Shown here piece by piece: positions 1 to 64,000 of a stretch of 64,000 nucleotides of DNA. The stretch spans positions 248,001 to 312,000 of the forward strand of contig JAHXIQ010000002.1 of assembly GCA_025655555.1 (NCBI GenBank), written 5' to 3'. Position numbers and translations under genes: made by a program. Source of the DNA: Candidatus Thiodiazotropha sp. (ex Myrtea sp. 'scaly one' KF741663) (GTDB taxonomy: Bacteria > Pseudomonadota > Gammaproteobacteria > Chromatiales > Chromatiaceae). The notes beneath the pieces were generated by a model. It ran no database searches. It was not told where the DNA came from and saw only the letters and a program-made list of their open reading frames with translations. Numbering within the stretch: the first letter of the stretch is position 1; the number at the start of each line of letters is the position of its first letter.

Positions 1-10
1 TGCTGCCTGA
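1..10 (+). CDS. sucC: Possible 3' end of sucC (partial)
   Basis: Only the last codons could be present. Frame 2 reads Ala-Ala-stop (GCT GCC TGA), which would fit the C-terminus of the succinyl-CoA ligase beta subunit that normally precedes sucD. It is followed by a 31-bp gap holding AGGAC before the sucD ATG. The call rests almost wholly on the conserved sucCD order, since two codons carry no family signal. Confidence 0.3.
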
Positions 11-41
11 ACCAGAAAAAACCACAGGACTTTCAACACCA

Positions 42-911
42 ATGAGCATTCTTGTCGACAAAAACACTCGCGTTATCTGCCAGGGATTTACCGGTAAGCA
101 GGGCACCTTCCACTCTGAGCAGGCCATCGCCTATGGGACCAACCTGGTAGGCGGCGTCACGCCCGGAAAGGGTGGCCAGTCTCATCTCGATCGCCCGGTA
201 TTTGATACTGTGCACGACGCAGTAGCGGAAACCGGCGCCGATGCCAGCATGATTTACGTACCACCGCCATTTGCCGCCGACGCCATCATCGAAGCAGCCG
301 ACGCTGGCATACGTGTCATTGCCTGCATCACTGAGGGCATCCCGATCCTCGACATGCTGAAGGTAAAGGAGTCCCTGAAGTCTTACGATGCCCGCCTGAT
401 CGGCCCCAACTGCCCGGGTATCATCACCCCCGGCGCCTGTAAAATAGGCATCATGCCGGGCGCTATCCATCAGCCGGGCAGGGTTGGCGTCATGTCCCGC
501 TCTGGCACGCTGACCTACGAAGCGGTTCACCAAACCACCTTAGCCGGACTTGGGCAGAGTACCTGTGTCGGCCTTGGGGGCGACCCCATCAACGGTACCA
601 GCTTCATCGATTGTCTCAAGCTGTTTGAGGATGACGATCAGACCGACGGTATCATTATGGTCGGTGAGATCGGCGGCTCAGCGGAAGAGGAGGCTGCCGC
701 ATACATCCAGGCCCACGTTAACAAACCGGTAGTCGCCTATATTGCCGGCGTGACCGCACCGCCCGGTAAGCGCATGGGCCATGCGGGTGCCATCATCAGC
801 GGCGGTAAGGGTACCGCTGAGGCCAAGTTTCAGGCCCTCGAATCGGCTGGTGCACATGTGGTTCGTTCACCTGCCGAGATGGGTAGCCACATGGCGGAGC
901 TACTCGGCTGA
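42..911 (+). CDS. sucD: Succinyl-CoA ligase [ADP-forming] subunit alpha
   Basis: The alpha subunit of succinyl-CoA synthetase makes succinate, CoA and NTP from succinyl-CoA in the TCA cycle. It works as an alpha/beta complex in the cytoplasm. The 289-residue length is standard. The N-terminal CoA-binding Rossmann domain carries [14 protein letters not shown] (about residues 15-28). The phosphorylated active-site histidine is His247 in GHAGAI, followed by the [11 protein letters not shown] loop. The start ATG has AGGAC upstream and leaves a plausible short gap after sucC. A G-C-rich hairpin follows the stop. Nothing in the protein looks unusual. Confidence 0.97.
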
Positions 912-923
912 TTCATTCCAATA

Positions 924-954
924 CACCCCATGAGACACCAGTTCTCGTGGGGTG
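924..954 (+). terminator. Hairpin downstream of sucD
   Basis: CACCCCATGAGA (924-935) pairs with TCTCGTGGGGTG (943-954) through one G-U wobble, across a 7-nt loop. This is a 12-bp RNA stem 13 nt after the sucD stop. No U-tract follows, so it may be a 3'-end stabiliser or Rho-assisted terminator rather than a classic intrinsic terminator. Confidence 0.5.
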
Positions 955-1099
955 GATGTAACATGCACAGCTTGAATCTATCAACCAAGCACCACGGCAC
1001 CTGTAGATAGCGAGCACAGCCCTGCAGCAGGAGATTTGCCTGACGATCCCCAACCTCCATGGCATAATCAAACGGTTCTCCTAACACGCTGCAGAGGCA

Positions 1100-1984
1100 A
1101 TGATGCTAAGCCCCATATCCAGTCCCTATTTGTCACCCTTTGACCAAGACCATTTCCCCGATACATTTAGCAGCCAACCCCATAAGGATATCCCTGGAAA
1201 AAAGGCCTGTAAGAAATCACTGGCTAGTGAGATAAAACAACTCGATGAACTACAGCGACGCCTCTACGCCGAAGATCGGCGCTCCCTGCTGCTGATCTTT
1301 CAAGCCATGGATGCCGCCGGTAAGGACAGCACCATTCGAGCCGTCATGCGGGATGTTGACCCGAGCGGGTGTCAGGTTTTTGCGTTCAAACAACCCTCCA
1401 AGGAAGAGCTGGATCACGACTTCCTCTGGCGCACCACCCGTCGCCTGCCGGAGCGCGGGCGCATCGGCATCTTCAACAGGAGCTATTACGAGGAAACCCT
1501 GGTGGTCAGGGTCCATCCGGAATATCTGAATTCCCAGCGTATCGCTATCCCCGACAATCTGGATGACCTGTGGCATCAACGCTTCGAGGCCATTCGACAG
1601 CATGAGAGACATCTGGCTGAGAATGGTACGGTGATCATCAAATTCTGGCTCAATGTCAGCGCAGAGGAGCAACGTCGCCGCTTTCTCTCGCGTCTCAACG
1701 AGCCGGAGAAACACTGGAAATTCTCTGCCGGAGACGTGGAAGAACGTCAGCACTGGAGACAATATATGCACGCCTACCGCGAGACTTTAGCGGCTACCTC
1801 TCGGCCCTGGGCGCCATGGTATGCGATCCCGGCCGACAACAAGCCATTTATGCGCTGGCAGGTGGCGAAGTTGGTGCGTAAGACCCTTGAACGCATGGAT
1901 CCCCACTACCCTCAGGTCGACAAAGCTGCAAAAACGCGGTTTGCAGAAATGCGCCAGCGGCTGACACGGAAAACGGATAAATAG
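1100..1984 (+). CDS. ppk2: PPK2-family polyphosphate:nucleotide phosphotransferase
   Basis: This is a polyphosphate kinase 2, a cytoplasmic enzyme that transfers phosphate between polyphosphate and nucleotides. The P-loop-like motif MDAAGKDST lies at residues 70-78. The family core IFNRSYYEETLVVRVHP and a basic lid region with FLSRLNEPEKHWKF follow. At 294 residues it is a single-domain enzyme, closest in style to the short forms that phosphorylate AMP and/or ADP; which nucleotide is used cannot be read from sequence alone. Two adjacent ATGs (1100, 1103) could both serve as start. It stands alone, 188 bp after sucD, with its own leader. Confidence 0.92.
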   Translation: MMLSPISSPYLSPFDQDHFPDTFSSQPHKDIPGKKACKKSLASEIKQLDELQRRLYAEDRRSLLLIFQAMDAAGKDSTIRAVMRDVDPSGCQVFAFKQPSKEELDHDFLWRTTRRLPERGRIGIFNRSYYEETLVVRVHPEYLNSQRIAIPDNLDDLWHQRFEAIRQHERHLAENGTVIIKFWLNVSAEEQRRRFLSRLNEPEKHWKFSAGDVEERQHWRQYMHAYRETLAATSRPWAPWYAIPADNKPFMRWQVAKLVRKTLERMDPHYPQVDKAAKTRFAEMRQRLTRKTDK

Positions 1985-2029
1985 CCCAACTGATATCTCA
2001 CCGCTTCACTCTCAAGCAAGGACCCCATC

Positions 2030-2353
2030 ATGATGAGGTACGCTTTACTCCTGCCATTTCTCTTTCTGATCTTGACCGGCTGTGATGCCATGCAGGACTT
2101 CAAGCAGATGGGGGAAAAACAATCCCGTGTGCAAACCTACATCAAAGATAAGTATGGCTGGCATGCCGAAATAGGCTGGAATATCCACAATGCCGAACTG
2201 ACCCAGGTAACGCTGGTCTTGAGTGCAGACGAGGTAGCTAACGAACGCGTAGAGACCCTGCAGGCTATCGCCAAGGAGACGGTGGGAGAGGTCTTCGTCA
2301 GTACGCCCAAGGCTATCTACGTTACCCTCGTCACCACTATGGATGACGGCTGA
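2030..2353 (+). CDS. Small predicted lipoprotein, unknown function
   Basis: The 107-residue protein has a hydrophobic N-terminus ending in the lipobox LTGC (Cys18), so it should be an acylated periplasmic lipoprotein of about 90 mature residues. The rest is a mixed alpha/beta sequence with no cysteines and no motif I recognise. AGGACCCC lies just upstream of the paired ATGs at 2030/2033. It follows ppk2 by 45 bp on the same strand and could be co-transcribed, but nothing links its function to polyphosphate. Confidence 0.75.
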   Translation: MMRYALLLPFLFLILTGCDAMQDFKQMGEKQSRVQTYIKDKYGWHAEIGWNIHNAELTQVTLVLSADEVANERVETLQAIAKETVGEVFVSTPKAIYVTLVTTMDDG

Positions 2354-2813
2354 CCGCTCTATCTCTATTGATTTCCAGGGCCTTATCACGCCAATCTCAA
2401 TCAGGCATCCGCCCGTTGAATCAGCAACCCACACTACTGCTGATTACCCTGGCATGTGCCGCCTTGCAGTTTGCCACTGGCATGGAAGCGATCGTGAGCT
2501 GCACCCGTCTTCACCTCAGCTCTGAATATGATGACATGTAGAGTCGATGTGGTGGTCATGTCCGGTGACATATGCGCCGTCTTGGCACATACAGGCAAGT
2601 TTCAGAAGTCAGCTTTTTCAGGGCGAGCACGCAGCGGATGGACCGCTTGATTCCATTACCGGCCTACCTGCCTGTCGAGAGCAACATTGCCTTCTTTAAT
2701 CGCGCTCCAAGGCTACCCTTACGAATAGAATATTGGCTAAACTCAATCATATATTCGAGTAAAAAACACCCGAGCACATAGGGTTTCTCTATCTGCCCTT
2801 GTGGGATAGGAAC
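2354..2813. other. Intergenic, no convincing gene
   Basis: This stretch of about 460 bp contains only short overlapping reading frames with no ribosome site, family motif or coherent composition. I see no RNA gene, repeat or strong terminator in it. Confidence 0.5.
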
Positions 2814-3755
2814 ATGCACTTAGGACAACGATGGATTTGCCTGTTTATTCTCGCGCTGGCTCAGTTGCCTGCGTGGGCGGACATACGCCAGCAAAGTTTA
2901 GCCTTCTGTCGCGAACAGGCCCCGTCAGGTCCGGCTGATTGCCATCTTCAGCCTTGCCCCTGTAACACCGGTGAAAAGACATTAAAAACCTTTACCGATC
3001 CTTCTGATGGAACGGCCTTCTGTGCCTGCCGCAGTCAAATGGGGAGCGACCGAGCGTTTCGCCGACAGGCTGCCGATGCCTGTAACAAACATCGGGCTCA
3101 CAAACATGAATCCTGTTTTGTCTCTCGTGGCGACTGTCCCAGGGGGTTCGAGGCTTTAGCAACCTTTGGAGACAAAGCAACCGCCAGTTTCACCGCCTGT
3201 CGTGACTATCGTCATGAGCGGCCGCAAAAACCAAATGATTTGGCAAACCTTGATCATCATGCGCTTCAGCAGGAATCAACAATGGATCAGTACCGCCATC
3301 TCACTGATGCACTGACAAAGGGACGTAAAGGCGAATCATCATCCCTGCCAAATCACACTATAGAGCGGCTGGCTCACCATTTCCGGAGCATCCCTCTCGA
3401 TGCACTTACATTCACCCACACAAACGCCCTTACTAACGGATGCTTTAGCGATTGCGATCAAATCTTCTGCGCCAATGCAAAGACCATAGACCAGTGGACC
3501 CGCATCCAAAACCCAGTGATTTCACTTCAATTGCTGCACCAGATTGCGCATGCTGAAAGCTGCAGACTGCAAGGGGGTAGACACCGATTTGTCCCGCGCT
3601 GGTATCAGCATCTGCCTGATAAAGCCCACCAGCAACTGCGGCAGGGAGAACCCGTCGATACGAGGCAGATACATTTCGCCATGTTTATGGAAAACCAAGC
3701 CGAACACCGGGCCGAGAGTATTTGTCGCCGACTGGTAACCTGCCTCAGAGACTAG
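2814..3755 (+). CDS. Secreted Cys-rich protein with degenerate metallopeptidase-like (HQxxH) C-domain
   Basis: The protein is 313 residues from ATG 2814; a TTG at 2799 would add five residues but places the signal peptide less well. A cleavable signal peptide ends near LPAWA (about residue 22). The N-terminal half has many cysteines, including CHLQPCPC and CACRS, which suggests disulfides in the periplasm or outside. In the C-terminal half LLHQIAHAESCRLQGG followed by RFVPRWYQHL resembles the HExxH core of DUF4157-type domains. Here the catalytic Glu is Gln (HQIAH, residues 242-246), so activity is doubtful. The TAG stop lies in the CTAG where a MITE begins. Confidence 0.7.
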   Translation: MHLGQRWICLFILALAQLPAWADIRQQSLAFCREQAPSGPADCHLQPCPCNTGEKTLKTFTDPSDGTAFCACRSQMGSDRAFRRQAADACNKHRAHKHESCFVSRGDCPRGFEALATFGDKATASFTACRDYRHERPQKPNDLANLDHHALQQESTMDQYRHLTDALTKGRKGESSSLPNHTIERLAHHFRSIPLDALTFTHTNALTNGCFSDCDQIFCANAKTIDQWTRIQNPVISLQLLHQIAHAESCRLQGGRHRFVPRWYQHLPDKAHQQLRQGEPVDTRQIHFAMFMENQAEHRAESICRRLVTCLRD

Positions 3756-3926
3756 GACCTGTTATCACTAATTTGATTGTCACTGTTGCATCTATAAAAG
3801 TACCAATCAAGGTACGAGGAGCCTAGTTTGGCCACTCCAAGTAAACGAGTAATACCAAACAACGCTTTTTCAGGCATAACCAAGAGGGACGAGTTTTTTC
3901 ACCCTGCAATGTTAATAACAGGCCCA
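3753..3926. mobile_element. Decayed, internally deleted copy of an IS630-type MITE
   Basis: The left end (from CTAG at 3752) reads GGACCTGTTATCACTAATTT, and the right end finishes AATAACAGGCCC. Both match the ends of the fuller copy at 23592-23860. The left ~140 bp aligns base for base with many substitutions, including the shared segments CAATCAAGG, ACGAGGAGC and GCTTTTTCAGG. About 90 bp before the right end are missing, and the right flanking TA is lost. The element lies 9 bp before the start of the next gene, so it may contribute that gene's leader. Confidence 0.75.
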
Positions 3927-3934
3927 AAGTAAAT

Positions 3935-4960
3935 ATGCACACTCAGTCTCAGGCAGCAGCGCGATCGCTTTTTAAAAAGACGATTCCGCTATTTTTGTCA
4001 TTAAGCATGCTGACCCTTTGTAGCTGTATGCCACTGCGCCAGGAGATAGCTGCCTCCCTTCCGATAGATACTCAGTATCTGCCAATGCCTGACAGACACC
4101 TCAACATTGAAGGCCTGGGGCCCTGCACAGACCAGAAAGATCGTTTATTGCATTTGAAAAGTGGCGAGCCGGTGACAGTGCTCGTTCATGGCTGTAATGC
4201 TTCAGCGGGTCGATTCCGCTCACTCGCCGAGGTCTTCGCATTTCAAGGCCAACAGGCGATTTGTTACAACTATGACGACCGTGCCAGTCTCACCCGGGTC
4301 GCACGAGAGCTGCGGAGGGCCCTCGACACACTGGCCGAAAAAACCGGTCACCCAGAGGTCACATTGATCGGGCACAGTCAGGGAGGGCTTATCTCACGTC
4401 GCGCACTGTCAGAGAGGGTTGACGACGCGCCGAACCTCAACACGAGTCGGCAGCAACTGATTACACTGTCGACGCCCTTCTCAGGCATCCGGTCGGCAGA
4501 TCATTGCGCATCGAAGACAGCACGCATCGTTAGCCTCGGGCTGGTAATTCCCATCTGCATGGCCATCAGTGGCGACAAGTGGTTCGAAATAACCCGCGCC
4601 TCAAAGTTTATTCGCCAGCCGGGCAGGCTGCATACCAATGTAAAAGATCACCTGATCATTGCCACCGACGAGCGTAACAGCTGCAGAACCTGGGAGGATA
4701 ACCGCTGCCGGGAAGATGATTATGTTTTCAGCCTAGCTGAGCAGAACTTGCCGCCCGCAATGACCGACTCGGTCGTGCGTAACCGGGTCGTCAAGGCGGG
4801 ACATGCAGAGATTGTAGGGTACGGTGAAAGCATCCCACACACACTGATAAGCACACTGCAGGAAGAGGGCATTTTACGTGAAACCAAGCGTGCCAGACTG
4901 GGTGACTACAACGAATTGCTGAAAGCCCTGTTTCTACAGCCGCGGCAAGCAAGCCGATAG
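3935..4960 (+). CDS. Alpha/beta-hydrolase (lipase-like), probable lipoprotein
   Basis: The 341-residue predicted secreted hydrolase has a hydrophobic N-terminus ending in LCSC (Cys31), an acceptable lipobox. The alpha/beta fold shows VLVHGCNAS (oxyanion strand, about 82-90) and the nucleophile elbow GHSQGG with Ser148. The layout resembles PGAP1/triacylglycerol lipase-like serine esterases with substrates such as lipids or esters. A later Asp and His should complete the triad; His in VKAGHAEIVGYG is a good candidate. Several further cysteines may form disulfides. The start lies 9 bp after a MITE remnant and lacks a clear Shine-Dalgarno sequence. Confidence 0.8.
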   Translation: MHTQSQAAARSLFKKTIPLFLSLSMLTLCSCMPLRQEIAASLPIDTQYLPMPDRHLNIEGLGPCTDQKDRLLHLKSGEPVTVLVHGCNASAGRFRSLAEVFAFQGQQAICYNYDDRASLTRVARELRRALDTLAEKTGHPEVTLIGHSQGGLISRRALSERVDDAPNLNTSRQQLITLSTPFSGIRSADHCASKTARIVSLGLVIPICMAISGDKWFEITRASKFIRQPGRLHTNVKDHLIIATDERNSCRTWEDNRCREDDYVFSLAEQNLPPAMTDSVVRNRVVKAGHAEIVGYGESIPHTLISTLQEEGILRETKRARLGDYNELLKALFLQPRQASR

Positions 4961-4973
4961 GCCATATCAAGTC

Positions 4974-5168
4974 ATGTACCAGTTAAGTGCAGCCCGGATT
5001 GATTGCCCTTACTGCGGTGAGTCGATCGATATCCTGGTCGATGGCAGCGAGCCAGAGCAAACCTATATTGAGGATTGCTCAGTCTGCTGCAGGCCCATCA
5101 CCCTGAAAGTGATTTGTGACGAGGAGGCGATCAGACAGATTCTAGCCTTCCGTGATGATGACTGTTAA
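4974..5168 (+). CDS. CPXCG-motif cysteine-rich zinc-ribbon-like protein
   Basis: A 64-residue protein of the CPXCG family. CPYCG near residue 12 and CSVCCRP near residue 36 form a four-cysteine zinc-ribbon-like site. The acidic tail ends FRDDDC. The family is widespread in Proteobacteria and its function is not known. The gene follows the lipase by 13 bp and probably shares its transcript. Confidence 0.85.
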   Translation: MYQLSAARIDCPYCGESIDILVDGSEPEQTYIEDCSVCCRPITLKVICDEEAIRQILAFRDDDC

Positions 5169-5218
5169 CACGAGAAGCTGGCCCATACTGTCAGCAGAAC
5201 CTCGTCGGTATCCTGCCA

Positions 5219-6007
5219 CTATTTACCATAGGCTTTCCGCAAGGCCTGGGAAAGTGTCTCCCAAGACTGATTGTCAGCAGCCTCGTCGTAGGCCAGTGGG
5301 AGACTGAACTTTTCACCATAAGTATCTGCATCTTTATTGGTGAATGAGTGCTTGGCGCCGTCATAGTTCGTGAAGCTGTATTTCACGCCGGCCGCTTCCA
5401 TCTCTGCCACGAAGGCCTCAATTTGCTCCGGCTTTACAAATGGATCGGCAGCGCCATTGAAGATCAGGACCTCGGCCTTGACCTTACCGGTCTGAGCCGG
5501 GTGCTCAGTGGGCAGGCTGCCATGAAAACTGGCTACCAGATCAAGATCAACGCCTCGTCTCGCCATTTCCAGCACGATCCCGCCACCAAAACAGTACCCA
5601 ATTGCAGAGATGGCATCCCCTTTCACTGTGGGATGTGCTGCAAGCAGATCCCTGGCCGCCTCGAAGCGGGCTGTTGCCACCGCCATATTTTTCTTTACTT
5701 CACCGGCAAACTTACCGGCATCCTTCGGGTGTGTGGCCTGCTTTCCCTCGCCATACATATCTACCGCCAGCGCCGTATAACCCATACCGGCTAACTGCTC
5801 TGCACGGCGCCTGGCGTAATCATTGTGTCCCCACCATTCATGCACAACAAGGATACCCGGCCGGTTGCCCTCAATGGCATCGTCATAAGCCAGATAACCC
5901 TGCATCACGGTTTCACCGTCACGATACTCCAGAGGTTGTCCCACTACCCCGGCTTGTACCGAAATCGTCAAGCCCATCAATAGCAAGAAGATAACAATGT
6001 TTTTCAT
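5219..6007 (-). CDS. Dienelactone hydrolase family protein, exported
   Basis: The 262-residue alpha/beta-hydrolase of the dienelactone hydrolase family starts at 6007. That start has GGAG eight bases upstream and gives a proper signal peptide (MKNIVIFLLLMGLTISVQA). The longer frame to 6130 would bury the signal. Family marks are VVHEWWGHNDYARRRAEQLA, the nucleophile motif GYCFGGG (Cys) and a late His in GAKHSFTN. The export signal places it in the periplasm, unlike cytoplasmic ring-cleavage enzymes, so the substrate is probably not chlorocatechol-derived. It is divergent from the TlpA-fusion gene. Confidence 0.9.
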   Translation of the reverse strand: MKNIVIFLLLMGLTISVQAGVVGQPLEYRDGETVMQGYLAYDDAIEGNRPGILVVHEWWGHNDYARRRAEQLAGMGYTALAVDMYGEGKQATHPKDAGKFAGEVKKNMAVATARFEAARDLLAAHPTVKGDAISAIGYCFGGGIVLEMARRGVDLDLVASFHGSLPTEHPAQTGKVKAEVLIFNGAADPFVKPEQIEAFVAEMEAAGVKYSFTNYDGAKHSFTNKDADTYGEKFSLPLAYDEAADNQSWETLSQALRKAYGK

Positions 6008-6130
6008 AGCACAGCTCCATCCATTTGATTTTATTGTCACGAACCAACTGTAGTGCCAATTCATCCTCCTTGGCAGAGGGAATAACCCTGCAACTTTTAT
6101 GCTTGGTGTAGTCTCCGGTAACATAGCCAC

Positions 6131-7372
6131 ATGCGTTTACTTTTCTTCTTGCTGCTCCTGACCTGCCCCCCCCTGATACTCTCGGAAACGTTCGAGATAA
6201 CTGATAGCAATGGCAGCGAGATCACCGTAGAGGTCATGCCATCAGAGGGGGACGTGCTGATCATCTGGCTGATTGATCATGACGAACATCGTACGGCTTT
6301 TGAATCACTGCTTCAGGCCGTGAATAAAAAAGGCTTTGAAATCTGGCGGGTCGATTTACTGGACGCCTATTTTCTACCGCGCTCAAGCGAAACCATTCGC
6401 AATCTTCCAGGTGACGGCGTAGCCAGTCTAATCGATGCTGCGCACAAGATGAGTCATAAAAAAATACTGGTCGCAGCATATGACCGAATGCCACTACCAC
6501 TCCTTCGTGGCACCCACCAGTGGCAGCAACAGGCAACCGAATCCAGACTGATTGGTGCCGTGCTTTTTTATCCCAACCTCTTTGGCCCACCGCCAATTGC
6601 CGGAAAGCCCCCCGAAATCGATCCCATTCTGCATGCTACGAACATCCCTGTTGTCATCTACCAGCCAGCCTTGGGCAGCCAGCGCTGGCGACTGAATCAA
6701 ATCATGCAGCCTTTGTGGGAGGGAGGGGCCCCAGCCTATGCCTATATCGTACCCGGTGTGAGGGACTGGTTTTTCATGGGGGAGGGGGATCACGGGCCAA
6801 GAGAAGAGGCCGCAACGTCACAACTGCCAGAACAAATGCTACGTTTTACGGAACAGCTTGATCAGCACCCTAAGCCACGCTCAGCCAAACCCATCATTAA
6901 AAGGGCAATGCCGGAGGGGGCTATTCGAACTTTGGTGAGACTGAATCCGCCTGAACCTATACAGGATTTTTCACTCCGTGATATCGAAATGAAGCCCTTT
7001 ACATTGACCGATTTAAACCACGAAGTGGTGCTGCTCAATTTTTGGGCAACCTGGTGCCCGCCCTGTGTGGAAGAGTTGCCCTCTCTTAACCAGCTTCAAC
7101 AACGTTACAAAGACAGCGAGGTGCGGATCGTCTCCATCGATTTCCGCGAGCAGCCGGAAGAGATGGCGAAATTCCTCGAAAGCACCCCGGTCGACTTTCC
7201 GGTCTTGATGGACATTGATGGACGAGTCTCCCTCGACTGGCAGGTATTCAGCTTTCCCAGCTCGTTTATCATCGACCGTCGCGGGCAGATCCGCTATACG
7301 GCCAACCGTGCTATCGATTGGGATAGCCCTGAAGTCTGGCAGGTGATCGATGAGCTCCTGTCAGAGAAATAG
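6131..7372 (+). CDS. Fusion: alpha/beta-hydrolase-like periplasmic domain + TlpA/ResA-type thioredoxin domain
   Basis: The 413-residue exported protein has a signal peptide at about 1-19. Residues 20-250 look like a DUF3530/alpha-beta-hydrolase-type fold, but the usual nucleophile elbow reads VAAYDRMPL with no GxSxG, so the domain seems non-catalytic. After a proline-rich linker, residues 275-413 form a TlpA-like redoxin: NFWATWCPPCVEELP with active-site Cys309 and Cys312, then FSFPSSFIIDRRG with the cis-Pro. The redoxin half should reduce or exchange disulfides in the periplasm; the front half may bind the client. Start ATG 6131 was chosen by the signal peptide. Confidence 0.82.
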   Translation: MRLLFFLLLLTCPPLILSETFEITDSNGSEITVEVMPSEGDVLIIWLIDHDEHRTAFESLLQAVNKKGFEIWRVDLLDAYFLPRSSETIRNLPGDGVASLIDAAHKMSHKKILVAAYDRMPLPLLRGTHQWQQQATESRLIGAVLFYPNLFGPPPIAGKPPEIDPILHATNIPVVIYQPALGSQRWRLNQIMQPLWEGGAPAYAYIVPGVRDWFFMGEGDHGPREEAATSQLPEQMLRFTEQLDQHPKPRSAKPIIKRAMPEGAIRTLVRLNPPEPIQDFSLRDIEMKPFTLTDLNHEVVLLNFWATWCPPCVEELPSLNQLQQRYKDSEVRIVSIDFREQPEEMAKFLESTPVDFPVLMDIDGRVSLDWQVFSFPSSFIIDRRGQIRYTANRAIDWDSPEVWQVIDELLSEK

Positions 7373-7375
7373 CGG

Positions 7376-8473
7376 CTACGCCACTCTATTGGTAGTGTGC
7401 TTGATCTCATCAAGCTTTCGGAACACCTCCATACTATGCTCTTCCATCACGCGAAGGATTTTCATCAGGGCAGGGTAGTCACGCTCGCCCGCTAATAGAT
7501 CAAAAACCTCATGGGTTGACTCGTGCACAATCTCATGGGGACGCTCTAACTCTCCGTAGTGTACCGAGGAAGAAAAGAATGCCTTACCCTCGCCCTCTTC
7601 ATACCATTTGCCCAGACGGCAGTGGTGATGATCGACGAAATCGAACGCCGGTTTTCCCTCATTGACCGAGAGATAAGTGTTGACCTTCCAGAGCAGGTGA
7701 TCCAGTTTTGCCAAGCCTAAAAAGACACTGTCTGTGGTCTCTGAGATATCCTGAAAATACCCCCCCACCTCTGTGTTCATGTCATTCAGGTTGACCTCGA
7801 ACCCTTTGACCTCCTGTTGAACATGACTGATTCGGTCAATCAGACGTGCCGAATCACTTCCTACCGATGCCACATTCTGCTGCATGGCCTGGATCACATC
7901 GTTGGTTTCGGTGATCGCCGATTGGGTCTTGTCGGCCAGACCTCTTACTTCATCGGCCACCACAGCAAATCCTCGCCCCTGCTCACCGGCCCGAGCCGCC
8001 TCGATTGCCGCATTCAACGCCAGTAGGTTGGTCTGTTCAGCAATCCCCTTGATCAAGGCCAGAATTGAGCTGATTTCTGTCGCACGGGAGGACATGTTCT
8101 GCACCGAGGCTTCGGAATGATTCGACAACTCCGCCAATTCATCAAGCGCTTGGGTGATTTGTGAGATATCACCGGAGAGACCGGAAAAATTTTGTCTGAC
8201 GTTTGTCGCGCATGTCAGGGTGCTCTTTGCCGACTCCACAGAGCCCGCCAGATCCGACTGAACAATGCCAAGTCCCGCTTTAAGCTGTTGATTTTCATAG
8301 CCCATCAGGCTATTCAATGCGGACTCCCTGTCCTCCTGCTGCATCGAATGATGCAGTGCATGATCCGTCTCTTCCAATCTTGTCTCAAGCCGACTCACTG
8401 TCTCCTTGAGGGTCTGGTTCTCCTGCTCCAGCTGCGAAATTCTCGTCAGATATTTGCTGTTCAACCATCCCAT
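7376..8473 (-). CDS. Soluble methyl-accepting chemotaxis protein with C-terminal CZB domain
   Basis: The 365-residue receptor has no membrane segment. The start at 8473 (MGWLNSKYL) has GGAG upstream, and the longer frame to 8710 adds sequence unlike any receptor. A coiled coil occupies about residues 8-65. The signalling hairpin tip, with EQTNLLALNAAIEAARAGE and GRGFAVVADEVRGLA, follows. The C-terminal 130 residues hold a chemoreceptor zinc-binding (CZB) domain: DHHHCRLGKWYEEGEG plus later conserved His (HEIVHE). Known CZB receptors sense zinc-linked oxidants such as HOCl. No che genes lie nearby. Confidence 0.93.
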   Translation of the reverse strand: MGWLNSKYLTRISQLEQENQTLKETVSRLETRLEETDHALHHSMQQEDRESALNSLMGYENQQLKAGLGIVQSDLAGSVESAKSTLTCATNVRQNFSGLSGDISQITQALDELAELSNHSEASVQNMSSRATEISSILALIKGIAEQTNLLALNAAIEAARAGEQGRGFAVVADEVRGLADKTQSAITETNDVIQAMQQNVASVGSDSARLIDRISHVQQEVKGFEVNLNDMNTEVGGYFQDISETTDSVFLGLAKLDHLLWKVNTYLSVNEGKPAFDFVDHHHCRLGKWYEEGEGKAFFSSSVHYGELERPHEIVHESTHEVFDLLAGERDYPALMKILRVMEEHSMEVFRKLDEIKHTTNRVA

Positions 8474-8676
8474 TGGCTTCTCCTTTTGAAACAGACTCTT
8501 TGTTATGTAACTAGGCCTATCGGCAAAAGGACCCGGACCTTGAGATAGGGCTACCAGATGTAAATAGCGTTGAAAATACTGCACCAAACCGTGACCAGCA
8601 TCAGAGAAAGCATTAGTGTTTTTTAATAAGCTAATATGGCATATACTCAAAACTCTCTTAAGCTCGGAAAATCGCC

Positions 8677-9438
8677 ATGGACAATCAAGCCCCCAAAAAG
8701 AAATCAGCAACTGCCAAGAAGACTGTCAAAAAGAAGGCTGTCCCTGCGAATAAAAAGAGAGCCAGTCCCGCTACCAAAAAGAAAGCTCCTGCAACAAAAA
8801 AGAAAACCGCCCCAGCTGCCAATACCCATACTGCAGCACCTCAGGACAACCGGATACTGCCCGGTCTGATGAAGGGCCTGCAGTCGGTATTCGACAAGAT
8901 CCATACCGACAACCAGGTCCGTGGTGATCATCATGAAAAGGTCATCGAAGAGTTCAGCGAGAAACTGAACCACGCCTTTCAACAGACCCACAATGAGGCC
9001 CAGGAACGGGAGAAACTGCTACAGGAAAAACTCGAGACGATCGAGCGCGAACAGACTTACAGAATCCAACGCATCAAACTCTTTTCCCTGCCCGGCACGG
9101 TGATTGCGATTGCCGCTCTGATCTACCTGTTCTATGTCGTGAATGTCATGGAGCGCTCCATGACCAGCATGTCCGCCGACATGCACCAGATTCAGGGACA
9201 TATCGCCGCCATTGGTAACGACACCAACCAGATGTCCGGTGGAGTAGTGGAGATGAACCAACAGATGGCGCAGATGAACGGCAACATGGAGAACATCAAC
9301 ACCAACGTGAACGGGATGAATAACAATATGTCCCATCTCAATCGCAGCGTCGGTGTCATGACCAACGACGTTGGGGCCATGTCCCATACCGTCAGCCCGG
9401 TCATGGGCAACATGCGCAAGTTTATGCCGATGTTTTGA
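8677..9438 (+). CDS. Membrane protein with histone-H1-like Lys/Ala tail and Met/Asn-rich coiled coil, unknown function
   Basis: The 253-residue protein has an unusual three-part layout. Residues 4-50 are a Lys/Ala/Pro-rich tail of KKKAPATKKK type, like histone H1 or AlgP tails. Residues 60-130 form an acidic/basic helix (EEFSEKLNHAFQQTHNEAQE). One transmembrane helix spans about 136-156. The C-terminal 95 residues are built from heptad-like MNxxM/INxNV units with 17 methionines and many asparagines, and should lie in the periplasm as a coiled coil. Topology (basic tail inside) fits the positive-inside rule. I know no named family. It is convergent with pfkA. Confidence 0.75.
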   Translation: MDNQAPKKKSATAKKTVKKKAVPANKKRASPATKKKAPATKKKTAPAANTHTAAPQDNRILPGLMKGLQSVFDKIHTDNQVRGDHHEKVIEEFSEKLNHAFQQTHNEAQEREKLLQEKLETIEREQTYRIQRIKLFSLPGTVIAIAALIYLFYVVNVMERSMTSMSADMHQIQGHIAAIGNDTNQMSGGVVEMNQQMAQMNGNMENINTNVNGMNNNMSHLNRSVGVMTNDVGAMSHTVSPVMGNMRKFMPMF

Positions 9439-9457
9439 CCAGGCTGGATAGTGCCGG

Positions 9458-10582
9458 TTACATATCTCCGAAGTTGGTGCCCAATCGCTTGGCGCTGATG
9501 ACCCAGGGATGATCCGGCGGCACCAGTTTTTTGTAGCCGGCAACATCTACCAACGGAACAGGTTCCGCCAGTTCGCCGCGTGAAGCGACCATGACCCCAA
9601 ATCTTCCCTCATGGATGAGATCTGCACAGGCTGTACCCAGGCGGGTAGCCAGTAACCTGTCTGCAGCGGAAGGGGTGCCGCCTCTCTGCAGATAGCCGAG
9701 TATCGTCACTCTCGACTCCAAACCGGTTAGCTCTTCCAGTTGACGCGACAGGTCCACGGTGTGGTTGGCATGCCTGCTTTCGAACATTGCCAGTTCAGCC
9801 TTGACCTCTTTACGCTCTTTCTTGTCGCTCGCATTGAGCTTGCGTTCGCGCAACGCATGAAATCGTTCCGCCTCTCCGATCGGTAGCGCGCCCTCAGCCA
9901 CTGCCACGATGCTGAACGGCTTACCTCCCGCAGCCCGGCCACGGATAGCCTCGGCCACCTTTTCGATATCGTAGGGGATCTCCGGCACCAGGATCACATC
10001 AGCCCCACCGGCGATACCGGAACCCAGCGCCAGCCATCCGGCCCGATGCCCCATGATCTCCACCACGATGATACGGTGATGACTGTGTGCTGTGCTGTGC
10101 AGTCTGTCGATAGCATTGGTAGCGATACCCAAGGCGGTGTCAAAGCCGAAGGTGGTGTCGGTATGCGCCACATCATTGTCGATGGTTTTGGGCAGGGTGA
10201 TCACATTGAGCCCCTTTTCCAATAACTGCAGGGCATTCTTCTGTGTACCGCCGCCACCCAGGCAAACCAGAGCATCGAGATGGTTGGCATGGTAATTCTC
10301 GACGATCACATCGGTCATATCCTGTTTCTTACCGTTGAAGAGCATGCGGTGAGGCTTGTCCCGGCTGGTACCGAGAATGGTCCCACCCCGAGTCAGAATG
10401 CCCGAGAGCATGGACCCGTCCAGATGTGTGGTGCGGTTCTCCACCAGCCCCCGGAAACCATCCCGAATGCCAATGACCTGCATGTCATAGTAGCCTTGAG
10501 CGGCTTTGCCGACACCACGGATGGCTGCATTGAGTCCCGGGCTGTCACCGCCAGCGGTAAGAATGCCGATGTGCTTGGTCAT
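9458..10582 (-). CDS. pfkA: 6-phosphofructokinase (PfkA superfamily)
   Basis: The 374-residue phosphofructokinase phosphorylates fructose 6-phosphate in glycolysis. N-terminal [18 protein letters not shown], the phosphoryl-donor motif GGGGT (residues 109-113), the catalytic PKTIDND (131-137) and the sugar-binding [10 protein letters not shown] are all clear. Family knowledge ties Gly at the donor-site position (GGxG) to ATP and Asp (GGDD) to pyrophosphate, while the Lys in PKTIDND is typical of pyrophosphate enzymes and of a mixed ATP group. The pattern here leans to ATP but is not decisive. An insert of charged residues at 245-275 ([20 protein letters not shown]) is longer than in E. coli PfkA. 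Confidence 0.9.
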
Positions 10583-10751
10583 TTTGGCTCCTGATCAAAA
10601 CTGCGAGCAGTGTCGGAATGCAATGTGTCTGCATCCGGATAACTGGAATGGTCTTTGTAAGGGGGTCTCATTGGGGATGTAGGTTAGCCCAATTCTTCCT
10701 ATGAGATAACCCCCGCCTGAGTCACTTTGCGGCGAGATCCTCGAGACAGCA

Positions 10752-11537
10752 CTAAAGCCATCGAATAGCGGAAGGATGGCGTAGACGTACACGTTGCTCA
10801 CCATTTCTCTGGTACAGCCAGCCGCGGAGTTCAATATTGTGGCTGACCATTTCTTCGGGGGCAGAATGTGAAAATTTTGACCAATCATCCCAGGTTATCC
10901 GAATCGCCAATCCACCCATCAGATTCAACCACAAGGCGCTACGACTCTGACCTACCCGAACAATACGACCCCGCAAATGATAAAAGCCTGTCTCATCACC
11001 CTTAAGGGTACTGACATCCTGCACCGGATTTCGCCACAGCCCAAGAGCCGCTTCGCGGGCATCTCTCTCCGCATTTTGATAGCAGGACTGATGGCTGAGG
11101 TTGGGTGGAACATCGATCTGATAACCGAGACCCTTTTGCAACATCTCTTGGGTGAGGTTTTTTCCCTCAAGCGTATAGAGATGGGCCAGCCAGCGATGAT
11201 ATCTGTCCTTAGTCTGACTGCCTAAATGAAGGTATACGATGTCATCGCTCTGCTGGATTAACCGTTGTAAAGATAATTTTGCATCAAGAGCGCCCACCTT
11301 ATCGGGCAGACCATTCCGCCCCATTTCCGGCGTATCAATGCCGATCAGCCGGATATCTCTACCGTCACGCAAACGCAGGGTATCTCCGTCATAAACGGTG
11401 ACCACTTCGACTTTTTCTGTTTTTTTAGATGGCTGACAATCAGCTGTCGGCGAGGATTTTGCGGGAGAACAGGCGACTAGCACAAGCCAAAACAAAAAGG
11501 CCCCGCAATGCGGAGCCTTTTTATAATCGCTCATCAT
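10752..11537 (-). CDS. Thermonuclease-like (SNase) domain lipoprotein
   Basis: The 261-residue protein has a staphylococcal-nuclease-type OB domain. DGDTLRLRDGRDIRLIGIDTPE supplies the metal-binding Asp and a catalytic Arg/Glu pair, and TKDRYHRWLAHLY the second Arg. It probably cuts DNA or RNA in the periplasm, since the N-terminus carries a lipobox ending VLVAC. A C-terminal extension of about 80 residues (FYHLRGRIVRVG...RHPSAIRWL) looks like a second small beta domain. The first codons (KKAPHCGAFL) are encoded by a terminator-like hairpin lying after rpmE, and no clear Shine-Dalgarno precedes the paired ATGs. The start is the weakest part of the call. Confidence 0.85.
   Translation of the reverse strand: MMSDYKKAPHCGAFLFWLVLVACSPAKSSPTADCQPSKKTEKVEVVTVYDGDTLRLRDGRDIRLIGIDTPEMGRNGLPDKVGALDAKLSLQRLIQQSDDIVYLHLGSQTKDRYHRWLAHLYTLEGKNLTQEMLQKGLGYQIDVPPNLSHQSCYQNAERDAREAALGLWRNPVQDVSTLKGDETGFYHLRGRIVRVGQSRSALWLNLMGGLAIRITWDDWSKFSHSAPEEMVSHNIELRGWLYQRNGEQRVRLRHPSAIRWL
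11494..11524 (-). terminator. Rho-independent terminator of rpmE, inside the nuclease 5' coding region
   Basis: On the - strand AAAGGCTCCGC pairs with GCGGGGCCTTT across a 3-nt loop and runs into T residues. It lies about 65 bp after the rpmE stop. On the + strand the same stem is also followed by TTTTT, so it can work in both directions. It overlaps codons 6-15 of the following thermonuclease gene. Confidence 0.8.
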
Positions 11538-11587
11538 GGGGAAGTTACAGGCGGTACACCGCCGCGCCTATCCGCCTGAGAATGGGG

Positions 11588-11791
11588 TCAGCGATTATAT
11601 TTCTTGCGGAATTTATCCACACGACCAGCTGTGTCTAGGATTTTCTGCTTACCGGTGTAAAACGGGTGGCAGGAAGAACAGACCTCTACGTGGATCTCTT
11701 CCTGTCCCATGGTGGAACGGGTAACGAACTCGACGCCGCAGCTGCATACGACCTTGATATCCTCATACTGAGGATGAATATCTGCTTTCAT
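11588..11791 (-). CDS. rpmE: 50S ribosomal protein L31
   Basis: The 67-residue L31 of the zinc-binding type has Cys16, Cys18, Cys38 and Cys41 in CSCGVEF and [13 protein letters not shown]. The C-terminal [11 protein letters not shown] is diagnostic. It sits on the 50S subunit at the inter-subunit bridge. Monocistronic layout with its own terminator is usual. Confidence 0.97.
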
Positions 11792-11890
11792 GACAGACTC
11801 GCTTAAATATCAGTAACCATGAATCCCCAGACCACATGGCTGAGGGAAGGCGCGGGATGATATGACACTTTTATCCCTATGGCAAGGGTA

Positions 11891-12232
11891 TCATCGGTGT
11901 AGATTCTGCGGGAATGGGATGATATCAGCCTTTTCCGCCTGGCCTGCCGCCTGATCGTTGTTGTGCAATAGACCCAACAAGCCCTGAGGGCCCAATAGAT
12001 GATCCCACATCATAGAGGAGAGCCTAACACAGGCGCCCATAGGACTATGCCTGCTGCGCACCTGGTCAATTCGCCACTGCAACCTGCGCATCCGGGCCTG
12101 CCTGTCGTCAGGTAAGGTCAGAATATAGGCATCAATGGCATTTTGACGTAGACGTTCAAACTCAGAAGGGTTGGATTTTGCCAAACCGGTCAAATAATCA
12201 AAATCCAGATTTTGCTGTGTCGCACGCTTCAT
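11891..12232 (-). CDS. DUF3135 family protein
   Basis: The 113-residue basic, helical cytoplasmic protein starts at 12232 (MKRATQQNLDFDYLTGLAKSN), with GGAGG eight bases upstream. The longer frame to 12325 has no ribosome site. DFDYL.LA...P..FE.LR and MGACVRLSSMMWDHL match what I recall of DUF3135. Function is unknown. It follows the Rof-like gene on the same strand. Confidence 0.75.
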   Translation of the reverse strand: MKRATQQNLDFDYLTGLAKSNPSEFERLRQNAIDAYILTLPDDRQARMRRLQWRIDQVRSRHSPMGACVRLSSMMWDHLLGPQGLLGLLHNNDQAAGQAEKADIIPFPQNLHR

Positions 12233-12337
12233 CGGGCAACCCTCCATCCGTACTTTATTCCAACCTAGCACAGTCCCCCTTTGATGTCCCCGATATAGGT
12301 TCCTAAAACGCCCTGATAGCTCCACACAGAAGCTTTA

Positions 12338-12396
12338 TTAACTCATTATAATCAATGAGTTAAAAACCATTCCAATTGACCGACAATTTTTTGTCG
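12338..12396 (-). promoter_or_regulatory. Two perfect palindromes between the Rof-like and DUF3135 genes
   Basis: CGACAA/TTGTCG (12381-12396, T4 loop) and TTAACTCATT/AATGAGTTAA (12338-12363, 6-nt loop) are both perfect. Read on the - strand the second contains TATAAT in its centre, which could be the -10 box of the DUF3135 promoter overlapped by an operator. The first may end the Rof-like transcript. No intrinsic-terminator T-run directly follows either one. Confidence 0.4.
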
Positions 12397-12401
12397 TGCG
12401 A

Positions 12402-12668
12402 TTACCCTAAGAGGGGTTGCCCTGTTTCAACCCAGCATGCTTCGACGATTCTGTCAAGCCGGATCACGTAGCCATTTCCGGGTTGCGTCTTCACACGAAG
12501 GTATTCTGCCTGCGCCTCGGTGAAAACATCTTCTATTAACACCCTGGCCTTTTGCAGGCAATCATCCTCTGTACGCCAGGAAAGATCGATCATGGCCCGC
12601 CGCATTACTGCAAGTTGATACGTCTCATGCAAACCGCAGGCAATCGGATGATAGGGTGTTTTCGTCAT
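12402..12668 (-). CDS. Rof-like (Rho-binding antiterminator) protein
   Basis: The 88-residue protein begins YHPIACGLHETYQLAVMRR and ends YVIRLDRIVEACW. This matches the Rof/YaeO pattern: an N-terminal Y-PI-C-LHD element, a small beta-barrel, and a C-terminal RLDRI strand. Rof binds Rho and blocks termination. The sequence is more divergent than E. coli Rof and longer in the middle. AGAGG lies upstream of the ATG. It could instead be another small Sm-like or RNA-binding protein. Confidence 0.55.
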   Translation of the reverse strand: MTKTPYHPIACGLHETYQLAVMRRAMIDLSWRTEDDCLQKARVLIEDVFTEAQAEYLRVKTQPGNGYVIRLDRIVEACWVETGQPLLG

Positions 12669-13225
12669 GGGAACCTCTGTAATTCGCCACCGCTCTGGAA
12701 CAGCGAGTCATTTACCAGACCAAATAAAAACAACTTGGAATCAGCGGGTTCAAGCAACTTATAAAGGTCTGGAGCAGTACAAAAAAGAGATTGAAACGCT
12801 ACGGGCAAAAATAGCACGTTTGGAGCAGCAGCAAGAAAAGGAAGAGCAACGGAAAAAAGGCTCTCGACTCTGTACAAGCTGTGATCGACAAAACGCTCAG
12901 GGAGAAGAGCATCTCCTTCGAAGCCTATGTTCGCAGTAACTATCTGAAAATCAAACGGATAGTTGCCAAAACCGAGAAAGAGAAGGCCCAGTCTGATACG
13001 CCCCCCCAGCGTGCCATTAAGAAACGGGCTACCGGTAGAAGGCGCAAGTCTAGTAAGGTCACAGTGACGATCAAGATCCCTGCTGGAAAGTATGGCAACC
13101 TGCCCGCCGAGCCCGATAAAGTCTTCAACTTGAAAGAGAAGGGCCCGCGACCCAAGGCGCTCAAATCCTATGCGGAAGAGATCGGGCTGGAAGCCTTTTT
13201 AGCCCAGTGCCGTCTCGATAAATAA
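12667..13225 (+). pseudogene. H-NS-like nucleoid protein gene, apparently frameshifted
   Basis: Frame 1 up to about 12858 encodes a coiled coil (YKGLEQYKKEIETLRAKIARLEQQQEKEEQRKK). The helix then continues in frame 2 (ALDSVQAVIDKTL) and runs into the DNA-binding half: a basic linker, then KYGNLPAEPDKVFNLKEKGPRPKALKSYAEE, like the H-NS C-terminal GxGRxP region. The shift lies at the A6 run in GGAAAAAAGG (12851-12860). The true 5' start is also unclear: ATG 12667 overlaps the divergent Rof-like ATG, and TTG 12735 is in a third frame. The downstream piece alone could start at GTG 12881 and give 114 residues. Decay, sequence error or recoding are all possible. Confidence 0.55.
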
Positions 13226-13269
13226 TAAAAGCGTATCCTGAGGCGGTCGCAGTCAGGCTGGGAATGTGA

Positions 13270-15966
13270 TCATCCCCAGCTTGCTGGCCCCGCACCGGAA
13301 CCGACCGACGAGATCGGCGAAGGTTTGACCACACCAAAACCCTGCGCATAGTCGACACCGATTTCGATCAGTTGCTCCAGAATCTGATCCGACTCCACAT
13401 ATTCAGCAATCGTCTGTAACCCCATCAGGTGCCCGATCCGGTTGATCGACTCCACCATGGCATAGTCCACCGGGTCGTTCAGCATATTTTGCACGAAGCT
13501 GCCATCTATCTTGAGATAGTCGACTGGCAGGCTCTTGAGATAGGCAAAGGAGGAGACGCCGGTGCCGAAGTCGTCAAGGGCAAAATGAAACCCCCGCCGC
13601 TTGAGTAGACTGATGAAGCGGGTGGCCTGATCGAGCCGATTCACCACCGCGGTTTCCGTAATTTCAAAAGAGATCTTCTCAGCAGGCAGTCCGAACTCCC
13701 GAAGTTGCTCCAGAATATACTCATGCAGGTTGCCATCGCCCAGGGATTGCCCGGAAAGATTGATCGCACACAAACCCAACTCCTCAAGTCGCCCTGGATT
13801 GCGTGAGAGCCAACTGAATGTATTACGGATCACCCACCGGTCCAGGCTACCCATCAAGTTATATCGCTCTGCTGCTGGAATAAAGGCCCCGGGCAGTACA
13901 TCGTTACCCTCTTCGTCCTGCATTCTCAACAGCACTTCGACATGTTCATCACCAATAGCATGGCTTGCCAATGACATGATCGGTTGCTGCAGTAATCTGA
14001 AGCGTTCCTGCTGTATGGCGGATTCGATACGGTTGACCCAACGCATCTGCCCCTGCTGACGCGAGATCTCTTCATCGTAGGGACGATAGACATGTACCCG
14101 GTTTCGGCCCATGTCTTTTGCCACATAGCACGCCGTATCCGCCGCACTCAGGACATTGTGGGGGCTCTCCATGTTTGGATCGAGTACCGCCACACCGATA
14201 CTCACGGCACAGGAAAAACTCCGGCCTTCCCAAGAGAACCTGAACCGCTTGACCGTATCAAAAATTCGTTCAGTCACTCGCAGCCCTGATTCAAGATCAC
14301 ACCGCTCCAGCAGCAGACCGAACTCATCGCCACCCAGCCGGGCAAGCACACCATCTGCACCAATGGCCTGACGCAGATGATGGGACAGCTGCCGCAACAT
14401 GGTATCTCCCGCCCCATGCCCACAGGTATCGTTGACCACCTTGAACTGATCCAGGTCCATGTAGCAAAGCACATGTTCGACGCCAAAGTCCTTGGCTTCG
14501 GCAAAGGCCTCCCGCAGACGCTGGTCGAAGGCGTGTCGATTCAGCAGATGGGTCAAGGGGTCGTGACTGGCAAGAAAGCGCATCTCTCTCAACATCGAAC
14601 GGGTTTCCGTCATGTCACGAAACACGCTGACAGAGCCCTGCACCTGGCCATTCTCCACGATTGGATAGGTGGAGTACTCAACCGGAAATATGGAATCGTC
14701 TTTCCGACGGAATGACTCATCCTTGACCCTTCTGGGTGCCTGCTGTTTTGACATGCCTACATTGAAGGGTTGCTGGGAAAGTTCAGGCAAGCGGATCAGC
14801 TCGTGGATCGGCTGGTGCTGCAACTGTGATTGCTGGTAACCCAGCATGCCCGCCGCCGCCTGATTGATAAAACTGCAATCGCCCTGCTTATCGACGCCGA
14901 AAATACCCTCTCCAGTCGACTCCAACAGCAGACGCATCTGCCGGTTCAGTTGCGCCAGATTGTCTGAAGAGGCTTCAAGTTCACGATGCGCTGCCTTGTG
15001 TGCCTGGGTTCTCTCATAGTTCTCCATGGCAAATGCAAGGTCAGAGACAACCTCCTCCAACAGATCGCGAATGGCATCATCAAAATAATTCTCTTGTTCT
15101 GCATATACCGCCAGCACAGCCCTGACCTGTGAGTTAAGGCTGATAGGGAACACCGCTGCTGACTGGCCTATATTCGAACCCACAGAGAGGTGCCATGTGG
15201 TCTCGTCTGTTTGCCAGTCGATCTCATCGATAATCACCGGGCAGTTTCCGGCAACTGACACGCCGAGTGGATTATCCAGATCAAGCGAAATCACAGACTT
15301 TCCAACCAGGTCCCCACTGATATTCGCTGATGTCAGTGGATGAATCTCTTTTTCCGCTTGCTTAACCTCGCCAATCCAGGCAGCGGTAAAGCCACCATAG
15401 GTTACGGCGATCTGGCAGAAACGCTCGAAAATGACTTGCGATGATTCGTTTCGAATGATTGTCTTGTTGGTATGTGAAAGTACCGAGTAGAGTCCCTTCT
15501 GCCGGTTGAGTGCCAACTCCTTTTGAGTAATCTCGTCTGCGAGGATGGCTAAGCTTCGACTAATGCCTTCAAAGCCACTGCTATCCGATAAGTCAGTGGC
15601 AGCACTGTAGTTTCCCCGGCCCATCTCGTCGACCACTTGCTTAAGGCGCGCCATGGGAGTGAGCAGTGTTCTATTCAGCAGCCATGAGAGCATGACGAAT
15701 ACCAACAGAAAACCAACACCCTGTGTTAACAGATTCTGCTGCAATACCCTTATAAATCCGCTAAAGGCAGGCGGGGAGTGTGTTTGATTGCTCTGCGGCT
15801 TATCTCCAGACTGAGAGACAAGCTCGCTTTGCGCAGTACTGGCTTGCTGCTGAGCAACCTCGAGAGCATCCACCTGGACCTGCCGATAGTCGAGGAAGAC
15901 CTGTACCAAGAAAAGGCACAGAAGTAGGATCGCAATGGCGAGGATAGTTCTGTTTCTAAGCCGCAT
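13270..15966 (-). CDS. GAF-PAS-GGDEF-EAL sensor protein for cyclic di-GMP
   Basis: The 898-residue inner-membrane protein has TM1 at about 8-25, a short periplasmic loop, TM2 at about 80-98, a HAMP-like segment, then GAF (about 160-320), PAS (about 342-455), GGDEF and EAL. The cyclase active site is intact (GGDEF, 545-549). The RxxD inhibitory site is missing (GADG instead). In the phosphodiesterase domain the signature reads EVLLRMQ, with DDFGTGVSSFAYLKSLPVDYLKIDGSFV intact, so both activities are possible. The periplasmic part is too small for a ligand domain, so sensing is probably cytoplasmic through GAF/PAS. Confidence 0.93.
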   Translation of the reverse strand: MRLRNRTILAIAILLLCLFLVQVFLDYRQVQVDALEVAQQQASTAQSELVSQSGDKPQSNQTHSPPAFSGFIRVLQQNLLTQGVGFLLVFVMLSWLLNRTLLTPMARLKQVVDEMGRGNYSAATDLSDSSGFEGISRSLAILADEITQKELALNRQKGLYSVLSHTNKTIIRNESSQVIFERFCQIAVTYGGFTAAWIGEVKQAEKEIHPLTSANISGDLVGKSVISLDLDNPLGVSVAGNCPVIIDEIDWQTDETTWHLSVGSNIGQSAAVFPISLNSQVRAVLAVYAEQENYFDDAIRDLLEEVVSDLAFAMENYERTQAHKAAHRELEASSDNLAQLNRQMRLLLESTGEGIFGVDKQGDCSFINQAAAGMLGYQQSQLQHQPIHELIRLPELSQQPFNVGMSKQQAPRRVKDESFRRKDDSIFPVEYSTYPIVENGQVQGSVSVFRDMTETRSMLREMRFLASHDPLTHLLNRHAFDQRLREAFAEAKDFGVEHVLCYMDLDQFKVVNDTCGHGAGDTMLRQLSHHLRQAIGADGVLARLGGDEFGLLLERCDLESGLRVTERIFDTVKRFRFSWEGRSFSCAVSIGVAVLDPNMESPHNVLSAADTACYVAKDMGRNRVHVYRPYDEEISRQQGQMRWVNRIESAIQQERFRLLQQPIMSLASHAIGDEHVEVLLRMQDEEGNDVLPGAFIPAAERYNLMGSLDRWVIRNTFSWLSRNPGRLEELGLCAINLSGQSLGDGNLHEYILEQLREFGLPAEKISFEITETAVVNRLDQATRFISLLKRRGFHFALDDFGTGVSSFAYLKSLPVDYLKIDGSFVQNMLNDPVDYAMVESINRIGHLMGLQTIAEYVESDQILEQLIEIGVDYAQGFGVVKPSPISSVGSGAGPASWG

Positions 15967-16182
15967 CGCTCAGTCGTAGCTCTGGTATACCGTCCCAATT
16001 GGGGACAGAAATCGACTGGAATAAAAGGACACCCCATATCTGGCGCAGTCCCTGCGAAGCAGCTCGCGTTTCCAGTTTTAACGAGAGGTTGCGACAGCTC
16101 CCTGGCAAAACAGATTGTTAAATTATGACAATCAATTGTTAATTTAATGCTTTATGTGAACTATGTCCATTCAACATTAAAA

Positions 16183-17331
16183 TTAGTCGTTAACCCTAAA
16201 TAATCCCAACAGATCATTTAGGAATTTCAATCCTAAAGGCGTTGCATAAAGCCTTTCGCTGTCGGGACTCAATAACCCTAACCGCTTGGCTTCAGACAGG
16301 GCTTCGCTGATCTCATTCAAGGACACATCCGTCATCTGCTGGAACAGTGGGCGCTCCACTCCCATCGTCAGACGCAAGGCATTCATCATAAATTCAATGA
16401 CTCTATCTTCTGGCAGGAGTTCACGACTTCCCAGCAGGGCGTCACCCTGAGACAAGTTTGATAGGTAACTCCCGGGATGGCGCTGTTTCCAACGGCGCTC
16501 AATGTTGCCATCGATGCGTGTCACCTTTGCATGAGCACCGGCGCCAATCCCCAGATAGTCGCCGAAACGCCAATAATTCAGATTATGCAGACACTGCCCC
16601 CCAGGCCGGGCAAAGGCAGAGATTTCATACTGCTCAAAACCGGCATTGACGAGAAGCTTCTGACCCGCCTGCTGCATCTCCCAGATCAAATCCTCCATCG
16701 GCAACTTTGGTGGCTGCTGGTGAAAACGTGTATTAGGCTCCAGGGTCAGCTGATAGTAAGAAAGGTGTTCTGTCGCCAGATCGATCGCCGTCTGCAGGTC
16801 CGCCATCGCCATCTCATGGGTCTGCATCGGCAGACCGAACATCAGATCGAGGTTGATGCGTGCGAACCCTGCTTCTTTCGCGCGCTCCACCGCTCTCACC
16901 GCCTCCGCTGCAGAGTGAATACGTCCCAGGGCCTGCAGACTCTCATCATGGAAGCTCTGAACACCGAGAGAGAGCCGGTTGACACCGGCATCTCGATAAC
17001 CTGTGAAGTAATCCGTCTCTAATGCACCAGGGTTGGCCTCCATGGTGACTTCTATCGATTCATCCAGTGCCAGCTGATCCCGTACCCCTGCAAGCAATCG
17101 TCCGATAGCTGCCGGGGTGAAAAGGCTGGGCGTGCCGCCGCCGATGAATATCGACTGCAAGGGCCTGTCGAAAGTCAGTGGCGCTTCCAGTGCCAAATCT
17201 GTCAGCAGGGCATCCACATAGGCCGATTCATCCAGTGCACCACCTACTGCATGGGAGTTGAAATCGCAGTAGGGGCACTTACGCACACACCAGGGAATAT
17301 GGATGTAGAGAGAGAGGGGAGGGAACTTCAA
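16183..17331 (-). CDS. hemW: HemW, radical-SAM heme chaperone (coproporphyrinogen oxidase-like)
   Basis: The 382-residue radical SAM protein has CVRKCPYCDFNSH (Cys15, Cys19, Cys22) for the 4Fe-4S cluster and GGGTPSLF for SAM binding. It lacks the extra N-terminal region that true HemN uses, which is why it is called HemW. HemW is thought to deliver heme to membrane cytochromes. The C-terminal winged-helix-like HemN_C domain (ELLPEDRVIEFMMNALRL) is present. Annotations often mislabel it as HemN. Confidence 0.93.
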   Translation of the reverse strand: MKFPPLSLYIHIPWCVRKCPYCDFNSHAVGGALDESAYVDALLTDLALEAPLTFDRPLQSIFIGGGTPSLFTPAAIGRLLAGVRDQLALDESIEVTMEANPGALETDYFTGYRDAGVNRLSLGVQSFHDESLQALGRIHSAAEAVRAVERAKEAGFARINLDLMFGLPMQTHEMAMADLQTAIDLATEHLSYYQLTLEPNTRFHQQPPKLPMEDLIWEMQQAGQKLLVNAGFEQYEISAFARPGGQCLHNLNYWRFGDYLGIGAGAHAKVTRIDGNIERRWKQRHPGSYLSNLSQGDALLGSRELLPEDRVIEFMMNALRLTMGVERPLFQQMTDVSLNEISEALSEAKRLGLLSPDSERLYATPLGLKFLNDLLGLFRVND

Positions 17332-17390
17332 GACGTTTTCATCGGGTTAAACAGCTGGGGATTTGATAACGCCAAATACGCGGAGAAACG

Positions 17391-17432
17391 CAGTGCGCGC
17401 AAAGTGAATAACGATTCACCCTTTGCGCACCA
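17391..17432 (-). other. Imperfect long hairpin between dctP-like and hemW
   Basis: GTGCGCGCAAAGTGAAT and GATTCACCCTTTGCGCAC can pair with two small bulges around an AAC loop. It lies about 40 bp past the TRAP-protein stop and 60 bp before hemW. It may end the upstream transcript. No T-run is present on the - strand side. Confidence 0.4.
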
Positions 17433-17470
17433 CGATTCCTTTCGCTCTTCACATGATAAGGCTCAAAAGA

Positions 17471-18556
17471 TCACGCCTTGTCCCGGGCTTTCAGATAAGC
17501 GAAATCGGAGATGGACCCCCACTCCCGCGAACCCTTAAGAAACCCCATGTAAGAGTCATAGACCTTTTTCGCAAAGTCGTCTTTGCCAGCCAACTCCTCC
17601 ACCACTTCGCGGGAGAATTTACGCAGCGTCTCCAGCACATCGTCCGGATAGGTGCGGATATCGACCTTGTGCTTCTCCACCAGGGTCTTGAGTGCCGCGG
17701 GATTACGTGCCGTGTACTCTGCCAACATCTCCTGATTGGCGATCTTGCAGGCATTGTGCACGATGGCCTGCAGGTCCTTGGGCAGGGCTTCAAAGGCCTT
17801 CTTATTGATCAGTGCCTCAAGGGTGGTGCCGGGCTCGTGGAATCCCGGGTAGTAGTAGTACTTGGCCGCCTTGAAGAGGCCAAAAGCCAGGTCATTGTAA
17901 GGATTGACCCACTCAGTAGCATCGATGGCACCCGACTGGAGAGAGGTAAAGAGCTCACCCCCAGGCAGGTTGACCGGCGTGCCACCGGCGCGTTTCAGCA
18001 CCTCACCGCCCAGGCCGGGTATACGCATCTTCAATCCCTTCAGATCGCTAACGCTGTTGATCTCCTTATTGAACCAGCCACCCATCTGCATACCGGTGTT
18101 ACCGCCGGGTGCGGGAATCAGACCGAAGGGCTCGTAGAGCTCACGCCACATCTCCACACCACCACCGAAGTAGAGCCAGCCGTTCATCTCTTGTGCGGTC
18201 AGTCCGAAGGGAACCGTGGAGAAGAACTGGGCAGTCTCAGTCTTGCCCTTCCAGTAATACGCTGCGCCATGGCCCATCTCTGCCGTGCCACGGGAAACCG
18301 CATCGAACACCTCAAAGGCCGGTACCAGCTCTTTGGCGCCATAGACCTTGACGTGCATGCGTCCGCCGCTCATCTCATTGATGACTTCGGCCAGCTTGTT
18401 GGCCCCCGTCCCAAGGCCGGGGAAATTCTTCGGCCAGGTGGTGACCATCTTCCACTTGATATCCGCCTTGGCCTCGGCTGCCTGCATGCCTGCCAGGCCC
18501 GCACTTGCGGCCAGGGCGCCTGCACCGACGTTTCTGATAAATTCACGACGTTTCAT
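17471..18556 (-). CDS. TRAP transporter substrate-binding protein, DctP/TakP type, Tat-exported
   Basis: The 361-residue periplasmic solute-binding protein begins MKRREFIRNVGAGALAASAG, a twin-arginine type signal. The mature part shows VTTWPKNFPGLGTGANKLAE, DLKGLKMRIPGLGGEVLKRAGG with the conserved carboxylate-binding Arg, and GAIDATEWVNPYNDL, typical of the DctP subgroup for 2-oxo acids or small carboxylates. No DctQ or DctM membrane subunit is beside it, so the transporter is incomplete here or encoded elsewhere. It lies 199 bp downstream of uvrD on the same strand. Confidence 0.92.
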   Translation of the reverse strand: MKRREFIRNVGAGALAASAGLAGMQAAEAKADIKWKMVTTWPKNFPGLGTGANKLAEVINEMSGGRMHVKVYGAKELVPAFEVFDAVSRGTAEMGHGAAYYWKGKTETAQFFSTVPFGLTAQEMNGWLYFGGGVEMWRELYEPFGLIPAPGGNTGMQMGGWFNKEINSVSDLKGLKMRIPGLGGEVLKRAGGTPVNLPGGELFTSLQSGAIDATEWVNPYNDLAFGLFKAAKYYYYPGFHEPGTTLEALINKKAFEALPKDLQAIVHNACKIANQEMLAEYTARNPAALKTLVEKHKVDIRTYPDDVLETLRKFSREVVEELAGKDDFAKKVYDSYMGFLKGSREWGSISDFAYLKARDKA

Positions 18557-18755
18557 AGATCACTCCTTTTCTACTCTTCTATTTGTATTTGGTGGTCTTA
18601 AGGCCTGGGCCGCCAGCATACTATCGAGCAGAGACGGCAGCCTGAGTCTAAAAATATAACGCAGCTTGGGCAGAAAAATGTAAAAAGTCACACAGCACCC
18701 CTCTGTGAGGAGGCTTTACCAATGGTTATTTTCCTGGAGTATGAGCAATCCTGAG

Positions 18756-20918
18756 TCAAACTGAAGAGAGGTTGGCGTAGGCAACAACCAGCCACTTGCT
18801 GCCAACCTCCTCAAAATTGACCTGTACCCGGGCACTACGTCCCTGGCCTTCGGCATTGAGTACAACACCCTCACCGAATTTAGCATGCCGTACCCGCTGG
18901 CCCAGATTAAACCCGCTGAGTTCCACCGTATCCTGGTAAGGCGACCCGCCGTAGAGTGGTTGGCTGATAGACGGCCCGGCTCGTACCTCCCGCATCAACT
19001 CCGAGGGGATCTCGCGGATGAAGCGAGAGGGCAGGGGGTAGTTCTCACTGCCGTGCAGCCGGCGGCTCTCCGCATGGGAGAGATAGAGCACCTGCATGGC
19101 GCGGGTCATTCCCACATAGCAGAGCCTGCGCTCTTCCTCCAGACGTGTCGGGTCATCGGATGACATGCTATGCGGGAAGAGCCCTTCCTCCACGCCAACC
19201 AGAAATACCAACGGGAACTCCAGCCCCTTGGCCGAGTGCAGGGTCATCAGCTGCACACAATCCTCATAGGGATCACCTTGAGTATCGCCCGCCTCCAGCG
19301 CCGCATGGGAGAGAAAGGCGGAGAGTTCATCCATCTCCTCATCCGCCTCTGCCTCATAGGTAAATTGGCGGGTGGCGTTAACCAACTCCTCCAGATTCTC
19401 CTTGCGGTCGACACCCTTGCCGTCCCGACTCTTCTCGAAGTGTTCAGGCAGACGGCTGGCGTTGAGGACCTGCTCAACCTTCCCCGGCAGACTGAGGTCT
19501 TGTACCTCGATTTGCAGCTCCTCAACCAGATCGAGAAACCCCCGCAGTGCCGTAGATGCCCGCTTGGGCATAGCACCCCCTTTCAACAGGTCCGATGCGG
19601 CCTGCCACAGGGGGCAGTCGAAATCCCGCGCATGCGCCCGCACCGCATCGATGGTCTTCGCTCCGATGCCCCTGGGCGGCATATTGACCGCCCGCTCGAA
19701 GGCCCCGTCATCCTGTGGATTATTGAGCAGACGCAGGTAGGCCAACGCATCCTTGATCTCGGCCCGCTCGAAAAAGCGTAAGCCACCATAGACCCGATAT
19801 GGGATTGCCGACTGGATCAGCGCCTCCTCGAACAAGCGGGACTGAGCCGTGGTGCGATAGAGAATAGCCGCCTCAGTTCTGGCATGCCCCTCTTGTATGT
19901 ACTGACGGATACGCTCCACCACGAAACGGGCCTCGTCGATCTCGTTAAAGGCGGTATAGAGGTTGATCGGCTCCCCCTCTCCATCTTCGGTCCAGAGCTG
20001 TTTGCCGAGGCGCGAGGTGTTGTTGTTGATCAGTGCATTGGCGGCGTTCAGAATATTACCGGTGGAGCGGTAATTCTGCTCCAGCCGTACCAACTGGGTC
20101 GCTTGATGCTGTGTTTGAAGATTCTGGATATTCTCCACCCGTGCTCCACGCCAGCCGTAGATCGATTGATCATCATCACCCACCACAAAGAGGTTGTTGC
20201 GCTGCCCGGAGAGCAATTGCAGCCATGCATACTGAATCGCATTGGTATCCTGAAACTCATCCACCAGTACATGATGGAAACGCTCCTGGTAGTGTTGCAG
20301 CACGTCCGGCCTATCACGCCACAATTCATGTGCCCGCAGCAGCAATTCTGCAAAATCCACCGAACCACCCCGTTCACAGGTAGCTTGATATTCGCTGTAA
20401 AGGCGGATCATCTGCCGCTGATAGGGATCGCCACCGTCATCCAGATGCTGGGGACGCAGTCCCTCATCCTTTTTACCATTAATGAACCACTGGACCTGAC
20501 GCGGTGGCCAGCGCGCATCATCCAGATCGAGGCTCTTCAGCAGTCGCTTGATCATGCGAAACTGATCGTCGGAATCGAGAATCTGGAACGACTGGGGCAA
20601 CCCCGCCTCTTTCCAGTGGGCGCGCAGCAGGCGATGCGCCAGTCCGTGAAAGGTGCCGACCCACATCCCACCCAGAGGCTGGCCCAGCAGCTCCTCGATG
20701 CGTTGACGCATCTCTTTTGCAGCCTTATTGGTGAAGGTCACCGCCATCACCGACCAGGGGGAGGCATTCTCCACCGCCAGCAACCAGGCAATACGATGCA
20801 CCAGCACACGGGTCTTACCGCTGCCGGCACCGGCCAGCACCAGCAGGTTACCCACCGGTGCGGTGACCGCTTCGCGTTGAGCATCGTTCAGGGGATCGAG
20901 TATCAGTGAGACATCCAT
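18756..20918 (-). CDS. uvrD: DNA helicase II (UvrD)
   Basis: The 720-residue SF1A helicase unwinds DNA in nucleotide-excision and mismatch repair. Motif I AGAGSGKTRVL is near residue 31, followed by VTFTNKAAKEMRQR, the DEFQDTN Walker B, GDDDQSIYGWRGA, QNYRSTGNIL, and late LMTLHSAKGLEFPLVF and EERRLCYVGMTRA. The C-terminal FGEGVV tail typical of UvrD is present. The ATG at 20918 has no clear Shine-Dalgarno, and a large nested palindrome starts 9 bp upstream, so its 5' leader must be that structure. Confidence 0.97.
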   Translation of the reverse strand: MDVSLILDPLNDAQREAVTAPVGNLLVLAGAGSGKTRVLVHRIAWLLAVENASPWSVMAVTFTNKAAKEMRQRIEELLGQPLGGMWVGTFHGLAHRLLRAHWKEAGLPQSFQILDSDDQFRMIKRLLKSLDLDDARWPPRQVQWFINGKKDEGLRPQHLDDGGDPYQRQMIRLYSEYQATCERGGSVDFAELLLRAHELWRDRPDVLQHYQERFHHVLVDEFQDTNAIQYAWLQLLSGQRNNLFVVGDDDQSIYGWRGARVENIQNLQTQHQATQLVRLEQNYRSTGNILNAANALINNNTSRLGKQLWTEDGEGEPINLYTAFNEIDEARFVVERIRQYIQEGHARTEAAILYRTTAQSRLFEEALIQSAIPYRVYGGLRFFERAEIKDALAYLRLLNNPQDDGAFERAVNMPPRGIGAKTIDAVRAHARDFDCPLWQAASDLLKGGAMPKRASTALRGFLDLVEELQIEVQDLSLPGKVEQVLNASRLPEHFEKSRDGKGVDRKENLEELVNATRQFTYEAEADEEMDELSAFLSHAALEAGDTQGDPYEDCVQLMTLHSAKGLEFPLVFLVGVEEGLFPHSMSSDDPTRLEEERRLCYVGMTRAMQVLYLSHAESRRLHGSENYPLPSRFIREIPSELMREVRAGPSISQPLYGGSPYQDTVELSGFNLGQRVRHAKFGEGVVLNAEGQGRSARVQVNFEEVGSKWLVVAYANLSSV

Positions 20919-20927
20919 GGGAGTATT

Positions 20928-21213
20928 TTATTAACCTGGCACCTTAATAGGCTATGTTCAGCCAAAGTCTGCCTGCCTGCAGCAAGGCATCAAAACGCCA
21001 CTGTAGCACTCCTACAGTCAGTTTTGATAACGCAGTCTGTAGGCAGGCAGACTTTGGCCTATCTCTATAAAATTCATCTGTTAGGGGCTTCAAGCATGCT
21101 CTTGATCAAGGCACGGCTCCTGCCAATGGTGATCTCCCTGGCAAGAACCATAACGCAGAACAAGGGCATGCTTGAAGCCCTGAACATAGCCTATTAAGGT
21201 GCCAGGTTAATAA
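20928..21213. repeat. 286-bp nested palindrome with cloverleaf-like folding
   Basis: The outer arms 20928-20961 and 21180-21213 are perfect 34-bp inverted repeats. Inside them are two hairpin arms. Arm 1 (20961-21058) has a perfect 18-bp stem GCCAAAGTCTGCCTGCCT, plus inner pairs ATCAAAAC/GTTTTGAT and ACTGTAG/CTACAGT around loop CACTC. Arm 2 (21085-21180) has a perfect 15-bp stem GGGCTTCAAGCATGC. A 26-nt single-stranded stretch joins them. No protein is encoded. It fills the gap between uvrD and glk. It could be a MITE-like element, a structured RNA or a protein-binding cruciform. Confidence 0.85.
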
Positions 21214-21268
21214 CCGGCTTATCCGTTAGAATTATCTAAAAGAACAACATGATTAATGAGGCTCATCC

Positions 21269-22252
21269 ATGCAGATCCTGGCTGGCGACATCGGCGGCAC
21301 CAACACCCGGCTGACACTCTATAATGCCGCCTCCCCAACCAAGCTCGAACCGCTCAGGGAGGAGACCTACCCCAGTGCCGCTTTCGATAATCTTGATGCT
21401 ATTCTGCAGCGTTTCCTAGAAACATCACCCACTGAAAGCGTAGAGCGGGCATGCTTCGGTATTGCCGGCCCTGTGATCGATCAGGTCTGCAGTGCCACCA
21501 ATCTGCCATGGCGGGTTGCCGCCAGTGAGATAGAGCAGACATTCGACTTCGATGCAGTCTGGCTGTTGAACGATCTGGAGGCTAATGCCTGGGGTATCGA
21601 GGCACTACCGGAGGAGGACCTCCTGACCCTCTCTCCCGGGCATGGTGAAGCAAAGGGCAATCGTTCCATCATTTCTGCAGGTACCGGACTCGGCGAGGCG
21701 GGTCTCTTTTGGGATGGCCGTGGTTATCAGCCCTTCCCCTCCGAGGGCGGCCATAGCGACTTCAGTCCCTGCAATCTGTTGCAATTTGAACTCTACCAGT
21801 GGCTGGCCGATCAATACGGTCATGTCAGTTGGGAACGTCTGGTCTCCGGTCCCGGCCTGGAGAATCTGCATCGTTTCATTACCGGATATCGACAACATAA
21901 GACCCCCGATTGGCTGCTCCAGCAGATGTCGGAACTAGGTCGAGCGCCGGCCATCTCCAATGCTGCACTGCAAGCGCTCGACCCCATTTGTGTCGAGGCG
22001 CTGGACCTCTTCATATCTCTGTATGGCCGTGAGGCGGGCATCCACGCCCTCAAGATCATGGCCACCGGGGGTGTCTATCTGGGCGGTGGCATCGCACCCA
22101 AGATTTTACCCCGATTGAAAAATGGTGGATTTCTGACTGCCTTCCACAATAAGGGAAGGATGCGGCCCCTGATGGAAACCATGCCTGTGCACATAATCCT
22201 GAACGATAAGGCCGCCCTGTTGGGGGCGGCCCGATTTGCTGCACTTCAATGA
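21269..22252 (+). CDS. glk: Glucokinase
   Basis: The 327-residue ROK-unrelated bacterial glucokinase phosphorylates glucose with ATP. It has the phosphate-binding GDIGGTNTRLTLY at the N-terminus, FGIAGPV, NDLEANAWGI with the catalytic Asp, SAGTGLGEAGL, the glucose-binding SEGGHSDFSPC and the adenosine-site TGGVYLGGGIAPKI. Length is standard. It stands alone on the + strand and converges on the peroxidase gene. Confidence 0.95.
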   Translation: MQILAGDIGGTNTRLTLYNAASPTKLEPLREETYPSAAFDNLDAILQRFLETSPTESVERACFGIAGPVIDQVCSATNLPWRVAASEIEQTFDFDAVWLLNDLEANAWGIEALPEEDLLTLSPGHGEAKGNRSIISAGTGLGEAGLFWDGRGYQPFPSEGGHSDFSPCNLLQFELYQWLADQYGHVSWERLVSGPGLENLHRFITGYRQHKTPDWLLQQMSELGRAPAISNAALQALDPICVEALDLFISLYGREAGIHALKIMATGGVYLGGGIAPKILPRLKNGGFLTAFHNKGRMRPLMETMPVHIILNDKAALLGAARFAALQ

Positions 22253-22319
22253 TTGAGGGTGGTGACCGGAGGTGAAGTTAAAATCCACCCCCCCGATCAC
22301 AGACTCAGACTACCGCTGA

Positions 22320-23309
22320 TTACTCAAACGGTTTGGGTGCAGGTGTGCTATCTGTTGAAGGTGGCAGTATCGGCATCTGGAATGCCGGCTGATCGCCGGT
22401 CAGACTCTTCAGGAAAGCCACAATCTGCATATTTTCCGCCTTGGTGAACTTCTTGCCCAGCTGCAGACGCCCCATCACATCGACCGCTTCGGTCAGGGTC
22501 TCTGCCTCACCATCATGGAAGTAGGGATAGGTCATCTCTACGTTACGCAGGGTCGGCACCTTGAATTTGAATCGGTCTGCATCCTTTCCGGTCACCGCAC
22601 TCAAACCCTCTGCCGGACTCTTGGCCTGATAGGGTTCCATGATGCCCATCTTCTGGAAAGAGTTACCACCGATGGCCTCACCATTATGGCAAGCCACGCA
22701 GCCACTCTCTTTAAAGAGCTTGTAACCTGCCAGCTGATCCGCACTCAATGCCTCTTTGTCACCCAGCAACCACTGATCGAAGGGTGCATTCGGTGTCACC
22801 AGGGTCTTTTCAAACTCAGCGATGGCTTGGGTTACCTCATCGATAGTGATCTTATCGGTACCAAAAACCTGCTTGAATTCCATGACATATTCAGGAATCG
22901 AAGTTAGTACGTTGATCGCCAGCGTATGGGTAAATGCCATCTCACCGGGATTGGCGATCGGGCCGCCCGCCTGGGCTTTCAGATCTGCTGCGCGGCCGTC
23001 CCAGAACTGGGCCACATTGAGACTGGAATTGAGTACAGTCGGTGCATTGATGGGACCCTGCTGCCAATTGTGACCAATTGAAGTCTTCAGATTATCTGTG
23101 CCTCCCATACTCAGGTTGTGGCATGAGTTGCAGGAGATAAAACCTGATTTTGAGAGCCGGGGATCGAAATAGAGCTTCTTACCCAGTTCAACCTGACCCA
23201 GGTTGATATTCTGAACCGGTTTGACGGGCTGAATCGGCTCATCAACGGCCATAGCAGCCGTCGTCACACCCAGTAAAGCCATTGAAATGGTGGTTAATTT
23301 GAGATTCAT
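22320..23309 (-). CDS. Di-heme cytochrome c peroxidase (CcpA/MauG family)
   Basis: The 329-residue periplasmic enzyme reduces H2O2 to water with electrons from cytochrome c. Start 23309 puts AAGG eight bases upstream; an ATG at 23315 is too close to it. The signal peptide ends TTAAMA. Two heme c sites are visible: CNSCH in the N-terminal high-potential or peroxidatic domain and CVACH in the second. Met and His axial-ligand regions (GAPTVLNSS, FKVPTLRNVEMTYPYFHDG) are conserved. A Fur-type palindrome lies about 200 bp upstream and the Irr-like regulator is next door. Confidence 0.95.
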   Translation of the reverse strand: MNLKLTTISMALLGVTTAAMAVDEPIQPVKPVQNINLGQVELGKKLYFDPRLSKSGFISCNSCHNLSMGGTDNLKTSIGHNWQQGPINAPTVLNSSLNVAQFWDGRAADLKAQAGGPIANPGEMAFTHTLAINVLTSIPEYVMEFKQVFGTDKITIDEVTQAIAEFEKTLVTPNAPFDQWLLGDKEALSADQLAGYKLFKESGCVACHNGEAIGGNSFQKMGIMEPYQAKSPAEGLSAVTGKDADRFKFKVPTLRNVEMTYPYFHDGEAETLTEAVDVMGRLQLGKKFTKAENMQIVAFLKSLTGDQPAFQMPILPPSTDSTPAPKPFE

Positions 23310-23509
23310 ATCCATTACCTTTTAGTTGTAGGCTTGGCAAATGCCATCCTCTGGTGTTGATCAATCGACGGCGCCCAGAGGGCCTGCCGACCCAAGGCAA
23401 GCGTTGTCTCTTGCTCCTTGGATTATTTTCAAACGTTGTCAGCCTGGCGGAGTCCTATCCGTTCATTACTTTCCCGGATGCTCAATTACCCTATGCCAAG
23501 CAAGGAAGA

Positions 23510-23528
23510 ATTTAGACTTAGTCTAAAT
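23510..23528 (-). promoter_or_regulatory. Fur/PerR/Irr-type palindrome upstream of the peroxidase
   Basis: The 19-bp sequence ATTTAGACTTAGTCTAAAT is a perfect inverted repeat with 8-bp arms and a TTA centre. Its TTAGA/TCTAA core resembles PerR/Irr-class operators. It is about 200 bp from the peroxidase start, so a long leader or another role must be allowed for. Confidence 0.55.
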
Positions 23529-23591
23529 CTAAAACAATGATGCAGATCAACTGACTTGATGAGTCGACAAGCAATGGAAAGAAGGGGGAGC

Positions 23592-23860
23592 TAGGGCCTG
23601 TTAATACTAATTTGATTGCCACTGTTGCACCTGAAAAAGCGCCAATCAAGGCACGAGGAGCGTAGTTTGGTTATTCCAAATGAGCGACGAGTAACGCCGA
23701 GTGTCGCTTTTTCAGGAGCAACCCGCAGGGCCAAGGCCATTTTTTCACCCAGCGGCGTTATCAGTCGTTTATGTAGGCCAGCTACACGGCACTCCTTCTG
23801 CCTTGCTGGACAAAAAAATGGTCTTGGCAGTGACGATCAAATTAGTGTTAACAGGCCCTA
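23592..23860. mobile_element. IS630-type MITE, full-length copy
   Basis: The non-coding element (265 bp between TA duplications) begins GGGCCTGTTAATACTAATTT and ends with the inverted copy finishing TTAACAGGCCC. The terminal inverted repeats match at 28 of 31 positions. It is flanked on both sides by TA within CTAG, the preferred target of IS630. An internal inverted pair CTGAAAAAGCG / CGCTTTTTCAG (23631-23641, 23705-23715) forms a subterminal hairpin. The right-hand CTAG supplies the stop codon of the Fur-family gene. A decayed copy lies at 3753-3926. No transposase of that family is in the window. Confidence 0.85.
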
Positions 23861-24292
23861 GGGGCTTTGATTTCTCACGCGGATGACCACGTCGGCGGTC
23901 TCCATCACCGTACCATCCGGCAGGTCGCTTTGCAGGAAGAGGGGGACAAGGCGCTCCTTCATATCGATGAGATCGCCTGTATCAACGTTGTAGAAGTGGT
24001 GATGCCGACTCGCATTGGAATCGTAGAAGGTCTTGGAAGCATTAATGTGGATCTCCCTGACCAGACCCTTATCAGCAAACAGACCAAGCGAATTGTAGAT
24101 GGTTGCCTTGGATACTTTGGTACCATTTTTATTCACAAGATCGAGCAGTTGGTCAGCTGTAATATGCTGGTTTCGTGCAAACAACGCCTCGGCAATGATG
24201 CGTCGTTGTGCAGTCACGAAGATGCCGTGCTCTGCCAGCATCTGCTCGACCTGCTTTTTCTTGAGCAACTGATCATGTGTGTTCGGGGTCAT
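23858..24292 (-). CDS. Fur-family regulator, cysteine-free Irr/PerR-like
   Basis: The 144-residue metalloregulator starts at 24292; the frame further upstream has no ribosome site. The winged helix lies at about 20-85 (TAQRRIIAEALFA, SKATIYNSLGLFADKGLV). The dimer domain carries RHHHFYNVDTGDLIDM with His97-His99. There is no cysteine anywhere, so the structural CxxC zinc sites of Fur and PerR are absent. The HHH motif and missing cysteines resemble Irr, which responds to heme or oxidant. Its place between a peroxidase and a rubrerythrin operon suggests it controls both. Its stop codon is formed with the MITE border. Confidence 0.88.
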   Translation of the reverse strand: MTPNTHDQLLKKKQVEQMLAEHGIFVTAQRRIIAEALFARNQHITADQLLDLVNKNGTKVSKATIYNSLGLFADKGLVREIHINASKTFYDSNASRHHHFYNVDTGDLIDMKERLVPLFLQSDLPDGTVMETADVVIRVRNQSP

Positions 24293-24468
24293 CGTCTTAG
24301 TATAGGGAGATATGGTGGTTAAACACAATAACTGGCTGAAATTAGTCCGATTTAAGCCAACCTTAATTCAGACGCTGTCAGTCAATCGATCGATAGACTG
24401 GAGATCTTTATCCATCTTAGGCAAAGACTATCAACACCATTGAAACAACCATTAGCTTCCAATCAATT

Positions 24469-24483
24469 TTAGAACTATTCTAA
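24469..24483 (+). promoter_or_regulatory. PerR/Irr-type box upstream of rubrerythrin
   Basis: TTAGAACTATTCTAA is a 7-1-7 palindrome with one mismatch (perfect TTAGAA/TTCTAA outer arms), close to the PerR box TTATAATnATTATAA. TATTCT inside it could be the -10 element, so binding would repress. It is 68 bp before the rubrerythrin ATG. Confidence 0.6.
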
Positions 24484-24550
24484 TGCCACGAAGAGTCTAG
24501 AACTCGACGTTTTTTAATCCATAGAACAACCACATTTCGGAGACCCAGAT

Positions 24551-24967
24551 ATGGAACTCAAAGGTAGTAAGACCGAGCAAAATCTGAAAGACGCTTTTGC
24601 CGGTGAATCCCAGGCAAACCGCCGTTATCTCTACTTCGCCGGCAAGGCCGACGTAGAAGGCTACAACGATGTTGCCGCCCTGTTCCGCTCCACCGCTGAA
24701 GGTGAAACCGGCCATGCCCACGGCCATCTCGAGTACCTGGAAGCGTGCGGCGATCCTGCCACCGGCATGCCCTTCGGTCCTACCGGTGACAACCTGAAGA
24801 CTGCAGTTGCCGGTGAAACCCATGAGTACACCGATATGTACCCGGGTATGGCAAAGACCGCTCGTGACGAGGGATTCGATGAGGTAGCTGACTGGTTTGA
24901 GACCCTGGCCAAGGCTGAGCGCTCCCACGCCAACCGCTACCAGAAAGCACTGGACGAGATGGACTAA
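24551..24967 (+). CDS. rbr: Rubrerythrin, short form without rubredoxin domain
   Basis: The 138-residue ferritin-like di-iron protein probably reduces H2O2. Iron ligands lie in the repeats [13 protein letters not shown] and [10 protein letters not shown], then [11 protein letters not shown] and [14 protein letters not shown] (ExxH). The C-terminal rubredoxin domain that normally feeds electrons is absent, so a separate donor is needed. The Fe-S protein encoded next is a natural candidate. GGAGACC lies upstream of the start. First gene of an apparent four-gene operon. Confidence 0.95.
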
Positions 24968-24990
24968 ACACGGCTCATCTCAGCCAAATA

Positions 24991-25010
24991 GGGCGGCCTG
25001 CGGGCCGCCC
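24991..25010 (+). other. Strong hairpin between rubrerythrin and the Fe-S gene
   Basis: GGGCGGCC (24991-24998), a TGCG tetraloop, then GGCCGCCC (25003-25010) form a perfect 8-bp all-G/C stem, 24 bp after the rubrerythrin stop. No T-run follows. It may protect the rbr mRNA 3' end or cause partial termination, giving more rubrerythrin than downstream products. Confidence 0.6.
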
Positions 25011-25040
25011 GCAGCAGACAGCATCAGGAGCAGAAGAGCA

Positions 25041-26384
25041 ATGGCAGGACCCTCAGGACAGCGTGAAGGCAATCTGGATGCCCCCACCAGGCACCCGATC
25101 GATTGGAAAAATCCCGATTATTACGATGAGGAGAAGCTCCTCGCTGAGATGGAACGGGTCTTCGACCTATGCCATGGCTGCCGACGATGCGTCAGCCTGT
25201 GTCAGAGCTTCCCCACCTTGTTCGATCTGGTCGATGAATCTGAGACCTTTGAAGTCGACGGCGTGGACAAGAAAGATTACTGGCAAGTGGTGGACCACTG
25301 CTACCTGTGCGACCTCTGCTATATGACCAAATGCCCCTACGTACCCCCCCATGATTGGAATATCGATTTTCCCCATCTCATGCTTCGCGGCAAGGCGGTC
25401 AAATACAAAAAAGGTGACGTCAAATTACGTGACCGCGTGCTCACCAGCACCGACAATCTTGGCAAACTGGCCGGTATTCCCGTGGTTTCCGGCGTGGTCA
25501 ACCGATTCAACAAAGCAAAGAACTTCCGTGAGATCCTCGACCATACACTGGGGGTGCATCCGGAGGCCAAACTCCCCGAATTCCACAGCCGTCCGCTACG
25601 CAAGCGCCTGGCTGACAGAAGAGCAAGCAATGCCCAAGGTACCCCGGCGGGCAGAACCACCGGCAAGGTTGCGCTGTTCGCCACCTGCTACGGCAACTAC
25701 AACGAACCCCATGTGGGCGAAGACCTGGTTGCGGTATTCGAGCACAACGGTATCCCCGTGACCATTGCCGAAAAAGAGCAGTGCTGCGGCATGCCGAAAC
25801 TGGAACTGGGCAATCTCGATGCGGTCGAGGCCGCCAAGAATGCCAACATTCCCGAACTAGCCAAACTGGTCGATGAGGGCTGGGATATCGTCGCCCCAGT
25901 GCCCTCCTGCGCGCTGATGTTCAAACAGGAGCTGCCGCTGCTGTTTCCCGACGAACCCGAGGTGAAGAAAGTGGCGGACGCCATCTTCGATATCTTCGAA
26001 TACCTGATACTGAGACATAAAGCGGACCTGCTCAAGACCGACTTCAAGCAAGGTCTCGGCAAAGTGGCCTATCACGCTGCCTGTCACCAACGGGTACAGA
26101 ACATCGGCGCTAAAACAAAGGAACTGCTCTCTCTGATCCCGGATACCGATGTCACAGCAATTGAACGCTGCTCGGGCCATGACGGGACATATGCGGTGAA
26201 GAGCGAGTTTCACGAACATGCCATGAAGATCGGCAAACCGGTGGTCAACCGAGTCAAGCAGGCTGAGGCCGATCACTATGGCAGTGACTGCCCCATGGCG
26301 GGGCACCACATCGAAAACGGCCTGCGAGATGGCAGACAGCCCGAGCACCCCATCAGCCTGGTGCGTAAGGCTTACGGATTATAA
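25041..26384 (+). CDS. GlpC/HdrD-like Fe-S oxidoreductase subunit
   Basis: The 447-residue protein starts at ATG 25041 with AGGAG upstream; the open frame back to 24897 merely overlaps rubrerythrin. Two 4Fe-4S motifs lie near the N-terminus: Cys44/47/50/54 (CHGCRRCVSLC) and Cys87/90/93/98 (CYLCDLCYMTKC). Two CCG-type domains follow, seen in KEQCCGMPKLELGN and ACHQRVQNIG...RCSGHDG. These domains carry electrons or bind a non-cubane cluster in heterodisulfide reductase and GlpC. No transmembrane helix is present. I infer electron delivery to rubrerythrin and the ferritin-like protein in the same operon. Confidence 0.9.
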   Translation: MAGPSGQREGNLDAPTRHPIDWKNPDYYDEEKLLAEMERVFDLCHGCRRCVSLCQSFPTLFDLVDESETFEVDGVDKKDYWQVVDHCYLCDLCYMTKCPYVPPHDWNIDFPHLMLRGKAVKYKKGDVKLRDRVLTSTDNLGKLAGIPVVSGVVNRFNKAKNFREILDHTLGVHPEAKLPEFHSRPLRKRLADRRASNAQGTPAGRTTGKVALFATCYGNYNEPHVGEDLVAVFEHNGIPVTIAEKEQCCGMPKLELGNLDAVEAAKNANIPELAKLVDEGWDIVAPVPSCALMFKQELPLLFPDEPEVKKVADAIFDIFEYLILRHKADLLKTDFKQGLGKVAYHAACHQRVQNIGAKTKELLSLIPDTDVTAIERCSGHDGTYAVKSEFHEHAMKIGKPVVNRVKQAEADHYGSDCPMAGHHIENGLRDGRQPEHPISLVRKAYGL

Positions 26385-26405
26385 ATTCAGTATTGAGGAA
26401 CCACT

Positions 26406-26693
26406 ATGTCGAACGAAGGTTATCACGAGCCAGTCGAGCAACTCAGCAGCGAAACCCGCGACATGCATCGCGCCATCGTCTCACTGATGGAGGAGCTGGA
26501 AGCCGTCGATTGGTATAACCAGCGGGTGGATGCCTGTACCGATCCCGCCCTGCGCGCCATCCTTGCGCACAACCGGGATGAAGAGAAGGAACACGCCGCC
26601 ATGGTGCTGGAGTGGATCCGTCGCCAGGACCCGTCCTTCGATAAAGAACTCAAGGACTACCTGTTCACCGAAAAAACCATTGCACATGAATAA
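26406..26693 (+). CDS. Encapsulated-ferritin (EncFtn)-like protein without targeting tail
   Basis: The 95-residue half-ferritin is very like EncFtn: HRAIVSLMEELEAVDWYNQRVDACTDPALRAILAHNRDEEKEHAAM. By comparison with the known R. rubrum protein the di-iron ligands would be Glu30, Glu60 and His63, formed only across a dimer interface. True EncFtn ends with an encapsulin-targeting tail of SLGIGSL type. Here the protein stops after FTEKTIAHE, and no encapsulin gene is in the window. It probably works free in the cytoplasm. It is 21 bp after the Fe-S gene and 19 bp before DUF3501. Confidence 0.88.
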   Translation: MSNEGYHEPVEQLSSETRDMHRAIVSLMEELEAVDWYNQRVDACTDPALRAILAHNRDEEKEHAAMVLEWIRRQDPSFDKELKDYLFTEKTIAHE

Positions 26694-26712
26694 TCGAATG
26701 CAGGAGAGATTC

Positions 26713-27297
26713 ATGACCGAACTGTCACACGACGACCTTTACAGCCTCGAAGAGTATGCGCGCATCCGCCAAGAGTTTCGCGCCAAGGTCATCGAGCACA
26801 AGAAAATTCGGCGCCTGCCGATCGGCCCAAACGCAGCCCTCTATTTCGAAGATGAGCTGACCATGCAGTATCAGGTGCAGGAGATGCTGCGTATCGAGAA
26901 GATCTTCGAACCGGACGGTATTCAGGACGAGCTGGATGTCTACAACCCGCTCATCCCAGACGGGATGAACTGGAAGGCTACCTTCATGATGGAGTATGTC
27001 GATGAGGAAGAGCGCAAAGCGGCGCTGTCTCAACTTATCGGTGTTGAAAAACACATCTGGGTCCAGGTAGAGGGCTTTGACAAGGTTCGTCCCATTGCCA
27101 ACGAAGACCTGGAGCGTTCCACGGAAGAGAAGACCTCATCCGTCCATTTTCTGCGCTTCGAACTCAGCGAAGCGATGATCAGTGCCCTCAAGAACGGTTC
27201 TAATCTATCGGCAGGGATTGATCACCCGGTCTATGACTATCGTGTGGATGACATACCTTCACCGGTAAAAAAATCACTGCTCAGCGATCTCCACTAA
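26713..27297 (+). CDS. DUF3501 family protein
   Basis: The 194-residue protein starts at ATG 26713 with AGGAG upstream; the longer frame overlaps the ferritin gene. It begins LSHDDLYSLEEYARIRQEFRAKVIEHKKIRRLPIGPNAALYFED. Many acidic residues and the motif TMQYQVQEMLRIEKIF are characteristic. The function is unknown, but the gene regularly travels with rubrerythrin and GlpC-like Fe-S genes, as here. Last gene of the operon, closed by an intrinsic terminator. Confidence 0.85.
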   Translation: MTELSHDDLYSLEEYARIRQEFRAKVIEHKKIRRLPIGPNAALYFEDELTMQYQVQEMLRIEKIFEPDGIQDELDVYNPLIPDGMNWKATFMMEYVDEEERKAALSQLIGVEKHIWVQVEGFDKVRPIANEDLERSTEEKTSSVHFLRFELSEAMISALKNGSNLSAGIDHPVYDYRVDDIPSPVKKSLLSDLH

Positions 27298-27372
27298 AGC
27301 GACGCCAGTCACAACAGATCAGGGTACTTAAGCCTAAGGGCCTGCACGGGTCTGTTGTATAAAAACCATAGC

Positions 27373-27412
27373 CCCTCTACTTTGCAGCCTAACTGCTTGT
27401 AGAGGGTTTTTT
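27373..27412 (+). terminator. Intrinsic terminator of the rubrerythrin operon
   Basis: CCCTCTAC (27373-27380) and GTAGAGGG (27399-27406) form an 8-bp stem, with an inner GCAG/CTGC pair, followed directly by TTTTTT. Confidence 0.88.
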
Positions 27413-27469
27413 CTTTCTCTCAATAAACCCCTGTCAGATCCATCAATACAGTGAGGCAAGTGGTGGCAT

Positions 27470-28027
27470 ATGAAAGCATCGGTCTACATCGCGATGAGTC
27501 TGGATGGATTTATTGCAAGAAAAGACGGCGCACTGGACTGGCTGGATAAAGCAAACACAGCCGTCCCCAAGGGTGAAGACTGTGGCTATCACGCGTTTAT
27601 GGATTCGATCGACACGTTGATCATGGGACGAAAAACCTATGAGAAAGTGTTGTCATTCGGTCAATGGCCCTATGGGGAAAAGCCTGTCATCGTGCTGAGC
27701 AGCCATTCGATTGTATTTCCGCCCGACCTGTCAAATAGGGTCTCTCATTCTTCGGAATCGCCGAGAGACTTGTTGGAGCGACTCTCGAAAGCGGGGGTGA
27801 CGCACGTCTATATCGATGGCGGGAATACGATTCAACGATTCCTTTCAGTCGGATTGATCGATGAGATCACGATAACGGTAATCCCGGTTATTCTTGGAGA
27901 TGGCATACCCCTTTTCGGCCCACTCGAAAATGATATCCACTTAGCTCATATACATACTCACGTATTTGATTTTGGATTTGTACAAACAACTTACTCCGTA
28001 GCACCTAAGCCTTTACAAGGAGAGTAG
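27470..28027 (+). CDS. Dihydrofolate-reductase-like (RibD C-terminal domain) protein
   Basis: The 185-residue single-domain protein has the RibD_C/DHFR fold, like YyaP or YwjB. MKASVYIAMSLDGFIARKDGALDWL opens the domain, IMGRKTYEKVL binds the cofactor phosphate, HVYIDGGNTIQRFL is the second nucleotide-binding turn, and EITITVIPVILGDGIPLFG closes it. It should bind NADPH. The substrate is unknown for these solo proteins. Its A+T level is a little higher than that of its neighbours. It is convergent with the toxin gene. Confidence 0.88.
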   Translation: MKASVYIAMSLDGFIARKDGALDWLDKANTAVPKGEDCGYHAFMDSIDTLIMGRKTYEKVLSFGQWPYGEKPVIVLSSHSIVFPPDLSNRVSHSSESPRDLLERLSKAGVTHVYIDGGNTIQRFLSVGLIDEITITVIPVILGDGIPLFGPLENDIHLAHIHTHVFDFGFVQTTYSVAPKPLQGE

Positions 28028-28040
28028 ACGGCCAACGCCT

Positions 28041-28790
28041 CTATGCCGGTGGTGACGGCAGCCGGCCATCCACCAGGAACTGCGACCGAGAGTAACCTCT
28101 GGTGCCTGCTGTTTTATTGTAGAAAGCGATCTCATCCTCGCGGGTATCGCAAAGCCAGGATTGTTTCCACGACGGACCTGCTTCAGAAAAAGCACCCGCA
28201 TCGAAGAGGGCGATATTCAAACCCGCATCAGGATCTCTGGCCGAGCGGTAGATAAACAGCTCAATGCCCACCTCACGCATCTGTCCTCCCAGTTGTTGGG
28301 TCTCCTTGTAGCTCATTGGATTTGTCAGCGCGGTCGCATAGGTATCGAAGGGTGCTTCATGCAGACACAGCCCCCGCTTTGTCGCATAGCGCGCCGCAAA
28401 AAGCGTATGTGCCGTGGTCAAGCTGCCGTCGGGGGGAGGCTCCACCATACCCGACCAGAAGACCAGACGATAATAGGCTGTCTCCGCCAGTGCCGGCGTG
28501 ATATCCAGGGCACCGTAAAACAGACTGGGCTCAAATCGTGTACCGAATCTGGAGCCATATTCGAGGGGGGGATATCGAAAGGGCGAGTAGAGCAGATAGT
28601 CCAAATGAGCCGTGCCGGGTGGGGCAGGGGGCTTGCTGATTTCCAGCAACTCCTCCAGCAGCGCCTGTTCGGCCAGATCATCGACCAGTGCACGGGTCGC
28701 AATCTGCTCCTGGCTCTCGACGACCCGGATCAGTTCTCCCTCAAGTTGTCTCGGGACAACCGCATCCCTGCAGGCAGCCCATATATCCAT
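28041..28790 (-). CDS. RES-domain toxin
   Basis: The 249-residue protein of the RES family belongs to a type II toxin-antitoxin pair. Known members degrade NAD+. The core lies in about 70-230, with FRYPPLEYGSRFGTRFEPSLFYGALD (Arg and Tyr of the putative active site), the segment ETAYYRLVFW and a late hydrophobic strand. The ATG overlaps the antitoxin stop by one base (TAATG), so translation is coupled. The N-terminal 60 residues are an extension often seen in the longer RES proteins. Confidence 0.85.
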   Translation of the reverse strand: MDIWAACRDAVVPRQLEGELIRVVESQEQIATRALVDDLAEQALLEELLEISKPPAPPGTAHLDYLLYSPFRYPPLEYGSRFGTRFEPSLFYGALDITPALAETAYYRLVFWSGMVEPPPDGSLTTAHTLFAARYATKRGLCLHEAPFDTYATALTNPMSYKETQQLGGQMREVGIELFIYRSARDPDAGLNIALFDAGAFSEAGPSWKQSWLCDTREDEIAFYNKTAGTRGYSRSQFLVDGRLPSPPA

Positions 28791-29149
28791 TAAACCTTCC
28801 CGCGCATCGCATCCAGGTATTCAACCACCCGGATCAGACCGGGTACGGATTTAATCTGATCTGCGGGGATACCGCCGATATGGCGGTTCTCTGTCTGCAT
28901 CCAGTGCTTCAGATCACCCTGCTTCCCGCCCACCAGAACGTAGAGACTACGGTAAACGCGAACCAACAAGAGCGCCAGTTCGCCCGACTTGCTGCGGGGA
29001 TCCAGCCCGGTTCTGTGGAAAGCCGTACGGTCCCGTCCCACCACCTTACCGAGATCGTCCTGCGTCAACCCCAATGCCTTACCGGCATTGAGTAACGCCT
29101 TGGTCAGTGTGGCCGATTCATCGGGTTTTTCGACACTGTGTGCATGCAT
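28790..29149 (-). CDS. MbcA/ParS/Xre antitoxin of the RES pair
   Basis: The 119-residue antitoxin has a helix-turn-helix (ALGLTQDDLGKVVGRDRTAFHR, about 30-50) and a C-terminal MbcA/ParS-like domain (LLLVRVYRSLYVLVGG...WMQTENRHIGGIPADQI). It should block the RES toxin active site and repress the operon. GGAGTG lies just upstream of the ATG. Antitoxin-first order is usual for this class. Confidence 0.88.
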   Translation of the reverse strand: MHAHSVEKPDESATLTKALLNAGKALGLTQDDLGKVVGRDRTAFHRTGLDPRSKSGELALLLVRVYRSLYVLVGGKQGDLKHWMQTENRHIGGIPADQIKSVPGLIRVVEYLDAMRGKV

Positions 29150-29174
29150 GGCTCACTCCAAAAGATACATATAC

Positions 29175-29207
29175 ATTATATAGCCAATAAATGTCGCAAA
29201 TGCAACA
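29175..29207 (-). promoter_or_regulatory. Probable promoter of the RES/Xre pair
   Basis: On the - strand TTGCAT, 17 bp, then TATATA (with TATAAT overlapping by two bases) precede the antitoxin start by about 25 bp. A tandem ATACAT repeat (on the + strand) overlaps the start region and could be the operator. Confidence 0.5.
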
Positions 29208-29359
29208 TAAAATCTATTACTGTCGCCACTAAACACAAAAAGAGATCAAATCGGTGGAGCCTCTCACACGCCCGATGAATACCTCGACCATCCTGCCCTC
29301 GTGTAACGCCTTGGTCACGTCGGCTGTCTAACACAAGGAAACGCCTGCGGAGAAGAAGA

Positions 29360-31027
29360 ATGGGCCAACATAAAACGGACGAGGAAACTCACAAGGTTTT
29401 CAACCAACCCTCCCCGCTGGAAGGCTATAACGCCTTTACATCCGACCGCATCTTGCAGCACTACGTGAATGCGTTCGGTGGCGGCTGGGGTGATGAGGCA
29501 CTGACCCGATATGGCCATCTGGTCGGCAACGAGCTACAAACCGCAGGATTCGATGCAAACCGCTATCCACCGACATTCCATAGCCACGATCGCTTCGGGT
29601 ACCGCATCGACCTGGTCGAATACCACCCGGCCTATCACCAACTGATGGCAGCAGCAATCGGGGCCCGTCATCACTGCCTACCCTGGGTCGACGAACGGGC
29701 GGGCGCTCACGTGGTCAGGGCCGGGATCGAGTACTTACATACCCAGGCCGATCCCGGCAGCGGCTGTCCTTTGACCATGACATTCGCCTCCGTACCGGTA
29801 ATCAGCCAACAGGCCGATATCGCCAAGGAGTGGCTGCCCAAGATCACCACTAACGATTATGACCCGAGGAATATCCCATTCTACGAAAAGCCGGGCCTGA
29901 CCATCGGCATGGCCATGACCGAAAAGCAGGGCGGATCCGACGTCAGCGCCAACACCACCTACGCCTATCCGCTGGAAACCACAGGCCCGGGCAAACCATA
30001 CGGGTTGGTTGGGCACAAATGGTTCTGTTCCGCCCCGATGTGTGACGCCTTTCTGGTGCTCGCCAATGCCGACAAAGGCCTCACCTGCTTTCTTCTGCCG
30101 CGCTGGCGTCCCGACGGCAGCAAAAACGCGATGATCATCCAGCGCCTCAAAAACAAAATGGGCAACGTTTCCAACGCCTCATCAGAAGTGGAATACCGGG
30201 GTGCTTTTGCCTGGATGGTTGGGGAGGAGGGCCACGGCGTAAGCACTATCCTGAAGATGGTGGCACTGACACGTTTTGACTGTATGGTCGGCTCCTCGGC
30301 AATTATGCGACATGCCGCAGCGCAAGCCATCCACCATACCGGCGGGCGAGAGGCATTCGGGCGTAATCTTCATGAACAGCCGTTGATGCAGAATGTCCTG
30401 GCAGATCTCGCACTGGAATCTGAAGCGGCCCTGGCCATCAGCATGCGCCTGGCCCACAGCCTGGATCAGCACGACGATTATGAAAGAGCGCTGTTTCGCA
30501 TCGGCACCGCCCTCGGCAAATACTGGATCTGTAAACGCACACCACAGCAGACCTATGAAGCCATGGAGTGTATCGGTGGTGTCGCTGTAGTGGAGGATAA
30601 CGTCCTTGCCCGCCTCTACCGGGAGTCGCCAATCAACGCCATCTGGGAGGGTTCGGGCAATATCCAGTGCCTCGATGTTTCAAGGGTGATTCGCAAACAC
30701 CCGACGGTCATCGATGCATTCATCAACGAACTTGAGATGGCGGCAGGCCAGATCGCACAATACGATAGCGAACTTTCCAGGCTCAAAGACGAGTTAATGT
30801 CTGATCTCGAAGATGATCGATCACTTCGCAGACTGGTAGAGATGATGGCCCTGCTCTGGCAGGCATCCACACTGATTCAGTATACGGAGCCATTTATCTC
30901 GGATGCCTTCGTATCAAGCCGACTAGATGCGTTTTATAGGCATATGTACGGGACACTGCCTTCACACACTGACTTTAAACGGATAATGACACGGGCTGCG
31001 CCTAAACTGGACAACCCATCACGTTAA
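29360..31027 (+). CDS. aidB: AidB-like acyl-CoA dehydrogenase
   Basis: The 555-residue flavoprotein resembles E. coli AidB, which is made during the adaptive response to alkylation and binds DNA. Matching segments include THKVFNQPSPLEGYN at the N-terminus, LTMTFASVPV, GLTIGMAMTEKQGGSDVSANTT (FAD site), VGHKWFCSAP, RLKNKMGNVSNASSEVE and the catalytic region INAIWEGSGNIQCLDVSRV. The AidB C-terminal region is somewhat shorter here. True alkylation control cannot be read; isovaleryl-CoA dehydrogenase activity is reported for the family. GGAG lies upstream of the ATG. Confidence 0.92.
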   Translation: MGQHKTDEETHKVFNQPSPLEGYNAFTSDRILQHYVNAFGGGWGDEALTRYGHLVGNELQTAGFDANRYPPTFHSHDRFGYRIDLVEYHPAYHQLMAAAIGARHHCLPWVDERAGAHVVRAGIEYLHTQADPGSGCPLTMTFASVPVISQQADIAKEWLPKITTNDYDPRNIPFYEKPGLTIGMAMTEKQGGSDVSANTTYAYPLETTGPGKPYGLVGHKWFCSAPMCDAFLVLANADKGLTCFLLPRWRPDGSKNAMIIQRLKNKMGNVSNASSEVEYRGAFAWMVGEEGHGVSTILKMVALTRFDCMVGSSAIMRHAAAQAIHHTGGREAFGRNLHEQPLMQNVLADLALESEAALAISMRLAHSLDQHDDYERALFRIGTALGKYWICKRTPQQTYEAMECIGGVAVVEDNVLARLYRESPINAIWEGSGNIQCLDVSRVIRKHPTVIDAFINELEMAAGQIAQYDSELSRLKDELMSDLEDDRSLRRLVEMMALLWQASTLIQYTEPFISDAFVSSRLDAFYRHMYGTLPSHTDFKRIMTRAAPKLDNPSR

Positions 31028-31628
31028 AGGCCGGCAGGTCTCAATCCTGATTTATTGGTATGGAATCAGATGCGGCATTTTGGCATATCCAAGATAACAC
31101 TCAAGAAGAATGAACCCTTGAAGGAAAGAACAATCATTGGACCTTTCGTCCAATCTTAATGGTGTCTGCTATTGGTTATACTGGTGCTCATGCAGAGAGA
31201 ACTTTAGATCTGCTATAGGTCATAAGCGACATGCCTGCTTTGAGACCAATGCGGACCCTTCAGGTTTGATGTCGCAGATTGCGATTTCAAAATTGATTTA
31301 TACTACTACTGGCACACTGGGGACGGTTAGATCCTGGAGAAGATAGACAGAAATCTATCCACAGCAGCCATTCGCTACCATCAAGTTTCTGCCGATTAGA
31401 AGTTTCAGTTTGACGGCTCTTCAATACACAAAGCAGACTCTTATTCCACCATTGTATCTATTGCCTGAAAACACCAAGGCTACACCCTCAGATTTTCCAC
31501 ACCAATGACTGATAGAGAAACGGTACAGTCCTAACAGCGTGTATAACGTGGAATAATTTGAACGACTAAAAGTTGCGCTCATTATGCGAGCATAGTAAGG
31601 CGCACATTGAATGCGCGTATATTTCCCC
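31028..31628. other. Gene-poor A+T-rich spacer, probably decayed DNA
   Basis: About 600 bp hold only short incoherent frames with no ribosome sites. A small hairpin TTGGAC/GTCCAA lies at 31137-31153. The stretch separates aidB from the diguanylate cyclase and has the look of worn remnant sequence. I can name nothing in it. Confidence 0.5.
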
Positions 31629-32618
31629 CTATCCTTTACAAACAACTACCCTGTTGCGACCGCTATTCTTGGCCTCATATAGATTCTTGTCGCAGGTCTT
31701 CATCCAATGCTTCCAGTCTCTTACTGAACTCAGGCCGGCCACACCAATACTGACAGTTACCGTACGACCGGGTATTAATGAAAGTTTTTCAATACCATTT
31801 CGTATTTTTTCTACCATGTTGATGCTATTGGCTTCATCGGTATTGTAGAGCAGAATCAAAAATTCTTCTCCGCCGATTCTGAATGCTTTGTCACTGTCTC
31901 GAAGAAAGTCCTTTAAGAATACCCCCAGCTGCTTTAGGACGTGATCGCCAATCTCATGGCCTAGTTCATCATTAATCTTCTTGAAATGATCAATGTCCAT
32001 GATGATTAGTGTGAATGCAGTATTTGTTCGATTAGCTTGATGTATCGCCTGATCCAAAGAGTCTTTAAGCAGTGTTCTATTGTACAGACCGGTTAGCTTG
32101 TCTGTAATCGCCTGTTTGTGCAGTTCGCTATATTGCCTGGCTATGATATGAAGAAAAATAGCCGAATATGCACTGACCAATGCGAATGTTACGGAGAATC
32201 TGGTGGCTTCGTGTGTCTCAAAAAGGCTCCATGCTAGTGGTACATTAACCAGTGCAAAAATAATATTTGATATCCATGCCTGACGCTCTGACATCATAAA
32301 GTAATACAACAGTACTGTTGAATAACACCAATAGGTGCCGGTTATCCCAACTTTTTCCGTTAGATAGGCTACAAACAAAGTCGTAAAAGGACCCAGCCAG
32401 ATAAACGTATAGATGGTTTTATATGTTTTCCTATGACAGCCCCAGGCAACCAAGTAAAGGCTCAACGAGGTAATCACGGCGCCTATACCAATTCCTCCGT
32501 GTTGATATGTCAGGTGATAAAAAGCAAACGGCAACACCAGGGTTCCAGCGGTGACAGAAAGCCAGAATGTGGATTTAATGTGAAAATCTGTTTGATGCCG
32601 CGAGTTTAAATCATCCAT
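31629..32618 (-). CDS. Membrane-bound diguanylate cyclase
   Basis: The 329-residue protein has about six transmembrane helices in residues 18-165, forming an integral-membrane sensor of MASE type, and a C-terminal GGDEF domain. The active site reads GGEEF and the inhibitory site is intact five residues before it (RDSD), so it should make cyclic di-GMP with product feedback. NDELGHEIGDHVLKQLG and VTVSIGVAGL are typical. The base composition is clearly more A+T-rich than the atp or uvrD regions, which suggests acquisition. No partner gene is adjacent. Confidence 0.92.
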   Translation of the reverse strand: MDDLNSRHQTDFHIKSTFWLSVTAGTLVLPFAFYHLTYQHGGIGIGAVITSLSLYLVAWGCHRKTYKTIYTFIWLGPFTTLFVAYLTEKVGITGTYWCYSTVLLYYFMMSERQAWISNIIFALVNVPLAWSLFETHEATRFSVTFALVSAYSAIFLHIIARQYSELHKQAITDKLTGLYNRTLLKDSLDQAIHQANRTNTAFTLIIMDIDHFKKINDELGHEIGDHVLKQLGVFLKDFLRDSDKAFRIGGEEFLILLYNTDEANSINMVEKIRNGIEKLSLIPGRTVTVSIGVAGLSSVRDWKHWMKTCDKNLYEAKNSGRNRVVVCKG

Positions 32619-32672
32619 TTATTTGAGGAACCTCTAATTATTATAAGATTTAAGCGATGATATCATTTTTTT

Positions 32673-32900
32673 ATGAAGACACCTGAATCCATCATGCGCC
32701 AACAAAGTTTTACTGATAACAACATCGAGAAATTCCGTAAAAAGACACGCAAAGAGCTGTTTCTTGATCATCTGGATCACATTATTCCTTAGCAAAATCT
32801 TACCGCTGCCATTGAATCTTTCTATCCCAAGCCCAAAGGTGTAGATCGACGTATCGAAAATCTGATTACCCGGAGGCTGAAAGGACGTTTTTACCGATAA
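32673..32900 (+). pseudogene. IS5-family transposase remnant (N-terminal fragment)
   Basis: Starting at ATG 32673 the frame gives MRQQSFTDNNIEKFRKKTR-type sequence, KELFLDHLDHIIP, then a TAG stop where IS5 relatives have Trp (IIP*QNL), then AIESFYPKPKG before it diverges and ends at 32900. It matches the opening of IS5 transposases (TRKEIFLSRMEQILPWQNM, FYPK). The rest of the gene is missing. It is therefore a dead fragment with a nonsense mutation and a large deletion. Confidence 0.85.
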
Positions 32901-33237
32901 GGACGATACGCACGCATTTCATCGAGACCAGAAGAGAATCTTCTCTTCAGGAATAGTCCGGATATACGGAAGCAATCCTGTCCCTGAACACAAGGTCTTG
33001 CAAAACGGGATGCGACCATATGTACGGGTTAATATATTAAGATTAAAGTCGTTTGAATTATTCAGGGCGTAATGGGATGTAGCCCTTTACAGATGTTGAT
33101 GGAGTCCGCCTGGTCATGGTGCAAATCAAAGAGTATTACTTCTCTAACCATGAGATGAAAAATGCACATAAAGAAAATATGAATATGGACGATATTACAA
33201 TGAATTGACGGTTCAAATTTAATGGAGGAGATTCACT
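32901..33237. other. Leader region of the oleate hydratase gene
   Basis: A+T-rich non-coding DNA containing a perfect 8-2-8 palindrome GAAGAGAA/TTCTCTTC (32931-32948). AGGAG lies just before the GTG start of the hydratase. No gene or further motif is evident. Confidence 0.45.
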
Positions 33238-35040
33238 GTGACCGGTAATTACAATAATGTTATTGCATCTCGAAAAGAGGGGATCGAGAAAAAGAGCGCC
33301 TATCTTGTAGGTGGCGGTATTGCATCGCTGGCGGCGGCAGCATACTTGATAAGAGACGGCCATATGGCTGGCGAAAAGATTACGATTTTGGAACAGCTCG
33401 ATATAAATGGCGGCTGTCTGGACGGTGGTGGGAATGCCATCGATGGCTACATTATGCGCGGTGGGCGGGAGATGGAGGCTCACTATGAGTGTACATGGGA
33501 TCTTTTTTCGTTTATTCCAGATCTAATGCGCAAAGATCCTGACGAGGTATTTACGAGCCCGGAACCTGAACTTGTCCCTAACCCGGATCAGACAGTTTTA
33601 AAGAGGATTCGCGATATCAACCAATGGGATCCCAACTCTTCCAAATGCCGCCTGATGAGTAACTGTGGCGAACCGGATCGAGACCCGTCATTAGGACTCT
33701 CCCTGAGCCATGTGATGGAATTGACAAAGTTAACCCTGAAGACTGAAGAAGAGCTGGGCGCAACAACGGTGGAAGAGTTTTTTTCAGACTCTTACTTCAA
33801 GACCAATATGTGGTATTTCTGGACATCCATGTTTGCAATGGAAACGTGGCATTCGGTAGTCGAGATGCGGCGTTATATGCAGCGCTTCATGCACCTGATG
33901 CCGACAATGAGCAAACTGGAAGATATTCTGTTTACCACCTACAACCAATATGAGTCCATGGTTTTGCCGCTGCAAACCTGGCTCAAGAGCAAAGGCGTTA
34001 ACTTTGATTTGAAAACTCAGGTCACTGATCTGGATATTGGGATTGTAAACGGTGAAAAGACCGTGACCGCCATCCATTTGCTTCGTGGCTCTTCAGAGAC
34101 GAGTGAAAAGATTGCCACAACAGCGGACGACCTGGTGTTCGTTACCAATGGCTCGATGGTGGAGAATTCCACCACAGGCAATACTCATGAATCTGCAATT
34201 CTTAATCGGGAGACCGGTGCTTGCTGGCAGTTGTGGAAAAATATTGCTGCAAAAGATCCTGCTTTTGGTAGGCCTGAGGTTTTTTGCTCTGACATCGATA
34301 AAAGCAAGTTTGTGTCTTTTACCATTACCGCAACTGACTCGCCGATAGCCGATTTGCTAAAGGAATTCACAGGCGTGGACCCCTATTCCCATAAAGCTGT
34401 GACTGGCGGCATCATGACGATAAAGGATTCCAGCTGGCTCATGAGTGCAACCTGTAACCGACAGCCACAGTACAGGAGTCAGCCCGTCGGTGACTACCAG
34501 CCAAAACAGCATAAGGATCAGCCGGACAAGAACGTACTGGCTATCTGGGCCTACGGCTTGTTTCCGGACAATATCGGTGACTTCGTGAAAAAGAAGATGA
34601 GCGATTGCACCGGTGAAGAGCTGCTGACAGAGCTACTCTACCATTGGGGAGCCAAAGACCAGTTTCCCGCTATCATGAAGACAGTCAAGGTCATCCCTTG
34701 TGTGATGCCATATATCACCAGCCAATTTTTACCGCGCATCAAAGGTGACCGCCCGGAAGTAATTCCAAAAGGGAGCAAAAATCTTGCCTTTTTAGGACAG
34801 TTCACCGAGATTCCTGATGATTGTGTCTTCACCGTAGAGTATTCAGTTCGCTCGGCAATTATGGCTGTTTACAAGCTGCTTGACATAACAGACAAGACGC
34901 CGCCAGAAGTTTACCCCTCCAAGGACGACGTGCGTGTGATCATTAAGGCGAGTGAAACGATGTACAACGGCAGCATTCCCGGAGAACACCTTCTGAGTCA
35001 TCTGTTGAAAGGTACAAGCCTGCAAGACTTGCTGAAATGA
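33238..35040 (+). CDS. ohyA: Oleate hydratase (FAD-dependent fatty-acid hydratase)
   Basis: The 600-residue flavoenzyme adds water to the cis-9 double bond of oleate and related unsaturated fatty acids, giving 10-hydroxy acids. Start is GTG with AGGAG upstream. The FAD fold opens with AYLVGGGIASLAAAAYLIRDG (about 21-41) and EQLDINGGCLDGGG. YIMRGGREMEAHYECTWDLFSFIPD and FSDSYFKTNMWYFWTSMFAMETWHS are hallmarks of the family. The patatin gene follows after 15 bp. Composition is more A+T-rich than the core genes, and the gene is unusual in such a genome, which suggests lateral gain. Confidence 0.96.
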   Translation: MTGNYNNVIASRKEGIEKKSAYLVGGGIASLAAAAYLIRDGHMAGEKITILEQLDINGGCLDGGGNAIDGYIMRGGREMEAHYECTWDLFSFIPDLMRKDPDEVFTSPEPELVPNPDQTVLKRIRDINQWDPNSSKCRLMSNCGEPDRDPSLGLSLSHVMELTKLTLKTEEELGATTVEEFFSDSYFKTNMWYFWTSMFAMETWHSVVEMRRYMQRFMHLMPTMSKLEDILFTTYNQYESMVLPLQTWLKSKGVNFDLKTQVTDLDIGIVNGEKTVTAIHLLRGSSETSEKIATTADDLVFVTNGSMVENSTTGNTHESAILNRETGACWQLWKNIAAKDPAFGRPEVFCSDIDKSKFVSFTITATDSPIADLLKEFTGVDPYSHKAVTGGIMTIKDSSWLMSATCNRQPQYRSQPVGDYQPKQHKDQPDKNVLAIWAYGLFPDNIGDFVKKKMSDCTGEELLTELLYHWGAKDQFPAIMKTVKVIPCVMPYITSQFLPRIKGDRPEVIPKGSKNLAFLGQFTEIPDDCVFTVEYSVRSAIMAVYKLLDITDKTPPEVYPSKDDVRVIIKASETMYNGSIPGEHLLSHLLKGTSLQDLLK

Positions 35041-35055
35041 TGGAGCAACTACTAA

Positions 35056-36303
35056 ATGCTATGGACCATTAATATAAAAAACACACAAAAAACTTTAGTT
35101 TTTCTATCCGTTTTTGCTTTGAGCATATGCAGTACCGCCGGAAGAACAGCGCAAGACATAACGAAACCACAAACAGGAAAAACAATTATTTTGGCTATTG
35201 ATGGAGGGGGAATTAAAGGCGTTATACCTGCGATATTTATTCAGCATATTGAGTCCTCATTAAGGAAACCGTCCTACCAGCTATTCGATGTAATAGGAGG
35301 AACATCTACCGGCGGCATCATCTCCGCCGCTCTCACCACACCCAGGAAAACCACTGGTCACCCTTACGCCGCTGAAGAAATAGTAAATATTTACCGCCAT
35401 GACGGCGACAAAATATTTTTAGCTCAGGACTGTAAGGTCGAACTGTGCGCAACCTACTACGCTGATAACGGTAGCGGAGGCGGGGTTGAGCCCTACTTGC
35501 AGAAGATGTACGGCCCAACCGTTACGCTTGCTAGTAGTCGGGATAAAATGCAATCTGTACCTGGAAACCGCGTCAAGCATATGTTCACCACGTCGTACAT
35601 TGTGAACAACAGCCAAGACAAAGCATCAAAACCTGTTCGCGCCCAAAACTTTGGTCCTTATCTTTTTAACTGGTTCGATGCTGTCAATAACCCTGTTGCC
35701 GATAACTATTATGCATGGGAGGCCGCTAGAGCAACAAGCGCTGCCCCAACATATTTTCCAATTGCTAATGTTGGTGGCGAAATTCTCCCCAGATCTGCAG
35801 CGGCTAACAAGTGGGTGGTTGACGGTGGAACCATGTCTAACAACCCGGCCATTTGGGGCGTCACGGAAGCCTTAAGAACAGGTATGGCCTCGCGCCTGGA
35901 AGACATAATTGTTATTTCCCTGGGTACGGGAATATATAAAGGTGGTGCAGGTGTAGGTATTAATAGCAATGCGGTAACGGATATCGTTCCAGTAGGTGGT
36001 AATTGGAGCACGACCCCCTGGATGGTCGAGAAGCTGGACGACCTTGAGGGCGCCGATCACAACAGGGGTGTATTGATGAGCATCGTGCTTGATGCCGTTC
36101 AAACGGTCACAAACAGCCAGTTGACTGCCTTGAAGCAAGCAGGACTCAAGTATTATCGGCTCGAACCTGAACTCACTTACGCGCAAAGTCATATGGATAA
36201 CATACATCCGCGCAATATCCAGTCATTAATTGCAACTGCTAATGCGTACATAAAAGGAGAAGGGGCAGAAATATTCAAGGCTATTTTGAATGATTTACAG
36301 TAG
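35056..36303 (+). CDS. Patatin-like phospholipase, exported
   Basis: The 415-residue protein has an N-terminal signal (LVFLSVFALSICSTA) and a patatin domain: oxyanion hole DGGGIKG, nucleophile elbow GTSTGG, and catalytic Asp in DGGTMSNNP. It should release fatty acids from phospholipids or neutral lipids in the periplasm or outside. The neighbouring oleate hydratase could then act on the unsaturated acids. The GGAG ribosome site lies 10 bp upstream. Same A+T-rich style as the hydratase. Confidence 0.92.
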   Translation: MLWTINIKNTQKTLVFLSVFALSICSTAGRTAQDITKPQTGKTIILAIDGGGIKGVIPAIFIQHIESSLRKPSYQLFDVIGGTSTGGIISAALTTPRKTTGHPYAAEEIVNIYRHDGDKIFLAQDCKVELCATYYADNGSGGGVEPYLQKMYGPTVTLASSRDKMQSVPGNRVKHMFTTSYIVNNSQDKASKPVRAQNFGPYLFNWFDAVNNPVADNYYAWEAARATSAAPTYFPIANVGGEILPRSAAANKWVVDGGTMSNNPAIWGVTEALRTGMASRLEDIIVISLGTGIYKGGAGVGINSNAVTDIVPVGGNWSTTPWMVEKLDDLEGADHNRGVLMSIVLDAVQTVTNSQLTALKQAGLKYYRLEPELTYAQSHMDNIHPRNIQSLIATANAYIKGEGAEIFKAILNDLQ

Positions 36304-36399
36304 CCCGGAGTCCGCTTTGGTCGCCTTAGGGACTTCCGGCAAGAGCCGCCAAGATCTATCCAGCAACACGATCCTCATGCATGCTTATGGCAGCCTTAA

Positions 36400-36449
36400 T
36401 TTCGACCAAATAGGCCAGTTTTCGACTTTAATTGTCTAGAACAACAACA
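36400..36449 (-). other. Tn7-end-like motifs just downstream of glmS
   Basis: On the - strand, 17-23 nt past the glmS stop, a TGT is followed by GACAATTAAAGTCGAAAACT (36417-36436) and a second GTCGAAA 20 bp further on. This resembles the TnsB-binding repeats of Tn7 ends (GACAATAAAGTCTTAAACT, from memory), at about the distance at which Tn7 inserts. No tns genes are seen, so it could be a relic end or chance. Confidence 0.4.
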
Positions 36450-36465
36450 CTGAATCTATCAGTCA

Positions 36466-38292
36466 CTATTCAACTGTCACCGATTTCGCTAGATTCCTCG
36501 GCTGATCCACATCTGTCCCTTTCAATATCGCAACGTGGTACGCCAATAGTTGTAGCGGAATACTGTAAACGATAGGCGCTGTGGTCGGATAAATATCGGA
36601 GAGTGTGAGGTTCTGGTAATTATCCAGATCGATTTTGACTTTCTGGTCGCTGAAGAGGAAAAGCTCACCGCCTCGTGCGCGTACTTCCTGCAGGTTCGAT
36701 AGGACTTTTTCCAACAGGGGATCGTCCGGCAAAGCACAGACTACCGGCATCTCTGCATCAACCAGCGCCAGGGGACCGTGCTTCAGCTCGCCTGCAGGAT
36801 AGGCTTCTGCATGGATATAGGAGATCTCTTTCAGCTTCAACGCCCCCTCCATGGCGACTGGGTAGAAGCAGCCTCGACCGAGGAAAAGCGCATGATGTCG
36901 GTCGGCAAAGGCATTGGCCATTGTCTTGATGGCATCACTCAGCTTCAGTACCACTTCAACCTGACGGGGTACGGCATGCAGTTCATTCACCAGGACCTGC
37001 TCATCCGCCTCGCTCAATCCCTGGCGTTTTGCCAGTGCCAGGGTCAACAGGCGCAGGGCAACTAATTGGGTGGTGAATGCCTTGGTGGAGGCCACGCCGA
37101 TTTCAGGGCCGGCCCGAGTCATCAGGGCAACATTGGATTCTCTGACCAGGGAGCTCTCCGGCACATTACAGATACACAAACTACCGATGTAGCCCATACT
37201 ATTTGCAGCACGAAGCGCCGCCAGGGTGTCAGCCGTTTCACCAGATTGGGAGATGGTGAGGAAAAGCGTATCCGGTGACACCACGACTTTGCGGTAGCGG
37301 TATTCACTCGCCACTTCGATACTGCAGGGTATGCCGATCTCTTCCAGCCAGTACTTTGCGACTAACCCGGCATGGTAGCTGGTGCCACAGGCCACGATCT
37401 GTACCTGTTTGGTCTTGTCGAACAGGGTTTTGGCTTCGTGACCGAAGCTCTCTTCCATCAGCCGGCCTTTGTAGATCCGGCCTTCGAGCGTCTCTGCAAT
37501 CACGCCGGGCTGTTCGTAAATCTCTTTCAGCATGTAGTGACGGTAGGGGCCCTTGTCCACGCTGTCGGCATTCAGCTTTGATGTCTTTTCCTGGCGCTCG
37601 ACCTGCTCTCCTGCCTTATCGAAAATCGTGATTTTGTCGCGGCTGATCTCCGCCACGTCACCCTCTTCCAAAAACAGAAATTTTTGGGTAACGGGTAATA
37701 ACGCAGCCACATCAGAGGCGATGAAATTTTCACCTTCACCCAAACCGATCACCAGGGGACTGCCTTCCCGTGTCACGATAATTCTGTCGGACTCCTCAGG
37801 ACAGGCGACCGCCATCGCATAGGCACCGGTCATCTCTTTGGAGGCTTCTTTAACCGATTGGAAAATATCCAATCCCTCTCCTAACTTGCTTGCCAGAAGA
37901 TGCGCAATGACTTCCGTATCGGTTTCCGAGGTAAAGACAAATCCCAGGGATTCCAGCCTGGCACGTAGTTCACTATGGTTTTCGATAATGCCATTGTGTA
38001 CAACGGCCACCCGCTCTCCACTCATGTGAGGATGCGCGTTCAGTTCCGAAGGCCTGCCATGGGTTGCCCATCGCGTATGCGCAATGCCCAATAGGCCATT
38101 GGCACCAGTATCTGCAACGATGTCATCAAGATTAGACACCTTGCCAATAGTCCTGAATCTCTGTATTCCCCCTGACGCTTCCCTGACCGCCAGTCCGGCA
38201 GAATCGTAACCCCTATACTCCAGTCTCCTCAGGCCTTCCATCAGAATGGGAACTACATTGCGCTGGGCGATGCCGCCAACAATGCCACACAT
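36466..38292 (-). CDS. glmS: Glutamine--fructose-6-phosphate aminotransferase (isomerizing)
   Basis: The 608-residue enzyme makes glucosamine 6-phosphate for peptidoglycan and LPS. It starts MCGIVGG with the catalytic Cys2 of the glutaminase domain. HTRWATHGRPSELNAHPH follows. Two SIS domains have ACGTSYHAGLVAKYW, SQSGETADTLAAL and the C-terminal DVDQPRNLAKSVTVE. It lies 11 bp after glmU, so the two are co-transcribed. No ribozyme is present in that short gap. Confidence 0.98.
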   Translation of the reverse strand: MCGIVGGIAQRNVVPILMEGLRRLEYRGYDSAGLAVREASGGIQRFRTIGKVSNLDDIVADTGANGLLGIAHTRWATHGRPSELNAHPHMSGERVAVVHNGIIENHSELRARLESLGFVFTSETDTEVIAHLLASKLGEGLDIFQSVKEASKEMTGAYAMAVACPEESDRIIVTREGSPLVIGLGEGENFIASDVAALLPVTQKFLFLEEGDVAEISRDKITIFDKAGEQVERQEKTSKLNADSVDKGPYRHYMLKEIYEQPGVIAETLEGRIYKGRLMEESFGHEAKTLFDKTKQVQIVACGTSYHAGLVAKYWLEEIGIPCSIEVASEYRYRKVVVSPDTLFLTISQSGETADTLAALRAANSMGYIGSLCICNVPESSLVRESNVALMTRAGPEIGVASTKAFTTQLVALRLLTLALAKRQGLSEADEQVLVNELHAVPRQVEVVLKLSDAIKTMANAFADRHHALFLGRGCFYPVAMEGALKLKEISYIHAEAYPAGELKHGPLALVDAEMPVVCALPDDPLLEKVLSNLQEVRARGGELFLFSDQKVKIDLDNYQNLTLSDIYPTTAPIVYSIPLQLLAYHVAILKGTDVDQPRNLAKSVTVE

Positions 38293-38303
38293 ATCTCTAC
38301 CTC

Positions 38304-39677
38304 TCAGGACGACTTGTTTTTCTTGACCGGTCGTTGCCAGCCTTCGATACTGATCTGCTTGGCCCGACTCAGGCTAAGCGTTTCCGCTGGTGTATCTTTT
38401 GTGATGGTGGAACCCGCGCCAATGGTCGAACCTTCAGCCACGGTCACAGGCGCAACCAGTTGGCTATCCGATCCGATGAATGCGCGATCACCGATAACAG
38501 TCTGGAATTTATTCGCACCATCATAGTTGCAGGTAATGGTGCCTGCACCGATGTTGACCTCACTGCCTACCAAGCTATCACCAATATAGCTGAGATGATT
38601 GATCTTGCTTTTGGCGGCAACCTGACTCCTCTTGATTTCTACAAAGTTACCCACATGCACCTGATCGGACAAATGGCTTTCCGGTCTGATGCGGGCAAAA
38701 GGGCCAATACGACAGCCGCTACCGATTTCCGCATCCTCGATCACACTGTTAGCCAGGATCTCTGTATCGACACCAATGCGACTGTTCTTGATGACAACAT
38801 TCGGTCCGACACGTACTCCGTCAGCCAATACTACTTCACCTTCAAACAGTGCATTGATATCGATCGTCACATCCTTGCCCACAGTCAGATTACCGCGGAT
38901 ATCCAGTCTCGACGGATCACTCAGGCTGACCCCTGACTGCATCAGTTCATCGGCCTGTTGTCTTTGGAAGTGTCGCTCGAGGTGTGCCAGTTGTTTCCTG
39001 TCATTCACGCCCATGACCTCTTCTTCGGAAACCGGATGCACTACCTGGATATTGACCCCGTCATTGACAGCCATCGAGATGATATCCGTCAGATAGTACT
39101 CATTCTGCGCATTATTGTTTTCAATTCGTCCTAGCCAGGTTTCGAGGTGAGATCGGCTGACTGCCATGATGCCCGTATTGATCTCGGCAATCTCAAGTTC
39201 ACGCGCGGTAGCGTCTTTCTGCTCGACGATACGGATCACACGATCATCTCTGTCGCGTACAATGCGGCCATAACCAGAGGGGTCCGGCAGGTCGACGGTG
39301 AGAAGTGCCAAATCCGTCTGGCGCAGTGCTGCCAGGAGGGAGACCAATGTTGAGCCACTGATGAGTGGTACGTCACCGTACAGAATCAGTACCTGGTCCA
39401 CCCGCTGCAGTTGCGGCAGTGCCTGCATCACCGCATGTCCCGTACCCAGTCGCTCTTTCTGCTCGACCCAGTCCAAATCCGCTGCAGCAAGCGCATTACA
39501 AACCGACTCACCCCCATGTCCGTAGACAATAGTGATCTCATCCGGCGTGATGGATCTGGCGGTCTCAATAACATGGCCCAACAGAGGCTTGCCCGCCAGT
39601 GGGTGCAGAACTTTTGGCAGCCGTGAACGCATGCGAGTGCCTTCACCGGCAGCCAAGATTAGTACGCCAAGATGCAT
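38304..39677 (-). CDS. glmU: Bifunctional GlmU (N-acetylglucosamine-1-P uridyltransferase / acetyltransferase)
   Basis: The 457-residue enzyme makes UDP-GlcNAc in two steps. The N-terminal pyrophosphorylase has LAAGEGTRMRSRLPKVLHPLAGKPL. The C-terminal left-handed beta-helix of hexapeptide repeats runs from about residue 250, with NFVEIKRSQVAAKSKINHLSYIGD and NIGAGTITCNYDG as acetyltransferase sites. It heads the glmU-glmS pair. Confidence 0.98.
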   Translation of the reverse strand: MHLGVLILAAGEGTRMRSRLPKVLHPLAGKPLLGHVIETARSITPDEITIVYGHGGESVCNALAAADLDWVEQKERLGTGHAVMQALPQLQRVDQVLILYGDVPLISGSTLVSLLAALRQTDLALLTVDLPDPSGYGRIVRDRDDRVIRIVEQKDATARELEIAEINTGIMAVSRSHLETWLGRIENNNAQNEYYLTDIISMAVNDGVNIQVVHPVSEEEVMGVNDRKQLAHLERHFQRQQADELMQSGVSLSDPSRLDIRGNLTVGKDVTIDINALFEGEVVLADGVRVGPNVVIKNSRIGVDTEILANSVIEDAEIGSGCRIGPFARIRPESHLSDQVHVGNFVEIKRSQVAAKSKINHLSYIGDSLVGSEVNIGAGTITCNYDGANKFQTVIGDRAFIGSDSQLVAPVTVAEGSTIGAGSTITKDTPAETLSLSRAKQISIEGWQRPVKKNKSS

Positions 39678-39911
39678 GAATTTACCCCTTGAGATTCGAT
39701 GCGGTCAGCAACTGTTGAAATTTACGCCATTAAATCAGAATTAGACGTTCAACTGTATATTCACAAGTCCAATTTCACAAAAGAACCTGTTCACGGCAGG
39801 CCGAAGAACCCTGCGGGATGGAGGTTGCGATCCGTATAAGGCTTAATGCACTTAATGGCACAAGACGTCAGATGTGGCCACATTCTTCCAAATGCGGCAG
39901 GCGAGTTAAAC

Positions 39912-40400
39912 TCAGTTAAGTGTGCCCGACTGACCAGGGATTCCGACACTCATCGCATCCTCCTTGGTCGCGTCACGAACCTCGAGGATTTTTACATTAA
40001 CGTTGAGATCCTTACCGGCAAGAGGATGGTTACCGTCAACGGTCAGCTTCCCATTCTCGATCTTTGTCACGATAAAGCTTTTTACCTCACCATCTTCGTT
40101 CTGCATCTGGACTTCGGCGCCCAACTGACGAAATTGCGGCGGTACATTCTCAAGTTCATCGGTAAAAGTCAGATCAGGATCGTGATCACCAAAGCCGTCA
40201 CTGGGTGAAATCTTGATACTGACCTGGTCGCCTGGACTTTTGCCGGCAACAGCCTTATCCATGCCGCCAATCAATTCAGTTTCACCACCATGAATATAGT
40301 TCACAGGTAAATCGCTCTGTTCCAGCACATTACCGTCTAAATCACAGATCGAATAGGTGAGCGAGACAAATTTACCGACTTTTATAATTTCTTTGGACAT
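39912..40400 (-). CDS. FKBP-type peptidyl-prolyl isomerase, SlyD-like
   Basis: The 162-residue cytoplasmic FKBP has an insert-in-flap domain. VSLTYSICDLDGNVLEQSD, NYIHGGETELIGGMDKAVAGKSPGDQV and DGFGDHDPDL mark the FKBP half, and the IF domain spans about 70-130. The His/Cys-rich metal-binding tail of E. coli SlyD is missing. It sits between atpC and glmU on the same strand, 53 bp after atpC. Confidence 0.92.
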   Translation of the reverse strand: MSKEIIKVGKFVSLTYSICDLDGNVLEQSDLPVNYIHGGETELIGGMDKAVAGKSPGDQVSIKISPSDGFGDHDPDLTFTDELENVPPQFRQLGAEVQMQNEDGEVKSFIVTKIENGKLTVDGNHPLAGKDLNVNVKILEVRDATKEDAMSVGIPGQSGTLN

Positions 40401-40453
40401 AGTGATAACGCTTTCAAGGCCTGATATGACAGGCCCTGATTGTGAGAAGGAGA

Positions 40454-40882
40454 CTAGCCGCGTTGGCCTTTGCGGATTCGATCGATGGCCCGTAGCTGAG
40501 CCACGGCTTCTGCCAGTTCAGCCTGGGCTTTGGCATATTCGAATTCGGCGCTCCGATCAGCCATGGCATCCTCAGCACGACGCTTGGCTTCCTGGGCTGC
40601 AGCCTCATCAAGATCGGTTGCACGAATGGCAGTATCAGCCAACACGGTTACCACATGAGGTTGAACCTCAAGAATGCCGCCAGAGACATAGAAGTGTTGC
40701 ATCTCTTTGCTGTCACCGGTGTCGACACGGACTTCGCCCGGTTTCAGGCGCGTCACCAGCGGTGTGTGGCGGGGTGCGATGCCCACCTCACCCATGACAG
40801 CAGGTGCATAGATCATCTCAGCCAGACCGCTGAAGATCTCTCCCTCGGCACTGACGATGTCCACATGGATTGTCATGGCCAT
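40454..40882 (-). CDS. atpC: ATP synthase subunit epsilon
   Basis: The 142-residue central-stalk subunit has the N-terminal beta-sandwich [17 protein letters not shown] and [19 protein letters not shown], then a helical hairpin ([42 protein letters not shown]). Last atp gene, 17 bp after atpD. Confidence 0.97.
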
Positions 40883-40899
40883 CTATTAACTCCTGGTCA

Positions 40900-42321
<1,422 letters not shown>

Positions 42322-42347
42322 CTAAATCTGTTGCCATACAACTGTCA

Positions 42348-43208
42348 TCAGACAGCGGCAGCACCGCCCACGATTTCTGAAATCTCTTGGGTGATTGCCG
42401 CCTGGCGTGCCTTGTTGTAGATCAGTTGCAACTCGTTGATCAACTCACCCGCGTTATCAGAGGCCGACTTCATGGCTACCATACGCGCAGATTGCTCGCT
42501 GGCACCGTTTTCCACCACTGCCTGGTAGACCAGCGACTCCACATAGCGACCCAACAGGTTATCCAGCACGTCTTTTGAATCGGGTTCGTAAATGTAGTCC
42601 CAGTGATGCTTGAGTTCATCCTTGTCAGTCTCTGGGATGGGTACCAGTTGCTCAAGGGACGGGTTCTGGGTCATGGTATTGACGAAGTTGTTGTAGGCAA
42701 TATAGATCCGATCAATCTTGCCTTCAGCATAGGCATCCAGCATCACCTTCACTGTACCAATCAAGTCTTCGATATGAGGCGCATCACCCAAGTGTGTTGC
42801 CTGGCTGACAATATTGCCTCCAAAACGGCCAAAGAACCCAAGCGCCTTGTTACCAATGGTGCAAAAATCGACCTCTGTACCACTGTCCCGAAGCGTTTTC
42901 ATCTCTTTGAACAACATACGAAAAAGGTTGTTGTTCAAGCCACCGCAAAGACCACGATCCGAAGAAACGATGATATAACCCACCCGCTTCACTTCACGTT
43001 CGATCATGAAAGTATGCTTGTACTCGGGATGCGCATGGAACAGATGACCAATTACATTGCGCATCTTATCCGCATAAGGCCGGGTAGCCGCCATACGATT
43101 CTGCGCTTTTCGCATCTTCGAGGCCGCCACCATTTCCATCGCCTTGGTGATCTTGCTCGTATTCTTGATACTGGCAATCTGTGTGCGTATCTCTTTTGCG
43201 CCCGCCAT
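42348..43208 (-). CDS. atpG: ATP synthase subunit gamma
   Basis: The 286-residue rotor shaft has coiled-coil ends: [31 protein letters not shown] at the N-terminus and [37 protein letters not shown] at the C-terminus. [15 protein letters not shown] is conserved. Confidence 0.98.
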
Positions 43209-43242
43209 AACTCTGAACCTTATCTCGTGTTACGTTTTCGGC

Positions 43243-44784
43243 TTACCAAGTATGGTTGGCCTTGAAGTCCTTGAGCGCATCGTGCAGAGCCTGCTCGAAC
43301 TCGGCATTGTAGTCACCAGTATCGTTGATCTTATCCAACAACTCTTTCTGACTACTCTTCATGTAGCCATGCATTGAGGCTTCGAAATCAACCACTTTGC
43401 TGACGTCTACATCGTCAAGATAACCTTCGTTGGCTGCAAACAATGTCACGGCCATGCCAGCAACTGAAAGCGGAGAGTACTGAGCCTGTTTCATCAACTC
43501 AGTCACACGCTCACCTCGTTCAAGCTGCTTACGGGTGGCCTCATCAAGATCAGAGGCGAACTGAGAGAAGGCCGCCAACTCTCGGTACTGGGCCAGCGCC
43601 AAACGAACACTGCCACCGAGCTTCTTGATAATCTTTGTCTGGGCTGCACCACCGACACGAGATACCGACAGACCAGCGTTGATAGCCGGGCGGATACCTG
43701 CGTTGAACAGATCCGCTTCGAGGAAGATTTGGCCATCGGTGATCGAGATAACGTTGGTCGGTACGAAAGCCGAGACGTCACCCGCCTGGGTTTCGATGAT
43801 AGGTAGCGCGGTCAGTGAACCTGTCTGCCCTTTAACCTTACCGCCGGTTTTCTTTTCCACGTAGTCAGCATTGACCCGGGCGGACCGCTCCAGCAGACGG
43901 GAGTGAAGATAGAAGACATCACCCGGATAGGCCTCACGACCCGGTGGACGACGCAGCAACAGGGAAACCTGACGATAGGCCCAGGCCTGTTTGGTCAGAT
44001 CATCATAGATGATCAGTGCATCCTGTCCGATATCGCGGAAGTACTCGCCCATGGTGCAGCCGGAGTAGGGGGCAAGAAACTGCATTGCTGCAGAATCAGC
44101 CGCCGGTGCTGCGACGATGATCGTGTGCTCCATGGCATCATGCTCTTCCAGCTTGCGCACGACCTGGGCAATGGTAGAGTTCTTCTGGCCAACGGCAACG
44201 TAGACACATTTGATGCCGGTGCCCTTCTGATTGATGATCGCATCAATCGCCACTGCGGACTTACCGGTCTGGCGGTCGCCGATGATCAGCTCACGCTGGC
44301 CACGGCCGATCGGCACCATGGCATCGATCGCCTTGACACCGGTTTGTACCGGTTGGTCCACCGATTTACGCTCGATAACGCCTGGCGCCACCTTCTCGAT
44401 CGGAGAGGTCTCTTCAGCAGCAATGTCGCCTTTGCCGTCCAGGGGATTACCCAGCGAGTCGACCACGCGACCCAGCAGAGCCTCGCCCACCGGCACCTCG
44501 AGTACGCGGCCGGTACACTGTACCGAATCGCCTTCACTCAAATGCTTGTAGTCACCCAAAACCACGGCACCGACAGAGTCGCGCTCCAGGTTGAGTGCCA
44601 GGCCGTAGGTGTTACCCGGGAATTCCAGCATCTCGTAGGACATGGCGTCCTCGAGACCGTGGATACGGGCAATACCATCAGTCAGGCTGATGATCGTACC
44701 CTCGTTGCGGGCTTCGGTCTTAAGATCGAATTTCTCGATCTTGCTTTTGATCAGTTCGCTGATCTCGGATGGATTGAGTTGCAT
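43243..44784 (-). CDS. atpA: ATP synthase subunit alpha
   Basis: The 513-residue F1 subunit has the P-loop GDRQTGKS and [13 protein letters not shown]. The start [17 protein letters not shown] at 44784 is the family start; the longer frame runs into atpH. Confidence 0.98.
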
Positions 44785-44797
44785 GATGGCTTCTCGC

Positions 44798-45337
44798 TTA
44801 GATTCCCAATTCGTTCGCCAGTTGCTGCAGTTTTCCACGGACAGAGCCGTCGATTACCATGTCGCCTGCACGAATGTGAACACCGCCGATAAGATCGGCG
44901 TCTTTTTCACTGGTGATGATGACGTCGCGTCCCAACTTGGCCTTTAAGGCGTCGGCAATGAGCTTTTCATGTGCCGGCTGGAGTGCGTATGCCGAAGTGA
45001 CATGCGCCTGTATGATCCGCTCTTTGTCTGCCTTGAGCTGCTCAAACAGCGTGTTTATTGCAGGCAATACGGTAAGGCGGCCATTCTGAATCAATACCTT
45101 GATCAGATTGGCACCTTCGTCATCGATCTGCTCAGCCGCTATCTCTAGCAGCATCTCAGTCAGCGCCTTCCGCTCGATCAGCGGATTGCCGACAACGGGC
45201 GCCATGGTCTCGTCTTCGATCACGGATGAAAGAAAACTCAACATATCGGCCCAGAGATCGAGCTTTCCCGTCTCCTCGGCACGCGCAAACACCGCTTCGG
45301 CGTAGGGGCGGGCAATTGTGGTTGCTTCACCTGCCAT
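44798..45337 (-). CDS. atpH: ATP synthase subunit delta
   Basis: The 179-residue peripheral-stalk cap shows [14 protein letters not shown] at the N-terminus and the C-terminal [29 protein letters not shown] signature. Confidence 0.97.
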
Positions 45338-45346
45338 AGTTCTGCC

Positions 45347-45817
45347 TTAGATCTCTTGAGCCAAGTCGTTGACGATATCCTGATGGGCGCTGGCACTGAT
45401 CTCCTTCTTGAGGATTTTTTCAGCTCCGGCAACCGCCAGTTCACCGATCCTTTCGCGCAGGTGTTCCCGTGCACGGTTGGTCTCCTGCTCGATCTCCGCC
45501 TGGGCGGCCGTCAGGATGCGATCACCTTCGGTGCGCGCAGTGTCCTTGGATTCATCGACAATTTCAGCAGCCCGTTTTTGAGCCTGGGCTACGATCTCAG
45601 CCGCCTGTGACTTGGCCTCATGCAGCACGTCCTTGGCCCGCTCTTTCGCAAGCTCCTGTTCGTGCTGTCCGCGCTCGGCGGCAGCCAGGCCATCGGCAAT
45701 CTCTTTCTTGCGGGTCTCCAGAGCCCCCATGATCGGGGTCCAGACAAATTTCATGGTGAACCACACGAACACCGCAAAAGTGAGCAGCTGACCTATAAGT
45801 GTCAGATTGATGTTCAT
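45347..45817 (-). CDS. atpF: ATP synthase subunit b
   Basis: The 156-residue subunit has one N-terminal transmembrane helix (LIGQLLTFAVFVWFTMKFVW) followed by a long Ala/Glu/Arg-rich coiled coil. It joins Fo to F1 as a dimer. Confidence 0.97.
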   Translation of the reverse strand: MNINLTLIGQLLTFAVFVWFTMKFVWTPIMGALETRKKEIADGLAAAERGQHEQELAKERAKDVLHEAKSQAAEIVAQAQKRAAEIVDESKDTARTEGDRILTAAQAEIEQETNRAREHLRERIGELAVAGAEKILKKEISASAHQDIVNDLAQEI

Positions 45818-45872
45818 CCCGGAATTACCTCTCGTTGGACGAGATGATAGAGAGTTCGCTCAATGGCCCGAA

Positions 45873-46157
<285 letters not shown>

Positions 46158-46166
46158 TTAAGAAAT

Positions 46167-47039
<873 letters not shown>

Positions 47040-47420
47040 CTATGACTGCTGTCTGTCTTGAAAAAGTGTCGCTACAAGCGGGACGACTACCTGTACTACC
47101 AGATAGCTGCCCAGCAATGCGCCCATATTTAACGGACTGATGTAAACGATCGCAAGAACAAACATCAATCCGGTCAACAAAAGCTTCTGGATTTCGGCTC
47201 CGAGCATGCGCCTGGCGAGTCGCTCCGGCTCCTGCGCACGATAACGCGTGAAGGAGCGGTAAGCGAAATAACCATTTGCCAGGGCGGCGATTAAGCCACC
47301 TATCAACCCTGACCAAGCGGTGGCTTTACCGAATACCAAAAGCACCAAGCCGATAGCCAGCGCAACTCCAAACTGAAGTGCGATGATAGTACGAATTTGG
47401 CTGTTTCCGGTAAGCTGCAT
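47040..47420 (-). CDS. atpI: ATP synthase subunit I
   Basis: The 126-residue membrane protein has four hydrophobic segments and starts at 47420 (MQLTGNSQIRTIIALQFG). It aids c-ring assembly. GLIGGLIAALANGYFAYRSF matches the family. It opens the atp operon, with a good promoter about 45 bp upstream of its start. Confidence 0.9.
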   Translation of the reverse strand: MQLTGNSQIRTIIALQFGVALAIGLVLLVFGKATAWSGLIGGLIAALANGYFAYRSFTRYRAQEPERLARRMLGAEIQKLLLTGLMFVLAIVYISPLNMGALLGSYLVVQVVVPLVATLFQDRQQS

Positions 47421-47466
47421 CCCGGTTTCCCGGTACCCCGTTTGAGCCCTACCAGCAAGGCGGAGG

Positions 47467-47495
47467 AGTATAAGGTTTCTGATATATAAGGTCAA
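47467..47495 (-). promoter_or_regulatory. Probable sigma-70 promoter of the atp operon
   Basis: On the - strand TTGACC, exactly 17 bp, then TATACT lie just upstream of atpI. Transcription would start near 47460, giving a leader of about 40 nt. Both boxes are one or two bases from consensus. Confidence 0.65.
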
Positions 47496-47525
47496 AGGAT
47501 AGGTGAAAAAAAATTATTAATGCAC

Positions 47526-48410
47526 TTATTTAATGTGGTCAATAATGCCTTCCAGCTCATCCAGGCTATTATAGCCAATCACCAGTTTTCCCTTACCTTT
47601 CGCGCCTTGTTGCAGGTCCACCTTGGCACCCAGTTTTTCTGAAAGGTCGTTCACCAGACGGCGGATATCCGGATCAACCGCCACCGGTGGGCGTGCCTGT
47701 TTGGGCGATTCCGCCTCTCCCTGGAGGCGTCTCACCAGGCGTTCCGTCTCCCTCACGGAGAGTCCCTGTTTCACTACCTGATCCGCTGTCTTTGTCTGTA
47801 TTTCTCCCTTCAGGCCCAATAGCGATCTGGCATGGCCCATCTCCAGGCGCCGGCTCTCCACCAGACTCTTCACTTCCTCGTTCAATTCGAGCAGCCGCAA
47901 CAGATTGGTCACCGTGGTGCGGGACTTGCCCACCGCCTTGGCCACCTCCTGGTGGGTCAGGCCGAATTCGTGCAGCAGACGACTGAGGGCGTTGGCCTCT
48001 TCCAGGGGATTGAGATCTTCCCGTTGGATATTCTCGATCAGGCCCATGGCCATGGCCGCTTCTTCAGTGACCTCTTTGACCACCACCGGTATCTCGTCGA
48101 GACCAGCCTGTTGTGCGGCACGCCAACGGCGCTCCCCGGCGATCAGTTCGTAGCGCCCGTTCTCCACCGGGCGGACAATCACCGGCTGGATCACACCCTG
48201 AGCAGCGATTGACTCCGCCAGTTCATGCAGAGTGTCGGCATCGAATTCACGTCGTGGTTGATAACGCCCGCGTTGGATCAGATCCACCGGTAGCCGGTTG
48301 AGACTGTCACCTGTGCCAGCACCGGTATGGGGCTTTGCCTCCGGCTCACTCTGTGCGCCACCTAGCAGGGCGTCGAGCCCACGTCCGAGTCCTCTTTTTT
48401 TTGCCGCCAT
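47526..48410 (-). CDS. parB: Chromosome-partitioning protein ParB
   Basis: The 294-residue protein binds parS and spreads as a CTP clamp. It starts KKRGLGRGLDALLGG, has the CTPase motif GERRWRAAQQAG, the helix-turn-helix LTHQEVAKAVGKSRTTVTNLLRL, and a C-terminal dimer domain. It lies 12 bp after parA. Confidence 0.97.
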   Translation of the reverse strand: MAAKKRGLGRGLDALLGGAQSEPEAKPHTGAGTGDSLNRLPVDLIQRGRYQPRREFDADTLHELAESIAAQGVIQPVIVRPVENGRYELIAGERRWRAAQQAGLDEIPVVVKEVTEEAAMAMGLIENIQREDLNPLEEANALSRLLHEFGLTHQEVAKAVGKSRTTVTNLLRLLELNEEVKSLVESRRLEMGHARSLLGLKGEIQTKTADQVVKQGLSVRETERLVRRLQGEAESPKQARPPVAVDPDIRRLVNDLSEKLGAKVDLQQGAKGKGKLVIGYNSLDELEGIIDHIK

Positions 48411-48422
48411 GGTTCTTTTCCG

Positions 48423-49214
48423 TTATGTCACTGGTGTCTCGGTTTCGCGCACTCGATGTCTGCGCAGCAACTCACTGGCCAGAGCCAGATAGGCCGTTGC
48501 TCCCCGGGAGGTTTTGTCATAGAGCAATATGGGTATACCGTGGCTCGGTGCTTCGGCAACCCGGACATTGCGGGGAATGATGGTATTGAAGACTGCATCC
48601 TTAAAATGTGAAAGCAGTTGGCTGGAGACATCAATCGCCAGATTATTGCGCGGATCATGCATGGTACGCAGGAACCCCTCTATCTGTAGCGCCTGATTGA
48701 GGTGGCTGCGGATCTGCTCAATGGTATCCATCAATGCCGAGAGCCCTTCAAGGGCATAGTATTCCGTCTGAATCGGGATCAATACCCCGTCGGCGGCTAC
48801 CAGCGCATTCAGTGTAAGCATATTAAGAGAGGGCGGGCAATCGATCAGGATGTAATCATAATCCTGCTTCAGGGGCGATAACGACAAGCTGAGCCGCTTC
48901 TCCCGCATGGAGCTGTTCATCAACCCCACTTCTGCTGCGGTCAGGTCCGCATTCGCAGGCATGACATCAAATCCAGCATCCGGGGTGCGTTGAATGGCAT
49001 CCCTCGCTACGGCATCGCCAAGCAGCACATCGCAACTTGAACTTTCGAGGCTGTGCTTATCGATACCGCTGCCCATGCTGGCGTTGCCCTGGGGATCCAT
49101 ATCCACCAGCAGCACGCGCTTTTTCATGGCCGCCAAGGAAGCGGCCAGGTTCACCGTGGTGGTGGTTTTGCCGACACCGCCCTTCTGGTTGGCTACCGAG
49201 ATGATATGTCCCAT
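48423..49214 (-). CDS. parA: Chromosome-partitioning ATPase ParA (Soj)
   Basis: The 263-residue ParA/MinD-type ATPase has the deviant Walker A NQKGGVGKTTTTVNLAASL, LVDMDPQGNAS, and LIDCPPSLNMLTLNALVAAD. No large N-terminal DNA-binding domain is present, which marks it as the chromosomal type. Confidence 0.97.
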   Translation of the reverse strand: MGHIISVANQKGGVGKTTTTVNLAASLAAMKKRVLLVDMDPQGNASMGSGIDKHSLESSSCDVLLGDAVARDAIQRTPDAGFDVMPANADLTAAEVGLMNSSMREKRLSLSLSPLKQDYDYILIDCPPSLNMLTLNALVAADGVLIPIQTEYYALEGLSALMDTIEQIRSHLNQALQIEGFLRTMHDPRNNLAIDVSSQLLSHFKDAVFNTIIPRNVRVAEAPSHGIPILLYDKTSRGATAYLALASELLRRHRVRETETPVT

Positions 49215-49348
49215 GTTCTTTTCTACTTGATTCCGCTCCGACGGGAGCCGCCTATCATAAACCGTGAAAACGCCGAGTGATACTCTTCTGATGTGACCAC
49301 GCCTCCAGCATCAGCACTTTTAGCCCCAATTGCCTGGTTTTCTCCGCT

Positions 49349-49993
49349 TCAACCTGCCTGTGAAAACCGGATCAGACAACGCTGACCCTCTGTATAGGGA
49401 ACCTGCAAGGGAATGATCCGGCAGTTGTTTTCTGCCTCAAGTGTTTGCAGTTCATCCTGCGGCACTGTGGCCTTCATCGCCAGTAGCACGGTATCGATTC
49501 TCCTCAGGCCGGCAGTCAGATCAAGCATGTTGGGCAGGGAAGTGAAGGCCCGAGAGATCAACATGTCAAAGCCCTTTTCCGGCTGGTAGTCCTCAACCCG
49601 GGTATGTACGGCTTCCACATTCTTCAGCCCCAGTTCGAGGATGGCCTGGCGTACAAATCGAATCTTCTTGTTGTTGCTGTCGAGCAGGACGAATTCGATC
49701 TCCGGCCGAATCACAGCCAGGGGTATGCCGGGTAGGCCCGGACCCGTGCCCATATCGAGGCAACGCCTCCCTTCCAGGTGAGGTTCAACTGCCAGACTAT
49801 CGAGCAGATGCCTCGATACCATCTCTAAGGGGTCACGTACCGCTGTGAGGTTGTAGGCCCGGTTCCACTTGGCTAGCAGCGACAGAAATTGCAGCAGCTT
49901 CTCTGCCTGTTCATCCGCCAGCGCAAGGCCCAGCGTCTCGCTTCCTTGCTGCAGCCTTTCACGGCAGGCACTCTCGTCAAAATGAATTGCCAT
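49349..49993 (-). CDS. rsmG: 16S rRNA (guanine527-N7)-methyltransferase
   Basis: The 214-residue SAM methyltransferase has the SAM motif DMGTGPGLPGIPLAV and the GidB pattern KWNRAYNLTAVRDPLEMVSRHLLDSLA. The start overlaps the mnmG stop (TGATG), so the two are coupled. Confidence 0.97.
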   Translation of the reverse strand: MAIHFDESACRERLQQGSETLGLALADEQAEKLLQFLSLLAKWNRAYNLTAVRDPLEMVSRHLLDSLAVEPHLEGRRCLDMGTGPGLPGIPLAVIRPEIEFVLLDSNNKKIRFVRQAILELGLKNVEAVHTRVEDYQPEKGFDMLISRAFTSLPNMLDLTAGLRRIDTVLLAMKATVPQDELQTLEAENNCRIIPLQVPYTEGQRCLIRFSQAG

Positions 49994-51867
49994 CAGGCAG
50001 AACGCTTTTTCAGATGGATCAGCAGCAAGGAGATGGCTGCCGGTGTCACGCCGGGAATGCGGCTGGCCTGTCCCAGAGTCTGAGGCCGGTGACGTTGAAA
50101 CTTCTCCCGCACTTCTGAGGAGAGTCCACGCACCCCATTGTAATCCAGATTCTCAGGCAGGCTGACCGATTCGCTGGCCCGATGCTTTTCGATCTCATCC
50201 TTCTGTCGATCGATATAACCAGCATATTTTGCCTGTACCTCCAGCTGCTCGATCACCTGGGCATCCTCCACGCCGGGGCTCAACCGGGGTAGCTGCATCA
50301 GGTCAAGATAGGCCACATTAGGCCTGGCCAGGAGATTCAGCGCATTGGCCTCTTTGGTAAGATTTGACCCTAGAATCTGCTCGGCCGCTTGAGGATCGAT
50401 GTCAGCAGGTCGTAGCCAGATGCCCGCCAGTCGCTGCTGTTCCCGCTCGATCATCTCACGCTTCTGACTGAACTGCTGCCAACGGACGTCATCGACGAGA
50501 CCAAGCTGTCTACCAGCATCAGTCAGACGAAGATCGGCATTGTCCTCCCGCAGCAGCAGACGGTACTCGGCCCGGCTGGTGAACATACGATAGGGTTCCA
50601 GCGTCCCCCGGGTGATCAGATCATCCACCATTACACCCAGATAGGCCTCATCCCGGCGAGGTGTCCAAGCGGTTTCTTCCCGTGTGTGCCGCACCGCGTT
50701 AAGTCCGGCCAACAGGCCCTGCGCGGCCGCCTCTTCATAGCCGGTTGTCCCGTTGATCTGTCCGGCAAAGAAGAGACCCCCGATAAACTTTGTCTCCAAT
50801 GAGGCCTTGAGGTCACGGGGATCGAAGTAGTCATACTCGATGGCATAACCCGGCCGGGTGATGTGGGCCTGTTCAAAACCCTTCATGGAGCGCACCAGAG
50901 CGAACTGGATATCAAAGGGCAGACTGGTGGAGATCCCGTTGGGATAGATCTCGTGAGTATCCAGCCCTTCCGGTTCAATGAAAATCTGATGTGAGGCCTT
51001 ATCCGCAAAACGAACGATCTTGTCTTCGATGGAGGGACAGTAGCGTGGACCCACACCCTCGATCACTCCGGTATACATGGGTGAGCGGGAGAGACCACCA
51101 CGTATGATGTCGTGGGTCTGCTCGTTGGTGTGGGTGATATGGCAACTCACCTGTCGCGGGTGTTGCTCCGGCGACCCCAGGAAGGAGAAAACCGGTGTCG
51201 GCTGATCACCGGGTTGTGCCTCCAACTGGCTGTAATCAATAGATCTGCCGTCGATGCGCGGTGGCGTGCCGGTCTTCAACCTTTCCACTCGAAAAGGCAG
51301 TTCACGCAGACGCCGGGAGAGGCTATTGGACGGCGGATCCCCAGCACGTCCCCCCTCGTAGTTGGAGAGACCAATGTGAATGCGTCCACCGAGAAAGGTA
51401 CCGACGGTGAGCACAACGGCAGCGGCGCGGAACTTCAGCCCCATCTGCGTTGCCACACCCACAACCCTGTCATTTTCCACCAGCAGATCGTCGACGGCCT
51501 GCTGAAAGATCTGCAGGTTTGGCTGATTCTCCAGCGCATGACGAATGGCTGCTTTGTAGCGAACCCGGTCCGCCTGCGCTCGGGTTGCGCGCACCGCAGG
51601 CCCCTTGCGGGAGTTGAGGGTACGAAACTGGATGCCACCTAAATCGGCCGCCTGTGCCATGATACCGCCGAGCGCGTCGATCTCTTTGACCAGGTGGCCC
51701 TTACCAATCCCGCCAATAGCGGGATTACAGCTCATCTGGCCCAGGGTCTCGATATTGTGGCTGAGCAACAGGGTACGTGCACCCATACGGGCCGCGGCCA
51801 GCGCAGCCTCGGTGCCGGCATGGCCGCCGCCCACCACGATGATGTCAAAGCTATCGGCGAAAAACAT
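49993..51867 (-). CDS. mnmG: tRNA uridine 5-carboxymethylaminomethyl modification enzyme MnmG
   Basis: The 624-residue FAD enzyme works with MnmE on U34 of tRNAs. It has [17 protein letters not shown] (FAD), [22 protein letters not shown] and [13 protein letters not shown]. The C-terminal helical MnmE-binding domain is complete. The partner mnmE lies 7 kb away. Confidence 0.98.
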
Positions 51868-51945
51868 GTCAATAAAAAACTCAGGGTTAATGAAGCGGCT
51901 AGTTTAGCCGATAAGGACGATTGCAGTTAGGTTGGGGAAAGCGGT

Positions 51946-52863
51946 ATGAGTTCAGATCTGAATCGAGTCATTGAAACAGCCGGCGAGATCCTGCTCGGCA
52001 AGACGCAGGTAATCAAGCTGTCGCTGGCCTGCCTGCTGGCGCAGGGACATCTGCTGATCGAGGATCTGCCCGGTGTGGGCAAGACAACGCTGGCACATAC
52101 CCTGGCGCATCTGTTGGGACTGCACTATCAACGAATTCAATTCACCAGCGATATGCTGCCTTCGGATATCATCGGCGTCTCCGTCTACCAGCAGAAAGAT
52201 CAACGATTCCAGTTCCATCCCGGACCGGTGTTTGCCCAACTGGTGCTGGCCGATGAGATCAATCGCGCCACCCCCAAGGCTCAGAGCGCACTGCTGGAGG
52301 CGATGGAAGAGCGGCAAGTCACCGCGGATGGCGAGACCCATGGCCTGCCGGAACCCTTCTTCGTCATCGCCACCCAGAACCCGCTGCATCAGATCGGCAC
52401 CTTTCCTCTGCCGGAATCCCAACTCGACCGGTTCCTCATGCGCATCCCCATCGGCTATCCCGAACGGGGAGCTGAACGAAGCCTGCTGACAGGGGAGGAC
52501 CGGCGGGAAATGCTACAACGTCTGCCGCCGGGGTTGAACACTGAGAAACTGACCGCCATGCAAAAAAAGGTCCGAAACATACACGTGGCTGACGCCTTGC
52601 TCGACTATTGCCAGGACATCCTGGCACACACCCGCAACTCCACCGACTACCGGCATGGACTGTCACCCCGCGCCGGACTCGCCATGCTGCAAAGCGCCAA
52701 GGCTTGGGCCTTGATCGAGGGGCGCAATCAGGTCTTGCCGGAAGATCTGCAGGCCATCCTTCCCGCCACGGTGGGTCACCGGCTGCAGGCCACCGGTGAG
52801 ATTACCAGTGAACAACACGACAGCCTGGTGCAGACCCTGATGGAGGCGGTACCGATTCCCTGA
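51946..52863 (+). CDS. MoxR-family AAA+ ATPase
   Basis: The 305-residue ATPase has Walker A LPGVGKTTLAHTLA, Walker B LADEINRATPKAQSALLEAMEE, and the sensor FFVIATQNPLHQIGTFPLPESQLDRF. MoxR proteins act as chaperones with DUF58/VWA proteins. Here the DUF58 and transglutaminase genes come 2.5 kb later, split off by other genes. Confidence 0.95.
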   Translation: MSSDLNRVIETAGEILLGKTQVIKLSLACLLAQGHLLIEDLPGVGKTTLAHTLAHLLGLHYQRIQFTSDMLPSDIIGVSVYQQKDQRFQFHPGPVFAQLVLADEINRATPKAQSALLEAMEERQVTADGETHGLPEPFFVIATQNPLHQIGTFPLPESQLDRFLMRIPIGYPERGAERSLLTGEDRREMLQRLPPGLNTEKLTAMQKKVRNIHVADALLDYCQDILAHTRNSTDYRHGLSPRAGLAMLQSAKAWALIEGRNQVLPEDLQAILPATVGHRLQATGEITSEQHDSLVQTLMEAVPIP

Positions 52864-52972
52864 ACTCCCAGGTTGGACTAACATCGAGCAAGGCTGGATA
52901 TACGCCGGCAACCGACTCAACTCCTTGAAAGACTTATTTGTCACCACTTGCAGAAGGGGTCCATATACGATT

Positions 52973-53411
52973 GTTAGGAGGCACCACGCTGAACCCCTAC
53001 CGAAATGCACGTGGCCGAACCAAAAACCAACTTAACAACACCAGCCCGCCAAAGACAGTGTAAATAACGACAAAAACCCACGATGGGGCTTGATAGTACA
53101 AGAGTTCGTTCAACCAGTGCGTTATGAAGGAGCCCTCGTAGACAGTTTCTCCCGCTTTCGATCGTAGATCCATTTCCCAAGTCGTCAGCGGGCAAATGAC
53201 ACCGAACCAGGATTGCAAAACGACAACGCCAATTCCGAGTAAATGTGAGACACGGAACCACGGGTTTCTCACCCATTGCCATGATAGAAACTTACCCACA
53301 AAGATTAGAATCAAGCCGAGCACAACAAAGACTACGAACAATACATGTGTGACAAGTATGGTGACGGCGGCCAAAGAATAGAGCGCCTGGGACTCCATAG
53401 TGCCTCCTAAC
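52973..53411. repeat. Inverted repeat flanking the DUF2784 gene
   Basis: GTTAGGAGGCAC (52973-52984) and its exact complement (53400-53411) bracket the single gene at 52997-53398. The right copy is also that gene's ribosome site; the left copy has no translational role. This looks like a small cassette border but does not fit an integron attC core. Confidence 0.45.
52997..53398 (-). CDS. DUF2784 membrane protein
   Basis: The 133-residue protein has four predicted transmembrane helices. GVVVLQSWFGVICPLTTWEMDLR and the YEGSFITHWL segment are the DUF2784 hallmarks (ICPLT.LE...). Function is unknown. AGGAGG lies close upstream of the ATG. It is opposite in strand to its neighbours. Confidence 0.82.
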   Translation of the reverse strand: MESQALYSLAAVTILVTHVLFVVFVVLGLILIFVGKFLSWQWVRNPWFRVSHLLGIGVVVLQSWFGVICPLTTWEMDLRSKAGETVYEGSFITHWLNELLYYQAPSWVFVVIYTVFGGLVLLSWFLVRPRAFR

Positions 53412-53705
53412 GATTAAAATAACCGGCATGTTTGCTGCGTTTGGCGCACAATTATTTGTCTGTGTAGTTGATACCCTGTTATACCACGCTTTTCCATACA
53501 CACTCTGGGCATAATGAAGGGCCATGTACACAAGAAATCTTACAAACCAAACTTGGAATTTGTCTCGTATCAGAAAATGGGTTATCTGTGAATGAATACT
53601 AAGATGTCTCATAACAATAGCATCGTGTCGGACGGTCAACCTCACCACCTCAGTATGCGGCCGCTAGCCCCATATACCAACCGATAGCAAAAAAGACGAT
53701 AGAAA
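53412..53705. other. Intergenic, no gene seen
   Basis: About 290 bp of A+T-rich DNA between the divergent DUF2784 and glycosylase genes. Short frames lack ribosome sites. Both promoters must lie here but none stands out. Confidence 0.5.
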
Positions 53706-54137
53706 ATGAGATTGTGGTCAATTCATCCAAGATACTTAGATGCAAAGGGTTTGGTTGCACTTTGGCGTGAAGCCTTATTGGCACAGAATGTTCTGCTTGG
53801 AAAAACGATTGGTTATAAAAACCACCCGCAACTAACTCGATTTAAAGAAGCGAGGAACCCGGAGGGCGCTATCGCAAGCTATTTGAGGGGTATTGAGAAA
53901 GAGGCGAAAGCAAGAGGCTATAATTTTGATAAGTCTAAAATTAACGGAAAGTATATAAGATACCCAATATCAGTAACTTCCGGCCAAATAAAATTTGAAT
54001 TTTCTCATTTAAAAAAGAAGTTAAAGGAAAGAGATCGTGAAAAATTACTGCTTCTGACATCAGAACAGGAAATAGTGCTACATCCTTTATTTGAAGAGGT
54101 AAGCGGTAAAATCGAGAGCTGGGAAATACAGAAATAA
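53706..54137 (+). CDS. Pyrimidine dimer DNA glycosylase family protein
   Basis: The 143-residue protein opens MRLWSIHPRYLDAKGLVALWREALLAQNVL and continues GYKNHPQLTRF, the characteristic start of the Pyr_excise family related to T4 endonuclease V. Such enzymes excise cyclobutane dimers. The central EGAIASYLRGIEKEAKARGYNFD also fits. The C-terminal part is longer and more basic than I expect. Markedly A+T-rich compared with moxR or the DUF58 gene, so probably acquired. Confidence 0.8.
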   Translation: MRLWSIHPRYLDAKGLVALWREALLAQNVLLGKTIGYKNHPQLTRFKEARNPEGAIASYLRGIEKEAKARGYNFDKSKINGKYIRYPISVTSGQIKFEFSHLKKKLKERDREKLLLLTSEQEIVLHPLFEEVSGKIESWEIQK

Positions 54138-54207
54138 TAGGCATTGGCAACAGATGATTATCTTTATTACTTTCCATTGTCACCCATCATTTTTTCTATC
54201 TTGAATC

Positions 54208-55191
54208 ATGTTCACAACACTCATCAGAAAATATATCGATCTGATCAAGCGTATCGATACTCGTCAGGATGACGAGATCATTGTAAAACGTTTTGAACAT
54301 TTTAACGATGTACTGCAGCCGGGAGAATCCATTATCTGGCAGGGTAAACCCTCAGCAAAGCATGCCTGGGGCGATCATGATCAGATGGAACCGGCAGGTT
54401 CAGTTAGTGAACGGCCTGTCTCACTTAGCGGGCGCAAGGTAGAGATGATATTGGCACTAGTGTTTATCCTGTTTATGTTTTTGATGGGTCTCGTCAGTAC
54501 CTATGCTGGTATTGATGAACTGCTACACAACAAAGAGATGGGTACACAGGCACTCGGGATTTTCCTGATTCTGACAGGAATTACCTTTATGTCCGGATTA
54601 CCGTTCCTGATGCGTCCCATTTTTAATTCCCTGCGGACCCGGCAACTCACTTATCTTCTCACCTCGACACGGGCGATGATCATCCGTCGTGGTCATGCAT
54701 GGGCTGAGATCTGGACACGCTCATGGGTGATCCTCTCGGTATCCTTACTGCTTCTATATGGCGTCATCCTATTCAGTGGAATTTTTATCGAGAGTTCACA
54801 CCAGGATATTGTTGATGGGGCAGGCATGAGCACTTGGCTGGCAAGGCTCTTCATCCTGCTTATCATGGCACCGGTGGGCTTCATATTTGCCGCTCTCGGT
54901 TTTGTCGGCTTGTATTTTCAGTCCGTTATCATCCTCGATGCCATCAAGGATCGTCACGGCATCTTTATGCGTGCCTTTGACTTCGACGAGATCAAACGCA
55001 ACGATTTCCCGGTTATTTCACGACCGCGTAAGGAAGGGGTCGGAGATGTCATTCTCGGCCAGGATGGCCATTGGGAATATGATATCGATTTCAACCAGGC
55101 CCCCTGGTTCAAGATCAACGCGGTCGGTTTCTTATCAGTACCTCATGCCAAGCAAGTGATGGCAAAAGTTGAGCGTACGTTATCAAGGTGA
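54208..55191 (+). CDS. Membrane protein with PH-like features, unknown
   Basis: The 327-residue protein has about four transmembrane helices: a pair at about 80-130 and a pair at about 165-240. LQPGESIIWQGKPS (about 37-50) and LTYLLTSTRAMIIRRG resemble bacterial PH (YdbT/bPH-like) membrane proteins, where such phrases recur. The C-terminal 80 residues are soluble. The function is unknown. Confidence 0.65.
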   Translation: MFTTLIRKYIDLIKRIDTRQDDEIIVKRFEHFNDVLQPGESIIWQGKPSAKHAWGDHDQMEPAGSVSERPVSLSGRKVEMILALVFILFMFLMGLVSTYAGIDELLHNKEMGTQALGIFLILTGITFMSGLPFLMRPIFNSLRTRQLTYLLTSTRAMIIRRGHAWAEIWTRSWVILSVSLLLLYGVILFSGIFIESSHQDIVDGAGMSTWLARLFILLIMAPVGFIFAALGFVGLYFQSVIILDAIKDRHGIFMRAFDFDEIKRNDFPVISRPRKEGVGDVILGQDGHWEYDIDFNQAPWFKINAVGFLSVPHAKQVMAKVERTLSR

Positions 55192-55379
55192 ATATGGTAT
55201 TCGCTACAAATCAGATCCCGCCCATTTACCGCAAATATAAAATGCTTCGAGATGTGGTACTGGTGGTTGCTTATTTCAAGCATACGATAGACAGCAAGGC
55301 TCAATAATAACCATTCTATTGACCAGAATGCTTAATCGCAACTTCTCCAAACTTCATCAGTCGTACCATAATAGTGGCT

Positions 55380-56333
55380 ATGTCATCACTTTTAATACCT
55401 AACTGGCTCTACCGTTTCCGCCGTCAAGCCAGAACTGATGGTCGTGGCGGCGTAGTGATACGGCCGCGTAGTCTTTATATTTTACCGACCCGGCAGGGCA
55501 TACTGCTTGCCTTGGTACTTTTTCTGATGCTTGCCGGTTCTATTAACTACGGCAGCAATCTTGCCTATCTTGTCACTTTTCTCCTGGGTGGCATCTGGTT
55601 ATCTGCCATCCTGCACACTTGGCGCAATCTGTTGGGCTTAATGATACATCCTGCTCAGGTTTCTCCCGTCTACGCAGGTCAGGAGGCAAGGTTCAGCCTA
55701 TCGGTCACAAACCCATCTTCACTTCGGCGTTTTGGTATCTCGCTACGCCAAAAAAAACTATTGGGAGAATCCGCCGATCTTGCAGGTGAAGAGTCATGCC
55801 TGTTGCATCTGCCGATACCCACTGTACATCGAGGCAGGCTTCCTTTACCGGAAGTCAGTCTGCATACCGTCTATCCGCTTGGTCTATTTCACGCCTGGAG
55901 CTATGCCCGGCTGGATATCTCCTGCCTGGTCTACCCCCGTCCTGCCGAAGCGGGTGAACCCCCTTCTGACAGTTGTTATACATCAAGTGAAGATGGTGAC
56001 AGAGGCGTTGGAGCCGATGACTTTGTCGGTCTGCGCACCTACCGGGAGGGGGATTCACCCCGCCATATCGATTGGAAGGCCTTTGCACGCGAGCGGGGAT
56101 TGATGAGCAAGCAGTTTGGCGGTGACCGTACTGAACGGGTGGAACTGGATTGGGATTTGCTACCGGCGGTAGATACCGAGACCCGGCTCAGTTTGTTATG
56201 TCGTTTTATTCTACAGGCAGAATCCCAGGCAATCTCCTACGGACTGCATCTGCCAGATCTGACTATAGCACCAGGTATGGGCGAACGGCATAAACAACGT
56301 TGCCTGGCCGCACTGGCGACTTTTGGAGAGTGA
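55380..56333 (+). CDS. DUF58 domain protein
   Basis: The 317-residue protein starts at ATG 55380 (a GTG at 55374 is also possible; neither has a good ribosome site). Two transmembrane helices lie at about 35-75. The DUF58 motif GADDFVGLRTYREGDSPRHIDWKAFAR is clear. DUF58 proteins work with MoxR ATPases and TgpA-like proteins, probably in envelope or stress-related complex assembly. It is followed by the transglutaminase gene with a 2-bp gap. Confidence 0.92.
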   Translation: MSSLLIPNWLYRFRRQARTDGRGGVVIRPRSLYILPTRQGILLALVLFLMLAGSINYGSNLAYLVTFLLGGIWLSAILHTWRNLLGLMIHPAQVSPVYAGQEARFSLSVTNPSSLRRFGISLRQKKLLGESADLAGEESCLLHLPIPTVHRGRLPLPEVSLHTVYPLGLFHAWSYARLDISCLVYPRPAEAGEPPSDSCYTSSEDGDRGVGADDFVGLRTYREGDSPRHIDWKAFARERGLMSKQFGGDRTERVELDWDLLPAVDTETRLSLLCRFILQAESQAISYGLHLPDLTIAPGMGERHKQRCLAALATFGE

Positions 56334-56335
56334 CG

Positions 56336-58315
56336 GTGCGACAGACCATCGATCACACCCTGACCCCCAAGCTGCAACTGCGTCTTTATCTGCTGACGGG
56401 TTTGGTACTCGTACCTCATGTGCAACATCTACCACTTGTGGTCAGTTTCTTTCTTTTCACTACCCTCGGTCTCCGATTCATCAGTCTGCGACTACCGAAA
56501 CTGCAACCGGGAAGGCTTCTGCTTTTTCTTTTAACCGCTGCCGGTGTTGTACTTATCTATAACGAGCATCAGACATTGATGGGAAAGGATGCCGGTGTCT
56601 CGTTACTATCGATCATGCTGGTGCTCAAGACGCTGGAGGTCCGCCGTCGACGTGATCTTTATGTCACCATCTTCATCGCCTATTTTGTCATTGTGACGCA
56701 GTTTCTTTTTGATAATTCGTTTCTATTGCTGATCTATCTGCTGGCATTGCTTGTTGGACACACCAGTCTGCTGCTTGAGATCAATCGGGTATCACCCTCA
56801 AGAAATTTCTTCGAACCCTATCGACAAACCTTCTGGATCACGCTGCAGGCACTACCCATTGCCATCATCCTGTTCATTCTGTTTCCCCGTTTGGGTCACC
56901 CGCTTTGGCATTTTGGTCATGACGGCAGCGCTCAAACCGGCCTCAGTGAGCGGGTCGAACCCGGTACGATCAGCCAGCTTATTCAATCTTCCGCTGTTGC
57001 TTTTCGGGTGACTTTCAAGCATGAACCCCCGCCGCCTGAACAACGCTATTGGCGGGGTCTGGTGCTATGGGATACGGATGGCGTCAGCTGGTACACGGAC
57101 AAGAACAACCCTGTTCCATTCCTCTCATCCAGTATCATGCCCACCGGGAAACCGGTGGAGTACGAGGTTCTTCTCGAACCCCATAGAAAAACCTGGCTCT
57201 ATGCCCTTGATCTGCCAGCAGTGGCACCATCCAAGTCCAAACTATCCAGTGATTTTCTCCTGCATCTCAGGGAGCCCGTTACCCGACCGAAGCAATATGA
57301 CGGTCTCTCATTCACCCGTCATCTGACAAGCCCACCTACGGAGGCGCTTCGACAGCGAGCCTTACGCCTGGGTGAAGGCATCACTGAACGCCAGCGAAAT
57401 CTTGTCTCAACATGGCGTGCAGCGTCTTCATCAGATAAAGATATGGTGGAGAGAGCGCTGCAACATTTTTATGAACGTGAATTTGTCTACACACTGAATC
57501 CACCTCGCTACCTGAAAAACCCTGTGGATCAGTTTCTCTTTGAGGGCCGAGAGGGTTTCTGTGAGCATTATGCGACTGCTTTTACCCAGTTGATGCGCCT
57601 GGCCGGTATTCCCTCCCGTATGGTTATCGGATATCAGGGAGGGGAGCACAACGACCTCGGTGATTACTACACGATACGTCAATATGATGCCCACGCCTGG
57701 TCTGAGGTTTGGTTGGAGGGAGAGGGGTGGAAGCGGGTTGACCCAACAGCAGCGGTGGCACCAGAACGTGTGCGCAGTGCGATACAGCCAAATTTCGGTT
57801 CAGTGGGTGAACCCGCATTATTCAGAATTGATAGCGATAGCTTGATCGGTTCCGGCTTACGTCAAATAAGCATGCTGCTCGACAACAGCAGTCTTCGCTG
57901 GCGACGGTGGGTCTTGGGCTTCGGCCAAGAGGAGCAATATGGACTGATGCGTGGACTCGGCTTGGGTTTTCTGCCAACCGGACAGTGGGGATTCCTACTT
58001 ATTGGTTTGGTCGGTCTGGTATTGGCACTGATCGGTGTGAGACTGGTTCTACAGGGACGGGTGAAGCAGGAACAAGTGCAGGTTCTTTATCAGGTATTCT
58101 GCCGACGTATGGCTGCTATCGGTCATCCCCGCCATGCACATGAGGGTCCGCTCGATTACTCCGTGAGAGTTTGTCGCGAGCGGCCCGATCTTGCCAACCC
58201 GGTGAGACTCATTACGAAGCTCTATATACGGTTACGTTATGGTGAACATAAAACCAAGAATAACCAAGCTGCTTTTGCCGATCAGGTGCGGCGTTTTCAC
58301 CCTGGTCGCTCGTAA
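56336..58315 (+). CDS. TgpA-like transglutaminase (DUF3488) membrane protein
   Basis: The 659-residue protein starts at GTG 56336, with GGAGAG upstream and overlapping the end of the DUF58 gene. Five or six N-terminal helices occupy about 1-190. A periplasmic transglutaminase domain follows, with GFCEHYATAFTQLMRLAGIPSRMVIGYQGG (Cys), YDAHAWSEVWLEGEGWKRVDPTAAV (His, Asp). One helix (about 550-575) and a cytoplasmic tail close the protein. TgpA is essential in Pseudomonas aeruginosa; the substrate is not known. Confidence 0.93.
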   Translation: MRQTIDHTLTPKLQLRLYLLTGLVLVPHVQHLPLVVSFFLFTTLGLRFISLRLPKLQPGRLLLFLLTAAGVVLIYNEHQTLMGKDAGVSLLSIMLVLKTLEVRRRRDLYVTIFIAYFVIVTQFLFDNSFLLLIYLLALLVGHTSLLLEINRVSPSRNFFEPYRQTFWITLQALPIAIILFILFPRLGHPLWHFGHDGSAQTGLSERVEPGTISQLIQSSAVAFRVTFKHEPPPPEQRYWRGLVLWDTDGVSWYTDKNNPVPFLSSSIMPTGKPVEYEVLLEPHRKTWLYALDLPAVAPSKSKLSSDFLLHLREPVTRPKQYDGLSFTRHLTSPPTEALRQRALRLGEGITERQRNLVSTWRAASSSDKDMVERALQHFYEREFVYTLNPPRYLKNPVDQFLFEGREGFCEHYATAFTQLMRLAGIPSRMVIGYQGGEHNDLGDYYTIRQYDAHAWSEVWLEGEGWKRVDPTAAVAPERVRSAIQPNFGSVGEPALFRIDSDSLIGSGLRQISMLLDNSSLRWRRWVLGFGQEEQYGLMRGLGLGFLPTGQWGFLLIGLVGLVLALIGVRLVLQGRVKQEQVQVLYQVFCRRMAAIGHPRHAHEGPLDYSVRVCRERPDLANPVRLITKLYIRLRYGEHKTKNNQAAFADQVRRFHPGRS

Positions 58316-58343
58316 TAACGGGTGACTGGGAAACTTAATTCTG

Positions 58344-58370
58344 GGTTGGGCCTACTTTGTCGGCCCAACC
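58344..58370 (+). terminator. Hairpin after the transglutaminase gene
   Basis: GGTTGGGCC (58344-58352) and GGCCCAACC (58362-58370) form a perfect 9-bp stem 28 bp after the stop. A weak T-rich stretch follows a few bases later (CTTTT). Probable terminator. Confidence 0.6.
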
Positions 58371-58449
58371 TATGCGCTTTTCAGCAAGCGTTCCAACTCC
58401 TTAATAAAAGAAAGCGCTAAGGAGAAGGTGAAATGATTAAAGCAATAAA

Positions 58450-58686
58450 CTAGCCGTGCAGAACAGCGTAAAGTTTGTCCTTGAGGAGTAAACGACGTTT
58501 TTTCATCTCTTCCATATGGAAGTCGGATACCGGCGTACTCAGCTCTTCCAGGCTGCGAATGTGCGCATCCAGCCAGTCGTACTCATCCATCATGTGATGA
58601 AAGGCATCATTATTTTTACGTAAATCGGCAATCTTCTCCGCGTATTCCGGAAATTCATGCAACAGATCGTGGGACTCTCCCAGCAT
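58450..58686 (-). CDS. DUF465 (YdcH-like) protein
   Basis: The 78-residue helical protein starts at ATG 58686 with GGAGG six bases upstream. FPEYAEKIADLRKNNDAFHHMMDEYDWLDAHIRSLE and the final MKKRRLLLKDKLYAVLHG match DUF465. Function is unknown; it should form a helical hairpin. Confidence 0.9.
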   Translation of the reverse strand: MLGESHDLLHEFPEYAEKIADLRKNNDAFHHMMDEYDWLDAHIRSLEELSTPVSDFHMEEMKKRRLLLKDKLYAVLHG

Positions 58687-58784
58687 ATTCGCCTCCAAAC
58701 GTTTATTTCCAACTATTCAAACACATATAGCCTTAGCTCTGCCACAGGCGCAATGTGCCGGATCAATTTTCCACCACGTGCCGT

Positions 58785-60134
58785 CTATTTTCCAATACAA
58801 AAGGTAGAAAATATTTGGCCCAAAAGATCATCCGCTGTGAATTCACCGGTGATTTCCGACAGGGCCTGTTGCGCCTGACGAAGATCCTCCGCCAGTAATT
58901 CACCCGCCTGATGCTCCACCAGCATTTCTGCGCCCTGATGTAGAGACTCCAACGCCCGCTGCAAGGCATCGAGATGTCTGCGCCGGGCAATGAATTCCCC
59001 TTCGCTCTGGTCCTGATAACCGACACATGACTTGAGATGATCCGTAAGTAAATCCAGGCCTAGACCACTTTTAGCCGCCAGTGATATTTCCACGCCCTCC
59101 CGGGTCTCGTGGATCAGGGGTGATTTTCCGCTCAGATCGATCTTGTTACGTACCAGCGTGAGTGGCACAGTCGCTGGTAGCTGTACCCGGTCCAGCGCGA
59201 GATGATCTGGATCCGCCTGATCATCGAAGACCCAGAGAATTCTGTCAGCCTGCTCTATCTGTGCTTTAGCCCGACGGATGCCCTCTTTTTCCACCGGGTC
59301 CTGACTCTCTCGCAGGCCCGCCGTGTCGATGATATGCAGTGGTAGTCCGTCAAGCGATATTCGCTCCCGAAGGATATCCCGGGTGGTGCCGGGAATCTCT
59401 GTCACGATGGCGGAGTCCACACCTGCAAGGGCGTTAAGCAGGCTCGATTTTCCTGCATTGGGGCGTCCGGCAATGACCAGCGTCATACCATCCCTGAGCA
59501 GTCTGCCGGTTCGGGCATTCTTCTGTACCGCCTCAGTCTGGTCGATGATTTCCTGTAAGTTAGCACTCACTTTCCCATCACTGAGAAAGTCGATCTCCTC
59601 TTCCGGAAAGTCGATGGCGGACTCTACATAGAGACGCAGTCCGATGAGTTTTTCGACCAGTTGATGAATCTTTTCTGATAACACACCCTGTAGGGTACGA
59701 CTCGCCAGACGTGCAGCAGTGGCGGTCTCGGCATCGATCAGATCGGCGATCGCCTCAGCCTGCACCAGATCGAGTTTATCGTTGAGGAAGGCACGCTCGC
59801 TGAACTCGCCTGCAGTGGCTAGCCTTGCACCCAATTCGAGGGTTCGCTTTAACAGCAGATCCATCACTACAGGACCGCCATGGCCCTGCAGTTCCAACAC
59901 ATCTTCACCGGTGAAAGAGTTTGGCTTGGGAAAGTAGAGGGCAATACCCTCATCAAGGGCCTGTCCGTCGGCATCCAGAAAGGAGGTGTAAGTCGCAGAT
60001 CTTGCCGCAGGGAGGTGGCCCAAGATCAGGCGGGCGATATCCGCACACTTTTCACCACTGACACGAACGATACCGACACCCCCGCGTCCCGGCGGAGTAG
60101 CGACCGCAGAGATGGTGTCACGGGGTTGCATCAC
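58785..60134 (-). CDS. mnmE: tRNA modification GTPase MnmE
   Basis: The 449-residue GTPase has an N-terminal formyl-THF-binding domain ([26 protein letters not shown]), the G domain [36 protein letters not shown] and the essential C-terminal CIGK. It partners MnmG. It is the last gene of the rpmH-rnpA-yidD-yidC-mnmE row. Confidence 0.98.
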
Positions 60135-60148
60135 ACACGGTCAGTTTT

Positions 60149-61819
60149 TCAACCTGCCTGTTTTTCGATCTTCTGGGTGATATACCACTGCTGCAGAATC
60201 GAGACCAGGTTGTTGACCACCCAGTAGAGCACCAGTCCCGCCGGGAAGAAGGCGAAGAAGACGGTGAAGACGAACGGCAGACTCATCATGATCTTGGCCT
60301 GCATAGGATCAGGCGGTGCCGGGTTGAGCTTCTGCTGGACAAACATGGAGACACCCATGATCAGCGGCAGAATAAAATAGGGGTCCTTCTCTGAGAGACT
60401 GCTGATCCACAGAATCCACGGCGCCTGACGCAGTTCGACACTCTCCAACAGTACCCAGTAGAGGGCGATGAAGACCGGGATCTGCACCAGGATCGGCAAA
60501 CAACCCCCAAGAGGATTGATCTTTTCCTTCTTATACATCTCCATCATGGCCTGATTGAGACGTGCTTTGTCATCGCCATAACGATCCTTCAACGCCTGCA
60601 TTCGCGGCGTGAACTTACGCATGTTGGCCATGGACTTGTAACTGGTCTCAGACAGCTTGTAGAAGGCCGCCTTGATCAACAGGGTCAGAATGATGATTGC
60701 CCAACCCCAATTCCCAACAAAATCATGAATCGTCTTCAGTAACCAGAAAATCGGCTTTGCGAGGACCGTCAGCCAACCATAGTCCACCGTCAGCTCGAGG
60801 CCTTGAGCGATCACCTCCAACTGGTCCTGCAACTTGGGACCAATATAGAGTTGGCGGGTCATGACCTGTTGACTGCCCGGTTCTATCGTCGCCGTGGGAG
60901 AGTAGCTGCCGATCAGATACTTCGATCCCGGCAAGGCATTGGTGTAGTAGTGATCCACCTGCTCTTTGGGTGGCACCCAGGCGGAGAGAAAATAGTGCTC
61001 GATCATCGCCAGCCAGCCGGTGTCGGAGTCTACGTTGAGACTCTTCTCGGCCATATCCTCGAAATCGACTTTCTCGTATTTATCGGTCGGATTGTAGTAG
61101 ACGCCGCCGGTGTAGGTATAGGTGGTGAATCCTGAGGAATCGCCCTGAGGTTCCATGCGCTGAAGTTGGCCGTAGTCTCTCACAGCCCAGCGCTGTGAGG
61201 ACTGGTTGTCGATTTCGTGGCGTACCTTTATCAGATAGCTACCGCGCCGCAGAGTAAAATATTTGGTTACGGTAATGCCGTCGCCGCTTTGCCAGACCAG
61301 AGGGATCTCTATCTCATCGACCCCTTCACCGAGTACATAGTTACCCGCTTTTGCCTGATAGATCTCTTCGTGGGTGGGCGCCTTGCTTTGTTCACTGCCG
61401 ATGAGGCCAGATTGGGCGATGTAGATATCGGGAGAGTTGGGGGAGAGCAGTTCAACCTTACTTTCGGGTTGATCCAGGGCGGTCGGATAATCGAGTAGAT
61501 ATGCCCGGGAAACCGTTCCCCCTTTGGTTGATATCTCCAATTTCAGCAGATCGGTCTCGACATGCACAATCTGCCCAACCTGACCTACAGAACTTTGCCC
61601 ACCTACTTCCGGTGTACCGGCAGCCTGTGCCTCAGTCGTCACCTCAACATTGGGTACGCCGGCCGCCTCCTGGCTGACAGCTGTCTGCTCGGTCACACCC
61701 GACTCTTGCTGTTTTGACGCCGTTGGCGCTGACACGCCGTAGTCCTGCTGCCATGCCTGGTAGATCATGAGGCCGAGAAAGGCCAGAGTGAAGAAAAGGA
61801 TCAGTCTTAGATTATCCAT
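60149..61819 (-). CDS. yidC: Membrane protein insertase YidC
   Basis: The 556-residue Gram-negative YidC has TM1 at the N-terminus (LRLILFFTLAFLGLMIYQAW), a large periplasmic beta domain (about 60-345), then five core helices with NWGWAIIILTLLIKAAFYKLSETSYKSMANMRKFTPRMQALK, NPLGGCLPILVQIPVFIALYWVLLESVELRQAPW and FVFTVFFAFFPAGLVLYW. The tail lacks a long basic extension. Confidence 0.98.
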   Translation of the reverse strand: MDNLRLILFFTLAFLGLMIYQAWQQDYGVSAPTASKQQESGVTEQTAVSQEAAGVPNVEVTTEAQAAGTPEVGGQSSVGQVGQIVHVETDLLKLEISTKGGTVSRAYLLDYPTALDQPESKVELLSPNSPDIYIAQSGLIGSEQSKAPTHEEIYQAKAGNYVLGEGVDEIEIPLVWQSGDGITVTKYFTLRRGSYLIKVRHEIDNQSSQRWAVRDYGQLQRMEPQGDSSGFTTYTYTGGVYYNPTDKYEKVDFEDMAEKSLNVDSDTGWLAMIEHYFLSAWVPPKEQVDHYYTNALPGSKYLIGSYSPTATIEPGSQQVMTRQLYIGPKLQDQLEVIAQGLELTVDYGWLTVLAKPIFWLLKTIHDFVGNWGWAIIILTLLIKAAFYKLSETSYKSMANMRKFTPRMQALKDRYGDDKARLNQAMMEMYKKEKINPLGGCLPILVQIPVFIALYWVLLESVELRQAPWILWISSLSEKDPYFILPLIMGVSMFVQQKLNPAPPDPMQAKIMMSLPFVFTVFFAFFPAGLVLYWVVNNLVSILQQWYITQKIEKQAG

Positions 61820-62048
61820 GGAACTGCTTTTTAGTGGGTTCAGGTACAGGGTCTACACCCCCTTCATGCCAGGGGTGACAGTGGGACAGGCGCTTGATCG
61901 AGAGCCAAAGGCCTCTCAGAGCTCCATGTTTATCCACCGCTTCCAGCGCGTAGGCGGAGCAGCTCGGATAGAAGCGGCAATGCTGACCGACAAACGGACT
62001 CAGTATCGTTTGGTAGGCCTTAATCAGTAATAGAATTACTCGGCGCAT
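61812..62048 (-). CDS. yidD: Membrane protein insertion efficiency factor YidD
   Basis: The 78-residue protein has the family signature YQTILSPFVGQHCRFYPSCSAYALEAVDKHGALRG with its conserved cysteines. It overlaps rnpA by 13 bp upstream and yidC by 8 bp downstream. Confidence 0.97.
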   Translation of the reverse strand: MRRVILLLIKAYQTILSPFVGQHCRFYPSCSAYALEAVDKHGALRGLWLSIKRLSHCHPWHEGGVDPVPEPTKKQFHG

Positions 62049-62401
62049 TTTTCCGCGACTCTTTGCCAGTGTTTACTTAGCGAATCAAAACAGCGTCGGT
62101 TATCTGCTTGGGAGATGCCTTGTCGACTGACAACCACCAGATCAAGTCCGACAAGCTCAAGCCGATGTTGTCTGAAACTCTCCCTGATCACGCGTTTGAT
62201 CCGATTTCGGTCTACCGCTCGACGACTGTTCTTTTTTGATACGGCCAATCCCAAACGGGCATCTTCGAGACCGCTGGGCGCAGCTAGGACTAAAAAGAAC
62301 TTATCAACTGATCGCAGGCCATCGCTAAAAACCCGACGGTATTCGTCGGGTTTCAATAACCTTAGGCAACGGGGAAATGGGTACCCCTGTTTGCTGGGCA
62401 A
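62036..62401 (-). CDS. rnpA: Ribonuclease P protein component
   Basis: The 121-residue RNase P protein shows RLLKPDEYRRVF and the signature AVDRNRIKRVIRESFR. No ATG precedes the conserved part. TTG 62401 (giving a protein starting MPSKQGYPFPRCLRLL) sits 10 bp after the rpmH stop and is my choice. The same frame stays open to GTG 62491 inside rpmH, which would make a 151-residue form overlapping rpmH, recalling Thermus. Confidence 0.92.
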   Translation of the reverse strand: MPSKQGYPFPRCLRLLKPDEYRRVFSDGLRSVDKFFLVLAAPSGLEDARLGLAVSKKNSRRAVDRNRIKRVIRESFRQHRLELVGLDLVVVSRQGISQADNRRCFDSLSKHWQRVAEKCAE

Positions 62402-62411
62402 GGGGCCTGTT

Positions 62412-62546
62412 TCAGAGTGCCAGTCTGGCCCGTCCCTTTGCACGGCGCGCCTTGAGCACCTTGCGTCCGTTGCGCGTGGCCATGCGTGCACGGAAACCGT
62501 GGGTACGCGCCTTTTTCAGATTGCTGGGTTGAAACGTTCTCTTCAT
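62412..62546 (-). CDS. rpmH: 50S ribosomal protein L34
   Basis: The 44-residue L34 reads [18 protein letters not shown] and ends [11 protein letters not shown], both diagnostic. First gene of the - strand row diverging from dnaA. Confidence 0.98.
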
Positions 62547-62814
62547 AGCTGTCTACCGGTAAATCCGTTAAAAATTTCAGTCAATTACGGACGAAAAAAA
62601 GAGGCGTAGAGTAGTCCCAAAACGCCCATGCTGTCAATAGATGATTGGATATCAGATTCGCAACCAGAAAGCATCTTAACTGTGGATAACTCTGCTTCCT
62701 CAGAGTAGACTTGTTTGCCCTACTTCGCACCTGCAGTGGCTGGCCGACAGACTGAGATGTCTCCGGTCGATTGCGTGGACTCAATTGAAATCAATGCCCG
62801 GTTGGAGAGAAACT
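62547..62814. other. rpmH-dnaA intergenic region, candidate oriC or dnaA control region
   Basis: A perfect DnaA box (TGTGGATAA, the complement of TTATCCACA) lies at 62681-62689. Only this one matches well. In pseudomonads the origin lies here and has several boxes over about 500 bp; this gap is 268 bp. It could be the autoregulatory dnaA region, with the real oriC elsewhere. Confidence 0.45.
62608..62637 (-). promoter_or_regulatory. Probable rpmH promoter
   Basis: On the - strand a perfect TTGACA (62632-62637), 18 bp, then TACTCT (62608-62613) lie about 60 bp before the rpmH ATG. Confidence 0.55.
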
Positions 62815-64000
62815 TTGGACCTTTGGCACCGCTGTGCAGAACAACTGGAACAGGAACTCTCCGCCCAGCAATTCAATACCTGGATACGTCCACTACAAGT
62901 TGTCGAAGAGGCTGAGCAACTTAAACTACTGGCGCCAAATCGTTTCGTGCTCGATTGGGTCAAGAACCACTATCTCGAAACCATTCAAAACCTGCTGATC
63001 AATCTAAGCCAGGGACAAACGCCCACGGTTAAAGTCGAAATCGGCAGTAAGCAGCGCACTGAATCCAAGACTACGCCCAATCAGCCCGTCAGAGTTTATC
63101 CTGCTGAGGCGGATCGGCAGACGCGTGTCGATAGCAATCTCAATCCCAGTTTCATATTCGATACGTTTGTTGAAGGTAAATCTAACCAACTGGCACGGGC
63201 GGCATCCATGCAGATTGGAGAAAACCCCGGCAAAGCCTATAACCCACTTTTCATATATGGGGGCGTGGGACTCGGCAAAACACACTTAATGCATGCTGTC
63301 GGGAACAGTATATTGAACAACAATCCCGATGCACGGGTGATCTATCTTCACTCTGAACGATTCGTTGCAGAGATGGTCAAGGCGCTACAGCACAACACCA
63401 TTGATCAGTTCAAGAAAAAATACCGATCAGTCAACGCACTGTTGATAGATGATATTCAATTCTTCGCTGGCAAGGAGCGTTCCCAGGAGGAGTTTTTCCA
63501 CACCTTCAACGCACTTTTCGAATCTCAGCAACAGATCATTCTTTCCAGTGACCGGTTTCCGAAAGAGGTCTCTGGACTAGAAGAGCGCTTAAAATCCCGT
63601 TTTGGATGGGGACTCACCGTCGCCATAGAACCCCCGGATCTGGAGACACGTGTCGCCATACTTCAAAGTAAGGCCCTACAGCTCAATGCAGCGCTGCCAA
63701 GCGAAGTGGCATTCTTCATGGGTAAAAGGATTCGCTCCAACATCCGTGAACTCGAGGGCGCATTACGACGTGTCATTGCCAATGCCACATTTACCGGCAA
63801 AGAGATAAACCTCGATTTTGCCAAAAATGCACTACGCGACATGATCGCAGCCCACGACAAACAGGTTACCATTGAAAATATTCAAAAAACCGTCGCGGAA
63901 TATTTTCAAATCAGAACGTCTGATCTGCTGTCTGCGAAAAGAAGCCGATCTATTGCCAGGCCCAGACAGATTGCTATGACACTTTCAAAGGAACTGACTA
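62815..64000 (+). CDS. dnaA: Chromosomal replication initiator DnaA (3' end beyond window)
   Basis: The frame is open to the window end (395 codons seen). Start is TTG 62815 with GGAGAG eight bases upstream; no better ATG fits. Domain I opens [25 protein letters not shown]. The AAA+ domain has [69 protein letters not shown] and [14 protein letters not shown]. Domain IV ends here at [15 protein letters not shown], in the DNA-binding signature, so perhaps 45-50 residues are missing. Confidence 0.98.

Follow-up and report, generated by a model that had tools for sequence, protein, structure and literature searches.

The 286-bp nested palindrome beside uvrD in the window (the whole 64,000-nucleotide stretch of Candidatus Thiodiazotropha DNA that was analysed) belongs to a family, here called F1, of mobile, non-coding MITEs that insert at TA. 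The label MITE follows from the copies, their empty sites, the insertion at TA, and the ends that a sister family, F2, has in common with a complete IS630-type IS. As the best explanation, at a probability of about 0.58, we propose that F1 is a non-autonomous IS630/Tc1-type MITE whose stems are matched by way of a folded strand, with one half templating the other.

A nested palindrome between uvrD and glk

The element (20928-21213) consists of a 34-bp outer stem around two hairpin arms. The outer stem (20928-20961 and 21180-21213; 34 nt, 100% complementary) forms the terminal inverted repeats. The stem of arm 1 (20961-20982 and 21037-21058) is 95% complementary over 22 nt, 18 of them perfect, and that of arm 2 (21079-21107 and 21158-21186) is 86% complementary over 29 nt, with 15 perfect. 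These results bear out the three nested perfect stems, with 18- and 15-bp arm cores, that an earlier note had described from the sequence. Its statement that the symmetry is far beyond chance was confirmed by folding: as + strand RNA, the element reached -172.9 kcal/mol compared to -86.9 +/- 5.3 for 100 dinucleotide shuffles (z -16.3), and the - strand of 20928-21213, folded as DNA, gave z -17.4 compared to shuffles. Among inverted repeats ≥ 20 nt whose arms lie no more than 400 from each other, nine occur in the window; three of these form the uvrD-side element and three form a second element at 23591-23861, called F3. No ORF of at least 60 aa overlaps 20928-21213, and the element ends 9 bp before the uvrD ATG (20918, minus strand), as had been noted. 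It does not fill the whole spacer as claimed, but most of it, leaving about 55 bp towards glk (ATG at 21269). The features of both elements are as follows.

20929..20930, no strand: left TA (target duplication); from the sequence, the TA target being shown at other copies with empty sites
20931..20961, + strand: left half of the outer stem, starting TTAACC; the family terminus is TATTAACCCGGC, here TATTAACCTGGC
20961..21058, + strand: arm 1, a 98-nt hairpin; arm model R1, 80.5 bits (R1 was built with this arm)
20983..20988, + strand: conserved CAAGGC at the base of the arm 1 inner hairpin; arm alignment
21029..21033, + strand: AACGC, conserved partner in the mismatch motif of arm 1; arm alignment
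21059..21084, + strand: inter-arm linker; sequence and alignment
21085..21180, + strand: arm 2, a 96-nt hairpin; R1, 71.5 bits on + and 14.4 on - (this arm is also in the model), and alignment
21107..21112, + strand: CAAGGC in arm 2; arm alignment
21152..21156, + strand: AACGC in arm 2; arm alignment
21180..21210, + strand: right half of the outer stem, with GGTTAA at its end; sequence and inverted-repeat analysis
21211..21212, no strand: right TA (target duplication); sequence
23591..23861, + strand: nested element F3, same plan, ends CTAGGGCCTGTTAA; inverted repeats and R1
23624..23722, + strand: F3 arm A; R1, 51.0 bits (arm in the model)
23730..23828, - strand: F3 arm B; R1, 50.8 bits (arm in the model)

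The inner part and loop of arm 2 are inverted in the window copy relative to most aligned copies, and both arm loops are inverted in the copy L073, as read from the alignment.

Genomes G018 and G014 carry the uvrD-side copy at the same place (97 and 96% identical), within a stretch of 1301 bases that is matched over its full length at 94 and 93%, respectively. An artefact of assembly, which the earlier note had named as a refuting outcome, is thereby made very unlikely. The copy is absent from six other uvrD spacers (G006, G011, G002, G005, G019, and G015), which are too diverged to give a clean empty site. The insertion beside uvrD probably took place in the common ancestor of the window's own genome (G000), G018, and G014.

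The 34-bp outer stem of F3 contains 3 mismatches, and the F3 arms are 88 and 83% complementary. The element is missing at the matching place in G018, which has CTAGG between the flanks, and in G014, which has nine other bases there; F3 is either young or was lost in both genomes. It sits in a CTAG at the 3' end of a Fur-like ORF (23858-24328, minus), where the stop codon TAG is retained.

Copies, target site, and candidate transposase

A search of the same genome and its relatives, as the earlier note had proposed, returned multiple copies with paired substitutions in their stems, and not the single copy free of paired substitutions that the note had named as refuting. At E ≤ 0.001, G000 itself holds F1 sequence at seven further places, mostly partial; one of them (L003, contig C5) is a full copy with the same plan and different stem sequences. 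At this threshold F1 matches occur in 19 of the 22 genus genomes, own included, compared to none of 18 genomes outside the genus searched at the same sensitivity. G006 is the richest genome, with 35 matches at E ≤ 1e-30, and the terminus ATTAACCCGGC occurs there 135+125 times compared to 0+1 for the reversed control. The 13 end pairs that were read in G006 lie 32 to 726 bp apart, deletion forms included. The longest span, L212 201-926, is a 726-bp F1 element whose arms are separated by several hundred bp of other DNA, and 255 bp of this DNA share 92% identity with sequence in the Y1 loci L237 and L242. Plasmids gave no match to two F1 copies, and the arm pattern was not found in collections of genome contigs and viral contigs; the end pattern matched three viral contigs. 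Model R1 found nothing at E ≤ 0.1 in 80 named uvrD loci from genome contigs (524,675 bases), none of them attributable to the genus, which is a weak control in which few matches were expected.

Mobility was read from empty sites. When the flanks of ten other copies were joined and searched in 22 genomes, uninterrupted sites were found in sister species for eight. By reading of the alignments, the empty junction has TA in 13 of the 14 occupied/empty comparisons at these 8 sites, and the duplication of TA is clearest at L073, L049, and L072. The exceptions are L052, whose empty site is without TA, and L076, which is without TA on either side. Among 39 aligned copies, 34 have intact ends, and TA flanks both sides of 27 of these. 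In other genera, our own count gave TA on both sides of 20 of 22 copies, where the finder required TTAA ends and L325, at a contig end, was outside the count.

This TA target points to enzymes of the IS630/Tc1 type. An IS at locus L218 in G006 has a complete 362-aa DDE_3 gene between inverted repeats, and its right end matches the ends of F2, which has the same plan as F1 and a different outer stem, at 23 of 24 bp by eye. Unlike the elements, this IS630-type IS encodes a transposase, and no arms were seen in it. F1-like ends were also met near DDE_3 sequence: in L361 (G187), TATTAACCAGGC lies 40 bp before the ATG of a DDE_3-type gene that is cut by the contig end; in L356, on another contig, a DDE_3 fragment lies near TATTAACCCGGC; and in L367 (G146), a DDE_3 ORF with a frameshift close to its end extends into an F1 end. 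With L367 frameshifted and L356 a fragment, the search found no intact F1-ended IS. DDE_3 genes were found in 3 of the 22 genus genomes. As parents of F1, the genus IS630 genes were rejected: in a check that covered L216, L217, and L218 and left out L249, the F1 terminus (≤ 2 mismatches) was missing from L216 and L217, and one weak match lay inside the L218 locus. Among the matches listed, no two F1 ends at a distance of 0.7-4 kb were seen to enclose a transposase gene. Arms 5.3 kb apart on contig C76 of G091 were considered as a long autonomous F1 element, and were taken as an assembly artefact because the ORFs of the contig are mirror images; the contig (L310, 7.2 kb) is probably a palindromic artefact as a whole. 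From these sequence comparisons, an IS630-type transposase would be the enzyme that moves F1.

Another enzyme might move F1 instead, for example an HUH/Y1 protein that works on single strands, as in IS200/IS605 or REP elements, with the IS630-like ends being coincidental. A strand-folding intermediate is natural for HUH enzymes, and IS200-like Y1 transposase genes have F2-type elements downstream of them in L221 and in L223 and L227, two loci of two genomes that look alike. We know of no duplicated TA target for IS200/IS605. Moreover, the F2 ends match an IS630-type IS, and the F1 terminus (12-mer, ≤ 1 mismatch) was absent from all 33 loci with DDE_3 or Y1 genes (L216-L248), including the 30 Y1 loci of four genomes (L219-L248) that served as the REP/BIME-RAYT test, so that a Y1/REP origin of F1 was not supported. 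A duplicated TA target is instead what is stated for the IS630-linked repeat RUP (PMC2229807). Together, we regard movement by an HUH/Y1 enzyme as very unlikely.

Paired substitutions and their origin

The alignment has 39 sequences, 36 of them nearly complete; the stems were counted in 35 copies, leaving out three deletion forms (L064, L075, and L085) and L063, which has an aberrant arm 2. Watson-Crick pairs make up 2574 of the 2671 cells over 77 stem pairs, and the rest are G-T (29), A-C (44), or other (24); at least two Watson-Crick types occur at 46 of the 77 pairs (35 of 39 copies). Similar values were obtained for 22 copies from four other genera (1436 of 1534 cells Watson-Crick; G-T 30, A-C 48, other 20), a set in which L335, L336, and L345 gave no element and L321 was too long to align. 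Paired switches comprised 2625 transitions and 3388 transversions in the genus, in a count that also left out L003, and 1795 and 1925 in the other genera. The corresponding linker differences, transitions to transversions, were 1014 to 2602 and 753 to 1955. The share of transitions is higher among stem switches (44%) than among linker differences (28%), which is a sign of some selection.

These counts bear on a second option of the earlier note, a structured RNA (regulatory or sRNA) that was spread by duplication and whose stems are kept by selection on the transcript. The strong fold and the covariation would agree with such an RNA, as would one terminator-like stem on the + strand (21000-21018; 0.2 expected). 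However, an RNA read from the tested strand would favour G-T, and G-T is not in excess over A-C in either set; there is no wobble preference on this strand, and if anything one for the other strand. In addition, more than half of the pair switches are transversions, no Rfam family matched the window at gathering score, and 20850-21300 contains no sigma-70-like promoter. The structured-RNA reading is not supported, and we consider it extremely improbable. Because the substitutions are paired without a G-U preference, the constraint on the stems looks like one on DNA, not RNA.

We compared copies that stayed in place with copies that moved. In five comparisons of orthologous copies at four loci, we counted 20 single and 0 paired stem changes, where one pair in L082/L088 that had changed on both sides and was unmatched in L088 was scored as single. 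A sixth comparison, L065/L067, which is outside this sum, gave 3 single and 0 paired changes. An orthologue of F3 for this comparison was sought in G018 and G014 and was not found. By contrast, 18 G006 copies showed 1435 paired and 314 single changes, summed over all copy pairs, which are not independent. Hence, paired changes in G006 go with movement and not with residence, and stems seem to regain their complementarity in the lineage that moves. Copies in G146 (551 paired, 374 single; 11 copies) and G155 (197 paired, 89 single; 5 copies) lean like those in G006. The opposite was found in G261 (9 paired, 60 single; 5 copies), which fits only a single burst followed by decay and counts against a simple rule.

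The rates vary within the element. In 17 G006 copies (L063, part of the 18-copy count, is left out here), paired changes in the outer stem (0.167 per pair) are as frequent as differences in the linker (0.169 per site), which is the pattern that plain copying of a mutated half onto its partner would give. Arm 1, with a paired rate of 0.108, and arm 2, with 0.069, are both slower than the linker. In resident copies, the stems changed at 0.044-0.064 single changes per pair compared to 0.102 per site in the linker, in a small sample, and resident stems may not simply decay freely.

On the explanation we prefer, a non-autonomous element of ~280 bp would insert at a TA dinucleotide beside uvrD, and its outermost ~12 bp would be the terminal repeat bound by an IS630-type transposase supplied in trans. 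The paired ~98-nt hairpin arms inside would be a module that is common across the class and joined to different ends. A folded strand, as a fold-back or a cruciform, would be an intermediate in making new copies, and at this step one stem half may template or correct the other, such that a new copy would start with matched stems and then decay by single mutations. Of the three options in the earlier note, a MITE was thus favoured by the copies, the empty sites, the TA target, and the IS630-type relative of the sister family, and its cruciform survives in the form of a DNA fold (cruciform or fold-back strand) that likely is the working form. Several results count against this explanation: the G261 counts; the arm rates, by which only the outer stem matches free copying; the slow resident stems; the transition share of the stems; the mismatches in F3, which is absent from G018 and G014; the lack of an intact F1-ended IS; the dependence among pair counts within a genome; the TA exceptions L052 and L076; and the restriction to four orthologous loci. 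IS630 transposition is known as a cut-and-paste of duplex DNA, which also counts against this explanation.

The main rival explanation invokes selection alone. Here movement would be of ordinary duplex DNA, and matched stems would be a precondition for it, for instance if a cruciform had to form; some copies would become perfect again by double mutation or by rare template-switch repair in place, and only these would spread. This mechanism also predicts paired changes in mobile lineages and single changes in residents, and it agrees with arm stems that are slower than the linker and with stem switches that are richer in transitions than linker differences. The correction it invokes has a precedent, in that quasi-palindrome correction, attributed to template switching, is described as a known mutation type in yeast (PMC3820800). 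However, none of the 20 resident differences was paired, and the equality of outer-stem and linker rates would require that correction is not limiting. We hold selection alone to be possible, but doubtful as the full account.

A class-wide arm module and comparison with known systems

Twenty-two chosen arms from F1, F2, and F3, 96-99 nt in length, were aligned in one direction. The inner hairpin has C-(A)-A-G-(G)-C at its base, opposite A-A-C-G-C, and this motif is mostly unpaired in the consensus fold. An arm (~98 nt) combines a stem whose sequence is free with a C(A)AGGC / AACGC mismatch motif that is fixed. Model R1, built on these arms, found matches at E ≤ 0.001 in 98 of 274 sampled genomes of the class (own included) and in 83 of 222 genera. 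Among 38 loci, some of which overlap, there were 27 distinct neighbouring arm pairs, all in + then - order (convergent); two more, ordered - then +, connect one element with the next, and no partner was found for 12 arms. Spans of 262-299 bp were seen in 22 of 25 examined pairs. One of the 25 is cut by the locus end, and the 24 readable pairs showed ten terminal types, of which the F1-like TATTAACC accounted for 11 pairs; others start with CTAG or TTACTAA. Ten end types on the same arm pair imply that one internal module goes with different ends, and this coupling extends across the class.

Locus L324 (G146) has two nested elements side by side, apparently of different families. A small hairpin, GCCCCGAAGGAAGTGCCCTTGGGG, lies inside an arm of both L076 and L223, which are elements of different families, and is possibly a second tiny mobile palindrome.

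The coupling to different ends also admits a reading in which the two arms together form a selfish module, independent and class-wide: a satellite to IS630-type ISs that repeatedly takes the ends of different ISs and is copied via a folded single strand, with its halves templating each other. Its perfect palindromes would then be renewed at each move, and CAAGGC/AACGC would be the recognition site of a shared factor. We consider this rather unlikely, and return to F1 as a non-autonomous IS630/Tc1-type MITE.

A literature search, with subscription papers and ISfinder outside its scope, returned no recognisable description of these elements. Bacterial MITEs are mostly described as IS remnants with simple hairpins; unlike these, the elements here have a conserved internal module that is common to elements with different ends. 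The T-shaped terminal palindromes of parvoviruses also have an outer stem around two hairpin arms, and their complementarity is renewed by hairpin copying; these are the ends of viral genomes, on which a Rep protein acts, whereas F1 is a chromosomal repeat, and the likeness is one of plan only. What F1 adds is that changes during residence (single) can be told apart from those that accompany movement (paired) by comparison alone, which makes the persistence of matched long palindromes in genomes directly testable in a small, countable system.

Other palindromic MITEs exist in Thiomargarita (PMC4853749). The repeat unit of pneumococcus, RUP, has ends in common with IS630-Spn1 and, together with the TA-ended MITEs Correia/NEMIS, resembles F1 as a short repeat with TA ends (PMC2229807). 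RUP differs from F1 in its 107 bp and single stem-loop, and sharing of arms across families is not part of the available account of these repeats in PMC2229807. In that account, bacterial repeats other than CIR are given as one stem-loop closed by the ends, with neither arms nor linker. The CIR repeats of Caulobacter and Brucella are like F1 in having two inverted-repeat arms and a linker; they differ in that no outer closing stem is described for them there, and in that their arms expose a GANTC methylation motif (PMC2229807).
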